NCBI GenBank assembly: GCA_015486075.1
Contig: WFSG01000033.1
Location: forward strand, 1-61,022
DNA length: 61,022 nucleotides
Origin: Deltaproteobacteria bacterium
GTDB lineage: Bacteria; Desulfobacterota; Desulfomonilia; UBA1062
Reading direction: 5' to 3'
Shown here: positions 1 through 61,022 of the stretch, piece by piece
Layout: each line of letters begins with the position of its first letter
How positions within the stretch are numbered: the first letter of the stretch is position 1
Made by a program: the position numbers and the translations under genes
The notes under the pieces: model-generated
The model's input: only the letters and a program-made list of their open reading frames with translations
What the model was told of the DNA's origin: nothing
Databases searched by the model: none

Positions 1-143
1 TAGAGATGGTGATGCCTGGTGACAATGTAACGATGGAGGTTAAGTTGATACAGCCGATAGCTTTGGAGGAGGGGTTGCGTTTTGCCATAAGAGAGGGAGG
101 CAGGACGGTAGGCGCAGGCGTCGTAGTCAAAATCATAGAATAA
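1..143 (+). CDS. tuf: Elongation factor Tu, C-terminal fragment (partial)
   Basis: The window opens inside this gene; the reading frame runs from base 3 to a TAA at 141-143 and encodes the last 46 residues. The tail ([20 protein letters not shown], then an [12 protein letters not shown] run) is the strongly conserved end of EF-Tu domain 3. EF-Tu carries aminoacyl-tRNA to the ribosome as a GTP complex. Its place just before rpsJ matches the common str-S10 junction, so fusA, rpsG and rpsL probably lie to the left, outside the window. Confidence 0.97.
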
Positions 144-160
144 GAGGAGCTCTCGCAGTT

Positions 161-469
161 ATGGATACCCAGAGGATACGCATAAGACTTAAGGGCTATG
201 ATCACAAGCTCATAGATCAATCTGTCCAGGAGATAGTAGAGGCAGCAAGGAGGACAGGGGCACGTGTGGCTGGTCCTATACCTCTACCTACGAAGGTAGA
301 GAAATTTTGTGTCTTGAGATCTCCCCACGTAGATAAGAAGTCCAGGGATCAGTTTGAGATAAGGACTTATAAAAGGTTGTTGGATATACTCGAACCCACG
401 CAGCAGACCGTGGATTCTCTCATGAAGCTGGATCTATCGGCAGGCGTTGATGTAGAAATCAAGCTATAG
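161..469 (+). CDS. rpsJ: 30S ribosomal protein S10 (NusE)
   Basis: This encodes 102 residues, the usual S10 length. S10 sits in the head of the small subunit and, as NusE, also works in transcription antitermination. The N-terminus reads [16 protein letters not shown], and the conserved block [20 protein letters not shown] follows near residue 50. The gene lies 17 nt after the tuf stop and is the first gene of the S10 block. A GAGGAGC-like ribosome site precedes the ATG. All neighbours are ribosomal and the identification is secure. Confidence 0.98.
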
Positions 470-489
470 GGACATTTGGAGAAGGAAGG

Positions 490-1119
490 ATGATCAAGGG
501 TATATTGGGTAGAAAGCTGGGTATGTCCCAGGTATTCGGATCTGGTGGAGAGCTTATCCCAGTGACCGTGATAGAGGCAGGTCCCTGCTATGTTATCCAG
601 GTAAAGGATGAATCGTCAGATGGATACAGGGCGGTGCAGCTGGGCTTCTGCGAGAAGAAGGAGTCCAGGGTGAACAAGCCGCTCAAAGGGCACCAGGACA
701 AGGCAGGTAAGGGTTATTTCTATTTCCTAAGGGAAATAAGGGATGATAGCGCGTCCTCGGTTAAGGTAGGTGACGAGATAAAGGTAAAGGATATCTTTGA
801 CAAGGGTGATGTAGTCTCCGTAACCGGGACCTCAAAGGGAAAAGGTTTTCAGGGTAGTGTTAAAAGGCACGGCTTTGGAGGTCTGCCTGCAGGACATGGT
901 TCTCTTATACACAGGGCAACTGGTTCTATAGGTGCCTCTGCATACCCTGGAAAGGTAATAAAGGGTAAAAGAATGCCGGGACAGATGGGCAATAGGAGGG
1001 TTACTGTACGCGGCCTGGAGGTTGTTGACGTGAGGGTAGACCAGAATATACTGCTCATCAAGGGCCCTGTGCCGGGAGCAAAGGGACAAATTGTTATACT
1101 CAGGAAGCAAGAGGTTTAG
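490..1119 (+). CDS. rplC: 50S ribosomal protein L3
   Basis: This 209-residue protein starts MIKGILGRKLGMSQVF, the typical L3 opening. The loop that reaches toward the peptidyl transferase centre is visible as a GKGFQGSVKRHGF stretch followed by an H-G-S-L-I-H-R-A-T-G-S-I-G-A run, and later MPGQMGNRRVTVRGLEVV. L3 is an early-binding large-subunit protein. A GAAGGA site lies just before the ATG. The gene is followed two bases later by rplD, so the two are probably translationally coupled. Confidence 0.98.
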   Translation: MIKGILGRKLGMSQVFGSGGELIPVTVIEAGPCYVIQVKDESSDGYRAVQLGFCEKKESRVNKPLKGHQDKAGKGYFYFLREIRDDSASSVKVGDEIKVKDIFDKGDVVSVTGTSKGKGFQGSVKRHGFGGLPAGHGSLIHRATGSIGASAYPGKVIKGKRMPGQMGNRRVTVRGLEVVDVRVDQNILLIKGPVPGAKGQIVILRKQEV

Positions 1120-1121
1120 GT

Positions 1122-1745
1122 ATGCCCAACGTGGACGTGTACAACACAAAGGGAGAGAAAGTAAGGGAAATCGAGCTCAGAGATGATGTCTTTGCGTGCG
1201 AAGTGAAACCATACTTGATGCATGATGTAGTGGTCTGGCAGATGGCCAAAAATAGGGCGGCAACTGCGAAGACAAAAACTAGGTCCGAGGTCTCAGGAGG
1301 TGGTGCAAAACCCTGGAGACAGAAGGGTACAGGCAGGGCCAGGGCAGGTTCAAATAGATCACCTTTATGGAAGGGTGGTGGCGTGATATTTGGGCCCAAT
1401 GGAAGGAAATATGCCATAAAGCTTCCCAAGAAAGCAAGGAAGGAAGCATTGAGGTCAGCATTAAGCATGAAACTGAGTGAGGACTCCCTTAAGGTGGTTG
1501 ATACCATGGACTTGGAAGGTATAAAGACAAAGGGCTTTCTCAAGATACTAGAGACCCTTGGCCTGGAGAGCACCCTCGTGGTAATGGGCAAACCCACGAA
1601 GGAGATAATGCTCTCATCCAGGAACGTGCCTTTCAGCAAGACACTAGATGTAAGGGGGCTTAACGTGTACGACATGCTCAGGTACAAAAGTATTGTCTTG
1701 GATATGGACGCTGTTTCTTGGATAGAGGAGACCCTTGGAAAATGA
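1122..1745 (+). CDS. rplD: 50S ribosomal protein L4
   Basis: This encodes 207 residues. L4 binds 23S rRNA, lines the exit tunnel and in some bacteria autoregulates the S10 operon. The tunnel loop is clear as the conserved TKTRSEVSGGGAKPWRQKGT stretch and the following G-R-A-R-A-G-S-N-R-S-P-L-W-K-G-G-G block near residues 60-90. The stop overlaps the rplW start (ATGA at 1742-1745). A 195-residue open frame on the opposite strand is only a shadow of this gene. Confidence 0.98.
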   Translation: MPNVDVYNTKGEKVREIELRDDVFACEVKPYLMHDVVVWQMAKNRAATAKTKTRSEVSGGGAKPWRQKGTGRARAGSNRSPLWKGGGVIFGPNGRKYAIKLPKKARKEALRSALSMKLSEDSLKVVDTMDLEGIKTKGFLKILETLGLESTLVVMGKPTKEIMLSSRNVPFSKTLDVRGLNVYDMLRYKSIVLDMDAVSWIEETLGK

Positions 1746-2035
1746 ACGGTAGATTTACAGACATTATAGAGGCGCCTGTTATAACTGAAAAAGGGACTGT
1801 TATGCGTCAGGAGGGTAATTGGTACCTATTTAAGGTTTCAAGGAATGCCAACAAGATAGAGCTCAAGAGGGCAGTTGAAAAGTTGTTCGGTGTTCATGTC
1901 CTTGAAGTCAGGACCATGCGCGTAAAGGGTAAGAAAAAACATTATGGTAATCACGACTACAGGACGGCCGAGTGGAAGAAGGCCATGGTGAGACTGAAGG
2001 AAGGCGAGACAATAGAGGTCTTCGAAGGGGTATAG
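1742..2035 (+). CDS. rplW: 50S ribosomal protein L23
   Basis: This encodes 97 residues. L23 sits at the tunnel exit and docks trigger factor and SRP. The ATG at 1742 is chosen over an upstream in-frame ATG at 1718 because it gives the normal L23 start ([17 protein letters not shown]) and an ATGA overlap with rplD. The conserved [20 protein letters not shown] and V-K-G-K-K-K-H-Y-G segments are visible. The next gene begins two bases after the stop. Confidence 0.97.
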
Positions 2036-2037
2036 AC

Positions 2038-2859
2038 ATGAGTATTAGAGGGTTTAGCCCAACATCACCTGGAAGACGTTTTATGACAGTTTCCAGGTTC
2101 GAAGAGATAACCAGGAGGAAGCCAGAGAAATCCTTGACCTTATATATTCCGGCCAAGGCAGGGAGAAACAACAACGGCCGTATTACGGTAAGGCATCAGG
2201 GTGCCGGGCACAAGCGCCTTTACAGGATAATAGATTTTAAACGTGACAAGGAAGGTGTGCTGGGAAAGGTAGCGAGCATAGAATACGATCCCAACCGTTC
2301 AGCAAGGATATGCCTGGTTCAGTTCGCAGATGGCGAGAAGAGATACATACTATGGCCTGATGGTTTGAAGGTAGGTACCACAATAATAACGTCGGACGAG
2401 GCCGATATAAAGCCTGGCAACACGCTCAGACTGAAGTTTATCCCTCTGGGCACATTTGTACACAACATTGAGCTCAAGCCAGGAAAGGGTGGTCAGCTGG
2501 TACGATCAGCTGGTGCCTACGGCCAGCTGCTGGCGAAGGAGGGAAACTACGTTGATATAAAGATGCCTTCCGGCGAGGTGCGGAAGATCTTCAACGAATG
2601 TAGAGCAACCATTGGACAAGTTGGTAATATAACGCATTCCAATATAACCATAGGCAAGGCCGGGCGAAAACGCTGGCTAGGTGTACGGCCCACGGTAAGG
2701 GGTGTGGCTATGAACCCTGTTGACCACCCCCATGGCGGAGGCGAAGGTCGGGTTAAAGGTAATCATCCTGTGACGCCTTGGGGTATTTCTACAAAAGGTC
2801 ATAAGACGAGGAAACGTCACAAGGACTCGGATAAGTACATAGTAAAGAGGAGGAAATAG
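2038..2859 (+). CDS. rplB: 50S ribosomal protein L2
   Basis: This encodes 273 residues, the normal L2 length. The ATG at 2038 is preferred to an in-frame ATG at 1972 inside rplW because it gives the expected [14 protein letters not shown] start. L2 is needed for subunit joining and peptidyl transfer. The C-terminal [20 protein letters not shown] block carries the conserved histidine near the active centre. The gene lies two bases after rplW and three before rpsS. Confidence 0.98.
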
Positions 2860-2862
2860 TAG

Positions 2863-3147
2863 GTGTCCCGTTCATTAAGAAAAGGGCCATTCGTGGATGA
2901 TCATTTGCTGAAGAAGGCCTTAGAGGTCCAGGAGTCCGGCAGCAAAAAGGTGATAAAGACATGGTCCAGGCGCTCTGTTATTCTACCGGAATTCGTTGGG
3001 CTTACCTTTGCGGTACACAATGGCAGAAAGTTTATTCCGGTTTACGTGACCGAAGCAATGATAGGGCATAAACTTGGTGAGTTTGCCCCGACTAGGACCT
3101 TCTATGGTCATGCAGGGGATAGGAAATCTCAGAGAAAGGGACGTTGA
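2863..3147 (+). CDS. rpsS: 30S ribosomal protein S19
   Basis: This encodes 94 residues from a GTG start just after the rplB stop. S19 lies in the small-subunit head and contacts S13. The sequence begins [17 protein letters not shown] and ends [13 protein letters not shown], with I-K-T-W-S-R-R-S in between, all typical of S19. The following rplV begins two bases after the stop. Confidence 0.98.
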
Positions 3148-3148
3148 C

Positions 3149-3481
3149 ATGGAAGCCAGGGCAACTTTGAGATATGCGCTGATATCGCCTCAAAAAACAC
3201 GCTTGGTGGCAGACCAGGTACGTGGAAAGCCTATTGGCGAGGCGCTTAAGGTACTAAAGTTCATGGGCAAAAAACGGGCCTATGTGGTGGAGAAGGTGCT
3301 TAACTCGGCAGTGGCAAATGCTCTGAATACCGGTTCTATAGATGTGGATAACCTGTATGTGAAGTCCATAGTAGTGGATGGGGGTGCGACTTTGAAGAGG
3401 TTTAGACCTAGGGCCATGGGCAGGGCTACCCGCATAAGAAAAAGGACAAGCCATATTTCGGTTGTTCTGGAAGAGTTTTAA
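3149..3481 (+). CDS. rplV: 50S ribosomal protein L22
   Basis: This encodes 110 residues. The ATG at 3149 gives MEARATLRYALISPQKTRLV, the normal L22 start; a longer in-frame version from 3074 would run inside rpsS and is rejected. L22 helps shape the exit tunnel; its beta hairpin is visible near the end (GGATLKRFRPRAMGRATRIR followed by K-R-T-S-H-I). It lies in the fixed S19-L22-S3-L16-L29-S17 order. Confidence 0.97.
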   Translation: MEARATLRYALISPQKTRLVADQVRGKPIGEALKVLKFMGKKRAYVVEKVLNSAVANALNTGSIDVDNLYVKSIVVDGGATLKRFRPRAMGRATRIRKRTSHISVVLEEF

Positions 3482-3496
3482 GGATGGGGGAATAGA

Positions 3497-4120
3497 GTGG
3501 GTCAGAAGGTACATCCATACGGATTTAGGCTTGGTATAACAAAGGATTGGAAGTCGAAGTGGTACACGGGAAAAGGGTTCTCGGAGTTTCTAGTTGAAGA
3601 TGTAAAGATAAGGGATTTCATATTCAAGAACCTTGGCCACGCAGCGGTATCCAATGTCATAATAGAAAGGGCTGCTGATAAGGTAAAAGTTATTATTTAT
3701 ACTGGGAGGCCCGGGCTTGTAATCGGCCGAAAAGGCCAGGGCACAGAGCAATTGAAGAAGGAACTTGCTTCCTTTATGGCAAGCGACGTAATGCTTGAGA
3801 TAAGGGAGGTGAGGAGGCCTGAGACCGATGCCCAGATTGTGGCAGAGAACATAGCCAGCCAACTTGTTAGAAGGGTTGCTTACAGGCGTGCCATGAAGAG
3901 AGCTGTGACCCAGGCCCTAAGAATGGGTGCACAGGGTATAAAGGTTGCCTGCGCGGGTAGGCTTGCCGGTGCAGAGATAGCAAGACGTGAATGGTACATG
4001 GAAGGACGTGTCCCGTCCCAGACCCTGAGGTCTGATATTGACTACGGTTTCGCAGAGGCACACACCATTTATGGTGTGATAGGGGTAAAAGTTTGGATCT
4101 TCCACGGGGAAGTGATATAG
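3497..4120 (+). CDS. rpsC: 30S ribosomal protein S3
   Basis: This encodes 207 residues from a GTG start at 3497, preceded by GGATGGGGG. S3 has a KH domain and, with S4 and S5, lines the mRNA entry channel. The KH GxxG loop is seen as [16 protein letters not shown], and the C-terminal domain as [20 protein letters not shown]. The start [20 protein letters not shown] is the family standard. Confidence 0.98.
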
Positions 4121-4148
4121 ACGCAAGTAAGCATAGGAGAAACAGCTT

Positions 4149-4574
4149 ATGTTAATGCCGGCAAAGTTAAAGTACAGGAAGCAGCAGCGCGGTAGAATGA
4201 GAAGGTCTCCAGAGAGGGGATCTAAACTAAGCTTTGGCGAATACGCATTGAAAGCCATGGAACCCCACTGGATAACTGCGAGGCAGATAGAGGCTGCAAG
4301 GATAGCCATAACGAGGCACGTTAAGAGGGGTGGCAAGATCTGGATAAGAATTTTTCCTGACAAACCCATAACCAAAAAACCCGCCGAGACAAGGATGGGC
4401 AAAGGCAAGGGATCGCCTGAAGAATGGGTGGCAGTCGTCAGGCCTGGAAGGATACTGTTCGAGATAGAGGGTGTGAGCCGCGAGCTGGCAAAGGAGGCAT
4501 TCAGACTCGCATCGCATAAGCTCCCCATAAAGACACAGTTTGTAGCCCGGGAGGATTTAGATGAAAGCCTCTGA
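4149..4574 (+). CDS. rplP: 50S ribosomal protein L16
   Basis: This encodes 141 residues starting [18 protein letters not shown], which matches the usual L16 N-terminus, so the first ATG is kept over the one two codons later. L16 sits near the A-site tRNA elbow. The conserved [20 protein letters not shown] and [17 protein letters not shown] segments are present. Its 3' end overlaps rpmC by 14 nt. Confidence 0.98.
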
Positions 4575-4746
4575 ACTAAGGGATAAGACAGCAGAAGAAT
4601 TGGTCGATTTGGTGAGTAAACTGAAAAGGGATCTCATGGAGACACGTTTTAGGAGAAATTCCGGCCAACTTAAGAACAAATGGGAATTGAAATCCTTGAG
4701 GCGGGATATCGCCAAGGCAGTAACAGTACTCAAGGAGAAACAGTGA
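4561..4746 (+). CDS. rpmC: 50S ribosomal protein L29
   Basis: This encodes 61 residues, mostly two helices. It starts [20 protein letters not shown], the classic L29 opening, and includes [11 protein letters not shown]29 is at the tunnel exit next to L23. The start lies inside the last codons of rplP (14-nt overlap) and its TGA overlaps the rpsQ ATG as TGATG. Confidence 0.96.
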
Positions 4747-5003
4747 TGCCAGGCACAGGGAGGAAGATGGAACTGGTAGGAGTAGTAGAGAGCAACAAGA
4801 TGGATAAGACCGTTGTGGTGACTGTGGAGAGATTGGCCAAGCACCCTGTTTTCAAAAAATACTTGAAAAGGCGCAGGACTTTCAAGGCACACGATGAGGC
4901 TAATGAATGCAGGGTTGGTGACAGGGTCTTGATACGTCAGTGTCGTCCCCTCAGCAAGGAGAAAAGCTGGAGAGTGGTTAGTATACTGGAGAGACAGGAC
5001 TAG
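4746..5003 (+). CDS. rpsQ: 30S ribosomal protein S17
   Basis: This encodes 85 residues. The ATG at 4746 is chosen because it overlaps the rpmC stop, lies behind AAGGAG, and gives a normal length; an ATG at 4680 would add 22 residues from inside rpmC. S17 is an OB-fold protein that binds early to 16S rRNA. The body [20 protein letters not shown] and [17 protein letters not shown] are typical. Confidence 0.96.
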
Positions 5004-5025
5004 TGGTGGCTTCTGGAGGCATGGC

Positions 5026-5394
5026 ATGATTCAACAGCAGACAAGATTAAAAGTTGCAGATAATTCTGGTGCAAAAGAGGTTATGTGTATAAAGGTTCTT
5101 GGTGGCACGAGGAGGAGGTATGCATCGCTAGGTGATGTAATAGTGGTTTCAATAAAGGACGCCGTGCCACGCTCCAAGGTCAGGAAGGGTGATGTGTACA
5201 AGGCAGTAGTAGTCAGGTCCAGGAGAACCTACAAGAGGCCTGACGGTTCGAGCATACGCTTTGACGAAAATTCTGCCGTATTACTCAATAACCAACTCGA
5301 GCCAATAGGTACCCGTATATTTGGTCCAGTGGCAAGAGAGTTGAGGGCAAAGAGGTTTATGAAGATTGTATCACTTGCACCAGAGGTGCTTTAG
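5026..5394 (+). CDS. rplN: 50S ribosomal protein L14
   Basis: This encodes 122 residues, exactly the family length. It begins [20 protein letters not shown] and ends with [19 protein letters not shown], both nearly invariant in L14. L14 forms an intersubunit bridge. A TGGAGG site precedes the ATG. The order L14-L24-L5-S14-S8 that follows is the standard spc block. Confidence 0.98.
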
Positions 5395-5405
5395 AGGTGG
5401 ACGTA

Positions 5406-5723
5406 ATGGCGAGCAGGATAAAGAAAGGCGATACAGTGGAGGTGCTCACCGGCAAGGACAAGGGAAGAAGAGGCCAGGTTATAAAGGTTTTGCCCGGCAA
5501 GGGAAGGGTTCTTGTGGAGAGGGTTAACATGGTGAAAAGGCACCAGAGACGTACACAGACCAGTGCTGGGGGTATAGTTGAGAAAGAGGCCTCTATACAT
5601 ATCTCAAATGTTGCTCTTGTATGCCCGAAGTGCAACAGAGGTGTAAAGGTCGGTTTCAGGTTTCACGAGGATGGAAGCAAGGTAAGGGTGTGCAGACGAT
5701 GCGGCGAAGAGCTCGACGTATAA
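5406..5723 (+). CDS. rplX: 50S ribosomal protein L24
   Basis: This encodes 105 residues from the ATG at 5406; a GTG at 5397 is a possible but less likely start because it overlaps the AGAGGTGG ribosome site. L24 starts 50S assembly. The KOW motif [19 protein letters not shown] is at the N-terminus. The C-terminal part has two Cys pairs (V-C-P-K-C and V-C-R-R-C), a putative zinc knuckle seen in many L24 proteins. Confidence 0.96.
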
Positions 5724-5745
5724 TTGGTTGCTGGGGTATATCAAT

Positions 5746-6285
5746 ATGGCAAGGCTGAAGGAGCTTTACGAAAAAGAGGTTATGCCACAACTCACCAAAG
5801 AGTTTGGGTATAAGAATCTGCACCAGGTGCCCAGATTGGTGAAGATCGTGGTTAACATGGGCCTGGGCGAAGCGGTGCAGGATATTAAGGTGATAGACAA
5901 GTCCATGGAGGAACTGGCTATGATTACTGGGCAGAGACCCGTTGTAACTCGTGCCAGGAAATCGGTTGCAGCATTCAAGGTAAGAGAGGGTATGCCCATA
6001 GGTTGCAAGGTGACCATACGTGGAATAAGGATGTATGAATTCCTGGACAGACTTATAAATGCAGTCCTCCCAAGGGTAAGGGATTTCAGGGGTGTCTCTC
6101 CCAAAGGCTTTGACGGAAGGGGGAATTATACCCTTGGGTTGAAAGAGCAGATAGTTTTCCCAGAGGTAGACTATGATAAGGTGGACAAGCTCAGGGGTAT
6201 GAATATCACGATAGTAACAACAGCCAAGACAGATGAAGAGGGCAGGAGTTTCTTGAGTGCCCTCGGGATGCCATTTAGGAGGTAG
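5746..6285 (+). CDS. rplE: 50S ribosomal protein L5
   Basis: This encodes 179 residues from the ATG at 5746, the usual L5 length; a TTG at 5728 would add six residues without support. L5 binds 5S rRNA and contacts the P-site tRNA. The start [20 protein letters not shown] and the segments [20 protein letters not shown] and [13 protein letters not shown] are typical. Confidence 0.97.
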
Positions 6286-6293
6286 TTTTCGGC

Positions 6294-6479
6294 ATGGCAA
6301 AAAAGTCAATGATTGCAAAGGCAAAACGCCCGGCAAAGTTCAAAGTCAGAGAATACAACAGGTGTGCAATATGTGGTAGACCGAGGGGATACTACCGTAG
6401 GTTTGGAATATGCAGGATATGTCTGAGGACTTACGCAATGAAGGGCGAAATTCCGGGTGTCAAGAAATCGAGCTGGTAA
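6294..6479 (+). CDS. rpsN: 30S ribosomal protein S14, zinc-binding (type Z)
   Basis: This encodes 61 residues, the short form of S14. Four cysteines at 24, 27, 40 and 43 make a C-x2-C...C-x2-C zinc site (N-R-C-A-I-C-G-R and G-I-C-R-I-C). The long, zinc-free form found in many Proteobacteria is not here. The protein binds 16S rRNA in the head of the small subunit. It lies between rplE and rpsH as usual. Confidence 0.98.
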
Positions 6480-6493
6480 GAGGAGTTAATGGA

Positions 6494-6886
6494 ATGCTCA
6501 CTGATCCTATAGCAGATATGATAACAAGAATCAGGAACGGGGCGCAGGCCAGGCACGTGAGCGTGGATGTCCCTGCCTCCAAGATGAAACTGGCCATTGC
6601 CGACATACTGAAGCGTGAAGGTTACATAAAGGCCTATAAGGCTATTGACGATGGGAAACAAGGGATAGTAAGGATTATGCTCAAGTACCATGAATCCAAG
6701 CCAGCGATTTCTGGTATAAAGAGAATATCCAAGCCCGGCCGCAGGGTTTATAGCGGTGTTAACGATATCCCCAGGGTAATGAACGGCCTCGGCATAAATA
6801 TACTGAGCACGTCCAAGGGGGTAATGACAGATCACAAGGCCAGGGAGATGGGTCTTGGTGGCGAGATACTCATAAGCGTGTGGTGA
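6494..6886 (+). CDS. rpsH: 30S ribosomal protein S8
   Basis: This encodes 130 residues. The ATG at 6494 gives [20 protein letters not shown], the S8 standard; an in-frame ATG at 6410 lies inside rpsN and is rejected. S8 binds the central domain of 16S rRNA and in some bacteria represses the spc operon. The C-terminus has the conserved [20 protein letters not shown] and G-E-I-L-I-S-V-W. Confidence 0.97.
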
Positions 6887-6899
6887 GGGGAAGTCCAAG

Positions 6900-7442
6900 A
6901 TGTCCAGGATAGGAAAAATGCCAGTACCACTACCTGACGGTGTTGAGGTAAAGATAAGCAGAGGAAGGGTAAAGATTAAGGGTCCAAAAGGTGAACTCTC
7001 CAGGGATGTGGTGGGTAACATAAAGGTGGAGAAGGACGAGAAAGAGCTAAGGGTTATACCCCTCGATGAGAGTCCTAGGACAAGGGCATTCCACGGCCTG
7101 ATGCGTTCTTTAATAGATAACATGGTTGTCGGTGTAAGTCAGGGTTTCAAGAAAAATCTCAAGATCGTGGGTGTCGGGTACAGGGCCCAGGTTAATGGGA
7201 AGAATCTGGTGTTAAACGTTGGCTATTCGCACCCAGTGGAATTTCCCTTGCCCGAAGGTATCAGTGCAAGTGTGTCCAAGGACGGTGTCATAGAGGTTTC
7301 GGGGATCGATAAACAGGTAGTAGGCGACGTGGCGGCAAGGATCCGTAAGGTAAGGCCACCTGATGCTTACAAGGGAAAAGGGATCAGGTACCTGGACGAG
7401 CACGTTGTGCTCAAGCCAGGTAAGAGCGCTGTAAAAACCTAG
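6900..7442 (+). CDS. rplF: 50S ribosomal protein L6
   Basis: This encodes 180 residues starting MSRIGKMPVPLPDGVEVKIS. L6 has two similar domains and lies near the GTPase-associated centre. The C-terminal signature RIRKVRPPDAYKGKGIRY is clear. A GGGGAAG sequence lies before the ATG. The gene is followed by rplR after a short gap. Confidence 0.98.
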   Translation: MSRIGKMPVPLPDGVEVKISRGRVKIKGPKGELSRDVVGNIKVEKDEKELRVIPLDESPRTRAFHGLMRSLIDNMVVGVSQGFKKNLKIVGVGYRAQVNGKNLVLNVGYSHPVEFPLPEGISASVSKDGVIEVSGIDKQVVGDVAARIRKVRPPDAYKGKGIRYLDEHVVLKPGKSAVKT

Positions 7443-7460
7443 TTTCTTCAGGAGGGTATT

Positions 7461-7823
7461 TTGCCTAATATGGACTCAGGTGATAAAAGGCTTGTTCGTA
7501 GAAAGAGGATAAGAAAAAAGATAAAGGGTACACCCGAGAGACCTAGACTGAGCGTGTACAGGGGAAATAGGAACATATATACCCAGATAATAGATGACAC
7601 GCAGGGTAGAACCCTGGTTAGTGCATCGAGCATGGAGCCCAGCGTAAAAGCCAAGGTCAAAGGTTTTACAGTTGATACGGCAAAGGTAGTAGGGGAGTTG
7701 TTAGCGGAGAAGGCAAAAGAAAAAGGTATCTCAATGGTGGTTTTTGATCGTGGCGGCTACAAGTATCATGGGAAGATAAAGGCTCTGGCCGATGGGGCGA
7801 GGACTGGTGGTCTCGACTTCTGA
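7461..7823 (+). CDS. rplR: 50S ribosomal protein L18
   Basis: This encodes 120 residues. The TTG at 7461 follows AGGAGGG closely (about 4 nt); an ATG at 7470 would shorten it by three residues and sits at a longer distance, so the true start is either. L18 binds 5S rRNA. The [20 protein letters not shown] and [20 protein letters not shown] segments are typical. Confidence 0.96.
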
Positions 7824-7843
7824 TCAAGGAGAAAGAAGCACTT

Positions 7844-8359
7844 ATGTATGATGCAGACAGGCAAGAAGAACAGTTAATAGACAAGGTTGTACATATCAAC
7901 AGGGTCTCCAAGGTTGTCAAGGGCGGAAAGAGGTTCCGTTTCAGTACATTGGTTGTCGTAGGTGACGGAAAAGGTAGAGTCGGCCATGCTACAGGAAAGG
8001 GTAAGGAGGTGACTGTAAGCATAAGAAAGGGCGTGGAGAAGGCGAAGAAGGCAATGATTGAAATTCCTTTGGTCGATGAAACTCTGCCTCACGAGATAAT
8101 AGGTGAATACGGTGCCGGGAGGGTATTGCTTAAACCAGCATCTAAAGGTACGGGTATCATTGCAGGTAGTGCTGTTCGAGCAATAATGGAGGCTGCAGGC
8201 GTGCGCAACGTGGTGGCCAAGTGTCTGGGTTCTCGTAATTACCATAATGTAGTACGTGCAACCTTCAATGCACTTGAAAGGCTGGAGACCGTGGAGCAAG
8301 TGGCATCTAGGCGCTCTCTGGATCTTGAGTACGTCAGGAAATATTACACTAAGGGGTAA
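7844..8359 (+). CDS. rpsE: 30S ribosomal protein S5
   Basis: This encodes 171 residues. S5 helps decoding fidelity and lines the mRNA entry. The double-stranded RNA-binding part shows [19 protein letters not shown], and the C-terminal domain shows [26 protein letters not shown] lies before the ATG. The next gene, rpmD, starts four bases after the stop. Confidence 0.98.
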
Positions 8360-8363
8360 AGCT

Positions 8364-8546
8364 TTGACAGGTCAGATAAAGGTGACATTAAAACGTTCAG
8401 TAATTGGTTCAACGGCTAGGCAAAAGGCGATTGTAAAATCTCTGGGGCTTGGCAAGCGTGGGAGCTGGAAGATACACAAGGACAACCCATCTGTAAGAGG
8501 TGCCATAATAAAGGTGGCTTACCTTCTTGACTGGGAGGAGGTATAA
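8364..8546 (+). CDS. rpmD: 50S ribosomal protein L30
   Basis: This encodes 60 residues from a TTG at 8364. The TTG is chosen because it lies just after the rpsE stop, behind AAGGGG, and gives GQIKVTLKRSVIGSTARQK, a normal L30 start; a longer in-frame ATG at 8256 lies inside rpsE. The L30 signature LGLGKRGSWKIHKDNPSVRG follows. The protein lies in the large subunit between L15 and S5 in gene order. Confidence 0.95.
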   Translation: MTGQIKVTLKRSVIGSTARQKAIVKSLGLGKRGSWKIHKDNPSVRGAIIKVAYLLDWEEV

Positions 8547-8551
8547 CGTAA

Positions 8552-9004
8552 ATGTTGGATCTGTCAAACCTAAAGGTACGGCCTAGTTCTAAGAGAAAGG
8601 CATTGAGGGTTGGAAGAGGTAATGGCTCAGGTCATGGTGGTACATGCGGTAGGGGCACAAAAGGTCAGAAGTCGCGTTCTGGTGGTACCATCGCACCCTG
8701 GTTCGAAGGTGGCCAGATGCCCATTTATAGAAGGTTACCCAAGAGGGGCTTCAAGAACAGGTTCAGGGTGCACTACGTAGCGGTGAATATTAAAGATCTG
8801 CTAGACTTCGAACCTGATAGCGTGGTGGACCGTGATGCGCTTGTCAAGAGGGGAAAGATTGGTCGCAAGGATGAGAGGGTAAAGCTCCTTGCCACGGGCG
8901 ATATAAGCTTTGCATTAAACGTAAGATTGGACAAGGCATCGAAGGCCGCTATAGAGAAAATAACAAAGGCTGGTGGAACCTTTGAGTCTGCAGAGGAAGG
9001 TTAA
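8552..9004 (+). CDS. rplO: 50S ribosomal protein L15
   Basis: This encodes 150 residues. The glycine-rich N-terminal arm (RVGRGNGSGHGGTCGRGTKG followed by Q-K-S-R-S-G) and the E-G-G-Q-M-P-I-Y-R-R-L-P-K-R-G-F block identify L15, a late assembly protein. Its stop abuts the secY start with no gap, so expression is probably coupled. Confidence 0.98.
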   Translation: MLDLSNLKVRPSSKRKALRVGRGNGSGHGGTCGRGTKGQKSRSGGTIAPWFEGGQMPIYRRLPKRGFKNRFRVHYVAVNIKDLLDFEPDSVVDRDALVKRGKIGRKDERVKLLATGDISFALNVRLDKASKAAIEKITKAGGTFESAEEG

Positions 9005-10315
9005 ATGGCAACAGCCCTTGAAAACATAGGGAAGATACCAGAGTTACAGAGAAGGTTACTGTTCACACTGTTCATGCTTTTTATGTACAGGATAGGTATA
9101 CATATACCAACACCAGGAATCGACTCCACTGTAATGGCAGAATGGTTCGACCAGCAGCGTGGTACCCTGCTCGGCATGTTTGACATGTTCTCTGGTGGAG
9201 GTCTCAGGAGGCTCTCCATATTTGCCCTTGGTATAATGCCGTACATAAGTGCGTCTATTATACTTCAACTCCTTGGTATGGTAATGCCAAGCATAGAGCA
9301 ACTTCAAAAAGAGGGCGAAGCTGGAAGGCACAAGATTTCCCAGTATACAAGGTATGGAACCGTTCTTCTTTGCCTGGTGCAGGGTTATTTCATATCTTAC
9401 GGCGTTGAGCAGATGACTGGCCCTGGTGGAGAGCCAGTTGTGCTCTTTCCAGGCATTGGGTTCAGGTTGATAGCAACGCTTACCATGACAACAGGCACGG
9501 TCTTTCTCATGTGGATAGGTGAGCAAATAACGGAGAGAGGTATAGGCAACGGTATATCCTTGATCATATTTGCAGGAATAGTGGCAAGGATGCCTGTGGC
9601 CATATACAACACTATGAGGTTAACACGCACCGGAGAAATGCCATTATTTGATCTACTTGTACTAGTTGCCCTTATGATTGCCGTGGTAGCTGGTATAGTG
9701 TATGTCGAGACCGCCCAGAGAAGGATACCCATACAATACCCAAAGCAGATCAGGGGACGTAAGGTGTACTCTGGCCAGAGTACGCATCTGCCCTTGAAGA
9801 TAAATACCTCCGGGGTTATCCCACCTATATTTGCATCCTCTATAATCGTGTTTCCAGCTACAATCACCCAGTTTTTTCCACAGGTTGGATGGATGACATC
9901 GGCTGCGAAATACCTTAGGCCAGGCACACTGGTCTACGGTAGCATATACGTGCTTGCAATTATATTTTTTACGTATTTTTACACTGCCGTGGTATTTAAT
10001 CCAGCTGATGTATCGGATAATCTCAAGAAGTATGGTGGCTACATACCGGGGATAAGACCTGGCAAGGCCACCGCGGAATATCTGGACAGGGTACTCTCGA
10101 GACTTACCTTTGTTGGGGCAATCTACCTGTGCGTTGTATGCATATTGCCACAGATACTTATTACAAAGGCCAATGCTCCGTTTTATTTCGGTGGAACATC
10201 CCTTCTGATAGTAGTGGGCGTTGCCCTAGACACCATGAGCCAGATTGAATCTCACTTGATAACAAGACAGTATGAGGGATTCTTGAAGAGTGGCAGGGTA
10301 AGGCCAAGAAGGTAA
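9005..10315 (+). CDS. secY: Preprotein translocase subunit SecY
   Basis: This encodes 436 residues with about ten hydrophobic membrane segments. SecY is the channel of the Sec translocon. The plug and pore region near residues 60-90 ([20 protein letters not shown] followed by M-P-Y-I-S-A-S-I-I), the [18 protein letters not shown] segment and the cytoplasmic loop [20 protein letters not shown] are conserved. Its place between rplO and adk is the standard arrangement. Confidence 0.98.
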
Positions 10316-10344
10316 CAAGCAAGATAATAGGAGGAATTTTCTAG

Positions 10345-10989
<645 letters not shown>

Positions 10990-10995
10990 TAGGTT

Positions 10996-11211
10996 ATGGC
11001 AAAGGATGTGATATTAACCGATGGTGTTGTGTTGGAACCTTTGCCAAATGCCATGTTTAAGGTGAAGTTAAAAAACGGTCAGGAAATACTTGCTCACATA
11101 TCAGGCAAGATGAGGATGCATTACATAAGAATTTTACCGGGGGATAAGGTACAGGTGGAAATCTCCCCGTATGACTTAACCAAAGGCAGGATAGTTTACA
11201 GGACAAAGTAA
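10996..11211 (+). CDS. infA: Translation initiation factor IF-1
   Basis: This encodes 71 residues forming an S1/OB fold. IF-1 binds the A site of the 30S subunit during initiation. The sequence [20 protein letters not shown] and [21 protein letters not shown] is typical. It lies between adk and rpmJ, in the usual order. Confidence 0.98.
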
Positions 11212-11222
11212 GGAGCAGGTCA

Positions 11223-11336
11223 ATGAAGGTAAGATCATCGGTGAAGAGGCGTTGCAGACACTGCAAGATAATCAAGCGGAATGGGGTGGTGCGGGTAATA
11301 TGCACCAATCCTCGTCATAACCAGAGACAAGGTTAA
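11223..11336 (+). CDS. rpmJ: 50S ribosomal protein L36, zinc-binding
   Basis: This small gene encodes 37 residues and starts at the ATG at 11223 behind AAGGAGCAGG. The sequence [20 protein letters not shown] is classic L36. Cys 11, Cys 14, Cys 27 and His 32 form the C-x2-C-x12-C-x4-H zinc ribbon. The protein stabilises 23S rRNA near the L6 region. It sits in the standard infA-rpmJ-rpsM order. Confidence 0.97.
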
Positions 11337-11352
11337 CCAAGGAGGTATTATC

Positions 11353-11721
11353 TTGGCTAGGATTGCAGGTGTTGACCTACCACGTAACAAGCGCATAGAT
11401 ATCGCCCTGACCCACATATATGGCATAGGGAAAACAAGGGCCCAGAATATACTGGATGAACTCAAGATTGATCCTTCCAAGCGTGGTGATGAGTTAACGG
11501 AAAAGGAGATATCTGGTATCAGGGACTACATAAACAAGCACTATACAGTGGAAGGCGATCTAAGGCGTGAAGTCACTATGAATATAAGAAGGTTGATGGA
11601 TATAGCCTGTTATAGGGGGCTTAGACACAGGAAAGGACTCCCGGTAAGAGGTCAGAACACGCATAACAACTGCAGGACACGTAAAGGCCCACGGCGCATA
11701 GTGGTGAGAAGAAAGAAGTAG
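11353..11721 (+). CDS. rpsM: 30S ribosomal protein S13
   Basis: This encodes 122 residues from a TTG at 11353, preceded by AAGGAGG. S13 forms bridges to the large subunit. The start [14 protein letters not shown], the helix-hairpin-helix region [20 protein letters not shown] and the basic tail [20 protein letters not shown] are typical. It opens the alpha block (S13-S11-S4-alpha-L17). Confidence 0.98.
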
Positions 11722-11740
11722 TCCAGGAGGATATTAGTTC

Positions 11741-12133
11741 ATGGCAAGGCCCAAGAAGAGATCTGGAAAGAAAAAGGTCAAAAAGGACATACCCGAAGGT
11801 GTTGTACATATCCAAGCCACCTTTAACAATACGATAATCACAATAACCGATCCCAATGGGAATACTATAGCATGGGCAAGTGCTGGTTCTCAGGGATTTA
11901 AGGGATCAAGAAAAGGTACGCCATTTGCCGCCCAGCTCGCGGCGCAGAGCGCATGCAAAAAGGCACAGGAATTCGGTATAAAGAGCGTTGCAGCATATGT
12001 AAAAGGACCAGGTGGAGGTAGGGAGGCTGCGCTGAGGGCTATACACGCAAGCGGTATACAGGTGAATGCCATAAGGGACATAACGCCTATCCCGCACAAT
12101 GGATGCAGGCCACCTAAGAGACGAAGGGTCTGA
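11741..12133 (+). CDS. rpsK: 30S ribosomal protein S11
   Basis: This encodes 130 residues. S11 lies in the platform near the mRNA exit and the Shine-Dalgarno helix. The signature [20 protein letters not shown], the [14 protein letters not shown] stretch and the C-terminal [17 protein letters not shown] are nearly invariant. AGGAGG precedes the ATG. Confidence 0.98.
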
Positions 12134-12152
12134 GTAAAGGAGGAAGGGTAAA

Positions 12153-12779
12153 TTGTCTAGATATACTGGACCCAAGTGCAAGATATGCAGAAGAGAAGGT
12201 ACTAAGCTATTTCTCAAGGGTGATAGATGCTTCACCGATAGGTGTGCCCTTGATCGTAGAAACTATGGTCCCGGGGAACATGGTCAGCGTAGGGCACGGA
12301 TCAGTGAATACAGGATACAGCTGAGAGAGAAACAAAAGGTGCGTTTAAGCTATGGTGTCTCTGAGACCCAGTTCAAGCGCTACTATGAGATTGCCAAGAG
12401 AAAGAATGGAATCACAGGAGAAAATCTCCTTCTTCTCCTAGAGAGGAGACTTGATAACATAGTATACAGAATGGGTTTTGCAACTTCCAGGAGCGAGGCA
12501 AGGCAATTGATAGGTCATGGTCACATTGCTCTGAATGGTAGAAAGACCGATATACCTTCCTTTATGGTAAAGGAGGGAGATGAGGTAGAAGTACGCGAAA
12601 GGGGCAAGAAGTTTGACTTTGTCAAGAGTGCTTTGGAGAATGCGGATCAAAGGGGTATTCCTGAATGGCTGGAAGTGGACAAGGAAGGTATGAAGGGCAA
12701 GGTAAAAGCATTGCCCGAGAGGGATGATCTACCCATGGAGGTAGACGAGACACTTATAGTAGAATTTTATTCCAAGTAG
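12153..12779 (+). CDS. rpsD: 30S ribosomal protein S4, Cys-containing form
   Basis: This encodes 208 residues from a TTG at 12153 behind AAGGAGG. S4 starts 16S rRNA assembly and affects fidelity. Four cysteines at 9, 12, 26 and 31 form a likely zinc site, the C+ form of S4. The S4 RNA-binding domain is seen as [20 protein letters not shown] followed by Q-L-I-G-H-G-H-I. The gene follows rpsK directly. Confidence 0.98.
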
Positions 12780-12791
12780 GGGCCTTGAACA

Positions 12792-13826
12792 ATGATAGAG
12801 AAGAACTGGAAAGATCTTATACGTCCTGACAGGCTGGACATAGTCGAGGATACACACACCGAAAAGTACGCTAGGTTTGATGTTCAGCCCCTGGAGAGGG
12901 GATTTGGTGTAACCATTGGTAATTCACTTCGCAGGGTGTTACTATCGTCAATATATGGTTCGGCAATTATAGGCGTAAAGTTTGATGATAGCCTTGGGGT
13001 TCTTCACGAGTTTTCAAGTATACCTGGAGTACTAGAGGATGTTACTGATATCATACTGAACCTCAAGAAGCTGAATCTCAGGATGCATTCGGGAAGCTCG
13101 CAAGTGGTCAGATTAGAGAAGAAAGGTCCAATAGAAGTAAAAGCCGGCGACATAGATACAGGTGGCAATGTGGATATCATAGACCCTGACATTCATATAG
13201 CAACGATCGAAGGTGATACAACCCTCAAGATGGAAATGCTCGTGGAATGGGGAAGGGGCTATGTCCCTGCCGAGATCAACAAGGAGAAGATCGAGGGAGA
13301 GGCATGGATTCCGATGGATGCTATTTTCTCTCCTGTAAGAAGGGTTTCTTTTCATGTAACACCAACGATAGTTGGAAGAAGGACCGATTACGACAGGCTT
13401 TCTATGGAGATATGGACTAACGGTGTTGTCACACCAGAGGATGCGCTTGCCTTTGCTGCAAAGATAGTGAAGGAATACATGAATATATTTATAAACTTTG
13501 AAGAGGAAAGCGTAGAGGTACAGGAGGAAGAAACAAAAGAACCGGAGCTGAACAAAAACCTGTTCAGGACCGTTGATGAGCTGGAACTCTCAGTTCGGTC
13601 TGCCAATTGTTTGAAGAACGCAAAGATGGTTTACATATATGAACTCGTGCAGAAAAGCGAGGCAGAGCTATTAAAGACAAAGAATTTCGGTCGGAAATCT
13701 CTGGAGGAGATAAAAGAAAAACTTGCAAAGATGGGTCTTCATATCGGAATGAAATTGCCAGAGTTACCTCCAATAGAGGAGATAGAAGCGAGAAGGCGCG
13801 AGTTGGAAGAAGAAGAAAGTAAGTAG
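12792..13826 (+). CDS. rpoA: RNA polymerase alpha subunit
   Basis: This encodes 344 residues. The N-terminal dimerisation domain shows [20 protein letters not shown], and the C-terminal domain (about 265-325) shows [20 protein letters not shown] and [14 protein letters not shown], the helix-hairpin-helix that contacts UP elements and activators. An acidic linker separates the two. A short E/R-rich tail follows the C-terminal domain. It lies between rpsD and rplQ as usual. Confidence 0.98.
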
Positions 13827-13841
13827 GTCTGGGGAGAGACG

Positions 13842-14195
13842 ATGAGACATCAAGTATCTGGAAGAAAGCTAGGAAGACCAAGCGACCACAAGAAGGCAAT
13901 GATGGGTAATCTGGTTACATCGCTTGTCATCAACGGCAGGATAGTTACCACTGTGACAAGGGCCAAGGAACTGAGAAAGGTCGCCGATAGGCTTATAACC
14001 CTGGGAAAGAGGGCTGATCTTACCTCAAGGAGAAGGGCAATGCGTGTTCTTACATCTAGGGATGCCCTTGAAAAGCTCTTTGTAGATCTGGCTCCCAGAT
14101 ATAGTAATAGGAATGGTGGTTATACAAGGTTTGTAAGATATTCAAACCGAAAGGGCGATGGTGCACCAACCGTTATTATGGAGTGGGTAGAATAA
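13842..14195 (+). CDS. rplQ: 50S ribosomal protein L17
   Basis: This encodes 117 residues. L17 lies near the tunnel exit. The N-terminal MRHQVSGRKLGRPSDHKKAM and the motif TTVTRAKELRKVADRLITLG are typical, as is R-N-G-G-Y-T-R near the end. It is the last ribosomal gene of the run; an inverted repeat follows at 14197. Confidence 0.98.
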   Translation: MRHQVSGRKLGRPSDHKKAMMGNLVTSLVINGRIVTTVTRAKELRKVADRLITLGKRADLTSRRRAMRVLTSRDALEKLFVDLAPRYSNRNGGYTRFVRYSNRKGDGAPTVIMEWVE

Positions 14196-14196
14196 G

Positions 14197-14216
14197 AGAG
14201 GCTGGCGCCAGTCTCT
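14197..14216 (+). terminator. Possible stem-loop at the end of the ribosomal operon
   Basis: An inverted repeat directly after the rplQ stop can pair AGAGGCTG with CAGTCTCT (one G-U pair) around a GCGC loop. There is no following T run, and the next gene starts three bases later, so it may weaken or pause transcription rather than end it. Only the pairing is seen; function is inferred. Confidence 0.4.
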
Positions 14217-14218
14217 AG

Positions 14219-15034
14219 TTGAACAAGGTGACAGAAGAGCACCGATCCTTGGCAGTAAGGCTATCCAATGTAAGTTTTTCTTACGTTGGAAGTCCAGCCT
14301 TGCGGCATATAAATCTGGATATCTATACTGGTGCATACCTGGGCGTACTAGGCCCTAACGGTTCGGGCAAGACAACCCTTGCCTATATCATAGCCGGTAT
14401 TTTAACGCCCACTAATGGCACGGTTGATACAGTTGGTAACAAGAAAATAGGTCTGGTCCTTACAAATCCTGAAAATCAAATAGTATCTCTGGTGGTAGAG
14501 GATGATGTTGCTTTTGGGCCAGAAAACCAGGGTCTTGATACTCGCCAGATCTTTACTAGGGTGGTAAACTCTCTCGCAATGGCCAATTGTTCTGAACTGA
14601 GGAAGTCGCTTATTCCAACGCTATCAGGTGGGCAGGTCGCAAGGGTGGCCTTTGCCGGTCAGCTGGCCATGGATGCGGATATTATCATTCTGGATGAAGG
14701 TACTGCTTTAATGGATCCAGAGGCCAAGTCCAATGTCCTTGATCTTGTAACAAATCTTAACTCAAAATATTCGAAGACTATTATACACATATCCCATAGG
14801 CCGGACGACCTTTACGCAGCAGATGAAGTTGTTTTCTTGCTGGATGGGGAGATAAAGGACAGGGCCAAAGGGATTATGGAGCTTTCAAAGCATCTCAAGG
14901 ACACCATCAGTGCATATATTAGACCCGGACCTTTTATCTTGTACAGGTCATTTCTCAAGGAGATGGGCCTGGGAGATATGGATGCAAGGCGTGCAACTTA
15001 TGAGCTTGCCGGGAAAGTATTGTCTAAAGTATAA
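14219..15034 (+). CDS. ABC transporter ATP-binding protein, ECF/CbiO type
   Basis: This encodes 271 residues. It has Walker A GPNGSGKT (45-52), a Q-loop in N-P-E-N-Q (83-87), signature LSGGQ (135-139), Walker B IIILDE (155-160) and H-loop His 193. The NPENQ Q-loop and E-D-D-V-A-F-G-P-E-N run after it are typical of the energy-coupling-factor ATPases (EcfA, CbiO) that power vitamin or metal-ion uptake. The usual partners (second ATPase, EcfT, S component) are not next to it, so the substrate is unknown. The TTG start has no clear ribosome site; a GTG at 14228 is an alternative. In many Firmicutes an EcfA1-EcfA2-EcfT set follows rplQ, so this may be a remnant of that arrangement. Confidence 0.85.
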   Translation: MNKVTEEHRSLAVRLSNVSFSYVGSPALRHINLDIYTGAYLGVLGPNGSGKTTLAYIIAGILTPTNGTVDTVGNKKIGLVLTNPENQIVSLVVEDDVAFGPENQGLDTRQIFTRVVNSLAMANCSELRKSLIPTLSGGQVARVAFAGQLAMDADIIILDEGTALMDPEAKSNVLDLVTNLNSKYSKTIIHISHRPDDLYAADEVVFLLDGEIKDRAKGIMELSKHLKDTISAYIRPGPFILYRSFLKEMGLGDMDARRATYELAGKVLSKV

Positions 15035-15192
15035 GAGCCCGAGTCAAAGGTCCCAAATAGCAACACTGTATGAGGGAAAGAGAGGACTAGAAGCTAGCTA
15101 GTGGCCCTGGTCCGAACTAGTTAGGTAGCCCTTATAGTTCTTTAGATTAAAGGCGGCTATGACGAAAAGAGAATAAAGACAGGTGGCCTGCC

Positions 15193-15948
15193 ATGAGGGT
15201 AGAAATAATTGGATGTAGCGGTTCGGTAATGAAGGGATTTAATACTACGAGTATACTCGTAAACGGCTCCCTTCTCATTGATGCCGGTTCTGCCGCATCT
15301 CTCATAGGAGACAGGAATATCCTTGACATTAAGGACATACTATTAACTCATTCTCACATAGACCATATCAAAGACCTTCCTTTTATACTTGAGAGCATAT
15401 TCTCAACTAATAAAGGGTACATAGACATATGGGCTAGCCAGAGGACGGTAGATACCTTAAAGGACCATGTGTTCAATGGTCTGATATGGCCAGATGCACA
15501 GGAGCTGATGGGTGAGCAGGGGCACAGACTCGGGTTTAAGGTTATGGATGGAGGATCTCGGCATGTAATACAGGATATACATGTCCAGGCGTTGGAAGCT
15601 AATCATATACCCGGTGCAATGAGTTATGTTTTCGAGGAAGAAGGTAAGAGCATATTCTTTAGTGGTGATACCACATACACTGAAGGTATCTTGGAATATC
15701 TCAAGTCCATTGGAGATGGTCTTAAGGCATGTTTTATAGAGACTTCTTTCCCAGATAGAATGGAAGACCTTGCGAAGAAATCACGGCACCTTACCCCAAG
15801 CATGGCCTGGGAATGGATAGGCACAGGCATCCACGGTGACGTACGAGTTATTGCTTATCACATAAAACCCTGGTACTTAGATGAAGTAATTGCTGATCTT
15901 CCTGACGGAATGGAGTATATTATCGGGGGAGAGGTGTTTGAATTTTGA
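15193..15948 (+). CDS. MBL-fold metallohydrolase, class II cyclic-nucleotide phosphodiesterase-like
   Basis: This encodes 251 residues. The metal site THSHIDH is at 52-58 (His 53, His 55, Asp 57, His 58), and further ligands are likely His 157 of 'ANHIPGA' and the Asp of F-F-S-G-D-T. The layout resembles the class II cAMP phosphodiesterase family (PF02112) rather than beta-lactamases or glyoxalase II. It probably cleaves a phosphodiester, possibly a cyclic nucleotide; the substrate cannot be read from sequence. AGGTGG lies before the ATG. Its stop overlaps the accD start by four bases, which ties it to the fatty-acid/folate operon. Confidence 0.75.
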   Translation: MRVEIIGCSGSVMKGFNTTSILVNGSLLIDAGSAASLIGDRNILDIKDILLTHSHIDHIKDLPFILESIFSTNKGYIDIWASQRTVDTLKDHVFNGLIWPDAQELMGEQGHRLGFKVMDGGSRHVIQDIHVQALEANHIPGAMSYVFEEEGKSIFFSGDTTYTEGILEYLKSIGDGLKACFIETSFPDRMEDLAKKSRHLTPSMAWEWIGTGIHGDVRVIAYHIKPWYLDEVIADLPDGMEYIIGGEVFEF

Positions 15949-16697
15949 GCGAGGTTCTGGACATTGCCATGAAGAATGGCAGGTGGACCGAATGTCCTTC
16001 CTGCAAGGAAGTTATCATAACTCAGAAGCTCAAGGAAAATCTCTGGGTTTGCCCTAACTGCGGGTTTCATTTCAGGATATCCAATGATAGGCGCATAGGT
16101 ATAACATGCGATAGCGATAGCTTCAGGCCATTATCCCCATCTTCAGGTAGTCTGGTTCCGGATAAAGAGCAAGGCAAGCTAGACAACGTGTTAAAGGGCG
16201 GGCTTGCTAGTATAGAAGGTCTGCCCTGTATAGTGGGTGTTATGGATTTTTCTTACAAGGGAGGAACCATGGGTGTGAACACTGCGGAGATGATAATCTC
16301 GCTAATGAAAAATGCGCAAGGATTAGAAAAACCCCTTGTCTTGTTTTGCTCCTCGGGTGGTGTAAGGGTGCAGGAAGGAATATGGGGCTTGATGCAGATG
16401 CTGAGGACAGTCCATGCAAGGAGGTTTATAGAAGATATACCAATGATAACTGTCTTTACAGACCCATGCCTTGGCGGTGTTACTGCAAGCTTTGCATCCC
16501 TTGCCGATATAATGATAGCAGAACCAGGCGCTAGGATAGGTTTTGCAGGCTCCAGGGTCATTGAGTCGACCATAAACTACAAGATACCACCTGATTTCCA
16601 GAATGCCGAGAAACTCGTATCTAGAGGTTTTCTCGACATGGTTGTGCATCGCCACAATATGAGGGGTACTCTGGCATACATTTTGAGATGGTTTTAG
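15945..16697 (+). CDS. accD: Acetyl-CoA carboxylase carboxyltransferase subunit beta (compact)
   Basis: This encodes 250 residues, shorter than the usual 280-300. AccD, with AccA, moves the carboxyl group from biotin to acetyl-CoA to make malonyl-CoA for fatty acids. The N-terminal zinc ribbon has Cys 17, 20, 36 and 39. The crotonase-like domain shows VMDFSYKGGTMG, then CSSGGVRVQEGIWGLMQML and T-D-P-C-L-G-G-V-T-A-S-F-A. The segment linking the zinc ribbon to the core, and the C-terminus, are trimmed. The TTG start overlaps the stop of the MBL gene. The accD-folC pairing is widespread. accA is not in the window. Confidence 0.92.
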   Translation: MSEVLDIAMKNGRWTECPSCKEVIITQKLKENLWVCPNCGFHFRISNDRRIGITCDSDSFRPLSPSSGSLVPDKEQGKLDNVLKGGLASIEGLPCIVGVMDFSYKGGTMGVNTAEMIISLMKNAQGLEKPLVLFCSSGGVRVQEGIWGLMQMLRTVHARRFIEDIPMITVFTDPCLGGVTASFASLADIMIAEPGARIGFAGSRVIESTINYKIPPDFQNAEKLVSRGFLDMVVHRHNMRGTLAYILRWF

Positions 16698-17836
16698 ATG
16701 GTATAGACCAGGAAAGGTGGGTGCTGGGACTCGATCGGGTAAGAAAGGCCCTGGACATTCTTTCACACCCAGAGAAATCCTATAAGAGTATTATTGTCGG
16801 AGGTACCAACGGTAAGGGGTCCACGTGTATATACCTAGAGAGGATACTACATGCAAAGGGCCTCTCGGTCGGGACAAACCTTTCCCCCCATGTAACAAGT
16901 TTCAACGAGAGGTTCAGGATAAACAGCAGGCAGGTTACGGACGATGAGATACTTTCCCTGAGTAGGAGGCTTGAGCCTGTACTGGAAGGTGTAGGGCTTA
17001 GCTATTTTGAATGGTGCGTTGTGTTGGCCTCTGTTCTTTTTCATGACTCAAGAGTGGATGTTGCCATATTTGAGGTTGGCCTAGGTGGAAGGCTTGATGC
17101 CTCGAATGCAATGGAGCATGATATGGCCATCATAACGAGTATTTCTATCGACCACAGTAATTACCTCGGCCATACAATAAGGGACATAGCAAGAGAGAAG
17201 GCATTTATATCAAGACCCGGGAGGCCGTTAATTACGAGTAACCGTGGGGACGCCCTTGAGGTGATAAGGAAATTTGCCCTTGATACAGGTGCTGAACTCA
17301 TTGTCGTACGTGAACCCATTGACATGCAACTTGGTATAAAAGGAACGATGCAGGGAATAAATGCCGCCCTAGCCTACGAGGCTGTCAGGATCATGGGTGT
17401 TAAACCGGATGATTTGGAACTCGCATATGCATTTAACACGGCCTTTCTGCCTGGTAGGATAGAATGCATAGGTAATACCGTAATACTCGATGTGGCACAC
17501 AACGTGTCATCTATGATATCACTGGTGAAATACCTTAAGCATAGGGGTTTTAAGGGAACAGGGGTGCTAGGCATACTAAAGGACAAGGATTATATGGACA
17601 TGACCATGCTGTTAAAACAAACGTGCAACAGGATACACGTATCCATGTTGCCCACCGATAGATCATGGGACCAAGATGCCCTAAAAGATGTCGAGGTTCT
17701 AGGTGATGTACATGTATATGACAGTATTAAGCATGCCTTTTACGCGGCGTTAAGTATCGGTAAGCCGGTAGTAGTTACAGGCTCGTTTTACACGGTTGCT
17801 GAGGTCAGGGATATTCTCATATGCCAAGGCCAGTAG
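16688..17836 (+). CDS. folC: Folylpolyglutamate synthase / dihydrofolate synthase
   Basis: This encodes 382 residues, slightly short for FolC (about 420). It joins glutamate to dihydropteroate and to folates, using ATP. The P-loop GGTNGKGST lies at 38-46, followed by the omega-loop region LSPHVTSFNERFRI and the FEVGLGGRLDASNA motif. The C-terminal ligase domain is seen from about 285 (I-L-D-V-A-H-N). The start overlaps accD by 10 nt, and the end overlaps lptD by 16 nt. Whether both activities are kept cannot be read from sequence. Confidence 0.93.
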   Translation: MVLDGIDQERWVLGLDRVRKALDILSHPEKSYKSIIVGGTNGKGSTCIYLERILHAKGLSVGTNLSPHVTSFNERFRINSRQVTDDEILSLSRRLEPVLEGVGLSYFEWCVVLASVLFHDSRVDVAIFEVGLGGRLDASNAMEHDMAIITSISIDHSNYLGHTIRDIAREKAFISRPGRPLITSNRGDALEVIRKFALDTGAELIVVREPIDMQLGIKGTMQGINAALAYEAVRIMGVKPDDLELAYAFNTAFLPGRIECIGNTVILDVAHNVSSMISLVKYLKHRGFKGTGVLGILKDKDYMDMTMLLKQTCNRIHVSMLPTDRSWDQDALKDVEVLGDVHVYDSIKHAFYAALSIGKPVVVTGSFYTVAEVRDILICQGQ

Positions 17837-19887
17837 CAGTAGTATTCCTTGTTGTGCTATTGATGATGAGCTCGAGTGCCTTTGGCGCCTATGTAAACAT
17901 AGAGGCAAATACTGTCGAGAAGACAGGTGACATAATCGAGGCCATAGGTGATGTACACGTGAAAGGCGAGGACATGAGCCTTGATGCTGACTACATATTT
18001 TACAATGGTTTTACAGGTGACCTTTGGGCATCTGGTAATTGCCACCTGATTGAGGCCAGGGGTGAAATGAATGCAACTGTGCTTTACTACAATACAATAA
18101 GAAAGGATGTGCATATATCAGACGGTTCAATCCTTATTTATAAAGGACCCGTAAAGATATCCGGACGTGATATTACACGCTACGGCCCGGATCTATACAC
18201 GGGCAGAGATGTCGAGTACACAACCTGTCTTGGAAGCCCCCCTGCCTGGAGCATAAAGGCAAGGTTCTTAAGCATTCCGGTTGAAGGGTATGCAAGCGCA
18301 AGGGACGTAAGATTCGTTCTGGACAACATGCCTGTACTTTACAGTCCATATTTCATGTATCCCGCCAAGTTAAAAAGACAATCAGGGCTTTTATTCCCGG
18401 AATACGGACATTCAGACAGGAAAGGGTATAGCTTAAGTATTCCCTTGTACTTTGCTACTTCACGCTCAACCGATTTTACCATCACACCGGATTATCTCTC
18501 CAGGAGAGGGCTCTTGTTAGCAGGGGAATTCAGATACAGGCCTAGCTATACCACGGATGGCGAGATTTACCTTGAGGCCATACGCGACAAGAAAGGTGGC
18601 GAAAAACAGGACTGGGGGATCCTGGATAAGGTGCCAACGGACAGGTGGTTTCTTAAGGCCAGACAGACAGGCGTCAATCTGAAGTGGGACATAAACCTAG
18701 TAAGTGATGAAGATTACCTAAATGATATAGGTACGTTGTACAAAGGCAAGATAAGTAGCGATTGGGAGGGTACAAGTACCAGGTATTTGGAGGACCTCGT
18801 ATCCCGTGCAGAATGGACAAAGAGTGAAGACGGTTTTACTCTGGGCATATACGGACAGTGGAAGCAGGACCTTACTGTAAAGGGGGATGATAAAACCATT
18901 CAGGAATTGCCCACCATAATGGCACGCATGGCACAGAGGGATATACCTTATACCCCCATAGAATGCTCGGCAGATATTGAATCCACCAGATTTTATACGG
19001 AGAAATGGGTAAGGGGCTTGAAAGACTATGCACACGTGGAATTCACGCTACCCGTAAACCTTAGGCAGTACCTTACCATAAGGCCTTGGATCGACGAGAT
19101 ATACAGGGATACAGATTTTACCAGGAGATGCAATGCCTTTGATGATAACAGATACAAAGAACATTGGCAGGCAAGGGGTGTATCCTTCTCAACGACTCTG
19201 TACAGTAAGAGGACAAGATCAGGCTGGTACCACCAGGTGGTGCCAAGCGTGTCGTTCGAGTACAAGTCGCGTTACAATGGTAATTACGATGCCTCGGATG
19301 CTAGTGATATATATCCCTATCTTATATCTGGAGATGCCTGGTCAAAAGAACATGACATGCTACTTTCGATTGCTAACTACATACGTGACTCAAAGGGTAA
19401 AGCAGTCCTCGAGTTTGACGTTGACCGGACCTATAGCTATATTACCAAGGACTGGGGGCTTGTAAACACCACCTTTATATTTAGTCCCAATGACTGGTTT
19501 TCCCTGGAACACAGGAACTCGTTTGGTAGGGCCTCAATGAGGCCGTATGCAACACAAGAGCACTGGACAACCATCAATCTAAAAGACTCAAGGGGTGACA
19601 AGCTATCCTTCTCAGAAGAATACAACAGGCAGGACACCAACTCGACCGAGCTAAATCTATCTATGAACCTATTGAAAGGATTCTCTGCAACGCTTGATGC
19701 AAGGTACGACCATGTAAAGCACAGGTACGAGTACTTCAGGAATGGTATAAAGTATACGTCCCAGTGCTGGTCAGTAACACTACTGAGGGAGGTTGAATCT
19801 TCGGATGAAACATATCCCAGGAATTCTACCATATACCTGACTGTTAATTTCCTTGGTCTCGGGGATGTGATAAAGACAAGTCATTAG
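17821..19887 (+). CDS. lptD: LPS-assembly protein LptD
   Basis: This encodes 688 residues. LptD is the outer-membrane barrel that, with LptE, inserts lipopolysaccharide into the outer leaflet. A signal peptide is predicted with cleavage after about residue 22 (S-S-A-F-G / A-Y). The OstA/LptA-like jellyroll covers roughly 24-140 (IEANTVEKTGDIIEAIGDVH), and the rest is the beta barrel; FMYPAKLKRQSGLLFPEYGH is the typical entrance of the barrel. Only one cysteine is seen near the N-domain/barrel junction (T-T-C-L-G), so the disulfide pattern of E. coli LptD is not conserved. It shows the organism has LPS. Confidence 0.92.
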   Translation: MPRPVAVVFLVVLLMMSSSAFGAYVNIEANTVEKTGDIIEAIGDVHVKGEDMSLDADYIFYNGFTGDLWASGNCHLIEARGEMNATVLYYNTIRKDVHISDGSILIYKGPVKISGRDITRYGPDLYTGRDVEYTTCLGSPPAWSIKARFLSIPVEGYASARDVRFVLDNMPVLYSPYFMYPAKLKRQSGLLFPEYGHSDRKGYSLSIPLYFATSRSTDFTITPDYLSRRGLLLAGEFRYRPSYTTDGEIYLEAIRDKKGGEKQDWGILDKVPTDRWFLKARQTGVNLKWDINLVSDEDYLNDIGTLYKGKISSDWEGTSTRYLEDLVSRAEWTKSEDGFTLGIYGQWKQDLTVKGDDKTIQELPTIMARMAQRDIPYTPIECSADIESTRFYTEKWVRGLKDYAHVEFTLPVNLRQYLTIRPWIDEIYRDTDFTRRCNAFDDNRYKEHWQARGVSFSTTLYSKRTRSGWYHQVVPSVSFEYKSRYNGNYDASDASDIYPYLISGDAWSKEHDMLLSIANYIRDSKGKAVLEFDVDRTYSYITKDWGLVNTTFIFSPNDWFSLEHRNSFGRASMRPYATQEHWTTINLKDSRGDKLSFSEEYNRQDTNSTELNLSMNLLKGFSATLDARYDHVKHRYEYFRNGIKYTSQCWSVTLLREVESSDETYPRNSTIYLTVNFLGLGDVIKTSH

Positions 19888-19896
19888 GGGATAACC

Positions 19897-20496
19897 ATGA
19901 TTCCTTCGAGAAAGCAAGCCATTGATATCATGAGAGCTAGGCATGTACCGCGGCACATAATCATGCACAGCCTCAGGGTAAGACAGGTTGCAGTAACCAT
20001 AGCAGGTATGCTGATCAATACAGGTCGTCCAATAGACATAAAACTTGTTGACAGGGCTGCTATACTCCATGACGTTTGCAAAATGGACTCGATCCTATCA
20101 GGCGGAGACCATGCATTGATGGGGCAGAAATTGATGCAAGAACTTGGATATCCTCTGGTTGGTAATATTGTCGGCCAGCACGTGTTTTTGAGAGAGATGA
20201 CCCTTGATGAGGCCATGGTGGTTAATTATTCCGACAAGAGGGTACGTCAGGATGTGGTTGTCTCGCTTGACCAGAGGTTTGTTGACCTCATGGATCGTTA
20301 TGCCAAGGGCGAGGAAAGCATTATAAGGCGTATTTTAGATCTTTATGATACGGCAAAGCAGGAAGAGGCAATAATTATGAACGCCTGTGGGATAGATCCT
20401 GACTGGCTCGTAAACCTAAACCTGATACCTGGAGATTATATTCTCGATGGTAGACTCGAGCTCCAGTGGGAGCACACTCTTGGCAAAGCTAAGTAA
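19897..20496 (+). CDS. HD-domain phosphohydrolase-like protein
   Basis: This encodes 199 residues. It has an HD-domain pattern: His 24 (M-H-S-L-R-V), the doublet His 58-Asp 59 (A-A-I-L-H-D-V-C-K), His 72 (G-G-D-H-A) and His 95 (V-G-Q-H-V). Such proteins hydrolyse nucleotides or phosphoesters with a bound metal; the substrate is unknown. It starts nine bases after lptD and is probably co-transcribed. Its last 81 bases overlap, tail to tail, the end of the response-regulator gene on the other strand. Confidence 0.8.
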   Translation: MIPSRKQAIDIMRARHVPRHIIMHSLRVRQVAVTIAGMLINTGRPIDIKLVDRAAILHDVCKMDSILSGGDHALMGQKLMQELGYPLVGNIVGQHVFLREMTLDEAMVVNYSDKRVRQDVVVSLDQRFVDLMDRYAKGEESIIRRILDLYDTAKQEEAIIMNACGIDPDWLVNLNLIPGDYILDGRLELQWEHTLGKAK

Positions 20497-21483
20497 GAGC
20501 AAGTAGATCTTGAAAGGGTATACCAGTATGAGCCTGTTATGGCTTATGAATGAAACCTTTACTATGCTTGAGAGTATTCCCTCAGGTAGGTAATCGGACA
20601 CCTTCAAGAAGAAACGTGTAGCAAAGGCTATATCCACGTGCCTTCCAATATCTCCCCTCCTGTAGATTTCCTCGCCGTCCGTGTTTACAATAGCCATACC
20701 TTGACAGTCGCTCATGGAAGAGATGTTTCTTATGAGTAGCTTGGTCTGCTCGTCTACTGATGGTGATTCATCTGCATCTACATTGCCCTTCTCAAGCTCC
20801 AGGCTCATCTCATCAGATTTTCTCATTCCTTCTATGAGGAGGTATTCCCAGTTCTTGGCTATGGTATGCCTGGGGGACCTCTCTCCACCCACGAACCTGA
20901 AGTCGCCGCTTGGCCACGATAGTATAATGTAAAGGGCATCTTCACCCTCTATTTCGCCAACGACTGCATGGACAATCTGGCCATCCTCGAAATAGATCAC
21001 ACCCTTTTTTTTGTTTTTATTGACGTAAAGCGCTGTTGTAGACTGGGAAAGACAGTTCATCTGGATGAGGTCTGGAAGTTGAAGACCGGATATGCTGCCT
21101 TTAAATCCAGCCCCATCCTCTCTCCTCAGTGCCTTAAGAATGAGGGATCTTAAGTCTTCTACGTCAAAGGGCTTTTCTATGTAATAAAGTGAACCCCTGG
21201 CCATGGCCTTTTCCCTTACATCAGAAGATCCGTATGCGGTCATGATGATGACCTTTGCCGATGGTATCTGTTTTCTTACCTTCAGAAGGAGATCAAGACC
21301 GTTTATACCAGGGAGACGAATATCCAGCACCACTGCATCAAAAGTCCTCGATGAAAGCTGTTCCAGGGCACTTTCCCCGCTGTTTACAGTTATTACTTGA
21401 TATATTTCCCTATCTTTGGCAAGGGCTTTCTCGAGCGACCAGGTAAGGGTTCTCTCATCGTCTACTATTAATACATGCTGCAT
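20416..21483 (-). CDS. Response regulator with PATAN (DUF4388) and Roadblock-like domains
   Basis: This encodes 355 residues. A REC domain covers about 1-118, with acidic residues 8 and 9, phospho-acceptor Asp 54 (V-V-L-D-I-R-L-P-G), Thr 82 and Lys 104. A PATAN/DUF4388 domain follows at about 127-200 (GFKGSISGLQLPDLIQMNCL; V-I-Y-F-E-D-G-Q-I-V-H-A). The last 110 residues look like a Roadblock/LC7 fold (I-R-N-I-S-S-M-S-D-C-Q-G-M-A-I-V-N-T-D-G-E-E). There is no DNA-binding domain, so output is probably by protein contact. It is the last gene of a four-gene minus-strand cassette and follows the HAMP-like gene by one base. Confidence 0.85.
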   Translation of the reverse strand: MQHVLIVDDERTLTWSLEKALAKDREIYQVITVNSGESALEQLSSRTFDAVVLDIRLPGINGLDLLLKVRKQIPSAKVIIMTAYGSSDVREKAMARGSLYYIEKPFDVEDLRSLILKALRREDGAGFKGSISGLQLPDLIQMNCLSQSTTALYVNKNKKKGVIYFEDGQIVHAVVGEIEGEDALYIILSWPSGDFRFVGGERSPRHTIAKNWEYLLIEGMRKSDEMSLELEKGNVDADESPSVDEQTKLLIRNISSMSDCQGMAIVNTDGEEIYRRGDIGRHVDIAFATRFFLKVSDYLPEGILSSIVKVSFISHNRLILVYPFKIYLLLLSFAKSVLPLELESTIENIISRYQV

Positions 21484-21484
21484 C

Positions 21485-22234
21485 TTACCTTACTCCCAGT
21501 TTCTCAAGGGCTATCGACAAAGATGCCTTGATCCTTTCCATGGAGCTGGCTAAAATTCTTTCTTCTAAGGTCCTTGGCACTGGGTAAGGTGAATCAAGAT
21601 CACCTTTACTCAGTGCATCCAGGCAGGAGATCATCCTCTTTATGGACCTAGTGGCAGAGAGTGCTGCAAATAGCGAGAATATAAAGGCAAGGATTCCACC
21701 TACCACCAGAGTAATCACAGTAGCGTGCTCTGCATTACGCTTAACCTTACCAAGATAATTCTTCTGGGCCAAGAGTAGGGCTTTCTCCCAGGTTTTAGGT
21801 TTTAGTCCCACGAGTGTGGCTGCATCCCCCGAAGGTACAACTGCAACCATGTAGCTCCTTGTTCTTGCTATTGAAGGTTTTCCCTGTGATATGGCCTTTA
21901 GAATGGGTCCGGCTTGGTCAAGAAGTTCGCGTATCTTGTACATGTATATGCCCTTATGGCCGGGGATGGTGGATGCCTTTATCCTAAGCGACTGGTTATC
22001 CACCAGCATTATCTCGCCCCAGGAACTTGGCAAGGAAATACTTTCTAGTTTAGATACATCCATTGCCTTCATTGTCTTAAGCATTATATTTGTATCTTCT
22101 TGATATAACCGCCCACTCAGGGTGTCCAGGTGTATTCCGTTTATTTTCTGCATGCCTGATGACGTCATAAAAAAAGCACAGAGTAGTATGAAAATGCAGC
22201 CGGTTAGCGTGACAAGAAATATCCTACTTCTCAC
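21485..22234 (-). CDS. Membrane sensor-like protein with periplasmic domain and HAMP-like region
   Basis: This encodes 249 residues from a GTG at 22234, chosen because GGAGG lies seven bases before it and the codon overlaps the previous stop as GTGA; a GTG eight codons upstream is the longest option. A first membrane segment lies near residues 5-23, a second near 170-195. About 145 residues between them should be periplasmic. A HAMP-like helix pair follows (S-I-K-R-M-I-S-C-L-D-A-L-S-K-G-D-L-D-S-P-Y). There is no kinase, cyclase or MCP signalling domain, so it must act through partners, probably the PATAN/Roadblock proteins encoded beside it. Confidence 0.72.
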   Translation of the reverse strand: MRSRIFLVTLTGCIFILLCAFFMTSSGMQKINGIHLDTLSGRLYQEDTNIMLKTMKAMDVSKLESISLPSSWGEIMLVDNQSLRIKASTIPGHKGIYMYKIRELLDQAGPILKAISQGKPSIARTRSYMVAVVPSGDAATLVGLKPKTWEKALLLAQKNYLGKVKRNAEHATVITLVVGGILAFIFSLFAALSATRSIKRMISCLDALSKGDLDSPYPVPRTLEERILASSMERIKASLSIALEKLGVR

Positions 22235-23043
22235 AACTTTTCCTCCAGCCTGATCCACGATGTCATCTTGTCCAGGAAAGCGATGGACGATTCTTCAGAG
22301 GGAATCTTCCCTGATATGGCCTCTATTAAGTAGGCTATTTCATCCATGTCTTCAGTTGTAAGGTCTATGCCCATCTCAACAGAGACATCCTTTATTATGA
22401 CCGGGGCAATAGGTCCTATTGCACATGTGAGTGCATCCAGCAGTGCGTTCACGACAGGTGTTTGCGGAAGGCCCGGCATTGTTTCCTTGTTTTCCAATAT
22501 CTGACGTTTGTTCTCCTTTATCAGTCCTCTTCTTATTAGTGTATAAAAGACCTTCATAGTATCAAACAAGCCCAATCCAAGACCTTGTGCTATGTCGTAG
22601 ATGGATCGATTTCCGTCTATATTGGCAAGTACCTTCCACTGTATACGGTTGAGCTTAATCTCGTTGTCCTTTACATCAGGCTCAATCGTGTACACAGTTG
22701 CACCTGATGGTATGATTGAGTTAATCTTGTCCATCAAGGCAAGACTTTTTGTAATCTCCTCCAGTAAATCATTCGTTGGTGTGGATATACTTTCCATGTC
22801 AGGTGTCTCATCTGTCAGGAAAATATATTCACCAGTGGTCCAGCTGGCCATTTCGTACAACGCAGGTATTCCACTAAGGCCACGGCACGTTGCGTGCACA
22901 ACATCACCATCTTTAAAGTAGATATTACCGGTTTCGGCCCCTGTGTTAAACGAAAGGCGGCCCGTTCGCTTGCCCAAGGAGAGTATCTTTATGAGTTCAG
23001 GGCAGCGTGTGCTATCGATTTCTCCACGGAATTCATGGTTCAT
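22231..23043 (-). CDS. PATAN (DUF4388) domain protein
   Basis: This encodes 270 residues. The N-terminal 80 residues match the PATAN/DUF4388 layout (G-R-L-S-F, then NIYFKDGDVVHATCRGLSG and E-Y-I-F). The middle (about 125-175) looks like a winged-helix segment (LNRIQWKVLANIDGNRSIYD, I-A-Q-G-L-G). The C-terminal about 80 residues resemble a small helical domain found in other proteins of this kind. Such proteins occur in Myxococcota and Desulfobacterota next to Roadblock GTPase-activator systems and two-component genes. Its start overlaps the Roadblock gene by four bases and its end overlaps the next gene by four. Confidence 0.78.
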   Translation of the reverse strand: MNHEFRGEIDSTRCPELIKILSLGKRTGRLSFNTGAETGNIYFKDGDVVHATCRGLSGIPALYEMASWTTGEYIFLTDETPDMESISTPTNDLLEEITKSLALMDKINSIIPSGATVYTIEPDVKDNEIKLNRIQWKVLANIDGNRSIYDIAQGLGLGLFDTMKVFYTLIRRGLIKENKRQILENKETMPGLPQTPVVNALLDALTCAIGPIAPVIIKDVSVEMGIDLTTEDMDEIAYLIEAISGKIPSEESSIAFLDKMTSWIRLEEKL

Positions 23044-23369
23044 CTTTTCTGGCCCTTTACAGTTCTTGCAGATATAAGCCTTCCCATCATGCGTAGCAGA
23101 GTATTGTTCGTTATCTTGTTAGAGAGTACCAGGAACATCAGGTCCTTGTTGATAAACATTGTGATATCCATGTCCTCCATGCACACCTCTACGATATCTC
23201 CTGGCCTTTTGTCTCCATCCATGACGTCATCATAGAGTTGTTTAAATCTGTCCTTCAGGTCTCGCGATTTGTATTCCACCGGGAACTTAATGCGCATTTT
23301 CTTGGCTGTTACAATGGCATATCCCCTTACCCCGGGGATTCTTAACAACTCTTTTATCGTGCCTTCCAT
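23040..23369 (-). CDS. Roadblock/LC7-like protein
   Basis: This encodes 109 residues. The pattern of a short helix, I-P-G-V-R-G-Y-A-I-V-T, a long central helix and the strands D-M-D-I-T-M-F-I-N-K-D-L-M-F-L-V-L suggest a Roadblock/LC7 fold like MglB, which regulates small GTPases. The match is by structure pattern rather than a strict motif. It is the first gene of the minus-strand cassette and is divergent from fliK. No partner MglA GTPase is in the window. Confidence 0.6.
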   Translation of the reverse strand: MEGTIKELLRIPGVRGYAIVTAKKMRIKFPVEYKSRDLKDRFKQLYDDVMDGDKRPGDIVEVCMEDMDITMFINKDLMFLVLSNKITNNTLLRMMGRLISARTVKGQKR

Positions 23370-23585
23370 GCTTTATGATGTATCGGCATGATAACGTGGG
23401 GCCTTTAGGTATGGTATGGACGGCTAAATGAAGTGCTTGTACCAGGCAAGATTTTCTTGCACACGAGAATTTTTTTGCCGGAAAGCCATAGAGAATATTG
23501 TAGAAGAGCTTATAAATCAAGCGTCCCCAGGTTGTGGCATCTCCGTTGCTTTACTCAAGGTTAACAAGAGCCTTATGGAGGCAAT

Positions 23586-25106
23586 ATGGAAATCCCTTTA
23601 CTTCAGATTGTAAGCTTGGCCTCGGGAGCAGGCAGGTTATTAAACAACATAGTCTATGGGACCAAGAATAGCTTTGATTCAATACTAGGTACCTTCCTTC
23701 CAGGTGCAAGGGGGAGGGGTTTTGCCAAGGGGAATTTATTGTTCCCAGTCCCTCCCCGAGCCACTTCCATGGACAAGGACCTCTTGAGACAAGTTCTTGC
23801 ATCGGGTTCTGGACTATTAATGTTCCACTTTGCTGGAATGATGAAGAAGATGGGAGTGGACGTTAATACCCTTATGTCTATGCTAACCGATGGTCCAGGT
23901 GGTATATCAGATAGTGCGCTTAAGGCCATAATGATGCGCCTTGGTTTTGGCAAGGACAAAATCTACAGTATCCTTTCTTCCAAGGATCTCAAGGAGGATG
24001 TAAAGGCCAAGATATTCTCTGTAATTCACGATAGGCTTCTACAGGAATGTAACAAGGAAGGTATTGATATTGATACCTTTATTGAGCAGGTAAAACATGG
24101 CCAAGTGGATATAGCCAGGCTAAAGGCCGTTGTAGATGCGCAAGCCCCCTTAGGCGATGATACTCTGCTCGATACTGAAAACAGTCTCAGGGACATCATA
24201 AGGTCTGCCATTAGCCATGCTCATCTTAGCACAGATGCAAAGGGCCTAGGTGATGTAGATGGTATGCTCACAGCAGGTGAACTGGACAACATTCTGAACA
24301 CCCTCAAAGACACCCTGGACATTGATAAGGACACGCTTAAAAACCTTTTGTTCTCAACACAGGAGGATAAGAGGAACTCCGCTATAGACAAGGTTATGAA
24401 AGCAGTATCAAGGTATCTAAAGACACACAGACAGGAGAAGACCCCTCGCAATGTATTAGAATCCCTTGGTTTCTTAAAGTCTATAACAGATCAAAAGGAG
24501 TGGTCGGGCATAGAGAAAGTAATAAAAACTTGGCACGCCGATCTTGTCGGTCTTGTAGCGAGTATAAAGCTAGATAAACCCATGTTTATGCTCCTTGCAG
24601 AAAAGATGGGGGAGAACCCAAGCTCTGTCTTCTCAAAGGATGTAAGCAAGGTCATTGATCAGCTGCGCCTCGCAATCCCACAGCACGTGAAGAACGGCGA
24701 GGGGAAGTTGAGTGTAAAGCTTTATCCACCCATGCTTGGTAGGGTTGATATCAGCCTGACCATGCATGATGGTAACGTAAGCGCGGTTTTCAGGACAGAA
24801 CATGCATTCACAAGGGATATATTGCATCATCACATACCCTTCTTACGGGAGGCCCTCTCAGAGCAGGGAATAAGGATAAACCATTTCACGGTGACAACAT
24901 CTCTTGGCTCTGACAACCCGCATTCCGGGAATGGGTATGCTTTTACTGGTAACAATGGGAGATCTTGGCCAGGATATCATACCGCCTTTGGCAACAAGAA
25001 TCTTCTAGGTCCTATGCAAGAGGACTATCTATCTGGCCTAACCAGGCCGGACATGATTTTTCGACGTGACGGGATCTACAAGGACGGTCTAGACATATTT
25101 GTTTAG
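23586..25106 (+). CDS. fliK: Flagellar hook-length control protein FliK
   Basis: This encodes 506 residues. FliK is secreted by the flagellar export gate, measures hook length and switches export to filament proteins. The C-terminal Flg_hook domain is seen at about 365-445 (KNGEGKLSVKLYPPMLGRVD followed by I-S-L, and later L-R-E-A-L-S-E-Q-G-I). The N-terminal 300 residues are helical and low in similarity, as usual. GGAGG precedes the ATG. It leads a plus-strand run fliK-flgD-flgE; flgD begins 12 nt after it. Confidence 0.85.
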   Translation: MEIPLLQIVSLASGAGRLLNNIVYGTKNSFDSILGTFLPGARGRGFAKGNLLFPVPPRATSMDKDLLRQVLASGSGLLMFHFAGMMKKMGVDVNTLMSMLTDGPGGISDSALKAIMMRLGFGKDKIYSILSSKDLKEDVKAKIFSVIHDRLLQECNKEGIDIDTFIEQVKHGQVDIARLKAVVDAQAPLGDDTLLDTENSLRDIIRSAISHAHLSTDAKGLGDVDGMLTAGELDNILNTLKDTLDIDKDTLKNLLFSTQEDKRNSAIDKVMKAVSRYLKTHRQEKTPRNVLESLGFLKSITDQKEWSGIEKVIKTWHADLVGLVASIKLDKPMFMLLAEKMGENPSSVFSKDVSKVIDQLRLAIPQHVKNGEGKLSVKLYPPMLGRVDISLTMHDGNVSAVFRTEHAFTRDILHHHIPFLREALSEQGIRINHFTVTTSLGSDNPHSGNGYAFTGNNGRSWPGYHTAFGNKNLLGPMQEDYLSGLTRPDMIFRRDGIYKDGLDIFV

Positions 25107-25118
25107 AAAGGAGTTGAC

Positions 25119-25799
25119 ATGGCTATTCAGGGTATAGATAGGTTTCTTCAGAACCAGGCAAGCGAGGCTCAGGCAGGAAGTATCACTAAGAATAACGGGG
25201 GTATTAAGGCGCTTGGCAGGGACACCTTTCTCAAATTGCTTGTAAAGCAATTACAGTATCAGGATCCTCTCAACCCTATGTCCAACACAGACTTCACTGC
25301 ACAGCTCGCCCAGTTTTCTTCACTAGAACAAATGACAAACATGAGTGAGGACATGAAAAAACTAAGTGATCTTCAGGCCTCCATGAATAACATGCAGGCA
25401 GTTGATTTCATAGGCAAGAGGGTAAGTGCAAAGGGCGACATAGTAGAATTCAACGGACAAGAAGTAGGCCTGGACTTCTACCTGGACAGTGCTGCTACGG
25501 ACGTGGATGTAGATATATATGACCCAACTGGAAATTTAGTTAAAACCATACACATGCAGAACGTCCCAGCAGGTGATGCAGTCTGTCATTGGGATGGTAG
25601 GGATAATGCTGGTGATATGGTACAGCCAGGGAAGTACACGTTCAAAGTAGATGCAAACGATGCCCAGGGTGCCAAGGTCGATGCAACGACATATGCTACA
25701 GGCACAGTCACCGGCGTAACTTATGACAAGGGGATTACCTACCTGATAGTAGGAGATAAAGAGGTAACCATCTCAAATGTAGAGAAGATTCAAGGATAG
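25119..25799 (+). CDS. flgD: Flagellar hook assembly protein FlgD
   Basis: This encodes 226 residues. FlgD forms the cap that guides hook-protein assembly. The N-terminal motif FLKLLVKQLQYQDPLNPMSN followed by T-D-F-T-A-Q-L-A-Q-F-S-S-L-E-Q is diagnostic. The C-terminal part has the FlgD Ig/Tudor-like domains (Y-D-P-T-G-N-L-V, W-D-G-R-D-N-A-G). AAAGGAG lies before the ATG. flgE follows after 13 nt. Confidence 0.96.
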   Translation: MAIQGIDRFLQNQASEAQAGSITKNNGGIKALGRDTFLKLLVKQLQYQDPLNPMSNTDFTAQLAQFSSLEQMTNMSEDMKKLSDLQASMNNMQAVDFIGKRVSAKGDIVEFNGQEVGLDFYLDSAATDVDVDIYDPTGNLVKTIHMQNVPAGDAVCHWDGRDNAGDMVQPGKYTFKVDANDAQGAKVDATTYATGTVTGVTYDKGITYLIVGDKEVTISNVEKIQG

Positions 25800-25812
25800 A
25801 AAGGAGGCTTAT

Positions 25813-27324
25813 ATGAGTATCTCAAGTGCCCTGTTCTCTGGTATAAGTGGTCTTTCCACCAATGGAAATGCAATGAGTGTTATAGGTGATAACATTGCCA
25901 ACGTGAACACAATCGGTTTCAAAGCCAGTAGGACCACGTTTCAGGATGTCCTGTCGCAGAGCGTTGCTACTGCTTCAGGTACAGCCCAGATAGGAAGGGG
26001 TTGCACCCTAAGTGCAGTTGATACCCTGTTCCAGCAGGGGTCCTTTGAATCAACTTCCAATGCAACTGACCTTGCAATCGGTGGGAATGGTTTTTTCATA
26101 GTAAGGGATCCTGGGTCTCAAACCGAGTACTATACAAGGGCCGGCCAGTTCAGGTTCGATGAGAACGGTAATTTTGTAAGCCCATCAGGCTACGTGGTCA
26201 GGGGCTGGGCCCTTGACGATAACGGGAACGATGTGGGTACTATCCAGGACGTCGTGCTGAACACGTTTACCTCGCCGCCCCAGGCAACGCAGGAAGTAAC
26301 GGCAATAACCAACCTGGACACGTCAGATACGTCGCACTCCGATAGCCTCTTTAACACCTGGGATGCAACCGCGTCTAACCCCTTGCCTGATTCTAGCTAT
26401 GGTTACCAGACAGCAGTAAGGGTCTACGATTCACTGGGGAACTCTCATGACCTCACTATATTCTATGACAAGCTGAACAATGCAAGCGAATACAATGATG
26501 GCTCCATTGATACGAATAACAGCTGGGAATACATAGTTACGTGTGATCCATCAGAAGACCTGAGGTCTGACTTCTCAGGCCTGAGCCAAAGAGGCATACT
26601 CATGCGCGGTACACTTACATATTCCTCGTCTACTGGCAATCTCAGCAGTATGTCGGCGTTCACGTACAACGGTGCTGGCGACCCGACAGACGATGCTAAC
26701 TGGGTGCCTGCCACGTTTTCAACGGATGGTTACCCCGAGGTAGCGGCCCAGTTTGTCTCGGGTGTTGACCAAGATATCGTGTTAAAATTCGGGCTTAGGA
26801 GCACTGACAGAACATGGGTTGGCTCGACCAGCGTTGCTGATATAACGGATGGATCAGGCACGGATGCCGTACCCTACTTCGTTGGCAAAGAGCCGCAAGC
26901 GATGATCTCTACACAGTACGCATCCAGTTCTACAACGGTCTATCAGTCACAGGATGGCTACGGCACAGGCTTTCTCCAGAACATATCTGTTGACACGGAT
27001 GGCGTTATGGTGGGTCACTATTCCAACGGGCAGATTCTCAATCTTTACCGCGTGGCACTGGCAAAGTTCAACGACACTCAGGCCCTAAGTAAGGAAGGCG
27101 GCAATCTTTACGCTGCGACACGTGCATCTGGTAATGCAATTACTGGTCACCCAGGCGAGAATGGTCTTGGAAGGATTGCACCCAACTCCCTTGAACAGTC
27201 TAACGTGGATATAGCATCTGAATTTGTGAAGATGATAACTACGCAGAGAGGATTCCAGGCAAACTCCAGGGTAATAACCACGACAGATTCCATGTTGAGT
27301 GAGCTAATCAACCTGAAACGTTAA
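25813..27324 (+). CDS. flgE: Flagellar hook protein FlgE
   Basis: This encodes 503 residues. FlgE is the hook subunit. The N-terminal rod-type motif SALFSGISGLSTNGNAMSVI followed by G-D-N-I-A-N-V-N-T-I-G-F-K and the C-terminal segment EFVKMITTQRGFQANSRVIT, which forms the coiled-coil core, are clear. The middle is rich in Ser, Thr and Asp. A 30-bp perfect palindrome lies 13 bases after the stop and probably ends the transcript. Confidence 0.97.
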   Translation: MSISSALFSGISGLSTNGNAMSVIGDNIANVNTIGFKASRTTFQDVLSQSVATASGTAQIGRGCTLSAVDTLFQQGSFESTSNATDLAIGGNGFFIVRDPGSQTEYYTRAGQFRFDENGNFVSPSGYVVRGWALDDNGNDVGTIQDVVLNTFTSPPQATQEVTAITNLDTSDTSHSDSLFNTWDATASNPLPDSSYGYQTAVRVYDSLGNSHDLTIFYDKLNNASEYNDGSIDTNNSWEYIVTCDPSEDLRSDFSGLSQRGILMRGTLTYSSSTGNLSSMSAFTYNGAGDPTDDANWVPATFSTDGYPEVAAQFVSGVDQDIVLKFGLRSTDRTWVGSTSVADITDGSGTDAVPYFVGKEPQAMISTQYASSSTTVYQSQDGYGTGFLQNISVDTDGVMVGHYSNGQILNLYRVALAKFNDTQALSKEGGNLYAATRASGNAITGHPGENGLGRIAPNSLEQSNVDIASEFVKMITTQRGFQANSRVITTTDSMLSELINLKR

Positions 27325-27337
27325 CCTTCTTCCTCAC

Positions 27338-27367
27338 CTCTGGCAAGGCTAATTAGCCTTGCCAGAG
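27338..27367 (+). terminator. Perfect 30-bp palindrome after flgE
   Basis: The two halves are exact reverse complements; the left arm is CTCTGGCAAGGCTAA and the centre is AATT. It can fold into a strong hairpin 13 bases after the flgE stop. No T run follows, so it may act as a Rho-independent terminator of imperfect type, an RNA stabiliser, or a protein-binding site. Gene position supports the end of the fliK-flgD-flgE unit. Confidence 0.6.
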
Positions 27368-27501
27368 GGTTCCAAAGGTAATAACACCAAGCCAGTAAGC
27401 GTCAATTTTATGACCACATATCATGCTAAATAGTTTATAGCCATTCACTATATTACGCCAACATTCCCTAAATCCTGGCTGTTATCGCGGTCTACGGATC
27501 A

Positions 27502-27517
27502 TGGCATATCCCTTGCT
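27502..27517 (+). promoter_or_regulatory. Candidate sigma-54 promoter upstream of motA
   Basis: The sequence TGGCATATCCCTTGCT fits the sigma-54 consensus TGGCACGNNNNTTGCW with exact -24/-12 spacing; only two non-core positions differ. GG is at 27503-27504 and GC at 27515-27516, which predicts a start near 27528, about 24 bases before the motA ATG. Flagellar genes in Desulfobacterota and other groups are often under sigma-54. An activator site was not identified. Confidence 0.6.
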
Positions 27518-27551
27518 ACCTAAATTGTAAAAAACGTTTTGAGAGGCATGT

Positions 27552-28325
27552 ATGGATCTAGCTACGCTCATAGGTGTATTGTTTGCCTTTGGCATGGTCC
27601 TCATGGGGATCTTGTCCGGCGGGCCTTTATCGCTTTTTGTTAACACGCCATCATTGTTGATTGTCCTAGGGGGTACCATAGGGATACTCTTTATAAACTA
27701 TCCTCTAAAGGATGTGATCGGTGTTGCAGGTGTGCTTAAGAACGTGTTTTTTGCGCAGGCACAGGATCCACAGGGTCTGATACCAACGTTTATCGACTTT
27801 GCAACTCGTGCCAGGAGGGAGGGTATACTGGCTTTGGAGTCTGCTGCTGGCGAGCTTAGTGATACCTTTTTCAAGCAGGGCCTTGAACTTGTGATAGATG
27901 GCCTTGAACCCCAGTCCATAAGGGACATACTGGAGACCGAGATCGAGCATATAGAGGAGAGACACAGAAAGGGTGCTGACATACTTAATTCCATGGGTGC
28001 ATACGCACCTGCCATGGGGATGGTAGGTACACTCATAGGCTTGGTTCAGATGTTGCAGTCCATGTCTGACCCGTCATCCATTGGTCCTGCCATGGCGGTT
28101 GCCCTTATTACCACGTTTTACGGTTCAATACTCGCTAACATGATAGCACTACCCATGGCAGGTAAGCTAACCACGCGATCAAGCGAGGAGGTGCTTGTCA
28201 AGGGCATGATAATAGAGGGCATAATGTCTATATCAGCTGGTGACAACCCAAGGATAGTAGAGAGGAAGCTTCACGCATACCTTGCCCCACACATGAGGCA
28301 GAGCACGCAGGAAAAGGGAGAATAG
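27552..28325 (+). CDS. motA: Flagellar motor stator protein MotA
   Basis: This encodes 257 residues with four hydrophobic segments. MotA surrounds MotB and turns the rotor with ion flow. The third and fourth segments show GAYAPAMGMVGTLIGLVQML and AVALITTFYGSILANMIALP, with the two conserved prolines. The length and these segments are like the PomA/MotA group with short loops. It starts the second flagellar unit behind a sigma-54-like promoter. Which ion is used (H+ or Na+) is not decided by the sequence. Confidence 0.93.
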   Translation: MDLATLIGVLFAFGMVLMGILSGGPLSLFVNTPSLLIVLGGTIGILFINYPLKDVIGVAGVLKNVFFAQAQDPQGLIPTFIDFATRARREGILALESAAGELSDTFFKQGLELVIDGLEPQSIRDILETEIEHIEERHRKGADILNSMGAYAPAMGMVGTLIGLVQMLQSMSDPSSIGPAMAVALITTFYGSILANMIALPMAGKLTTRSSEEVLVKGMIIEGIMSISAGDNPRIVERKLHAYLAPHMRQSTQEKGE

Positions 28326-28328
28326 GAC

Positions 28329-29117
28329 TTGGCGAAAAAGAAAAAGGTATTCGTAGAACCCGAGAAGGATATTGGCACCATGTTGTATACATCATTGATG
28401 CTTATACTACTTACGTTCTTTATTGTATTGTGTTCTATGTCAGTGGTGGATAGCAGAAGGCAGAGACTTGCCTTGAATTCGCTCATAGGGAGTTTTGGCA
28501 TACTGCCAGGTGGTCTATCACCAGGTGCAGAAACAGGCGGTGGTGACGTTCTTCCGCCATCAGCACCCATTAGGCCATCTACCCTAGACATTAAGAGGAT
28601 AAGGACGTCTCTCAGGAGGGAGGGTCTCATCAATGGTGTGGGCGTATCTCAGGGACTGCTTGGGATTACCATAACCATGAAATCGAGCATATTATTTCAA
28701 CCAGGTAGCGATAAATTCAAGAAAGGTGCTGATAGAGTCTTGAATGTAATGGCAACGATTTTCAGGGCATGTAAGAATCATATCATAATAGCTGGTCACA
28801 CGGATTCTGTGCCAATGGAAGAACCACCCTTTTACTCCAACTGGGCACTATCGGCGGCAAGGGCCTTGGCTGTTATGCGCTATCTTTCCCTTCACGGTAT
28901 TGCCAAGGATCGAATGGTTGTCTACGGTTTCGGGTCACAGAGACCTATCACATCGAATGATACAGAATATGGAAGGCGGCTTAACAGGAGGGTAGAGATA
29001 ACAGTGGTTGGAGATCTTCCTGGTAACAAGGCAAGAGCAATGATGGAGCAAGAGAAGCCAGAGCCTGTAAAGATGTTCCAATACAAGGGCTTCAGGTTCA
29101 GGTTGGAGGAACAGTAA
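28329..29117 (+). CDS. MotB paralogue lacking the ion-binding aspartate (OmpA-like domain)
   Basis: This encodes 262 residues, with one membrane segment at about 17-38 and an OmpA/MotB peptidoglycan-binding domain at about 150-240 (IIIAGHTDSVPM, V-Y-G-F-G-S-Q-R-P-I, R-R-L-N-R-R-V-E-I). A gapless alignment of the membrane segment with the next gene puts Ser 22 where MotB has its essential Asp (Asp 32 in E. coli). So this copy probably cannot carry protons. A Gly/Pro-rich linker follows. It lies three bases after motA and overlaps the next motB gene by one base. Confidence 0.85.
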   Translation: MAKKKKVFVEPEKDIGTMLYTSLMLILLTFFIVLCSMSVVDSRRQRLALNSLIGSFGILPGGLSPGAETGGGDVLPPSAPIRPSTLDIKRIRTSLRREGLINGVGVSQGLLGITITMKSSILFQPGSDKFKKGADRVLNVMATIFRACKNHIIIAGHTDSVPMEEPPFYSNWALSAARALAVMRYLSLHGIAKDRMVVYGFGSQRPITSNDTEYGRRLNRRVEITVVGDLPGNKARAMMEQEKPEPVKMFQYKGFRFRLEEQ

Positions 29118-29836
29118 TGGCTGGTAAAAACAAGAACGTAGAATATATAGAGCTTCCTGACAAGAATATGTGGATGACCACATTCTCTGACATGGTTACA
29201 TTGCTCATTACATTCTTTGTGTTGCTTATATCCATGTCCTCCATGGATAACAAGAAGTTCAAGAACATATTTGGCTTCTTTAATTCAGCCTTTGGGCCCC
29301 TTGAATTTGTAAAGGAAAGCGCGGTTGGGGGCATGCCTTCGATAGAGGCTGCAGAGGTAAAGAGACTGGGACTTGATGTTACCTCGCTTAACAGGGCCAT
29401 ACTTAACTCGTTGCACAGGAGCGGACTTAAGGGTGAGAAGGGTAGAGGTCAGGATATGTTCGAGGTAAGGCAGTCAAGGCGGGGAGTGGCCATTGTACTG
29501 AGAAACGATATCATGTTTGATAAGGGCTCGGCCCGGCTGAGGCCACAGGCTATACCACTCCTGCAATCCGTTGCTATGGTCATCAAGAACATAAATACAC
29601 TCATATCCGTGGAAGGTCACTCGGATTCAACAGGCAATAGCGAGACTAATTGGAAACTTTCACTGGACAGGGCCATATCCGTGCTGAATTACTTCGTGTA
29701 TGGCGCAGGTCTCAGTCCTAGAAGATTTTGTGTGGCAGGCTATGGGCCCACGAGGCCCATAGCAGATAATAGTACACCAGAGGGGAGAAAGAAAAACAGA
29801 AGGGTAGAGATAGTGCTACTCAGAGACCGTTTTTAG
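29117..29836 (+). CDS. motB: Flagellar motor stator protein MotB
   Basis: This encodes 239 residues. The membrane segment (19-40) starts W-M-T-T-F-S-D-M-V-T and contains Asp 25 in the place of the essential ion-binding Asp. The OmpA-like domain, near 145-235, shows ISVEGHSDSTGNSETNWKLS, V-A-G-Y-G-P-T-R-P-I and K-K-N-R-R-V-E-I, and anchors the stator to peptidoglycan. It is preceded by a paralogue without the Asp, so a mixed stator is possible. The A of its ATG is shared with the upstream stop (TAATG). Confidence 0.93.
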   Translation: MAGKNKNVEYIELPDKNMWMTTFSDMVTLLITFFVLLISMSSMDNKKFKNIFGFFNSAFGPLEFVKESAVGGMPSIEAAEVKRLGLDVTSLNRAILNSLHRSGLKGEKGRGQDMFEVRQSRRGVAIVLRNDIMFDKGSARLRPQAIPLLQSVAMVIKNINTLISVEGHSDSTGNSETNWKLSLDRAISVLNYFVYGAGLSPRRFCVAGYGPTRPIADNSTPEGRKKNRRVEIVLLRDRF

Positions 29837-29845
29837 GAGGGCCTT

Positions 29846-30376
29846 ATGGCGGAGGAAAAGGAAGAGAAAAAGGAAAAGACTACAGAAAAAAAGAAATCGC
29901 ACATGATGCTTATAGTCCTGTTGCTTCTGCTGATACTCGTCCTTGGCGGTGGTGCAGCAGGCTATTTCCTGTTCATGGCACCCAAGGCCAAAGATGCAGC
30001 CAAGGCGGTACCACAGGCACAGGTGCAACCTAACACGTACGTGCCACAGGTTCGCGGAGCACTTGCAGGTCCAATGGGACCGATAAAGGACCTGGATACG
30101 TTCATTGTAAACCTTACCGATGCACAGGGCACTAGGTACCTCAAGGTGAAGATGGGAATGGAGCTCAGCAGCGATCAACTCTCTGCAGAGATCGACAAAA
30201 AAATGCCGCAGATAAGAGACGAGATAATAACCTTGCTATCCAGCAAATCATTCGCAGATGTATCAACCGTGGCAGGAAAGAGGGAATTGAAGAGGGAGAT
30301 AATAAGCGCCGTCAACAGGCATCTTGCCACTGGCCAAGTGGTAAGGGTCTACTTCACGGAGTTCGTTATCCAGTAG
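29846..30376 (+). CDS. fliL: Flagellar basal body-associated protein FliL
   Basis: This encodes 176 residues. A charged N-terminus (E/K-rich, 1-18) is followed by one membrane segment at about 20-44 and a periplasmic domain with DLDTFIVNLTDAQGTRYLKV, K-M-G-M-E-L, and P-Q-I-R-D-E-I-I-T-L-L-S-S-K near the C-terminus, the FliL signature. FliL supports stator function near the basal body. AGGAGGG lies before the ATG. The end V-Y-F-T-E-F-V-I-Q is typical. Confidence 0.94.
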   Translation: MAEEKEEKKEKTTEKKKSHMMLIVLLLLLILVLGGGAAGYFLFMAPKAKDAAKAVPQAQVQPNTYVPQVRGALAGPMGPIKDLDTFIVNLTDAQGTRYLKVKMGMELSSDQLSAEIDKKMPQIRDEIITLLSSKSFADVSTVAGKRELKREIISAVNRHLATGQVVRVYFTEFVIQ

Positions 30377-30385
30377 GGAGAGCAC

Positions 30386-31378
30386 ATGGGACAGATACTC
30401 AGTCAGGAAGAGGTGGATGCACTACTCAAAGGTGTTGTAGGAGGCGATGTCGAGACAGAGTCGGATGCCTCGGCTGACCAGAAACAAGATGCAGTGGAGG
30501 TCTATGATTTCACTGCTCAGGACAAGGTCATCCGGGGCAGGATGCCCACGCTTGATGTAATAAACGACAGATTCACAAGGTTTTTCAGAAATGCCCTTTC
30601 AAGTATGCTGAGACGCATGGTGGATATTACACCTGTATCCATGGACACCCTGAAATTTGGAAATTTCATGAGGTCCTTGCCCGTACCAACAAGCATACAT
30701 ATTATAAGGGTGGAACCCCTAAGGGGTAATTCACTAGTTGTGCTAGAGGCGGGTCTTGCCTTTGCCCTTATAGATTGTTTCTTTGGGGGTAGGGGTACCA
30801 CTGGTGTGAAGGTGGAAGGGAGAGAATTCACCCCCATAGAACAGCGTATGCTATACAAGGTGGTGAATGCAGCCATAAAGGAATGGACAAATGCATGGAA
30901 GCCAGTATACGAACTTAATTTCTCTTATGTAAGGGGAGAAATGAATCCCCAGTTTGCAGGTATAATACCAAACGAGGATCTCCTTATAGTTATACAGTTC
31001 GAGGTGGAGATGGACGAGACAAGTGGAAACATCATGCTCTGTCTACCATACATGTTGATAGAACCCATAAGGGATAGATTGTACGCTAGCTATCAAAACG
31101 AGGACAAGGGGGAAGTGGATGCAGGCTGGCTGAACCGTTTCAAGAACGAACTCATGAGGACAAACGTTGAACTAAGCGTGGAATTGGGGAATACCATGCT
31201 CACTGGAAGGGATATTACAACGCTTAAATCCGGGGATGTCCTTGTCCTGAATAAGGACGTGGATGACCTGCTCATAGTCAAGGTTCAAGGTATACCCAAG
31301 TTTTATGCAAGGCCGGGTAAGGTTGGAGAGACAATGGCAGTGGAGGTCGAGAACATAATAGAAGAACCTCTATACTAG
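30386..31378 (+). CDS. fliM: Flagellar motor switch protein FliM
   Basis: This encodes 330 residues. FliM is the C-ring middle protein and binds CheY-P by its N-terminus; the start MGQILSQEEVDALLKGV matches that peptide. The central domain (Y-D-F-T-A-Q-D-K, then TLDVINDRFTRFFRNALSSM) and the C-terminal SpoA domain (near 245-320) are present. GGGAG precedes the ATG. It is followed by fliN after 13 nt. Confidence 0.96.
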   Translation: MGQILSQEEVDALLKGVVGGDVETESDASADQKQDAVEVYDFTAQDKVIRGRMPTLDVINDRFTRFFRNALSSMLRRMVDITPVSMDTLKFGNFMRSLPVPTSIHIIRVEPLRGNSLVVLEAGLAFALIDCFFGGRGTTGVKVEGREFTPIEQRMLYKVVNAAIKEWTNAWKPVYELNFSYVRGEMNPQFAGIIPNEDLLIVIQFEVEMDETSGNIMLCLPYMLIEPIRDRLYASYQNEDKGEVDAGWLNRFKNELMRTNVELSVELGNTMLTGRDITTLKSGDVLVLNKDVDDLLIVKVQGIPKFYARPGKVGETMAVEVENIIEEPLY

Positions 31379-31391
31379 GGGGAGGAAGGTC

Positions 31392-31988
31392 ATGGAAGAA
31401 GAGAAAAAGGCAGAAGAGAATACAGGGAAAGAAGAGACACCTGGTACGCAAGCGCAGACTTTCGAGCAATCTGACAAGGCAGATGCGAAAGATGATACAA
31501 AAACGGACAAGCCTAATGCAGGTGATGTAGAGGCCCAGGATAGAGCGGACGGGCCCCAAGGGGTGGAGGCAGATACTAAAGATAGTGCCAGCAGAGAACC
31601 GGCTGGGGCAAATGCTGAAGAGGAAAAACTGGCGGCAGAGTGGGAGAGTGCCCTTGGTGAACAGGCGCAGGAAGGTGAAGCAGCTGAATTCGTAGAACTT
31701 GACAAGGAAAAGGGCAAGTCAACCACACCCAAGGACCTAGAATTCATACTGGATATACCTCTTGAGGTTACCGTGGAGATGGGAAGGACCAAGATGCTTG
31801 TAAACGATCTTCTCCAGATGGGCCAGGGCTCTATAATCGAGTTAAGCAGGCTTGCGGGGGAGCCTTTTGATATACTGGTGAACAACAAGCTGATAGCAAG
31901 GGGCGAGGTCGTGGTTGTAAACGAGAAATTTGGCGTAAGGATAACCGATATAGTAAGCCCTATGGAAAGAGTAAAGAGGTTGGGGTGA
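31392..31988 (+). CDS. fliN: Flagellar motor switch protein FliN with long acidic N-terminus
   Basis: This encodes 198 residues. The SpoA domain that builds the lower C-ring lies at about 114-198 (DLEFILDIPLEVTVEMGRTK; I-I-E-L-S-R-L-A-G-E-P-F-D). The first about 110 residues are very rich in Glu, Asp, Lys and Ala and look disordered; most FliN proteins have a much shorter leader. Its stop overlaps the fliO GTG start (GTGA). The acidic leader may be involved in docking, but that is a guess. Confidence 0.94.
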   Translation: MEEEKKAEENTGKEETPGTQAQTFEQSDKADAKDDTKTDKPNAGDVEAQDRADGPQGVEADTKDSASREPAGANAEEEKLAAEWESALGEQAQEGEAAEFVELDKEKGKSTTPKDLEFILDIPLEVTVEMGRTKMLVNDLLQMGQGSIIELSRLAGEPFDILVNNKLIARGEVVVVNEKFGVRITDIVSPMERVKRLG

Positions 31989-32356
31989 AGTATTTAGTCT
32001 TGATACCTGTTTTTTTCTTTGATCCAGGCATTGCATTGGCGGGAGAGACTCCTCTGGCGTATGCAGGACTAAAGACGTTCGTGGTATTGCTTGCCATTGT
32101 AGGGATACTGCTAGCCCTGGGTTGGTCGCTAAAGAGATACGGGCCCGTGGCAAGGGCAAGGAAGACCCTTGGGTTCGAGGTGATAGGCCAGGTGCCTTTG
32201 AATCAGAAAGCAGGACTGGCACTTATAAAAGCAGGAAAGTCATTGTTGCTAGTTGGTGTAACTAATTACAGTGTCACCCTTGTCAAGGACCTGGGTGAAG
32301 ATAGCTTTGACAGGTTAACCGATGAGTATGCTACTGGTGAAGATTATGCGAGGTAG
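31985..32356 (+). CDS. fliO: Flagellar biosynthesis protein FliO
   Basis: This encodes 123 residues from a GTG overlapping the fliN stop. An N-terminal hydrophobic run looks like a signal or first membrane segment, followed by a second membrane segment near 30-45 (L-L-A-I-V-G-I-L-L-A-L-G-W). The cytoplasmic part holds I-G-Q-V-P-L-N-Q-K-A-G-L-A-L-I-K-A-G, the FliO-type beta motif (KxxLxLIxxGxxxLLxGV). FliO helps assemble FliP in the export gate. Position between fliN and fliP supports the call. Confidence 0.88.
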   Translation: MKYLVLIPVFFFDPGIALAGETPLAYAGLKTFVVLLAIVGILLALGWSLKRYGPVARARKTLGFEVIGQVPLNQKAGLALIKAGKSLLLVGVTNYSVTLVKDLGEDSFDRLTDEYATGEDYAR

Positions 32357-33107
32357 AGGGAGGTACTTCCTGGGCCTTGTACTTGTCCTGGGCATAGTTT
32401 TGCTACCCACCATATTGCCTGCACAGGAAATAACCGTGCCAGGGGTGACCATTGGCATCAAGGGTACAGCAGGCCCAAAGGATATGGTCGGTGCGATACA
32501 GATACTTATCATGCTAGCGGTCCTTGCCCTGGCACCCTCCATTGTTATCATGGTGACATCCTTTACAAGGATTGTGGTGGTCTTTGGCTTCTTGAGGCAG
32601 GCACTCGGCACGCAGCAGATGCCACCCATGCAGGTACTAACTGCACTGGCACTGTTTCTTACCTTCTTCATAATGACGCCCACTATCAACAAGATCAATA
32701 ATGAGGCAATAAATCCTTATAGGAACGGCTACATCACCTTTAATCAGGCGTTAAAAAAAGCCGAGGGGCCGATAAGGGAATTCATGTTCAAACAGACCAG
32801 GGAGAATGACCTTGCTCTGTTCATGAGTATAACAGTGAAAAAGAAACCCAGGAACAAGGACGACGTTCCAACAAGGGCGCTTATACCTGCATTCATGATA
32901 AGTGAACTAAAGACGGCATTCGAGATGGGCTTTATACTATTTGTACCGTTCTTGATTATCGACATGGTTGTGGCTTCTGTTTTACTTTCAATGGGTATGA
33001 TGATGCTACCGCCGGTCATGATATCCTTACCATTCAAGATAATGCTTTTTGTCTTGGTTGACGGGTGGAACCTGCTTGTGGGATCGCTTATAAGGAGCTA
33101 TGGTTGA
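32346..33107 (+). CDS. fliP: Flagellar export gate protein FliP
   Basis: This encodes 253 residues from the ATG at 32346, which gives a normal signal-peptide start (M-R-G-R-G-R-Y-F-L-G-L-V-L); ATGs at 32322 and 32328 are also in frame and would lengthen the overlap with fliO. FliP forms the core of the type III export gate. The motifs SFTRIVVVFGFLRQALGTQQ followed by M-P-P and ALIPAFMISELKTAFEMGF are diagnostic. Its stop overlaps the fliQ ATG. Confidence 0.95.
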   Translation: MRGRGRYFLGLVLVLGIVLLPTILPAQEITVPGVTIGIKGTAGPKDMVGAIQILIMLAVLALAPSIVIMVTSFTRIVVVFGFLRQALGTQQMPPMQVLTALALFLTFFIMTPTINKINNEAINPYRNGYITFNQALKKAEGPIREFMFKQTRENDLALFMSITVKKKPRNKDDVPTRALIPAFMISELKTAFEMGFILFVPFLIIDMVVASVLLSMGMMMLPPVMISLPFKIMLFVLVDGWNLLVGSLIRSYG

Positions 33108-33376
33108 TGAGTCCTGAACTTGTAACCAGTATCATGGCAAGTGCAATAAAGATGGCCCTTTTAATATCGGCGCCCATGCTGTTGCTTGGGCTAATCGTTG
33201 GTCTTATGATAAGCGTGTTTTCGGCAGTAACCCAGATACAGGAGATGACACTTACCTTTGTGCCAAAGATAGTGGTTGTCTTCGTGGCCCTGTTGGTGTT
33301 CTTGCCCTGGATTATAGAGAGGCTGGTCACGTACACGGTTAACCTGTTCAGCTCGCTTCCCATGATAGTAAGATGA
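33107..33376 (+). CDS. fliQ: Flagellar export gate protein FliQ
   Basis: This encodes 89 residues with two membrane helices. The ATG at 33107 overlaps the fliP stop (TGATG) and gives MSPELVTSIMASAIKMALLI; an ATG at 33065 lies inside fliP and is rejected. The segment SVFSAVTQIQEMTLTFVPKI is the FliQ signature. FliQ surrounds FliP in the export gate. Its stop overlaps fliR. Confidence 0.95.
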   Translation: MSPELVTSIMASAIKMALLISAPMLLLGLIVGLMISVFSAVTQIQEMTLTFVPKIVVVFVALLVFLPWIIERLVTYTVNLFSSLPMIVR

Positions 33377-34155
33377 AGGACCTTCTAAGTTTTGCATGGC
33401 CAGACATACTGAATTTTTTCCTGGTTTTTGTAAGGGTAGGTGTAATATTTTCTATTGTCCCATTTTTCAGCGCAGAGATTATACCAAGGCGCATGGTTGC
33501 CATAATAACCTTCTTGTTGAGCCTTGTATTACTGCCAGTCGTACCGCAGGTACAGGTGAATAGCAATAACATGGGTGTATTCTACCTGCTGCTTCTCTTG
33601 TTCCACGAATTCCTGATAGGGCTATGCCTAGGGCTTGCCATAGATGTTATATTTTCCGGGATACAAATGGCAGGTCAGCTTGCAGGATTCCAGATGGGGT
33701 TTGCCATTGTAAACGTGATAGATCCAATGACCGGGGTCAATGCTCCGGTAACCAGCAACTTTCTCTATATAGTAAGCTTTCTTTTGTTCTTTGCCCTGAA
33801 TGGCCACTACTTGCTCATAAAGGCAATGGTTGACAGTTTCCGCCTGATTCCAATGGATATAACACTACCTATCCATGGCTTTCTTTTTGCGCCTGTTGCC
33901 TATGGGGCAAAGATGTTTGTCATTGCGCTAAAGGTGTCGGCACCAGTGATAGGGGTACTACTCCTGGTGAACGTTGCCTTTGCTCTCGTTGCAAGGGCAG
34001 TACCCCAGATGAATGTCTTTTTAATGAGTTTTCCTATAGTAATTATTGCAGGACTCGTATCCCTTGTAGTGGTGATAAGGTTGATGGCCCCTTTACTCTC
34101 AATATCGCTGAATCAGGCATGGAGATTCATGCTGGCGGCCATGTCAAATTTTTGA
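33373..34155 (+). CDS. fliR: Flagellar export gate protein FliR
   Basis: This encodes 260 residues, very hydrophobic, with about six membrane segments. FliR joins FliP and FliQ in the export gate. The fragments FFLVFVRVGVIFSIVPFF, FHEFLIGLCLGLAIDVIFSG and I-Q-M-A-G-Q-L-A-G-F-Q-M-G-F-A are typical. The ATGA overlap with fliQ suggests coupling. flhB and flhA, which normally follow, are not here; the next gene is a dehydrogenase. Confidence 0.95.
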   Translation: MKDLLSFAWPDILNFFLVFVRVGVIFSIVPFFSAEIIPRRMVAIITFLLSLVLLPVVPQVQVNSNNMGVFYLLLLLFHEFLIGLCLGLAIDVIFSGIQMAGQLAGFQMGFAIVNVIDPMTGVNAPVTSNFLYIVSFLLFFALNGHYLLIKAMVDSFRLIPMDITLPIHGFLFAPVAYGAKMFVIALKVSAPVIGVLLLVNVAFALVARAVPQMNVFLMSFPIVIIAGLVSLVVVIRLMAPLLSISLNQAWRFMLAAMSNF

Positions 34156-34270
34156 TGTAACTCAGCAGATACCTATCTTGCCAGGTCTCAAAAAGAACTA
34201 TCATTTGTAGCCCGTAGGTGTTATTTGACCATGCATACAGGTTAAAAGATTATGCAAAGGAGATAGAGTT

Positions 34271-35380
34271 ATGGTTGAACAGGACATAGTGTACGTTGAT
34301 TACATGGAACTGAAGAGGTTCATGAAACAGGGTTTTATGGCAATAGATGTTCCGGAGGATGATGCAGAGATATGTTCCACGGTTCTCATAGAGTCTGACC
34401 TGAGGGGAATAGAATCTCATGGCATAGGTAGATACAAGATGTACATAGACAGGATAAAGCTCGGGATACAGAGCCCTGTGACAGAAGAAAGGGTGATAAA
34501 AGAGACCGGGAATACTGCTGTAATAGATGGCAGGCATGGAATGGGGCACGTCATTGCGTACAGGGCCATGCAAAGGGCCATCGACATGGCAGAAAGATCT
34601 AACGTGGGTATGGTAGCCGTCAGGAACGGAACGCACTTCGGTATAACAGGTTACTATCCCACAATGGCAGTTGAGAGAGACATGGTAGGCATGGCCTTTT
34701 CAAATGCAAGGCCATCTGTTGCTCCTACATTCGGCGTTGAACCGGTTATTGGCACCAATCCCATAAGTTTTGGTGCACCAACAGACGAGAAATTTCCCTT
34801 TTTACTTGATATAGCAACGTCAATAACACAAAGGGGCAAGATAGAGGTATACGTAAGGGAAGGCAAGGATACCCCTAGGGGGGTTACAATAGACCGCCAG
34901 GGCAATGATTGCACGGATAGCAACAAGCTTTTAAAGGACCTGCTGGAAGGTAGTGCCGCACTCCTACCCCTGGGAGGGGCAGGTGAGGAACTAGCAGGAT
35001 ACAAGGGTTATGGTCTGGGCGTGATGGTGGAAATACTGTGTGCATCATTTGCAAACGGTAGCTTTGGGAAGGCACTCTCTGGGTTTGAGGATGGTAAGCG
35101 TGTGCCCTATAAGCTAGGGCATTTCTTCATGGCCATAAACGTTAAGAGCTTTGTCCCAGTGGAAGATTTCAAGAGGACCACTGGTTCTATCCTCAGGGAG
35201 GTGAGGTCATCTGCAAAGGCACCCGGACATGACAGAATATTCATTGCCGGTGAAAAGGAATTCGAAATGAGAGAGAAGAGGATGAAACAGGGTATACCCA
35301 TAAACGCCGCACTCATGGATACCATGAAGACACTGAAGAAAGAACTCGGTCTTGGGGATTTCAATTTCCCGTTCTTTTGA
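34271..35380 (+). CDS. LDH2-family malate/lactate-type dehydrogenase
   Basis: This encodes 369 residues. It belongs to the Ldh_2 family (malate, L-sulfolactate, ureidoglycolate and related NAD(P)-dependent dehydrogenases). Conserved stretches are R-G-I-E-S-H-G-I-G-R, VRNGTHFGITGYY, the nucleotide-binding PVIGTNPISFGAP segment and AGYKGYGLGVMVEILCA. The exact substrate (malate, sulfolactate or another 2-hydroxy acid) is not decided. AAAGGAG lies before the ATG. Upstream is the end of the flagellar cluster, downstream a radical SAM gene. Confidence 0.88.
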   Translation: MVEQDIVYVDYMELKRFMKQGFMAIDVPEDDAEICSTVLIESDLRGIESHGIGRYKMYIDRIKLGIQSPVTEERVIKETGNTAVIDGRHGMGHVIAYRAMQRAIDMAERSNVGMVAVRNGTHFGITGYYPTMAVERDMVGMAFSNARPSVAPTFGVEPVIGTNPISFGAPTDEKFPFLLDIATSITQRGKIEVYVREGKDTPRGVTIDRQGNDCTDSNKLLKDLLEGSAALLPLGGAGEELAGYKGYGLGVMVEILCASFANGSFGKALSGFEDGKRVPYKLGHFFMAINVKSFVPVEDFKRTTGSILREVRSSAKAPGHDRIFIAGEKEFEMREKRMKQGIPINAALMDTMKTLKKELGLGDFNFPFF

Positions 35381-35401
35381 TGAAATTGGAGTAGGGCCTT
35401 A

Positions 35402-36337
35402 ATGCAACACAGCGTACCTTACAGGACTTTTTCCGGTTTTTTGAGGGAAAACTTCGGTTATAGGGTACAAAAGATAACGCTGGATGCGGGTCTTAGCTGT
35501 CCGCACAGGAACAAGGATAAGAAGGGCGGCTGCATATACTGCAATGCAAAGGGCTCTGGTACAGGTGCTTTTGCAGCAGGTCTGGGATTAAAAGAGCAGA
35601 TAGAGATGCAGATGGCTGCGATGAAGAGGCGCTATAAGGCGAACCACTTTATTGCATACTTCCAGTCGTACACTAACACATATGCACCACTTGACAGGTT
35701 GAAATCACTCTACGATGTTATACTGGACTACCCAGAGATCGTTGGCCTTGCAATAGGTACTAGGCCCGATTGCATTGACGAGGACAAGCTTGATCTTATT
35801 GAATCTTATGCCACCTCCCGCCTTGTATGGATAGAGTACGGCCTGCAGTCAGCAAACGACGAAACCCTTAAGAAAATCAACCGGGGTCACGACGTGGCGT
35901 GCTTTGCAGAGGCGGTAAGGCTCACATCGTCCTACAAGGTGAGGATATGTGCACATGTTGTGATCGGTCTGCCTGGTGAGGACATGAAAGACTTTACAAA
36001 TACAGCACGCTTTATCTCATCCCTACCAGTGGATGACATAAAGATACACTTACTTTACGTGGTGAAGTCTACGCCAATGGAAAGACTTTACAAGAAAGGA
36101 CTTTACAGGCCTCTTGAAATGGATGAGTACGCCCATGCTGTTGCCAGGTTTATCTCGCTGCTACCAAAGGATATGGTTATACAGCGTATAACTGGTGATC
36201 CACATCCCGAGGAGCTGGTGGCACCCTCGTGGGCGCTTGACAAGAGGGGGGTCAGAAACCGCATACACTCCGCTATGGTCGAACAAGGACTTTATCAGGG
36301 GAAATACTTTCTTGCTGAAGATGTTACTGGTTTATAA
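35402..36337 (+). CDS. Radical SAM protein, YhcC / TIGR01212 family
   Basis: This encodes 311 residues. The iron-sulfur cysteines are at 33, 44 and 47 (C-x10-C-x2-C, G-G-C-I-Y-C), the wide spacing of the TIGR01212/YhcC family rather than the usual C-x3-C-x2-C. Typical parts are IAYFQSYTNTYAPLDRLKSL, G-L-A-I-G-T-R-P-D-C-I and EYGLQSANDETLKKINRGHD. The biological reaction of this widespread family is not well known. It overlaps the dus gene by 17 nt. Confidence 0.92.
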   Translation: MQHSVPYRTFSGFLRENFGYRVQKITLDAGLSCPHRNKDKKGGCIYCNAKGSGTGAFAAGLGLKEQIEMQMAAMKRRYKANHFIAYFQSYTNTYAPLDRLKSLYDVILDYPEIVGLAIGTRPDCIDEDKLDLIESYATSRLVWIEYGLQSANDETLKKINRGHDVACFAEAVRLTSSYKVRICAHVVIGLPGEDMKDFTNTARFISSLPVDDIKIHLLYVVKSTPMERLYKKGLYRPLEMDEYAHAVARFISLLPKDMVIQRITGDPHPEELVAPSWALDKRGVRNRIHSAMVEQGLYQGKYFLAEDVTGL

Positions 36338-37265
36338 TGCACAGCTAAGGCATGGTATTGTATTGGCACCCATGTCAGGTTACACTGATTGGCCCATGAG
36401 GATTTTGTGCAGGAGATACGGGGCAGAACTCGCCTATACAGAGATGATCAGTGCTGAGGGGCTTGTAATGTCTACTAGGAATACACTTAAACTCCTAGAG
36501 CATCCCAAAGAAGATAGGCCTCTCGTCGCCCAGATCTTTACATCCTCTCCAGAGTTCGGGGCCCTCGCCGCAGAGATGATAGAAAACCAGGGATTTGACG
36601 GCATAGACATAAACATGGGCTGCCCTGTAAGAAAGGTGGTTAGAAAGGGAGCAGGTGCTGCTCTCATGAGGGATCCAAGAAAGGCTCTGAAGATCGTCAA
36701 GGCCGTGATGTCAAAGGTCCAACTTCCAGTGAGTGTAAAGATTCGTGCTGGCTGGGATGCTGGTTCTATAAATGCTCCTGAGATGGCAGAGATACTTTCT
36801 TCTTTTGGTATAAGTGCCATTATTATTCATCCAAGGACAAGGGTGGAAATGTATACGGCTGGTTCTAGGTGGGATCTTATCGGGGAAGTAAAAAGGCGTA
36901 CTAGCATTCCCGTTATTGCAAGTGGTGACATACGAACCCAGGAAGACGTGAAACGTGTCAAGCAAATAGGTGCAGACGGAATAATGCTAGGAAGGGTAGC
37001 GATAGGTAGGCCCTGGATATTCCGAGAGATACTGGGCCATGGCCCACCTGGACCACTCGAGGTAAGGGATGTTATGCTCGAGCACCTTGACATGTTATGC
37101 ATGACCTATGGAGAGAGAAGGGGCATGTTGCGCATGAGAAAATATGTCTCCATGTACATAAAAGGATTCCCTGGCGCGTCTATGTTCAGAAAGAAGGTCA
37201 ACTCTATAGACAACGCAGCCTTTCTCAGGGATTCCATACATCAATTCTTTCTTGGGCAAGCATAG
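36321..37265 (+). CDS. dus: tRNA-dihydrouridine synthase
   Basis: This encodes 314 residues from the ATG at 36321, chosen because homologues begin a few residues before the flavin motif APMSGYTDWPMR (16-27); an in-frame ATG at 36195 lies inside the previous gene. The enzyme reduces uridines in tRNA with FMN and NADPH. The catalytic Cys 101 lies in I-N-M-G-C-P-V-R-K-V, and GADGIMLGRVAIGRPWIF is the C-terminal phosphate-binding part. It is likely of the DusB/NifR3 group. Confidence 0.92.
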   Translation: MLLVYNAQLRHGIVLAPMSGYTDWPMRILCRRYGAELAYTEMISAEGLVMSTRNTLKLLEHPKEDRPLVAQIFTSSPEFGALAAEMIENQGFDGIDINMGCPVRKVVRKGAGAALMRDPRKALKIVKAVMSKVQLPVSVKIRAGWDAGSINAPEMAEILSSFGISAIIIHPRTRVEMYTAGSRWDLIGEVKRRTSIPVIASGDIRTQEDVKRVKQIGADGIMLGRVAIGRPWIFREILGHGPPGPLEVRDVMLEHLDMLCMTYGERRGMLRMRKYVSMYIKGFPGASMFRKKVNSIDNAAFLRDSIHQFFLGQA

Positions 37266-37377
37266 TCAATGATGCCTGGATTCATACTTTCTTGAGTCTT
37301 CGGCATCCGATGAATGTTCACCGCGGCTATTTGTACCAACATACCATCACAGGTAAAACCAGTCACCGCGTAAGTCG

Positions 37378-38280
37378 TCAGATACCTTTAAGCTGAAACC
37401 TGTGCCTGTTTTCTCTTACAAAATTTACGAATGCCTCTTGATGCCTTTCAGGCCTGAATTGTTTCCTATAGACAAGATAAAAGGTCCTTTTAATTACATG
37501 GCCCTTTATAGAGACCTGTTTGAGCTCTCCAAGTTCCAGTTCCCTCTTTACGGCAAAGATGGATAATATTGATATTCCAAGACCTTCCAGTAAAGCCTCT
37601 TTCACCGCATCAGAGCCACCCATCTCGCATATGGTGTTGAATTGGGAAGTGTCAATTCCTGTGTGTTCAAGCAGGTATGTATCGAGTGCCATTCTTGTTC
37701 CTGACCCTTTCTCCCTGTTTATGTAAGGCTCATGTATAAGGTCTTTGAGCTCCACCTGTTCCATCCCTGCTAGATGGTGGCTTCTTGGTACTACGAGAAC
37801 TAGTCTGTCTTCCCACATAGGTTCGCAAATGATCTTCCTGTTCCTTATACCCTTGCCAGTAAAACCTATATCCACCTGGGAATTTATAACCATATCAAAG
37901 ACCTCACCCGTGTCGCCACCCTTTATAAGGAGGCGTATATCCGGGTAACTGTTCCTGAAATATCTTATTATTCCAGGGAGAATGTATGTTGCAGGTATTG
38001 TACTTGCTCCTATAAAGATGTTCCCCGCGATCTCGCTCCTTAAAGAAAGTACTTTCTCAACGGCCTCATCCCTGAGTTTAAGCATTTTCTTCGCATATGC
38101 ATAAACGACCTCTCCTTCCCTTGTAAGCGAAGGAGACCTGTTGCCCCTATTTACAACAGGTACACCAAGTATTTCTTCCAGGTTCCTTATATGCTTGGTA
38201 ACAGATGGCTGCGTTAACATAAGCTTTCTTGCTGCACCGCTGAAACTACCTTCTTTAACAACATGGACCAGAACCTCCAT
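37378..38280 (-). CDS. LysR-family transcriptional regulator
   Basis: This encodes at least 300 residues. The N-terminal winged helix shows VKEGSFSGAARKLMLTQPSV followed by T-K-H-I-R-N-L-E, and the effector domain shows GNIFIGASTIPATYILPGII. The last resembles the selenium-metabolism-linked LysR subgroup, but that is only a hint. With the ATG at 38280 the first helix is cut by about six residues, and there is no ribosome site. A perfect AGGAGG lies 3-9 bases before in-frame ATT, ATA and ATC codons (38319-38311), so the true start may be one of these. It is divergent from ccdA. Confidence 0.88.
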   Translation of the reverse strand: MEVLVHVVKEGSFSGAARKLMLTQPSVTKHIRNLEEILGVPVVNRGNRSPSLTREGEVVYAYAKKMLKLRDEAVEKVLSLRSEIAGNIFIGASTIPATYILPGIIRYFRNSYPDIRLLIKGGDTGEVFDMVINSQVDIGFTGKGIRNRKIICEPMWEDRLVLVVPRSHHLAGMEQVELKDLIHEPYINREKGSGTRMALDTYLLEHTGIDTSQFNTICEMGGSDAVKEALLEGLGISILSIFAVKRELELGELKQVSIKGHVIKRTFYLVYRKQFRPERHQEAFVNFVRENRHRFQLKGI

Positions 38281-38478
38281 GTGTTGTATCGTTATGGATC
38301 TTGCTAACGCCCTGATTATAATGCGCCTCCTGAACTAGAAGGATGTACAGCCATGGTCTTTGTCAGTTGCTTTAATCATGATCTTAACCCCTAGGCCTAT
38401 AAGGCTACTTTGTATAAAATATAAAGGGCTGTCAACAGGAGATCATAGTTTATATACATTCTAAGCATTCATAATGAC

Positions 38479-38495
38479 TATAATCATGGATTATA
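38479..38495. promoter_or_regulatory. Dyad fitting a LysR operator (T-N11-A)
   Basis: TATAATC and GATTATA form a perfect 7-3-7 inverted repeat around ATG, and the core fits the T-N11-A rule for LysR-type regulators. It lies between the divergent lysR and ccdA genes, the usual place for autoregulation. Binding is inferred from position and pattern only. Confidence 0.5.
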
Positions 38496-38581
38496 TAAAT
38501 TTGACTGCTCTCGTTTATCGTCCAAGCATGTTTCCCTAAATGTATGCTTGGGGCATATTGTGGCCAATTTGCAACTTGATA

Positions 38582-38610
38582 TTGACACCTGGGCCCATCA
38601 CGTTTAATTA
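38582..38610 (+). promoter_or_regulatory. Sigma-70-like promoter directly before ccdA
   Basis: A perfect -35 TTGACA (38582-38587) and a -10 TAATTA (38605-38610) are 17 bases apart. Transcription should begin near 38617, at or next to the ccdA ATG at 38618, and no ribosome site lies before that ATG. This suggests a leaderless message, or a different start of transcription. Confidence 0.55.
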
Positions 38611-38617
38611 CATCTGG

Positions 38618-39313
38618 ATGGACATAGGAAACATATCTATTCTGGCTGCCTTTACAGCAGGAGTTCTGTCTTTTTTTTCTCCCTGCATCCTGCCCTTGAT
38701 ACCTGCCTACATATCTTTCATATCTGGGGTGTCGCTTGAAGACCTGAGGAAAGTAAGGCAGGACAAGTCTTCGACGCAAGGGGTTGTACTGAATTCTGTT
38801 TTCTTTGTCATCGGGTTTTCAACGGTATTTACACTTCTCGGCGCATCCGCGACCTTTATTGGCCAATACCTCCAGTCAAACATGAATGTGCTAACAAAGG
38901 TTGCCGGGGTCATCATAATCCTGTTTGGAATTCATACAATGGGAATCTTCAGGATAAGATTTCTTGACTATGAAAAGAGAATGCATCTCAGGTCAAAAAA
39001 ATTCGGGGTCATTGGGTCATCCCTAGTGGGCATAGCATTCGCACTTGGATGGACTCCTTGTATAGGGCCTATCCTGGGTGCAATCCTTGCATATGCAAGC
39101 ACAGAACAAACCCTTGCCCAGGGTATTAGTCTTCTTGTTTCGTATTCTTTTGGCTTAGGCATACCATTTGTCCTTGCAGCACTGTCCATAGAGTTCTTTT
39201 TCAAGATGTTCAATAAAATAAGGTCCTATTTTAGGGTCATAGAGGTGGCTAGTGGCATTGTCTTGATTTTAATGGGTATTATAATCTTCACAAACAAGTT
39301 CAACCTCTTATGA
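38618..39313 (+). CDS. ccdA: Cytochrome c biogenesis / thiol transporter CcdA
   Basis: This encodes 231 residues with about six membrane segments. CcdA passes electrons from cytoplasmic thioredoxin to periplasmic thiols. The redox cysteines are Cys 23 (F-F-S-P-C-I-L-P-L-I-P-A) and Cys 148 (A-L-G-W-T-P-C-I-G-P-I-L-G-A). The ATG at 38618 is chosen over one at 38540 because it gives the normal short lead before the first helix. It stands next to a TlpA-like thioredoxin gene, the expected periplasmic partner. Confidence 0.92.
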   Translation: MDIGNISILAAFTAGVLSFFSPCILPLIPAYISFISGVSLEDLRKVRQDKSSTQGVVLNSVFFVIGFSTVFTLLGASATFIGQYLQSNMNVLTKVAGVIIILFGIHTMGIFRIRFLDYEKRMHLRSKKFGVIGSSLVGIAFALGWTPCIGPILGAILAYASTEQTLAQGISLLVSYSFGLGIPFVLAALSIEFFFKMFNKIRSYFRVIEVASGIVLILMGIIIFTNKFNLL

Positions 39314-39340
39314 GGTCTGAGAGGAAAGGGGTAGGTAAAG

Positions 39341-39853
39341 ATGTTGAAAAGGATTATGTTTATATTCCTCGTGTTGATGTTTATCTCAACCTGTGGTTGC
39401 AGCCAGAAAAAGGATGTGAATGCGAGCAACAGCAAGCTACTTGACTATAGTCTCAGGAGTGTTAATGGGGATTATGTAAATCTGTCCAGCATAAAGGCGA
39501 AGGTGTTCATAGTAGATTTTTGGGACACGTGGTGCCCCCCGTGCAGGATGGAGATCCCGGGCTTTATAAAACTCTACAAAAAGTATCATTCAAAGGGCCT
39601 GGAGATCCTGGGGCTTGCCCTTGGCCGAAGGGGTGTGGGAGATGTCTTGGAGTTTGTTACAAGTGAAGGTATAAACTACCCTTGCTACATAGCAAGCGAA
39701 GATATTATAGACGCATTTGGCGGTATAAGGGGTATACCCACCACGTTCGTGCTTAACTCCAGAGGTGAAATCTACAGGAAATACGTGGGAATGAGGCCGA
39801 TCTCCGTGTTCGAGAACAATATACAACAGTTGCTCAAGAACGAGGGTAAGTAA
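39341..39853 (+). CDS. TlpA/ResA-like thioredoxin, probable lipoprotein
   Basis: This encodes 170 residues. An N-terminal hydrophobic stretch ends in a Cys pair (C18, C20), so it is likely a lipoprotein or anchored in the membrane. The thioredoxin domain has W-C-P-P-C at 64-68 and the cis-Pro loop G-G-I-R-G-I-P-T-T-F-V. It should receive electrons from CcdA and reduce periplasmic thiols such as those of apocytochrome c. It lies 27 bases after ccdA. Confidence 0.9.
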   Translation: MLKRIMFIFLVLMFISTCGCSQKKDVNASNSKLLDYSLRSVNGDYVNLSSIKAKVFIVDFWDTWCPPCRMEIPGFIKLYKKYHSKGLEILGLALGRRGVGDVLEFVTSEGINYPCYIASEDIIDAFGGIRGIPTTFVLNSRGEIYRKYVGMRPISVFENNIQQLLKNEGK

Positions 39854-39904
39854 AGGCTTAGGGGTTGAGGTGCAAGGTTCTGAACCAGTATCATGCTAAG
39901 CCTT
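39853..39904 (+). terminator. Stem-loop after the tlpA-like gene
   Basis: AAGGCTTAG at 39853-39861 pairs exactly with CTAAGCCTT at 39896-39904, with an inner small repeat GGTTC-T-GAACC. It begins in the stop codon of the thioredoxin gene. There is no T run, so it is a weak terminator candidate. A short heptamer-like run (gctgaat, actgata) follows. Confidence 0.4.
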
Positions 39905-39973
39905 CACAGGTGAGAGCTGAATACTGATAGCTAAAATTTCCTTGTCTTCTCCAGGGGAGTGCATTATTTATCA

Positions 39974-40957
39974 ATGAAGAAGATAGTTACAATCTGTATC
40001 TTGGCGTTAGTACTTGCACTTGTTGGCTTCGCCCTTATTTGCCATGTTTCGTATAAGTCCAGCAAGCTCAGGCTATTCCTCATGGATACCCTCGTGGAGA
40101 TCGAGGCCTATGGTCCTGGTGATATGCCGGCCAGGGCAGTTGAATCTGGTGCAGCAGAGTTAAGGCGTATCGATAAAAAATTCGGGTACCACGAGTCTAT
40201 TGTCTCAGAGCTCAATACACGACACAGGGTAAGGGATGCAGAACTATATAAACTGGTCAAGAAGGGCCTTGAGGTAGAAAGCATGACAGGAGGCGCATTC
40301 TCCATTGCATTAAGGCCCATGCTTAGGGCATGGGGTTTCATTGATAACCAAAGGTACAAGGTGCCGGACCAGTCCGTATTTAGTTTATGGAAGACTTCTG
40401 CTAGGGATGCAGGCGTGCATCTGATGCCTGATGGTATTACCGTGTGCACCGACCCGGCCACGGGCGTGGACCTTGGTGGCCTAGCAAAGGGATACGCGGT
40501 CGACATGGCATGTTCAAAGATGCGTGCTTACGGTATTAAAGGCGGGATCATAAATGCTGGTGGGGATATTATGGCATTTGGTAGCAGGAAGTGGCGTATA
40601 GGTCTGAAGAACCCCAGGGGTCCAGGGGTAATAGCAGTAATACCAGTCAAGAACAAGGCTGTTGCCACATCTGGCGACTATGAGAGGTATTTTATAAAGG
40701 ATGGAAAGCGGTACTGTCATATACTAGATCCTTTTACAGGATGGCCTGCAACTGGATACATGAGTGTGACAATAATTAGCGATAAATGCATAGACGCAGA
40801 CGCATGGGCAACCGCTGTATTTGTAATGGGCCTGGATAAGGCAAGGAACATACTAAGGTCAAGGCACATGTCCTGGATTACCATAGACACGTCTGGCAGG
40901 ATAGATGCTAGTAATGACCTAAAAAGGTATTGCCCTTCCCATATTGCTATTAATTAA
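39974..40957 (+). CDS. apbE: FAD:protein FMN transferase (ApbE)
   Basis: This encodes 327 residues from the ATG at 39974 (M-K-K then hydrophobic); a GTG at 39959 is an in-frame alternative. ApbE attaches FMN to Thr residues of proteins such as NqrC/RnfG in the periplasm. Conserved parts are VDLGGLAKGYAVDMACSKM, I-N-A-G-G-D-I-M-A-F-G, H-I-L-D-P-F-T-G-W-P-A and DADAWATAVFVMGLDKA. The N-terminus is a signal or anchor helix. Confidence 0.93.
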   Translation: MKKIVTICILALVLALVGFALICHVSYKSSKLRLFLMDTLVEIEAYGPGDMPARAVESGAAELRRIDKKFGYHESIVSELNTRHRVRDAELYKLVKKGLEVESMTGGAFSIALRPMLRAWGFIDNQRYKVPDQSVFSLWKTSARDAGVHLMPDGITVCTDPATGVDLGGLAKGYAVDMACSKMRAYGIKGGIINAGGDIMAFGSRKWRIGLKNPRGPGVIAVIPVKNKAVATSGDYERYFIKDGKRYCHILDPFTGWPATGYMSVTIISDKCIDADAWATAVFVMGLDKARNILRSRHMSWITIDTSGRIDASNDLKRYCPSHIAIN

Positions 40958-41008
40958 GAAATAGATAGAGGTAATGGTTTCTCGTTAAGTCAGATACATG
41001 CCTTATAT

Positions 41009-41088
41009 GTGCCAGTGGTCCGTGATCCGGTGTTAGATCTACTACCGTTTAGAAAACATCTAGTTACGGACCACGTTCCACTGGCCAC
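41009..41088. repeat. Imperfect long inverted repeat between apbE and eno
   Basis: The left arm GTGCCAGTGGTCCGT (41009-41023) pairs with the right arm ending in CCACTGGCCAC (41066-41088), with a bulge of a few bases. The arms fall between convergent genes and could be a two-way terminator. The arms also read as 7-base units (gtggtcc, gtgatcc), like other gaps in this window. Confidence 0.5.
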
Positions 41089-41143
41089 GTCAGCTAGGCG
41101 CTGATAGATCTTATAGTCAAGACATATAATCCCCTGAGTTAGC

Positions 41144-43087
<1,944 letters not shown>

Positions 43088-43098
<11 letters not shown>

Positions 43099-45559
43099 GG
43101 TATGCCTCTATCTCGTTGGCTATAAACTCGAGTTCGTCCTTTTTTACTATTTTATTATCCTGGCCAAGTATGCCCTTGGCCTTGAAGGTATCTAGTGCCC
43201 CCTTGTAATTTGGCAGGCACAGGGCCTCGGGCCTTTTTATGGTACCTTTTTTAAGCATGCGTGTTGCATGTGCATTTATCGCCCTAAGCACGTCTTTCTT
43301 ACCTTCCACCTTGGATATATTCAGTGCAACAGCAAGGTAGGATTCCAGATAGTTCTCTATGAGTCCCACAAACATCAAGCAATAGTTCTTTTTATCGGGA
43401 GGTGCGAAGAACATGTTGTCTGATCTCGATATAAGCTTCTTCTTCAGCATGAAATCAAGGGTTTTGTCGAAGCTATCTGTCTCAAGAAAGAACTCGTTTT
43501 CCACCAGAGAGGATAATATTTTTATCTCCTCCATGAATCTCCTTTTCTCTATACCGTGTGGATAACGTATCAACACATTGGCCACGAGAGAGATGGGTAC
43601 GTAGAGATTTAATACTGTGTTTTTGTAGTATTCAAGTGCCAGCCTTTTGTCTTGAGGTACTTCTATAAGGTCTGGTTCATCTGGTATTTCACTTCTTACA
43701 ACAGATATCATGCGTTTTCTCTTTGTAGTATTGAGGGCGTCTTTAAACGCCCTGTCAAGGTTGTTAAGCGAAGATGCCTTTCTGTAGCCTAGGTAATCAA
43801 GGTACTCCACATACAGGCAGAATGCCTCTTTTACGTAATCTTCTTCCATGGCCGATGTCTGGTTCATCAACACTGCACACAGTATGGCAAAGGGTGTTGC
43901 AACAGTTTCATTGTATATTGATCTTGCTATTATCCGGGCAAGGCTGTCGTACAGGTCCCTTCTCCTGACCTCGTCCATTTGTGATAATCTGGGCATGCCC
44001 TTCATGTAATCGCGAAGTGATATGGGCCTGGCAAAACGTATGTAGACCTTACCATATCGCCGTTTCAGGAAACTCCTTGCCTTGATCAGTGCAAAAAGAT
44101 TTTCTTTTTCCTTTGGTGCACCTTTCATCTCCCTTATATAAGAATCTTCCTCCAGTACAGTGTCATAACCCACGTATACCGGGACAAATATAACATCCCT
44201 TGTCGCCCCTGCATCCCAGCCCCTCACTATCATTGAAAGAAGACCCTTCTTTGGTAGCATCAACTTGCCTGACCTGCTCCTTGTCCCCTCTATGAAGAAT
44301 TCAATGGGAATTGATTCGCCCAGTATAGTACGTATGTATGCAGCAAACACCTCTGAGTATAATGCGTTACCCTTGAATGTCCGCCTCATGAAAAAGGCCC
44401 CACCCTTTCTGAAGATATGGCCCACTGGGAAGAAAGACAGGTTGATGCCTGCTGCAATCAGAGGAACGCTCATCCAGTTATGATACAGGCAATATGACAG
44501 AACCAGATAATCTATGTGACTCTTGTGGCAGGGAACGTACACGATTGAGCCTTTCCTTGCCATCCTAGCCACGGTCTCAAGACCCTTTCTATCGACGTCT
44601 AGACCGTCGAAAATATCGTTAAATATCCATGTAAGCGTCTTGTTAAACATGTTTATGTAAGCAGGGCTCAGATCTGCCGCTATCTGGTCAAGTATCTTTC
44701 TGACCTTCTCACGTAGCACATCGCCGAGTATTCCGTTGTCCTGTGCATAGGATCTAAGGAAAGACTTGAGTAAAGGATCCTCAATGGTTTTATGTAGAAG
44801 GAAGCTTCTGCTCTTTATCGTAGCTCCCGATATGTTGCTACCAAGTGATGTTATGCCCTGTGCCAGTTCTCCCCTTATCTCCCTTGCTATGTCGTCCAGG
44901 AACTTGGCCTCGTTTTTGGCCTTGCGTATTTTCTCCTTTAGATTTATGGGCTCACCATGCTCTATGAAACCCCTGTCCTTACCCCCAATAAGGGTTAACA
45001 GTTTTCCTATGGATACATGCTGAGCAGCGTCTGTCTTTGATGCATCCTTTGCCTTTAGTGGGCTCTTTGCGTATACTATGCGCTGAGGTACCATGAATAT
45101 AGGCTTGTCTGTAACCTGCTGTATCTTGAGTAATTCAACGATGGTATGGTTTGCCAGGTTTTTGTCCTTCGTCTCCAGGAACAAGATGGATGCAGAATTG
45201 CTATCCAGCATGTATTCCTGGTACATATTGCCCTCGAAGGGAGATTTCACCTTTTTCAAGATACCTTTTACCAAGCTTGCCAGTTTTGAAACACTCTGGA
45301 ACATAGTTAGCCTCTCACCAAATACTATCCAGGGTACAGGGAGTCCTTCTTTCTGGAAACGGTAGTTGATGAGTAGGGCGTCTATCCTACTGCGTGGCCC
45401 TTGCGTGTAAACAATATGTCCATTTTCCGCAAGCGTGGATATGGAGGTTTTATATATATCTGGCACAATAATGTTGGAAAACATTCGTTTTACCAGATGG
45501 GATAGCAGGAAACCATATCTGCCCTCAATCTTGAATGGGTATTCCTTTTGCTTGGCCAT
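43088..45559 (-). CDS. plsB: Glycerol-3-phosphate 1-O-acyltransferase PlsB
   Basis: This encodes 823 residues, close to E. coli PlsB (about 807). It adds the first acyl chain to glycerol-3-phosphate. The acyltransferase motif H-K-S-H-I-D lies at 345-350 (His 345, Asp 350), motif III GTRSRSGK at 425-432, and further P-V-Y-V-G-Y-D near 460. AAGGAG precedes the ATG. PlsB, as opposed to PlsY, is found mostly in Gammaproteobacteria and some delta-lineages. The gene is read toward rlpA and eno. Confidence 0.93.
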
Positions 45560-45779
45560 ATTTGTATCTCCTTGTTAATCAATGGTGATAGTTTGTCGAG
45601 CAAACATATAATACATACCACCGGCTAGAATATTTTATACATTGCCGGGTAGAGAGTCTAGCATCTTGAGGCATTTGTATCAATCCCGTATATACTAACA
45701 ATGACCAATGGTCACTAAGAGTAAGACTATGCGGAAGCCAGGATAATCCACACCATAGGCACATGTAATACATGTATGG

Positions 45780-47561
45780 TCATACATTTCCTAAGTGGGT
45801 AATTACATTTTCAATATCTTTTCTGTTAAGTCCCTTGCACGGCTTTAGGTCCCCTGGCTTTATCTTGTTAAGGCTAGGCTTGTTTCCCAGTTGCCGTAGT
45901 ATTATACCTGCCTTTGCAGGCCCTATACCCTTTATTCCCTCTAGTGTTGACCTCCCCAGGGATTGCATGCGTAGTTTTCTGTGATACGTGATGGCAAACC
46001 TATGTGCCTCGTCCCTTAGCCTTTGAAGGGTTTTCAATGCCTCGCTATTTCTAGGCATTGTGATGGGATTCTTCCTGCCGGGGACAAAGAACCTATCGCT
46101 CTTGCTCCCTCTTCCCTTTGCCATTGCAACCACGGGTATATCTTGTAGACCAAGGTCCTTGAGTACCCGTACGCATACGTTTAACTGACCCTTTCCGCCG
46201 TCGATTACTATGAGGTCGGGTCTCGGATCTTCGCCTGAAAATCTTCTTTTAAGTATTTCGGCCATCATTGCAAAATCATCCTGTGAGGGCACATCCTTTA
46301 TCTTATAGCGGCGGTACATGTCTTTTCTTTCCATTGAGTCCGTGAACACGACCCTGGAACCCACTGCATGCGAGCCCTGCATTGAAGAGATGTCATAGCA
46401 CTCCATCCTGTACGGTATGTGAGGCAGGTGGAGTATCCTTGCTATGTCCTCTAGTACAGACAATTCCTGCTTTGCCAGTCCATGGTTAGCAGCGTTGGCC
46501 TGTGCCATTCCAAGCCATGCCCTGGGTTTTCCTCTCGTTGGCCTCGTTGATATTCTCACCCGGGATCCTTTTTTTTCAGACAGGATATTCTCCAGAGTCA
46601 CCTTGTCCCTGGGAGGAGTTGGTATGTATATGGTGCCAGGTATGTCTTTCTTATCTAGGTAGTAACGTGTTATAAACCTTGCGAGCACATCTTCAAGTTC
46701 GTGACCATTGGACTCTATGGTAAAGTTATCCGTGTCAGCTATGGATCCCCTTGATACATGGACTAAGGCTATATTTATTCTTTGCCTTGAAGAAAATATG
46801 CCAATTACATCCACCTCGTATCTTGTCTGCGTGCCCACTATCATCTGTGGTACGAGAGTATCTTTGATGGCAGTTATCTGGTCTCTTATCCTTGCAGCCT
46901 TTTCAAAGTTTAGCTCTTTTGCTTCTTTTTGCATTCTTTCTTCAAGTTTTCTTAACAGGGCCTTATCCTTGCCGCTTAAAAACAGTATCATGTCATCTAC
47001 AACCTGGGCGTATTCCTCTTGGGTTACCTTTCCAACGCATGGTGCAAGGCACAGGCCTATCTGGTAGTAGATGCAGGGCCTGGACCTGTTCCTGAATTCA
47101 CTGTCCTTGCATCTACGTATAGGGAATATCCTACCTATGGTGGAGAGGGTTCTTCGTGTTGCATTTGCCGAGGAGTAGGGCCCTAGGTAAAGGGCACCAT
47201 CTTTAAGTATTCTCCTTGTTATGTATATCCCCGGCCACTGTTGGTTTGTAGTAATCTTGAGGCTTACATAGGTCTTATCATCCTTTAAGAAGATATTATA
47301 CCTAGGTTTATATGTCTTTATGAGTCGGTCTTCTAGTAACAGTGCCTCTTTCTCATTGGACGTGGCTATAAAATCCAGGCTCGCCGTATTTTCCTGGATA
47401 AACCTAACAAACGGTCTTGTATCTTGGCCAAGATAAGCCCTTACCCTTGTCCTTATATCCTTTGCCTTACCCACGTAGATTGGTCTGCCCGTGGGGCCCC
47501 TCATGATGTATACGCCCGTGACCCTTGGCAGGTTATCTATCATTTTCTGGCTGAGGGCCAT
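45780..47561 (-). CDS. uvrC: Excinuclease ABC subunit C
   Basis: This encodes 593 residues. UvrC makes both cuts in nucleotide excision repair. The GIY-YIG nuclease lies at about 14-90 (G-V-Y-I-M-R-G; I-Y-V-G-K-A-K-D), a UVR domain near 203-235 (KLEERMQKEAKELNFEKAAR), the RNase H-like endonuclease with E-C-Y-D-I-S and VIDGGKGQLNV, and C-terminal helix-hairpin-helix motifs (IKGIGPAKAGIILRQLG). No clear ribosome site precedes the ATG. It is divergent from pth. Confidence 0.97.
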   Translation of the reverse strand: MALSQKMIDNLPRVTGVYIMRGPTGRPIYVGKAKDIRTRVRAYLGQDTRPFVRFIQENTASLDFIATSNEKEALLLEDRLIKTYKPRYNIFLKDDKTYVSLKITTNQQWPGIYITRRILKDGALYLGPYSSANATRRTLSTIGRIFPIRRCKDSEFRNRSRPCIYYQIGLCLAPCVGKVTQEEYAQVVDDMILFLSGKDKALLRKLEERMQKEAKELNFEKAARIRDQITAIKDTLVPQMIVGTQTRYEVDVIGIFSSRQRINIALVHVSRGSIADTDNFTIESNGHELEDVLARFITRYYLDKKDIPGTIYIPTPPRDKVTLENILSEKKGSRVRISTRPTRGKPRAWLGMAQANAANHGLAKQELSVLEDIARILHLPHIPYRMECYDISSMQGSHAVGSRVVFTDSMERKDMYRRYKIKDVPSQDDFAMMAEILKRRFSGEDPRPDLIVIDGGKGQLNVCVRVLKDLGLQDIPVVAMAKGRGSKSDRFFVPGRKNPITMPRNSEALKTLQRLRDEAHRFAITYHRKLRMQSLGRSTLEGIKGIGPAKAGIILRQLGNKPSLNKIKPGDLKPCKGLNRKDIENVITHLGNV

Positions 47562-47606
47562 GGATTAATAATTACCATGCAGATCTTTTCTTGGCAAGTA
47601 AAGCAC

Positions 47607-47635
47607 TTGACATGGGTAGGACTAGTGTATATAAG
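47607..47635 (+). promoter_or_regulatory. Sigma-70-like promoter upstream of pth
   Basis: A perfect -35 TTGACA (47607-47612) and a -10 TATAAG (47630-47635) are separated by 17 bases. The start should be near 47642, about 33 bases before the pth ATG at 47675, which leaves room for its AGGG ribosome site. Confidence 0.65.
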
Positions 47636-47674
47636 CTCAGCAAATGAATGAAAATTCATTTCTCAGGGTTTTTG

Positions 47675-48229
47675 ATGAAATTGATCTATGGACTGGGAAA
47701 TCCAGGAAAAGAATATACCTTTACGAGGCACAACGTTGGATATATGGTACTTGATCTCATGGGCATGACTTATGGGATACGGATCAAGAATCGCTCTAAT
47801 GGTATGGTTTATGGAAAGGGTGTTATACAAGGGGTAGATGTGCTATTGGCAAAACCGATTACTTACATGAACATGAGCGGAAATCCTTTGAAGACCACGG
47901 GTATTGAACCCTCAGGCCTTATCGTGATACATGACGACATGGATATACCTTTAGGCGAGATAAGGGTTAAGAAAGGAGGAGGTTCAGCCGGACACAAGGG
48001 AGTTAGATCAGTTATAGAGGGCATCGGCTCAGAGGATTTCATAAGGATCAGGTGCGGTATAGGTAGGCCTGAGAACGGTATGGACACGGTAGATTACGTG
48101 CTTTCTCCCTTTAGGAAAGACCAGCTGGAAATACTTAGACAGGAAGTAGAGAAGGCCATGGAAGCGGTAGAGGCATGCATTGTCCATGGTGTTGAATACG
48201 CGATGAACGCCTATAACAGGCGAGTTTAA
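47675..48229 (+). CDS. pth: Peptidyl-tRNA hydrolase
   Basis: This encodes 184 residues from the ATG at 47675, which gives MKLIYGLGNPGKEYTFTRHN, the family start; an ATG at 47648 is in frame but adds nine residues without support. The enzyme frees tRNA from dropped peptides. Catalytic His 19 (T-R-H-N-V-G-Y), the L-A-K-P-I-T-Y-M-N-M-S-G loop and H-D-D-M-D-I-P-L-G are present, then KKGGGSAGHKGVRSVIEGIG. It is followed by hppA after 34 nt. Confidence 0.96.
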   Translation: MKLIYGLGNPGKEYTFTRHNVGYMVLDLMGMTYGIRIKNRSNGMVYGKGVIQGVDVLLAKPITYMNMSGNPLKTTGIEPSGLIVIHDDMDIPLGEIRVKKGGGSAGHKGVRSVIEGIGSEDFIRIRCGIGRPENGMDTVDYVLSPFRKDQLEILRQEVEKAMEAVEACIVHGVEYAMNAYNRRV

Positions 48230-48263
48230 AAGGGTCAAAAAAATCCTAAGGAGGTAATGCTTA

Positions 48264-50267
48264 ATGGAATATTGGGCAGATTGGGCTTGGCTTTTCGGAG
48301 TCGTGGGGCTGATAATTTCCATCTTTATGTACGCCTCTCTCAAGAAGAAGGATCCTGGTAACGAGAGGATGCAGGATCTCTCAAGGCAAATCCATGACGG
48401 GGCAATGGTGTTTCTGAAGCGTGAGTACGAGATACTTGCAGTATTTGTTATAATTGTCTTTCTGCTCCTTTTATGGAAGATAAACTGGCAGACAAGCGTG
48501 GCGTATGTGTCTGGTGCCATATGTTCCATGCTTGCAGGTTTCACAGGCATGAGCTCGGCAACGCACGCAAACGCCCGTACAACGCAGGCAGCTGCTACTG
48601 GAGGGATAGAAAAGGCGCTTTCAGTTTCCTTCTTTGGCGGGGGTGCTGTAATGGGTATTGCCGTGGCTTCCCTAGGTCTAATTGGGCTAGGTATATATTT
48701 CTACGTGTTTTGCCATGATCCCCAGACGGCAAGCTATATAAATGGTTTTGGTATGGGCGCTTCGTCTGTTGCCCTGTTTGCCCGTGTGGGCGGTGGAATA
48801 TACACTAAGTCTGCAGATGTAGGCGCTGACTTGGTGGGTAAGGTAGAAGAAGGCATACCAGAGGATGACCCAAGGAATCCAGGTGTCATAGCAGACAACG
48901 TTGGCGACAACGTTGGCGATATTGCCGGTATGGGTGCTGATATCTTCGAGTCCTATGTGAACTCGGTTATAGCATCCATTGCCATTGCGGCTACCATGGT
49001 CCTCTTCAAGGGCAAGGAAATTGATAGCGCAATGCGTAATGTATACATGGCATTACCAGTTATCCTTGTCATGTTTGGGCTTATATGTTCCCTGGTGGGT
49101 GTGTGGTCGGTCAAAATTCTTTCAGGTACAGGACCCCAGAATGCCTTGCGTTATTCCACTTTTATCGCGGCCATACTATTCCTTGTTGTTGCCTATTACA
49201 TAATCAAAAAGATGGGTGCTGATATAGGAACCTTCTGGGCCATATTCTGGGGTATGCTGGCTGGTGTCTTTATTGGTATAATAACAGAATACTACACGTC
49301 TGCAAGGCCGATCAGGAAGATAGCAGAGGCATCTCAGACAGGTGCAGCAACCAACGTTATTACCGGGCTTGCCGTTGGCATGGAATCGACAGCACTACCC
49401 ATATTCATGATAGTGATTGCCATAGCCTTTGCGGCTTACAACGCAGGGTTATATGGCATAGGCCTATCGGCTGTTGGGATGCTCGCTACAGTTGGTGCAA
49501 CCATGAGTATAGATGCATACGGGCCTGTTGCTGACAACGCCGGCGGCATATCAGAGATGTCAGGCCTTGGCCCTGAAGTGAGAAAGATAACGGACGAGCT
49601 GGATGCCCTTGGAAATACTACTGCGGCCATAGGTAAAGGTTTTGCCATTGGCTCTGCTGCACTTACAGCACTTGCACTGTTTGCAGCCTACGGCCAGGCA
49701 GTAAAGCTCAGCTCCATAAACCTTGTAAATCCACACGTGGTTGAGGGCTTGTTCATAGGCGGTATTATCCCGTTCCTTGTTGCTTCCATGACCATGACAT
49801 CTGTGGGTAAGGCAGCGTACAAGATGGTAGAGGAGATCAGACGCCAGTTCAGAGAAATACCAGGCATATTGGAGGGCAAGGGTAAGCCGGAACCTGACAA
49901 GTGTGTTGACATTGCTTCAAGGGCAGCTTTGAAAGAAATGATACTCCCTGGATTGCTCGCGATATTTGCGCCCATCCTGGTCGGCTTTATCCTTGGCAAG
50001 GAAGCACTTGGAGGTATGCTTGCCGGTGCTGTTGTTACCGGTGCATTGATGGCCCTCTTCATGTCTAATGGGGGCGGTGCATGGGATAATGCAAAGAAAT
50101 ACATAGAGCAGGGCCATTTTGGTGGTAAACATAGCGATTCCCACAATGCATCCATAGTTGGTGACACAGTGGGTGATCCATTCAAGGATACATCAGGACC
50201 TTCCATGAACATCCTCATAAAGCTCATGAGCGTTATATCCTTGGTAATTGCACCATTGCTCATATAA
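48264..50267 (+). CDS. hppA: Membrane-bound ion-pumping pyrophosphatase
   Basis: This encodes 667 residues with about 15-16 membrane segments. It couples PPi hydrolysis to H+ (or Na+) pumping across the inner membrane. The substrate motif [20 protein letters not shown] and [15 protein letters not shown] are present, as is [15 protein letters not shown] near the C-terminus. At the K+-site motif it reads G-N-T-T-A-A, where Ala (not Lys) is typical of K+-dependent enzymes. Whether H+ or Na+ is moved is not decided. AAGGAGG lies nine bases before the ATG, and a good terminator follows. Confidence 0.96.
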
Positions 50268-50290
50268 GAAATGGACAGTTAGTTGAGGCA

Positions 50291-50323
50291 AAAGGGGTCC
50301 CAAGTATTGTTTGGGGCCCCTTT
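50291..50323 (+). terminator. Rho-independent terminator after hppA
   Basis: The arms AAAGGGGTCCCAA (50291-50303) and TTGGGGCCCCTTT (50311-50323) pair over 13 bases with one G-U pair and a 7-base loop; TTTCTTATT follows. The A-rich side also makes it a fair terminator for the convergent acyltransferase gene. Confidence 0.85.
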
Positions 50324-50344
50324 CTTATTGGGTCTCTTTAGGTC

Positions 50345-51073
50345 TCAGTGCTTGGCCTTTTTGGTGGGCAGATAGTCCATGTAATTGGACGGGACATCTA
50401 TATCCCTAGGATCAATACCCTTTAGCCTGTTCTTGAGGTAAAACCTTGCCTGGAAAGCTAGCACGTTCATCCTTTCCTCGAATCTCTGCCTTAGCTCTTC
50501 GTATTCCTGTTCCTTGAGATCCCTTGGTACGTATATGGGTTCCCTGTCATATAGTACAACTATCCTGGAGAATGGCATAGGCAGTATGGTCCTGTCCCAG
50601 GAGTTGAATTCCCATGAGGGATGAGCATCCATGGAATGGGGCAGCAAGGGTGAACCGGTTCTTGCAGCCAGCATGATAATGCCCATCTTGGACCTGTAGG
50701 GAGGGCCCGTGGGACCGTCAGGCGTGAGCCCTGCTGCATGGCCTTTTTTGACGTATTCCACTAGTTCCTCCAGGGCATCGTTTCCACCCCTCGTAGATGA
50801 ACCCCTGGGTGTGTGGAAACCAAGATTATTGAGCACGGATGCTATCTTGTCTCCATCCCTTGAACTGGATACCATTATAGCCCCGTCCCTGTCTCTGAAG
50901 TTGTACACGTCGTATATCATATACCTGTGCCACACTCCGTAGAGTATGTTGGGGCTCTTTGCCCGTACCCTGAGATCTGTATCAGCACCGTACACTTCTA
51001 TCCTGCAGGTTTTAAAATATAACCTGAGAAACCTAGAGAAGGTCCATCCCCAGATCTTAATAGAGGTATCCAT
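50345..51073 (-). CDS. DUF374 lysophospholipid acyltransferase-family protein
   Basis: This encodes 242 residues. The DUF374 pattern is clear: I-L-Y-G-V-W-H-R-Y-M (acyltransferase-like His), MVSSSRDGDKIASVLNNLGF, R-G-S-S-T-R-G-G-N-D-A-L, L-T-P-D-G-P-T-G-P and ARTGSPLLPHS. In related proteins this fold acylates lipid A precursors or lysophospholipids; the exact substrate is unknown. No ribosome site is seen before the ATG; instead a strong hairpin ends 12 bases upstream. It lies downstream of the radical SAM gene on the same strand. Confidence 0.85.
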   Translation of the reverse strand: MDTSIKIWGWTFSRFLRLYFKTCRIEVYGADTDLRVRAKSPNILYGVWHRYMIYDVYNFRDRDGAIMVSSSRDGDKIASVLNNLGFHTPRGSSTRGGNDALEELVEYVKKGHAAGLTPDGPTGPPYRSKMGIIMLAARTGSPLLPHSMDAHPSWEFNSWDRTILPMPFSRIVVLYDREPIYVPRDLKEQEYEELRQRFEERMNVLAFQARFYLKNRLKGIDPRDIDVPSNYMDYLPTKKAKH

Positions 51074-51085
51074 GAGAGAAATTAT

Positions 51086-51131
51086 GCTTCAGGTAGGACA
51101 TGGTGTCAATGTCCCATGTCCTACCTGAAGC
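51086..51131 (-). other. Perfect 18-bp hairpin between two minus-strand genes
   Basis: GCTTCAGGTAGGACATGG (51086-51103) is exactly complementary to 51114-51131, around a 10-base loop. On the minus strand it follows the radical SAM stop (51156) and ends 12 bases before the acyltransferase ATG. A short A/T run (ATAATTT) follows on that strand, so it could end or attenuate transcription, or control translation. Confidence 0.7.
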
Positions 51132-51155
51132 AGGGTAGTTTATGTTGGCTGCCGC

Positions 51156-52817
51156 CTAGGTGTCAAACCTGGCGGCATCCGTGGTAGGGGATACGCTGGT
51201 GGCCTTGGCCTGTACAGGTCTGTTGGTTATACCTTGTCTTTTCTCCTCCACAATAACTATGTGGCGTTTTTTATCCTTGCCGTATTCATTGTACGCATGT
51301 TCTGCAGCCTCTAGCATACTTTTTGCGTACATTGGGTCTTTCTCTGCAAATCTTTTGGCATTTTCCAGGAAATGCTTCCTGTTAAGCTTGTATTCTATGC
51401 GGTCTATGCCTTCGCCGAATGAGCATTTCCTCTCATACATGTCATTTATATCATCCTGGTAATTCCTCAACCATATGCGGTCTGCCTTTTCTGCCACGGC
51501 TGCTGCGTACTCGTCCAATTTACCCATTATGGTTGGATCTTCTATCAGTTTTTCCGCCCCTGCCTCGGTTGGCCTTGCATTGCATATCCTGCAGGCATCC
51601 CTTAATACCTGCGGATTATCGATTATCATGCACGGCCTTAACAGGTTGTCAGTGTGGGGCTGATGCATGCGTATGAAGGTAAAGAAAGGCGATTTCAGCG
51701 CGTCTATAAGGTGGCATTCCTTTATGTTATGCGTTGAAAAATGTGCAAATATGCAGGGCTCTATGTCTCCCCTGTTGTTTACGTGGAGGTACCTTCTTCC
51801 GCCTGCTATGCAACCGTGTACCGCGGGTGCATCAGCCCAGAAATCCATTATGTACATAGGCTCCTTCTCGCGGTACTTCTTGATGAACTCCCCGAAGGTA
51901 AGTCTCTGTTCTGGTGTTGGCATAAGCTCCAGGTCAGGATCTTTACCAACTGGCATGAATAGGAAGTTCCATCCAAATACAATACCCTGATTTTCCCAGA
52001 ACTTAAGGAAGTCCCTTGACATGAAGGTCTTGTAATTCTGGGACGTGAGTACCAGGGACATACCATACATGAGGTTACGCCTTCTTAGCATATCTATAGA
52101 TTCCAAGACCCTGTCGTAAACTCCTGGTCCTCGTATAAAGCCTGTATCTTCCTTTGTCCCGTTTACACTGAAGGCAACAACTATGTTCTTTGCATCCAGT
52201 ATCCTGTCCGCAATCCTTTCCGTAACTAGTGTACCATTTGTGAATATCTGGAACAGACAATCATTATGCTTTTTTGCCATCTTGTATATGTCGTTGAACC
52301 GCATGAAAGGCTCACCGCCAAGGATCGTATAGAAATAAACCCCCAGCTCTTTGCCCTCGGTTATGATCTTGTCAAAGGTCTCTATGTCCATGTCGTCCTG
52401 GGAAGAATAGCTACTTGCATAGCATCCCCTGCAGTGAAGGTTACATCTCATTGTAGGACTGATGAGTATATTAAACGGCGGACAAAGGCCGTCTACCTTC
52501 TCCATGGTCTTTGATTTCTCCAGCCATCTCAAGGAACAGTTTCCAAAGAAGTTTTTTACAAATGTACCAACCTGGCCTGCATCCCTGGTCATGAGTCTGA
52601 TGAACCATTTCCTTGTGCCAGGGTTTGCGTGAATCCATTCCATCATTTTTTTAAACTGGCCTGAGCCTCCAAACATATTGTCAAGCGAAGCCAGGTTTTT
52701 CATCATTGAATCAAAATTTCTTTCAGGGTCTTTTTGTACGTACTTTACAATAAATTCAGCTGTCTTGGAGATAGCAAAGGATTTTGATCCGGTTTTTAAA
52801 CTTTTCATTATGTCCAT
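51156..52817 (-). CDS. Radical SAM protein with SPASM-like Cys-rich region
   Basis: This encodes 553 residues from the ATG at 52817, chosen because GAGGAGG lies six bases before it. The radical SAM motif C-x3-C-x2-C is at 125-132 (C-N-L-H-C-R-G-C), preceded by a 110-residue helical lead. The G-G-E-P-F motif follows (about 168-172). Further cysteines (H-G-C-I-A-G-G-R-R-Y, I-E-P-C, L-R-P-C, D-A-C-R-I-C) make an extra cluster like SPASM. A charged C-terminal tail of about 120 residues follows. Function is not known; such proteins modify peptides, lipids or cofactors. Confidence 0.82.
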   Translation of the reverse strand: MDIMKSLKTGSKSFAISKTAEFIVKYVQKDPERNFDSMMKNLASLDNMFGGSGQFKKMMEWIHANPGTRKWFIRLMTRDAGQVGTFVKNFFGNCSLRWLEKSKTMEKVDGLCPPFNILISPTMRCNLHCRGCYASSYSSQDDMDIETFDKIITEGKELGVYFYTILGGEPFMRFNDIYKMAKKHNDCLFQIFTNGTLVTERIADRILDAKNIVVAFSVNGTKEDTGFIRGPGVYDRVLESIDMLRRRNLMYGMSLVLTSQNYKTFMSRDFLKFWENQGIVFGWNFLFMPVGKDPDLELMPTPEQRLTFGEFIKKYREKEPMYIMDFWADAPAVHGCIAGGRRYLHVNNRGDIEPCIFAHFSTHNIKECHLIDALKSPFFTFIRMHQPHTDNLLRPCMIIDNPQVLRDACRICNARPTEAGAEKLIEDPTIMGKLDEYAAAVAEKADRIWLRNYQDDINDMYERKCSFGEGIDRIEYKLNRKHFLENAKRFAEKDPMYAKSMLEAAEHAYNEYGKDKKRHIVIVEEKRQGITNRPVQAKATSVSPTTDAARFDT

Positions 52818-52945
52818 ACTGTACCTCCTCAATAAAATATAATTCATATATAAGCACTCTTTGATATCAATGCAAGGGATTTTTGTGCAATGCATAAAAA
52901 AGTTTTGATCTTCAAAATATTTTAATACTATGTTATTTCCTCATC

Positions 52946-53170
52946 ATGCTTGAGAAGATACCATTTCTACATAGGGATAGGGCATACAATATAATAGTGG
53001 AAGAAGATCTTAGTTTTGATGAGACGCATTACATACTTGATTGCCTGCTGGAAGATGGTGCATTTGATATGTTAGATGACGTCTCTGACCTGTACACGCT
53101 GAGCTACAAGGGTAAGACGTACACGGTTGGTGTTGACGGCTTAGACGTGGTAATCATGATAAACCACTGA
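52946..53170 (+). CDS. Small hypothetical protein (74 aa)
   Basis: This encodes 74 residues and has no recognised family. It is acidic (D/E-rich, V-E-E-D-L-S-F-D-E, then L-E-D-G-A-F-D-M-L-D-D-V-S-D-L) with a C-terminal pair of strands (Y-K-G-K-T-Y-T-V-G-V-D-G-L-D-V-V). It has one cysteine. No ribosome site is visible before the ATG. It is the first gene of the plus-strand run leading into the NAD genes, and it is divergent from the radical SAM gene. Translation is supported only by its codon pattern and place. Confidence 0.5.
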   Translation: MLEKIPFLHRDRAYNIIVEEDLSFDETHYILDCLLEDGAFDMLDDVSDLYTLSYKGKTYTVGVDGLDVVIMINH

Positions 53171-53182
53171 TATGTCTCTATA

Positions 53183-54016
53183 ATGACGGGTATACACCTG
53201 TGCCAGCCAGATGATAGCAAATCCTGCGCAGCATGCTGTGGTATATACAACTATGTTAAGAACACAAGGCAACAACTCGTTGAGCGACTCAGGTTGAGGA
53301 CCAGGCTTTTCAGCCTTGTAAGGAAAGGTGATGTTAGCATATCCACGTACCGTGAGGTTTTGAGACATAGGGAAGACCAGAGGAGGATCTACAAGACCAT
53401 TTATGCGTGCGAGTTTGTTGGGTTTCTGGATGCAAGGGAAACAAGGGTAGGTTGTATGTTGCACCCCGCTCAAAATGATGGACATGACATGAGGGATATA
53501 GGTTTTTATGGCAAAAAACTGTGCGAGACTCACCTGTGTCCCAGTTATTACAAACTGAGCCAGGAAGAGGCTAGTGTGGTGGTTGATGTTATCAATGACT
53601 GGTATTTGTACGGGGTGGTGGTAACTGACATTGATTTTGTAAAGAGTTTGTTCAGTGTTGTACAGGACAGGATAGGGGAATCCATAAACCCGGATGTGGT
53701 AGTTTCAAGTGAACCCCTGAAATCGGCATTTATGAGGTATTTCAAGCTCAAGGAATACTGGCCTTTTAAAGATACGACCAGAGCTAGGTTTGGAAAGTAT
53801 TTCTTCATCGGGGAAGACTATGACATTGCAAGGATTGACTATGCCTCCATAGGGGCAAGTACGTCCCCCTACGATGCCATATTTATGAGCTTGTCCAGTG
53901 CATTTAGAGATAAAGATGCCCTTGACTCGGCAAATAGAATGATAGATATGATAATGGATGAGTTATCAACCGAATATACAAAGGCTTATAGAGAGTATAA
54001 TAGATATCGCACTTGA
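53183..54016 (+). CDS. Cys-rich hypothetical protein upstream of the NAD genes
   Basis: This encodes 277 residues. Eight cysteines lie in the first 119 residues (7, 15, 18, 19, 76, 91, 114, 119) and none after, so the N-terminal half likely binds iron-sulfur or zinc. S-C-A-A-C-C-G and E-T-H-L-C-P recall the YkgJ-type Cys-cluster pattern, but the match is loose. The C-terminal half is helical. The gene starts 12 bases after the small protein and overlaps nadC by 59 bases in another frame. Function is unknown; the link to NAD genes suggests a helper role, which is a guess. Confidence 0.7.
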   Translation: MTGIHLCQPDDSKSCAACCGIYNYVKNTRQQLVERLRLRTRLFSLVRKGDVSISTYREVLRHREDQRRIYKTIYACEFVGFLDARETRVGCMLHPAQNDGHDMRDIGFYGKKLCETHLCPSYYKLSQEEASVVVDVINDWYLYGVVVTDIDFVKSLFSVVQDRIGESINPDVVVSSEPLKSAFMRYFKLKEYWPFKDTTRARFGKYFFIGEDYDIARIDYASIGASTSPYDAIFMSLSSAFRDKDALDSANRMIDMIMDELSTEYTKAYREYNRYRT

Positions 54017-54803
54017 GGAAGATGGCGAGGACAAGACTTCCACAGCACTTTTCTCTCCATCTGACGTTATAGATGCCAACCTAGTGGCAAAGGCAAAGGG
54101 TATTATTGCTGGCTTGGGTATAGCTGAGGCAGTGTTCCACAAGGTAGATCCTACCATAGTCTTAAAACCTTGGGTAAAAGACGGTTCTCATGTTAATGAC
54201 GGTGAGGTCCTGGCAGAGGTAAAAGGCCCTGCCAGGGGTATATTAAAGGCCGAGAGGGTTGTCCTGAACTTTCTCCAGAGAATGTCAGGCATTGCAACGA
54301 TAACCAGAGAATACGTAAAAAAGGTGCAAGACACAGGGACCACTATACTGGATACCAGGAAGACTGTACCTGGTCACAGGGTTCTCGACAGAATGGCTGT
54401 ACGCATAGGTGGCGGAGAGAATCATCGCATGGGCTTGTATGACATGGCACTCATAAAGGACAACCACATAGACAACATAGGTTCCATAACGGATGCAGTC
54501 ATGAGGTTAAGACGTATGTACCCAGAACTTCCCGTTGAGGTAGAGGCAAGGTCATTAGCTGACGTGGAAGAACTGGCTGAGATCAATGTGGACAGGATAA
54601 TGCTGGATAATTTTACACTTGATGATATAAGGAGTGCTGTCCGTATAGTAGGTGGTAGTATACCCATAGAGGCATCAGGTAACATAACGCTTGATAATAT
54701 AAGAGATGTGGCATTATGCGGGGTAGACTACATTTCTGTCGGGGCTATAACCCACTCAGTAAATGTTCTCGACATCTCGATGCTGGCAAAGGTGGAGACG
54801 TGA
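53958..54803 (+). CDS. nadC: Nicotinate-nucleotide pyrophosphorylase (carboxylating)
   Basis: This encodes 281 residues. It joins quinolinate and PRPP to form nicotinate mononucleotide. Conserved parts are A-L-E-E-D at the start, RVVLNFLQRMSGIATITREY, TILDTRKTVPGHRVLDRMAV, G-G-G-E-N-H-R-M-G-L and IKDNHI, then V-E-V-E-A and IEASGNITLDNIRDVALCGV. The start at 53958 overlaps the previous gene by 59 bases, and no good later start exists. Its TGA overlaps the nadA GTG. Confidence 0.96.
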   Translation: MSYQPNIQRLIESIIDIALEEDGEDKTSTALFSPSDVIDANLVAKAKGIIAGLGIAEAVFHKVDPTIVLKPWVKDGSHVNDGEVLAEVKGPARGILKAERVVLNFLQRMSGIATITREYVKKVQDTGTTILDTRKTVPGHRVLDRMAVRIGGGENHRMGLYDMALIKDNHIDNIGSITDAVMRLRRMYPELPVEVEARSLADVEELAEINVDRIMLDNFTLDDIRSAVRIVGGSIPIEASGNITLDNIRDVALCGVDYISVGAITHSVNVLDISMLAKVET

Positions 54804-55831
54804 CAAAAGACCAGGCAAGGAAAATCATTAAAGAACAGAAGCTCTCAATGGGTGAAAGACTCGTAATCCTAGGCCATCACTACCAGTCGGACGAGATAAT
54901 AGAGTTTGCCGACTACGTTGGTGATTCCCTTGAGCTTTCCAGAAAGGTATCCCAGCTTGACAAGGCGGAAAAAATAATCTTCTGTGGCGTGTACTTCATG
55001 GCAGAGACAGCAAGCGTTCTTGCACCTGACAAGGAGGTTTATATCCCGGACCCTAAGGCAGGCTGCCCCCTGGCTGACATGGCAGGCATCAGAGATGTGG
55101 AGCATGCATGGGATGTTATAGGGCGAATATCAAGTTCAGTTGTTCCCATAACCTACGTTAATTCCTCTGTGGAGGTAAAGGCCTTTTGTGGAATGAATGG
55201 AGGTGTTGTTTGTACATCCGGGAATGCAGCCAGGGTATTCATGTGGGCAATGGAGAGGGCTAGCAAGGTTTTATTCATGCCAGACAGAAACCTGGGTAGG
55301 AATACAGCCATATCATTGGGGCTCAAGGATAACGAGATAATAGAATGGGATCCGAGTGCCAAGGACGGGGGTGTGGATGAGGCTGGCATTAAAAGGGCAA
55401 GGGCCATACTGTGGAGGGGGTGGTGCCCTGTTCACTGGCCTAAACTAAGGCCAGAGGACGTAAATTCCATAAGGCAAAGGGAACCCGGTATAAAGGTCAT
55501 AGTTCATCCAGAGGCAGATCCTTTAACTGTGAGCAAAAGTGATGCAGCCGGTTCCACTGCCCAGATCCTAGATTATGTGAAATCCTTGGGAAAGGGATCA
55601 AGTGTTGCAGTTGGTACCGAGTTCAATATGGTTAATAGGCTGTCCATGGATTTCAGACCAAATGTACGCGTTTTACCATTAAACAAGGTATTATGCGAGG
55701 ATATGGCAAGGATTACTCCGGATAAACTTGCACAGTGCCTTGTAGACCCTGATGACTCCCAGAGGGTAAGGGTAGATGCCACGATTGCTGATAATGCTGT
55801 AAAGGCCCTTGATAGGATGCTTAAGATATAA
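54800..55831 (+). CDS. nadA: Quinolinate synthase
   Basis: This encodes 343 residues from a GTG at 54800 overlapping the nadC stop; a longer frame from 54716 lies inside nadC. NadA condenses iminoaspartate with dihydroxyacetone phosphate using a [4Fe-4S] cluster. Likely cluster ligands are Cys 89 (K-A-G-C-P-L-A-D-M), Cys 209 (R-G-W-C-P-V-H-W) and Cys 299 (K-V-L-C-E-D-M-A-R-I-T). I-L-G-H-H-Y-Q-S-D-E-I near the start and A-G-S-T-A-Q are conserved. nadB follows three bases later. Confidence 0.96.
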   Translation: MTKDQARKIIKEQKLSMGERLVILGHHYQSDEIIEFADYVGDSLELSRKVSQLDKAEKIIFCGVYFMAETASVLAPDKEVYIPDPKAGCPLADMAGIRDVEHAWDVIGRISSSVVPITYVNSSVEVKAFCGMNGGVVCTSGNAARVFMWAMERASKVLFMPDRNLGRNTAISLGLKDNEIIEWDPSAKDGGVDEAGIKRARAILWRGWCPVHWPKLRPEDVNSIRQREPGIKVIVHPEADPLTVSKSDAAGSTAQILDYVKSLGKGSSVAVGTEFNMVNRLSMDFRPNVRVLPLNKVLCEDMARITPDKLAQCLVDPDDSQRVRVDATIADNAVKALDRMLKI

Positions 55832-55833
55832 TC

Positions 55834-57471
55834 ATGTCAAGGATAGAGACAGAGTGTCTTGTTATAGGTTCGGGTATAGCCGGTGCAACGTGCGCTTATG
55901 TTCTTGCGAGCCACGGTCTCAATGTTGTTCTCATCACCAAGAGACCGGATCCTGTTATAACAAATACAAACAGGGCTCAAGGTGGCATAGTATACAGGGG
56001 CGAGGGGGACTCGCCCCTGTTATTGAAAGAAGACATAATAAGGGCGGGTAGGGGTATAAACTCGCTAAAAGCAGTCGATTTCCTGTCTGAAAACGGTCCT
56101 AAGGTGGTCGAAGAGATACTTCTTGATAAGTTGAATATAAATTTTACCCACTTGAAGGGCTCTGAAGATGACTGGTTTGACCTGACAAAGGAAGCAGCAC
56201 ACTCAGTCAACCGCATACTGTATTCTGCTGATCATACTGGTCAAGAGATAGAGAAGGCCCTTATATCCGCTCTTGGCAACATGGAGAGGGTGCGTATAAT
56301 CAAGGACGCATGTGCCGTTGATCTCATTACACTTCACCATCACTCCGGGGACATCCAGGCAAGGTACATACTAGACAACAGGTGCCTCGGTGCATACGTA
56401 TTTATGAAAGAAAGCAAGGAGGTTAGTACCATACTGGCCCAGTACACGGTGCTTGCAACAGGTGGCCTTGGCGATATATACCTGCATTCCACAAACGAGG
56501 AAGGCACGGTTGGTGACGGTATGGTCATGGCAAACCGTGCAGGAGCAAGGGTTATTAACATGGAATACATGCAGTTTCATCCAACCACCCTTTATGTGCC
56601 TGGTACAAGTAGATTTCTCATCTCAGAGGCAGTAAGGGGAGAAGGGGCAAGATTGATGAACCTAAAGGGTGAGTACTTTATGGAACGTTATAACCCTGAA
56701 CTAAGAGACCTGGCCCCGAGGGATGAGGTTACTATGGCCATATGGGAGGAAATGATAAAAAACAAGGAGGACCACGTGTTACTTGACGTGGCAAACAATG
56801 TGGATTCTGACATAAAAGAGAGATTTCCAAGCATATTTGAAGCCTGCAGAAAGGTAGGTATAGATATCACCAAGGAACCCATACCAGTGGTCCCTGCAGC
56901 ACATTATCTGTGTGGTGGGGTTCACGTTGATACAAGGGGCAGGACAACATTATCTGGATTGTACGCAGTTGGCGAGGTATCTTGCACAGGGCTCCATGGT
57001 GCAAACAGGCTTGCTTCCACATCCTTGCTCGAAGGACTTACATGGGGATACTACGCGGCCAAGGACATAACACAGAGAATATCCCAGGGCGAGACTGTTT
57101 CTCCAAAGATCTCCAGTACGATGCGAGATTGGATACCAACAGGGAACGTGGAGAATGAAGACCCTGCACTTATTGCACAAGACTGGATGTCAATAAAGAG
57201 TACCATGTGGAACTACGTAGGCATAGTCCGCACTATTCCAAGACTACGTCGGGCAGTGGAGGACCTAAGGCACCTGTATAGGAGGATAGAGGAATTTTAC
57301 AGGCAGACCCCTGTATCAAAGGATATAATAGACCTCTTTCATGGCACACAGGCAGGTATTATGATGGCAGAGGCAGCAATAAGAAATCCTAGGTCTATCG
57401 GGTGTCACCTCATAAGGCATTCAAAGGGCCTTGACAAGTCATTCCCTGCCCTGGATACGAATTATATATAA
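55834..57471 (+). CDS. nadB: L-aspartate oxidase
   Basis: This encodes 545 residues. It oxidises aspartate to iminoaspartate with FAD, feeding NadA. The FAD motif V-I-G-S-G-I-A-G-A lies at 10-18, followed by N-R-A-Q-G-G-I-V, FHPTTLYVPGTSRFLISEAV followed by R-G-E-G-A, and GLYAVGEVSCTGLHGANRLA followed by S-T-S-L-L-E-G. These fit NadB rather than fumarate reductase. A three-gene nadC-nadA-nadB unit gives the whole aspartate-to-NaMN route. A heptamer-repeat gap follows. Confidence 0.96.
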   Translation: MSRIETECLVIGSGIAGATCAYVLASHGLNVVLITKRPDPVITNTNRAQGGIVYRGEGDSPLLLKEDIIRAGRGINSLKAVDFLSENGPKVVEEILLDKLNINFTHLKGSEDDWFDLTKEAAHSVNRILYSADHTGQEIEKALISALGNMERVRIIKDACAVDLITLHHHSGDIQARYILDNRCLGAYVFMKESKEVSTILAQYTVLATGGLGDIYLHSTNEEGTVGDGMVMANRAGARVINMEYMQFHPTTLYVPGTSRFLISEAVRGEGARLMNLKGEYFMERYNPELRDLAPRDEVTMAIWEEMIKNKEDHVLLDVANNVDSDIKERFPSIFEACRKVGIDITKEPIPVVPAAHYLCGGVHVDTRGRTTLSGLYAVGEVSCTGLHGANRLASTSLLEGLTWGYYAAKDITQRISQGETVSPKISSTMRDWIPTGNVENEDPALIAQDWMSIKSTMWNYVGIVRTIPRLRRAVEDLRHLYRRIEEFYRQTPVSKDIIDLFHGTQAGIMMAEAAIRNPRSIGCHLIRHSKGLDKSFPALDTNYI

Positions 57472-57473
57472 TT

Positions 57474-57620
57474 AAAGGTATAAGGTACAAGGTATATGGT
57501 TTAAGGCATAAGGCGGAAGGCAAAAGGCCCAAGGTTAAAAAATAAAGGTGCTAGGTTCCAGGTTCCAGATGTCAGGTGCCGGGTACCAGGCAAATAGCCT
57601 GATGGCTGGCAGCTGATTGG
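57474..57620. repeat. Degenerate 7-bp tandem repeat region (21 units)
   Basis: The 147 bases fall into 21 consecutive 7-base units in one unbroken register. About two-thirds keep AGG at unit positions 3-5 (for example taaggta, caaggta). The last four units drift toward a gctgat-type unit. The region lies between nadB and a glycosyltransferase and contains no gene. It resembles the short tandem heptamers known from cyanobacteria and others, but is more diverged. Confidence 0.8.
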
Positions 57621-57677
57621 CCTTGCATTTGGCTAGGTACGTGGGACCAGTATAATAACATACAAGTGACATGAATC

Positions 57678-58457
57678 ATGGCTGACATATCTGCATGCAT
57701 AATAACCTTTAATAACGAGAGGACCGTGGAAAAGGCGTTAAAAAGTGTTGTCCCATGGGTTAAGGAGATAATCGTGGTTGATTCCTTTAGCACGGACACA
57801 ACTCCTGATATAGTAAAGAGGTACACGGATAGGTTTGAACAAAGGGAGTGGCCTGGCTTCAGGGACCAGTACAACTACTGCATATCAAGGGCGAGTAACG
57901 ACTGGGTAATATTTGTGGATGCAGATGAAGAGGTATCCAGGGAACTCAGCCAGGAAATAGAGGCCAGGTTGATACAAGACAGGGGCATGTACGACGGCTA
58001 CATAGCCCACAGGAGGACATTCTACCTGGGAAGGTGGATAATGCACGGAGGCTGGGTACCTGACTATGAGATAAGGGTGTTCAGGAAATCCAAGGGAAGA
58101 TTCGAAGGTGGGCTGCATGCAAAGGTAAAGGTGGAAGGTAAGGTGGGTGAATTAAGTAATTTCTATTACCACTATAATTACAGGGACATAGCAGACCAAG
58201 TAAGTACCATTAATACCTACTCGGAACAGGCTGCAATGGACATGAGAAAGAGGGGAAGGAGATTTTCCTGGCTGGACCTTATGTTCAGGCCAGTCTTCAG
58301 GTTCCTAAAAGAGTACATCATAAAGCGTGGGTTCATGGATGGCTTGCCTGGCCTTGTGATTGCCGTGTCCACCATGTACTATGTATTCGTAAAGTATGCC
58401 AAGCTCTGGGAGCTGGAAAAAGGGCTTAAAGAAGGGGAGGAAAGTGGACTACGCTGA
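57678..58457 (+). CDS. Family 2 glycosyltransferase, WaaE/KdtX-like
   Basis: This encodes 259 residues. The GT-A fold is clear: I-S-A-C-I-I-T-F-N-N-E, K-E-I-I-V-V-D-S-F-S-T-D-T-T and the metal motif F-V-D-A-D-E-E. R-E-W-P-G-F-R-D-Q-Y-N and Y-E-I-R-V-F-R-K-S-K-G-R-F are typical of the WaaE/KdtX group, which adds sugar to the LPS inner core. A C-terminal amphipathic or membrane segment follows. It may belong to an LPS or surface-glycan cluster continuing past the window. Confidence 0.88.
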   Translation: MADISACIITFNNERTVEKALKSVVPWVKEIIVVDSFSTDTTPDIVKRYTDRFEQREWPGFRDQYNYCISRASNDWVIFVDADEEVSRELSQEIEARLIQDRGMYDGYIAHRRTFYLGRWIMHGGWVPDYEIRVFRKSKGRFEGGLHAKVKVEGKVGELSNFYYHYNYRDIADQVSTINTYSEQAAMDMRKRGRRFSWLDLMFRPVFRFLKEYIIKRGFMDGLPGLVIAVSTMYYVFVKYAKLWELEKGLKEGEESGLR

Positions 58458-59475
58458 ATTCTTCAAAGGTAAAGATGTGCTTGTTACTGGGGGACTGGGT
58501 TTTATAGGCTCAAACCTATGCATAAAGCTCGTTGAACTGGGAGCAGATGTTACCATAGTGGACAACATGCTGCCAAGGCAGGGTGGCAATCTGTTCAACA
58601 TTGAACCTGTGAAAGATAAGGTAAAGATAAATTTCAGCGACGTTAGAAACCGTCTTTCCATGGACTACCTGGTAAAGGGCCGCGATGTAGTATTTCACCT
58701 TGCAGGACAGGTAAATCACGTTGATTCCATGAGGAACCCGGTGCAGGATCTGGAGATAAATTGTCATGGTACGCTGGTGCTGTTAGAGGCACTCAGGCAC
58801 AATAACAGGGGTGCCATTGTAGTGTATTCTGGCACAAGGGGCGAGTATGGCTCGAGTGTGAGGTTACCCGTGAACGAGGATCATCCAACCAATCCCAAGG
58901 GTATATACGCAGTGACGAACCTTGCGGCAGAAAAGATGGTACTGGTATACAACCGAGTTTATGACATCCCTGCAGTATGCCTTAGAATCACGAATACATA
59001 CGGTCCAAGGCACCAGATGATGCATGACGAGTACGGGGTTTTCAACTGGTTCGTAAAAAAGGCCATTGATGATGATGCAATACCCGTATTTGGAGACGGG
59101 ATGATAAAGAGGGATTTTCTGTATGTCGAGGACTTGGTTGAGTGTCTTCTCATGGCAGCGACCTCTAAAGGTGCTGTGGGCGAGGTGTTCAATGTGGGTA
59201 CTGGCATACCTGTGACATTCAGGGAGCTTGCAGAGAAGATCGTGATGGCCGCCAGTTCAGGGAGATACGTTTTTACTGATTTTACTAGGGAAAGGGCTGA
59301 AGTGGAGCCAGGTGACTATTACGCGGACATAACAAAGATAAAAAAGATAGTGGGATGGTCGCCTCGTACACACATAGAAACGGGTATAAAGAAGACTATT
59401 GAATTTTACAGGCAATACAAAGAGCATTACTGGAGAGAGGATCCAGGGGTTGGTCATGAGGATCCCGTTCTTTGA
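58444..59475 (+). CDS. NAD-dependent epimerase/dehydratase (extended SDR) with altered active site
   Basis: This encodes 343 residues from a GTG at 58444 behind GGGGAGG; a longer frame from 58396 lies inside the glycosyltransferase. The NAD motif G-x2-G-x2-G lies at 16-22 (T-G-G-L-G-F-I-G-S-N). The catalytic YxxxK reads Y155-A-V-T-N159, so Asn replaces Lys. Other typical parts are H-L-A-G-Q, GTRGEYGS, RITNTYGPRHQM and K-R-D-F-L-Y-V-E-D-L-V. It likely acts on a nucleotide sugar for surface glycan. Its end overlaps the next gene by 20 nt. Confidence 0.85.
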   Translation: MDYAEFFKGKDVLVTGGLGFIGSNLCIKLVELGADVTIVDNMLPRQGGNLFNIEPVKDKVKINFSDVRNRLSMDYLVKGRDVVFHLAGQVNHVDSMRNPVQDLEINCHGTLVLLEALRHNNRGAIVVYSGTRGEYGSSVRLPVNEDHPTNPKGIYAVTNLAAEKMVLVYNRVYDIPAVCLRITNTYGPRHQMMHDEYGVFNWFVKKAIDDDAIPVFGDGMIKRDFLYVEDLVECLLMAATSKGAVGEVFNVGTGIPVTFRELAEKIVMAASSGRYVFTDFTRERAEVEPGDYYADITKIKKIVGWSPRTHIETGIKKTIEFYRQYKEHYWREDPGVGHEDPVL

Positions 59476-60553
59476 TTTCTCAAGAGAGATCTCCTTTATA
59501 GGCCCTGAAGTAGAAGAGGCAATTCATAACGTACTGGTATCGGGACGTTACATACTGGGAGAGGAACTTGAATCATTTGAGAATGCCTTTGCATCCTTCA
59601 GTGGCTGTAGGTATGCCGTTGGTGTTGCATCAGGTACTGATGCTCTATTTCTAGCACTAAAGGCACTAGGCGTAGGTGAAGGTGATGAGGTCATTACAGT
59701 TGCCAATACGTTTGCAGCAACAGCACTAGCTATCCTGTATACCGGTGCTAGGCCTGTCTTTATAGATATTGGAAAGGATTCCTTCCTCATGGATCCTCAA
59801 TGTATTGAAGACGCTGTGACAGAGAAGACAAAGGCTATAATACCTGTTCACCTCTACGGCCAGTGTGCCGACATGGAAAGCATAAATAATATAGCTTCGA
59901 GGCACGGGCTCTTCGTTCTAGAGGATGCATGCCAGGCACACGGTGCGCTCTACAGGGGAAGACCTGCAGGTAGCCTTGGTGATATCGCTGCTTTCAGCTT
60001 CTATCCAACAAAGAATCTCTCCTGCTACGGGGATGGAGGTATGGTGGTAACCAATAGCAGGGACCTGTACGAAAAACTAAGTCTTCTCAGGAACTATGGC
60101 CAGAATGATAGGTATCATTATGCATTGGCAGGCTATAATTCAAGGCTTGACGAGGTACACGCTGCCGTACTAAGGGTGAAATTGGGTTACCTGGAAGGCT
60201 GGATAGACAAAAGGACCTGTATTGCTCGAGAATACGACAATGTTCTCGGGAAGGCAAACAAAGTGCGCTCCAACCTTTTTAGGGAATCCAGACACGCATA
60301 CCACCTATACGTGGCAGCTGTTGACAGAAGGGACGAGCTGATTTCATACCTTGAAGACAGGGGCATAGAGACCATGATTCACTACCCTGTTCCCCTACAC
60401 AAACTGGATGCCTTTAAGGATTCTTGTATCTGGAGGGACCTGGACAACACGGAAAAGCGTACCCGCGAGATATTGAGCCTGCCCCTTAACCAGTGGCTGA
60501 AACAAGAAGAGGTAGAGTACATTACTGATAGCATCAGGGGATTCTACGCTTGA
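59456..60553 (+). CDS. DegT/DnrJ/EryC1/StrS sugar aminotransferase
   Basis: This encodes 365 residues from the ATG at 59456 (M-R-I-P-F-F-D-F). The PLP lysine is Lys 186 (S-F-Y-P-T-K-N-L), with V-A-S-G-T-D-A-L-F-L-A-L near 57-68 and E-D-A-C-Q-A-H-G near 156-163. It adds an amino group to a keto nucleotide sugar. GPEVEEAIHNVLVSGRYILG near the start is typical. It overlaps the SDR gene by 20 nt and the next GT gene by four, so the three probably act together. Confidence 0.93.
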   Translation: MRIPFFDFSREISFIGPEVEEAIHNVLVSGRYILGEELESFENAFASFSGCRYAVGVASGTDALFLALKALGVGEGDEVITVANTFAATALAILYTGARPVFIDIGKDSFLMDPQCIEDAVTEKTKAIIPVHLYGQCADMESINNIASRHGLFVLEDACQAHGALYRGRPAGSLGDIAAFSFYPTKNLSCYGDGGMVVTNSRDLYEKLSLLRNYGQNDRYHYALAGYNSRLDEVHAAVLRVKLGYLEGWIDKRTCIAREYDNVLGKANKVRSNLFRESRHAYHLYVAAVDRRDELISYLEDRGIETMIHYPVPLHKLDAFKDSCIWRDLDNTEKRTREILSLPLNQWLKQEEVEYITDSIRGFYA

Positions 60554-61022
60554 ATGTATGCATAGGTATAGAGAAGTTCGATCCAAGGGTGGGAGGAGCC
60601 GAGAGATACCTGTGGGACCTTGCGCACTTTCTTGCAAAAAAAGGTGACAGGGTTGAGGTGATATGCATGAAGGCAGCCCTTCCCTTGGACACGTCAGTCA
60701 GGATACATAAAATAGCATGCATGCGCTTTCCAAGGTGGGCAAGGCATCTGACGTTTGCCATCAGGCACTATCTCGAGGCAAGGGATCTTAAAGATTACGT
60801 ACATTTCTGTGCGGGTAACACGCTTTACGCCCACGTGTACCAGCCGCACGGTGGCGTACACCGGGCATGGTTTGAGAAGGACATGATGAGGTATCCAGCA
60901 TATGCAAGGGGATTCATGGCTTTCATACGTAGGCTTACACCCAAGGACATGGTACAGAGGATATCTGAATGGTGGACGTTCAGAGTGGCAAAGCCAGAGG
61001 TGATTGCAATATCTGAGATGGT
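60550..61022 (+). CDS. Family 4 glycosyltransferase, WaaG-like (partial, runs off the window)
   Basis: The TTG at 60550 overlaps the DegT stop (TTGA). The visible 157 codons start M-N-V-C-I-G-I-E-K-F-D-P-R and carry GGAERYLWDLAHFLAKKGDR, the N-terminal GT-B pattern of the GT4 family. Y-Q-P-H-G-G-V-H and P-E-V-I-A-I-S-E-M near the end fit the LPS-core WaaG/RfaG type. The donor and acceptor are unknown. The C-terminal half lies outside. Confidence 0.85.
   Translation, partial: MNVCIGIEKFDPRVGGAERYLWDLAHFLAKKGDRVEVICMKAALPLDTSVRIHKIACMRFPRWARHLTFAIRHYLEARDLKDYVHFCAGNTLYAHVYQPHGGVHRAWFEKDMMRYPAYARGFMAFIRRLTPKDMVQRISEWWTFRVAKPEVIAISEM

Follow-up and report, generated by a model that had tools for sequence, protein, structure and literature searches.

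A conserved PATAN, Roadblock, HAMP and receiver gene cassette as a proposed variant of Mgl/PATAN signalling

Four tightly packed genes on the minus strand at 20416-23369 of the window (the whole 61,022-nucleotide stretch of DNA analysed here, part of a 2.3-Mb draft genome of an uncultured deltaproteobacterium) raise the question of how a signalling cassette might act when none of its members encodes an obvious output, and on which cellular machinery. An initial annotation made from the letters alone had read them as a Roadblock-like protein, a PATAN (DUF4388) protein, a HAMP-like membrane protein, and a receiver (REC)-PATAN-Roadblock regulator, and had taken the adjacent flagellar genes as a clue to function. 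We asked whether this domain reading holds, whether the set is conserved, and which partners its relatives keep.

Organization and domain content of the cassette

The coordinates bear out four genes separated by 4-base overlaps or a 1-base gap. The first, p109 (23040-23369), shares 4 bp with the PATAN gene (22231-23043), which is followed by a membrane sensor gene (21485-22234) lying 1 bp from the response regulator gene (20416-21483). The GTG at 22234 is the most likely start of the sensor gene, since the resulting 249-aa product has the usual length of its orthologues; the same start creates a 4-bp GTGA overlap with the stop of the PATAN gene. The list of open reading frames also includes a longer alternative, starting at 22258. 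As the initial annotation had claimed for kinase and cyclase outputs, Pfam detected no kinase, cyclase, or GTPase domain in any of the four genes, and, unlike a two-component pair, the four include no Pfam-detectable cognate histidine kinase. The proposed domain reading also stands, with REC and PATAN recognized directly by Pfam, and HAMP and both Roadblock regions recognized through structural models and relatives.

PATAN (PF14332) scored over the Pfam cut-off in two of the proteins. The 270-aa PATAN protein combines this domain (22744-23025; DUF4388 E=2.6e-15, far above cut-off) with a winged-helix-like middle, seen as a weak match to HTH_47 (E=0.0043, below cut-off), and a helical C-terminal region. 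It has orthologues in 22 genomes of the window's family and more distant relatives outside that family. Another PATAN protein of the same genome adjoins a T2SSE-type ATPase. The sensor has two transmembrane segments, predicted from a hydrophobicity scan, on either side of a periplasmic domain of ~150 aa, followed by a HAMP domain (21533-21664) and a short conserved tail, a C-terminal helix with which the chain stops. In the window, HAMP is matched only weakly (E=0.017, 15.9 bits, under the Pfam cut-off); the match is stronger in the best orthologue (E=5.6e-5) and exceeds the cut-off in distant syntenic relatives. Alignment of profiles (HHalign) matched the sensor with Cache-TM-HAMP proteins outside the family (prob 98.2, E=6e-14). 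Cache domains are present in these distant relatives, which also share the tail; the periplasmic part by itself gave no HHalign link to Cache. The sensor probably acts by contact because it has no catalytic output.

In the 355-aa regulator, whose architecture was derived from Pfam, alignments, and AlphaFold2, the REC domain (21139-21474; E=1.4e-25) and the PATAN domain (20806-21102) both lie far above cut-off. REC residues D8, D9, D54, T82, and K104 are invariant in the alignments, so that the phospho-acceptor Asp and the conserved DD/T/K residues make up a full phosphorylation set. The C-terminal region (20425-20751) is modelled as H E E H E E E H plus one extra 4-residue helix, with a pLDDT of ~80-88 across most of the domain; this model topology is the basis of the fold call, as receiver domains fill the Foldseek matches listed for the whole protein. 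No Robl_LC7 match over cut-off was found in the C-terminus of the window protein. An orthologue in genome G310 passes (24.2 bits against a cut-off of 23), and HHalign connected the C-termini of distant regulators to Robl (prob 93.4) and those of the window's family to the distant ones (prob 32.4).

The 109-aa protein p109 appears to be a stand-alone Roadblock/LC7-fold protein divergent from Pfam Robl_LC7, which gave no match over cut-off for p109 in the window or its family. Its AlphaFold2 model, built from 20 orthologues (pLDDT 86.5, pTM 0.80), follows the Roadblock order H E E H E E E H, and the PDB matches listed by Foldseek are overwhelmingly Roadblock, MglB, MglC, LAMTOR, and dynein Roadblock chains, at a probability of 1.00 and a best TMq of 0.71 among these matches. 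The protein syntenic with p109 in G310 scores 20.5 bits for Robl_LC7, just below the cut-off of 23. HHalign joined p109 to the same-position proteins of other families (prob 89.9) and these to canonical Robl (prob 95.6), with reversed controls at prob <1 both here and for the regulator C-terminus. Direct HHalign comparisons of p109 and the regulator C-terminus with class Roadblocks were weak (prob 1-2), and profile searches against the PDB were at noise level or borderline, so the profile link is convincing only with the syntenic intermediates as a bridge. Taken together, models and intermediates support a predicted Roadblock fold for p109 and also for the regulator C-terminus, the two parts on which the initial annotation had staked its reading.

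Conservation and related arrays

The full set of four genes, in the same order, is present in 20/24 genomes of the window's family. This set is not a chance association, since its order is kept in 19 genomes other than the window's, at ~30-69% identity. Neither outcome that the initial annotation had named as refuting it, a set not conserved in relatives or parts without Roadblock folds, was observed. Among the remaining four, the cassette is cut by contig ends in G001 and G002, G003 (77% complete) shows none of the four genes, and G006 (97% complete) keeps only PATAN and HAMP at the locus. A sequence search for p109 found it in all 8 sampled genomes of the family and in 0/239 others of the phylum.

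Outside the window's family, three more families of the phylum have homologous genes directly beside mglB-mglA, in line with the suggested link between PATAN/Roadblock proteins and Mgl-type GTPases. The proximity of PATAN genes to MglA/MglB genes was reportedly noted by Makarova in 2006. The most complete array, in G310 (L188), reads Roadblock-PATAN-CacheHAMP-REC/PATAN/Roadblock-MglB-MglA and continues after MglA with a helical protein, a PAS histidine kinase, NtrC, PilM, PilN, and PilO; its Robl_LC7, HAMP/Cache, Ras/Arf, HisKA, and PilM domains are Pfam-confirmed. G229 (L185) carries a similar array with an added tandem-PATAN gene and with the Cache-HAMP gene missing from its usual place, and in G051 the same order is divided between two contigs, which share an exact terminal overlap of 114 bp. 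The PAS kinase, NtrC regulator, and pilMNO belong to the array in two genomes only. Three f39 genomes share the order MglB-MglA-helical-PATAN-tandem PATAN-Roadblock-like-PATAN-CacheHAMP, and f9 genomes have PATAN-CacheHAMP-tandem PATAN without Roadblock genes alongside. Across REC and PATAN, the window's regulator is 42-46% identical to the array regulators of other families.

MglA itself is common in the window's family (22/24 genomes), and a Pfam-recognizable Roadblock was detected in 0/24. The expectation that no GTPase would lie near the cassette proved right: the only MglA-like protein of the window's genome is on another contig (L038:8206-9069), and mglA and mglB are not encoded together in this genome, which has no Pfam Roadblock. 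The family MglA carries a C-terminal extension, has TPR neighbours, and branches apart from the array MglAs in the tree. We considered it as a relocated array MglA and rejected this, because the tree places the two in different clades. This separation and the lack of any Pfam Roadblock in the 24 genomes suggest that the MglB-MglA pair belonging to the array was lost in the window's family.

What the cassette may act on

The reading we favour, with moderate confidence, is that the cassette is a dispersed and reduced form of the PATAN/Roadblock/Mgl-type array and acts on the pilus or polarity machinery. PilM occurs in 23/24 genomes of the window's family, and published work describes PATAN regulators binding the pilus motor PilB in Synechocystis (PMC10519157, citing Han 2022), among them PixE with PilB1 (PMC7690835). 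In the window's family, however, the cassette shows no linkage to pil genes or to mglA, and the MglA falls outside the clade of the array MglAs, which weakens the case for a shared pathway.

For this preferred reading, we infer every interaction, output, and GTPase coupling as follows. A periplasmic cue would move the HAMP helices of the kinase-less sensor, which would pass the signal to the PATAN protein and p109 by contact. The REC-PATAN-Roadblock protein may provide a second input by accepting phosphate from a kinase encoded elsewhere; a candidate is the PAS kinase at G000:C41 (L201:8522-9529), the closest match to the array PAS kinase in the window's genome and not linked to the cassette. 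As dimerisation is usual for Roadblock domains, p109 could pair with the regulator C-terminus, and this pair could bring the components together at the membrane or pole. Output would be protein binding, most likely to the type IV pilus motor and/or the genome's one MglA. A bolder version, which we consider improbable, has the two cryptic Roadblocks replacing MglB and placing an MglA-type GTPase under a kinase-less sensor and a response regulator. Such an arrangement would resemble Ragulator, a membrane-anchored Roadblock scaffold, in a bacterial setting.

A flagellar role, in which the sensor and regulator would position the polar flagellar motor or adjust its activity, was the direction in which the initial annotation pointed, and we regard it as unlikely. 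FliK-FlgD-FlgE genes do adjoin the cassette in the window and in G001, a member of the same genus; this flank is confined to that genus, however, and most of the family has gmhA on one side and folC-lptD-HD on the other, so that the flagellar neighbours lose their value as a functional clue. The survey of neighbourhoods proposed at the outset led away from the flagellum too, as the arrays of G229 and G310 lead into pilMNO, and the homologous array of G051 occurs in a genome without detectable FliF. Marker genes are more favourable. FliF was not found in G006, G014, G020, and G022, and on FliF alone G014 and G020 had seemed to be cassette-bearing aflagellate genomes, a candidate dropped when FlhA marked both as flagellate. 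FliF or FlhA is thus present in 19/20 full-cassette genomes, the exception being G022 (80% complete). G006 is the sole high-completeness family member with neither marker, and the genes missing from its cassette are precisely those for the two Roadblock proteins, p109 and the regulator, with PATAN, HAMP, MglA, and PilM retained. This loss fits a flagellar link, but it is one event, and in f9 the genome G048 is flagellate although its PATAN-HAMP pair has no Roadblock-like neighbour. On balance, a tie to pili or polarity is more likely than one to the flagellum.

We would likewise give only a small chance to a GTPase-independent role, with PATAN and HAMP as the real sensor unit acting on some other target and the Roadblocks merely dimerising or scaffolding. 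G048, in which neither Roadblock nor MglA was detected anywhere in the genome, indicates that a PATAN-HAMP core can do without a GTPase, since f9 retains PATAN-CacheHAMP-tandem PATAN; the PATAN-HAMP remnant of G006 and the loss of the array-type MglB-MglA pair from the window's family also suit this idea. Against it, p109 and the regulator C-terminus are intact in 20 genomes, and an intact MglA is retained in the 22 family genomes noted above. A role in envelope or lipopolysaccharide homeostasis, suggested by the convergent folC-lptD-HD and divergent gmhA of most of the family, is very unlikely, as these neighbours lie on the opposite strand and outside the operon, gmhA is not a neighbour in the window's genus, other families have different neighbours, and we know of no envelope role for PATAN.

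Comparison with known systems

The initial annotation had not recognized this gene combination as described, and we likewise found no account of it in the publications searched, nor did these describe a fixed array of Cache-HAMP sensor, REC-PATAN-Roadblock protein, and pilMNO. The conserved array joins PATAN regulators, Roadblock proteins, MglA polarity switches, and kinase-less HAMP sensors, four threads usually studied separately, and its gene order predicts binding partners. With MglA and no recognizable MglB, the window's family also offers a natural experiment on the requirements of a small polarity GTPase.

Several known systems share parts of this design. The closest is the MglA/MglB module, as in the MglA, MglB, RomR, and MglC of Myxococcus xanthus, which likewise combines Roadblock proteins with a receiver-domain protein, and whose mglB-mglA genes are directly linked to the homologous genes in other families. 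The cassette differs in lacking a GTPase, in belonging to a family without a recognizable MglB, and in adding a kinase-less HAMP sensor and PATAN domains. Proximity of PATAN genes to those for MglA and MglB was also reported by Wuichet and Sogaard-Andersen (2014, PMC4316618), with the same partner domains as in the cassette. The actinobacterial conservon (CvnA-D) is likewise a compact module of several genes, a membrane sensor and a Roadblock protein among their products; by Pfam, the cassette has neither the kinase-like CvnA nor the GTPase CvnD, and has PATAN and REC instead. Cyanobacterial PATAN-REC regulators (PatA, PixE, PixG, and LsiR) also join PATAN to REC and are thought to work via protein contact, on the pilus motor PilB, whereas the cassette regulator has an N-terminal REC, a central PATAN, and then a Roadblock domain. 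Set beside these systems, the cassette is a real and conserved combination, a variant of Mgl/PATAN signalling.

MglA and PATAN genes beyond the cassette

Away from the cassette, the window's genome encodes a cluster comprising a TPR protein, an MglA with a C-terminal extension and a TPR/membrane protein (sequence region L038, 7170-11534). This cluster is also present in the members of the window's family that were examined, and a PATAN/membrane protein adjoins clusters of this type in the window's genome and in three of the four others listed. In G006, the high-completeness family member with neither FliF nor FlhA, a run of response regulators and one histidine kinase encloses an additional MglA-like gene (L206, 3044-7945).

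Elsewhere in the window's genome (L039), a PATAN-DnaJ-TPR protein is adjoined by a T2SSE/MshEN-type ATPase (7557-10542), whose P-loop, GGHGKGST, looks degenerate. Also encoded on L039 is a membrane protein (12533-13837) that has a large extracytoplasmic portion and lacks any obvious output domain; rnf-like genes follow it.

At the cassette edge, the REC gene (minus strand) and an HD-domain gene (window 19897-20496, plus strand) share 81 bp at their 3' ends (window 20416-20496); many family members show tail-to-tail overlaps of this kind, differing in length.

Among sensor-gene relatives, that of G051, a genome outside the family, has a frame change in its Cache part (L052, 9222-9788), reflecting either sequencing error or decay. 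In another family of the phylum, f9, TRAP transporter-like genes adjoin the PATAN-Cache-HAMP-tandem PATAN set (L186, L187, L189, L191).
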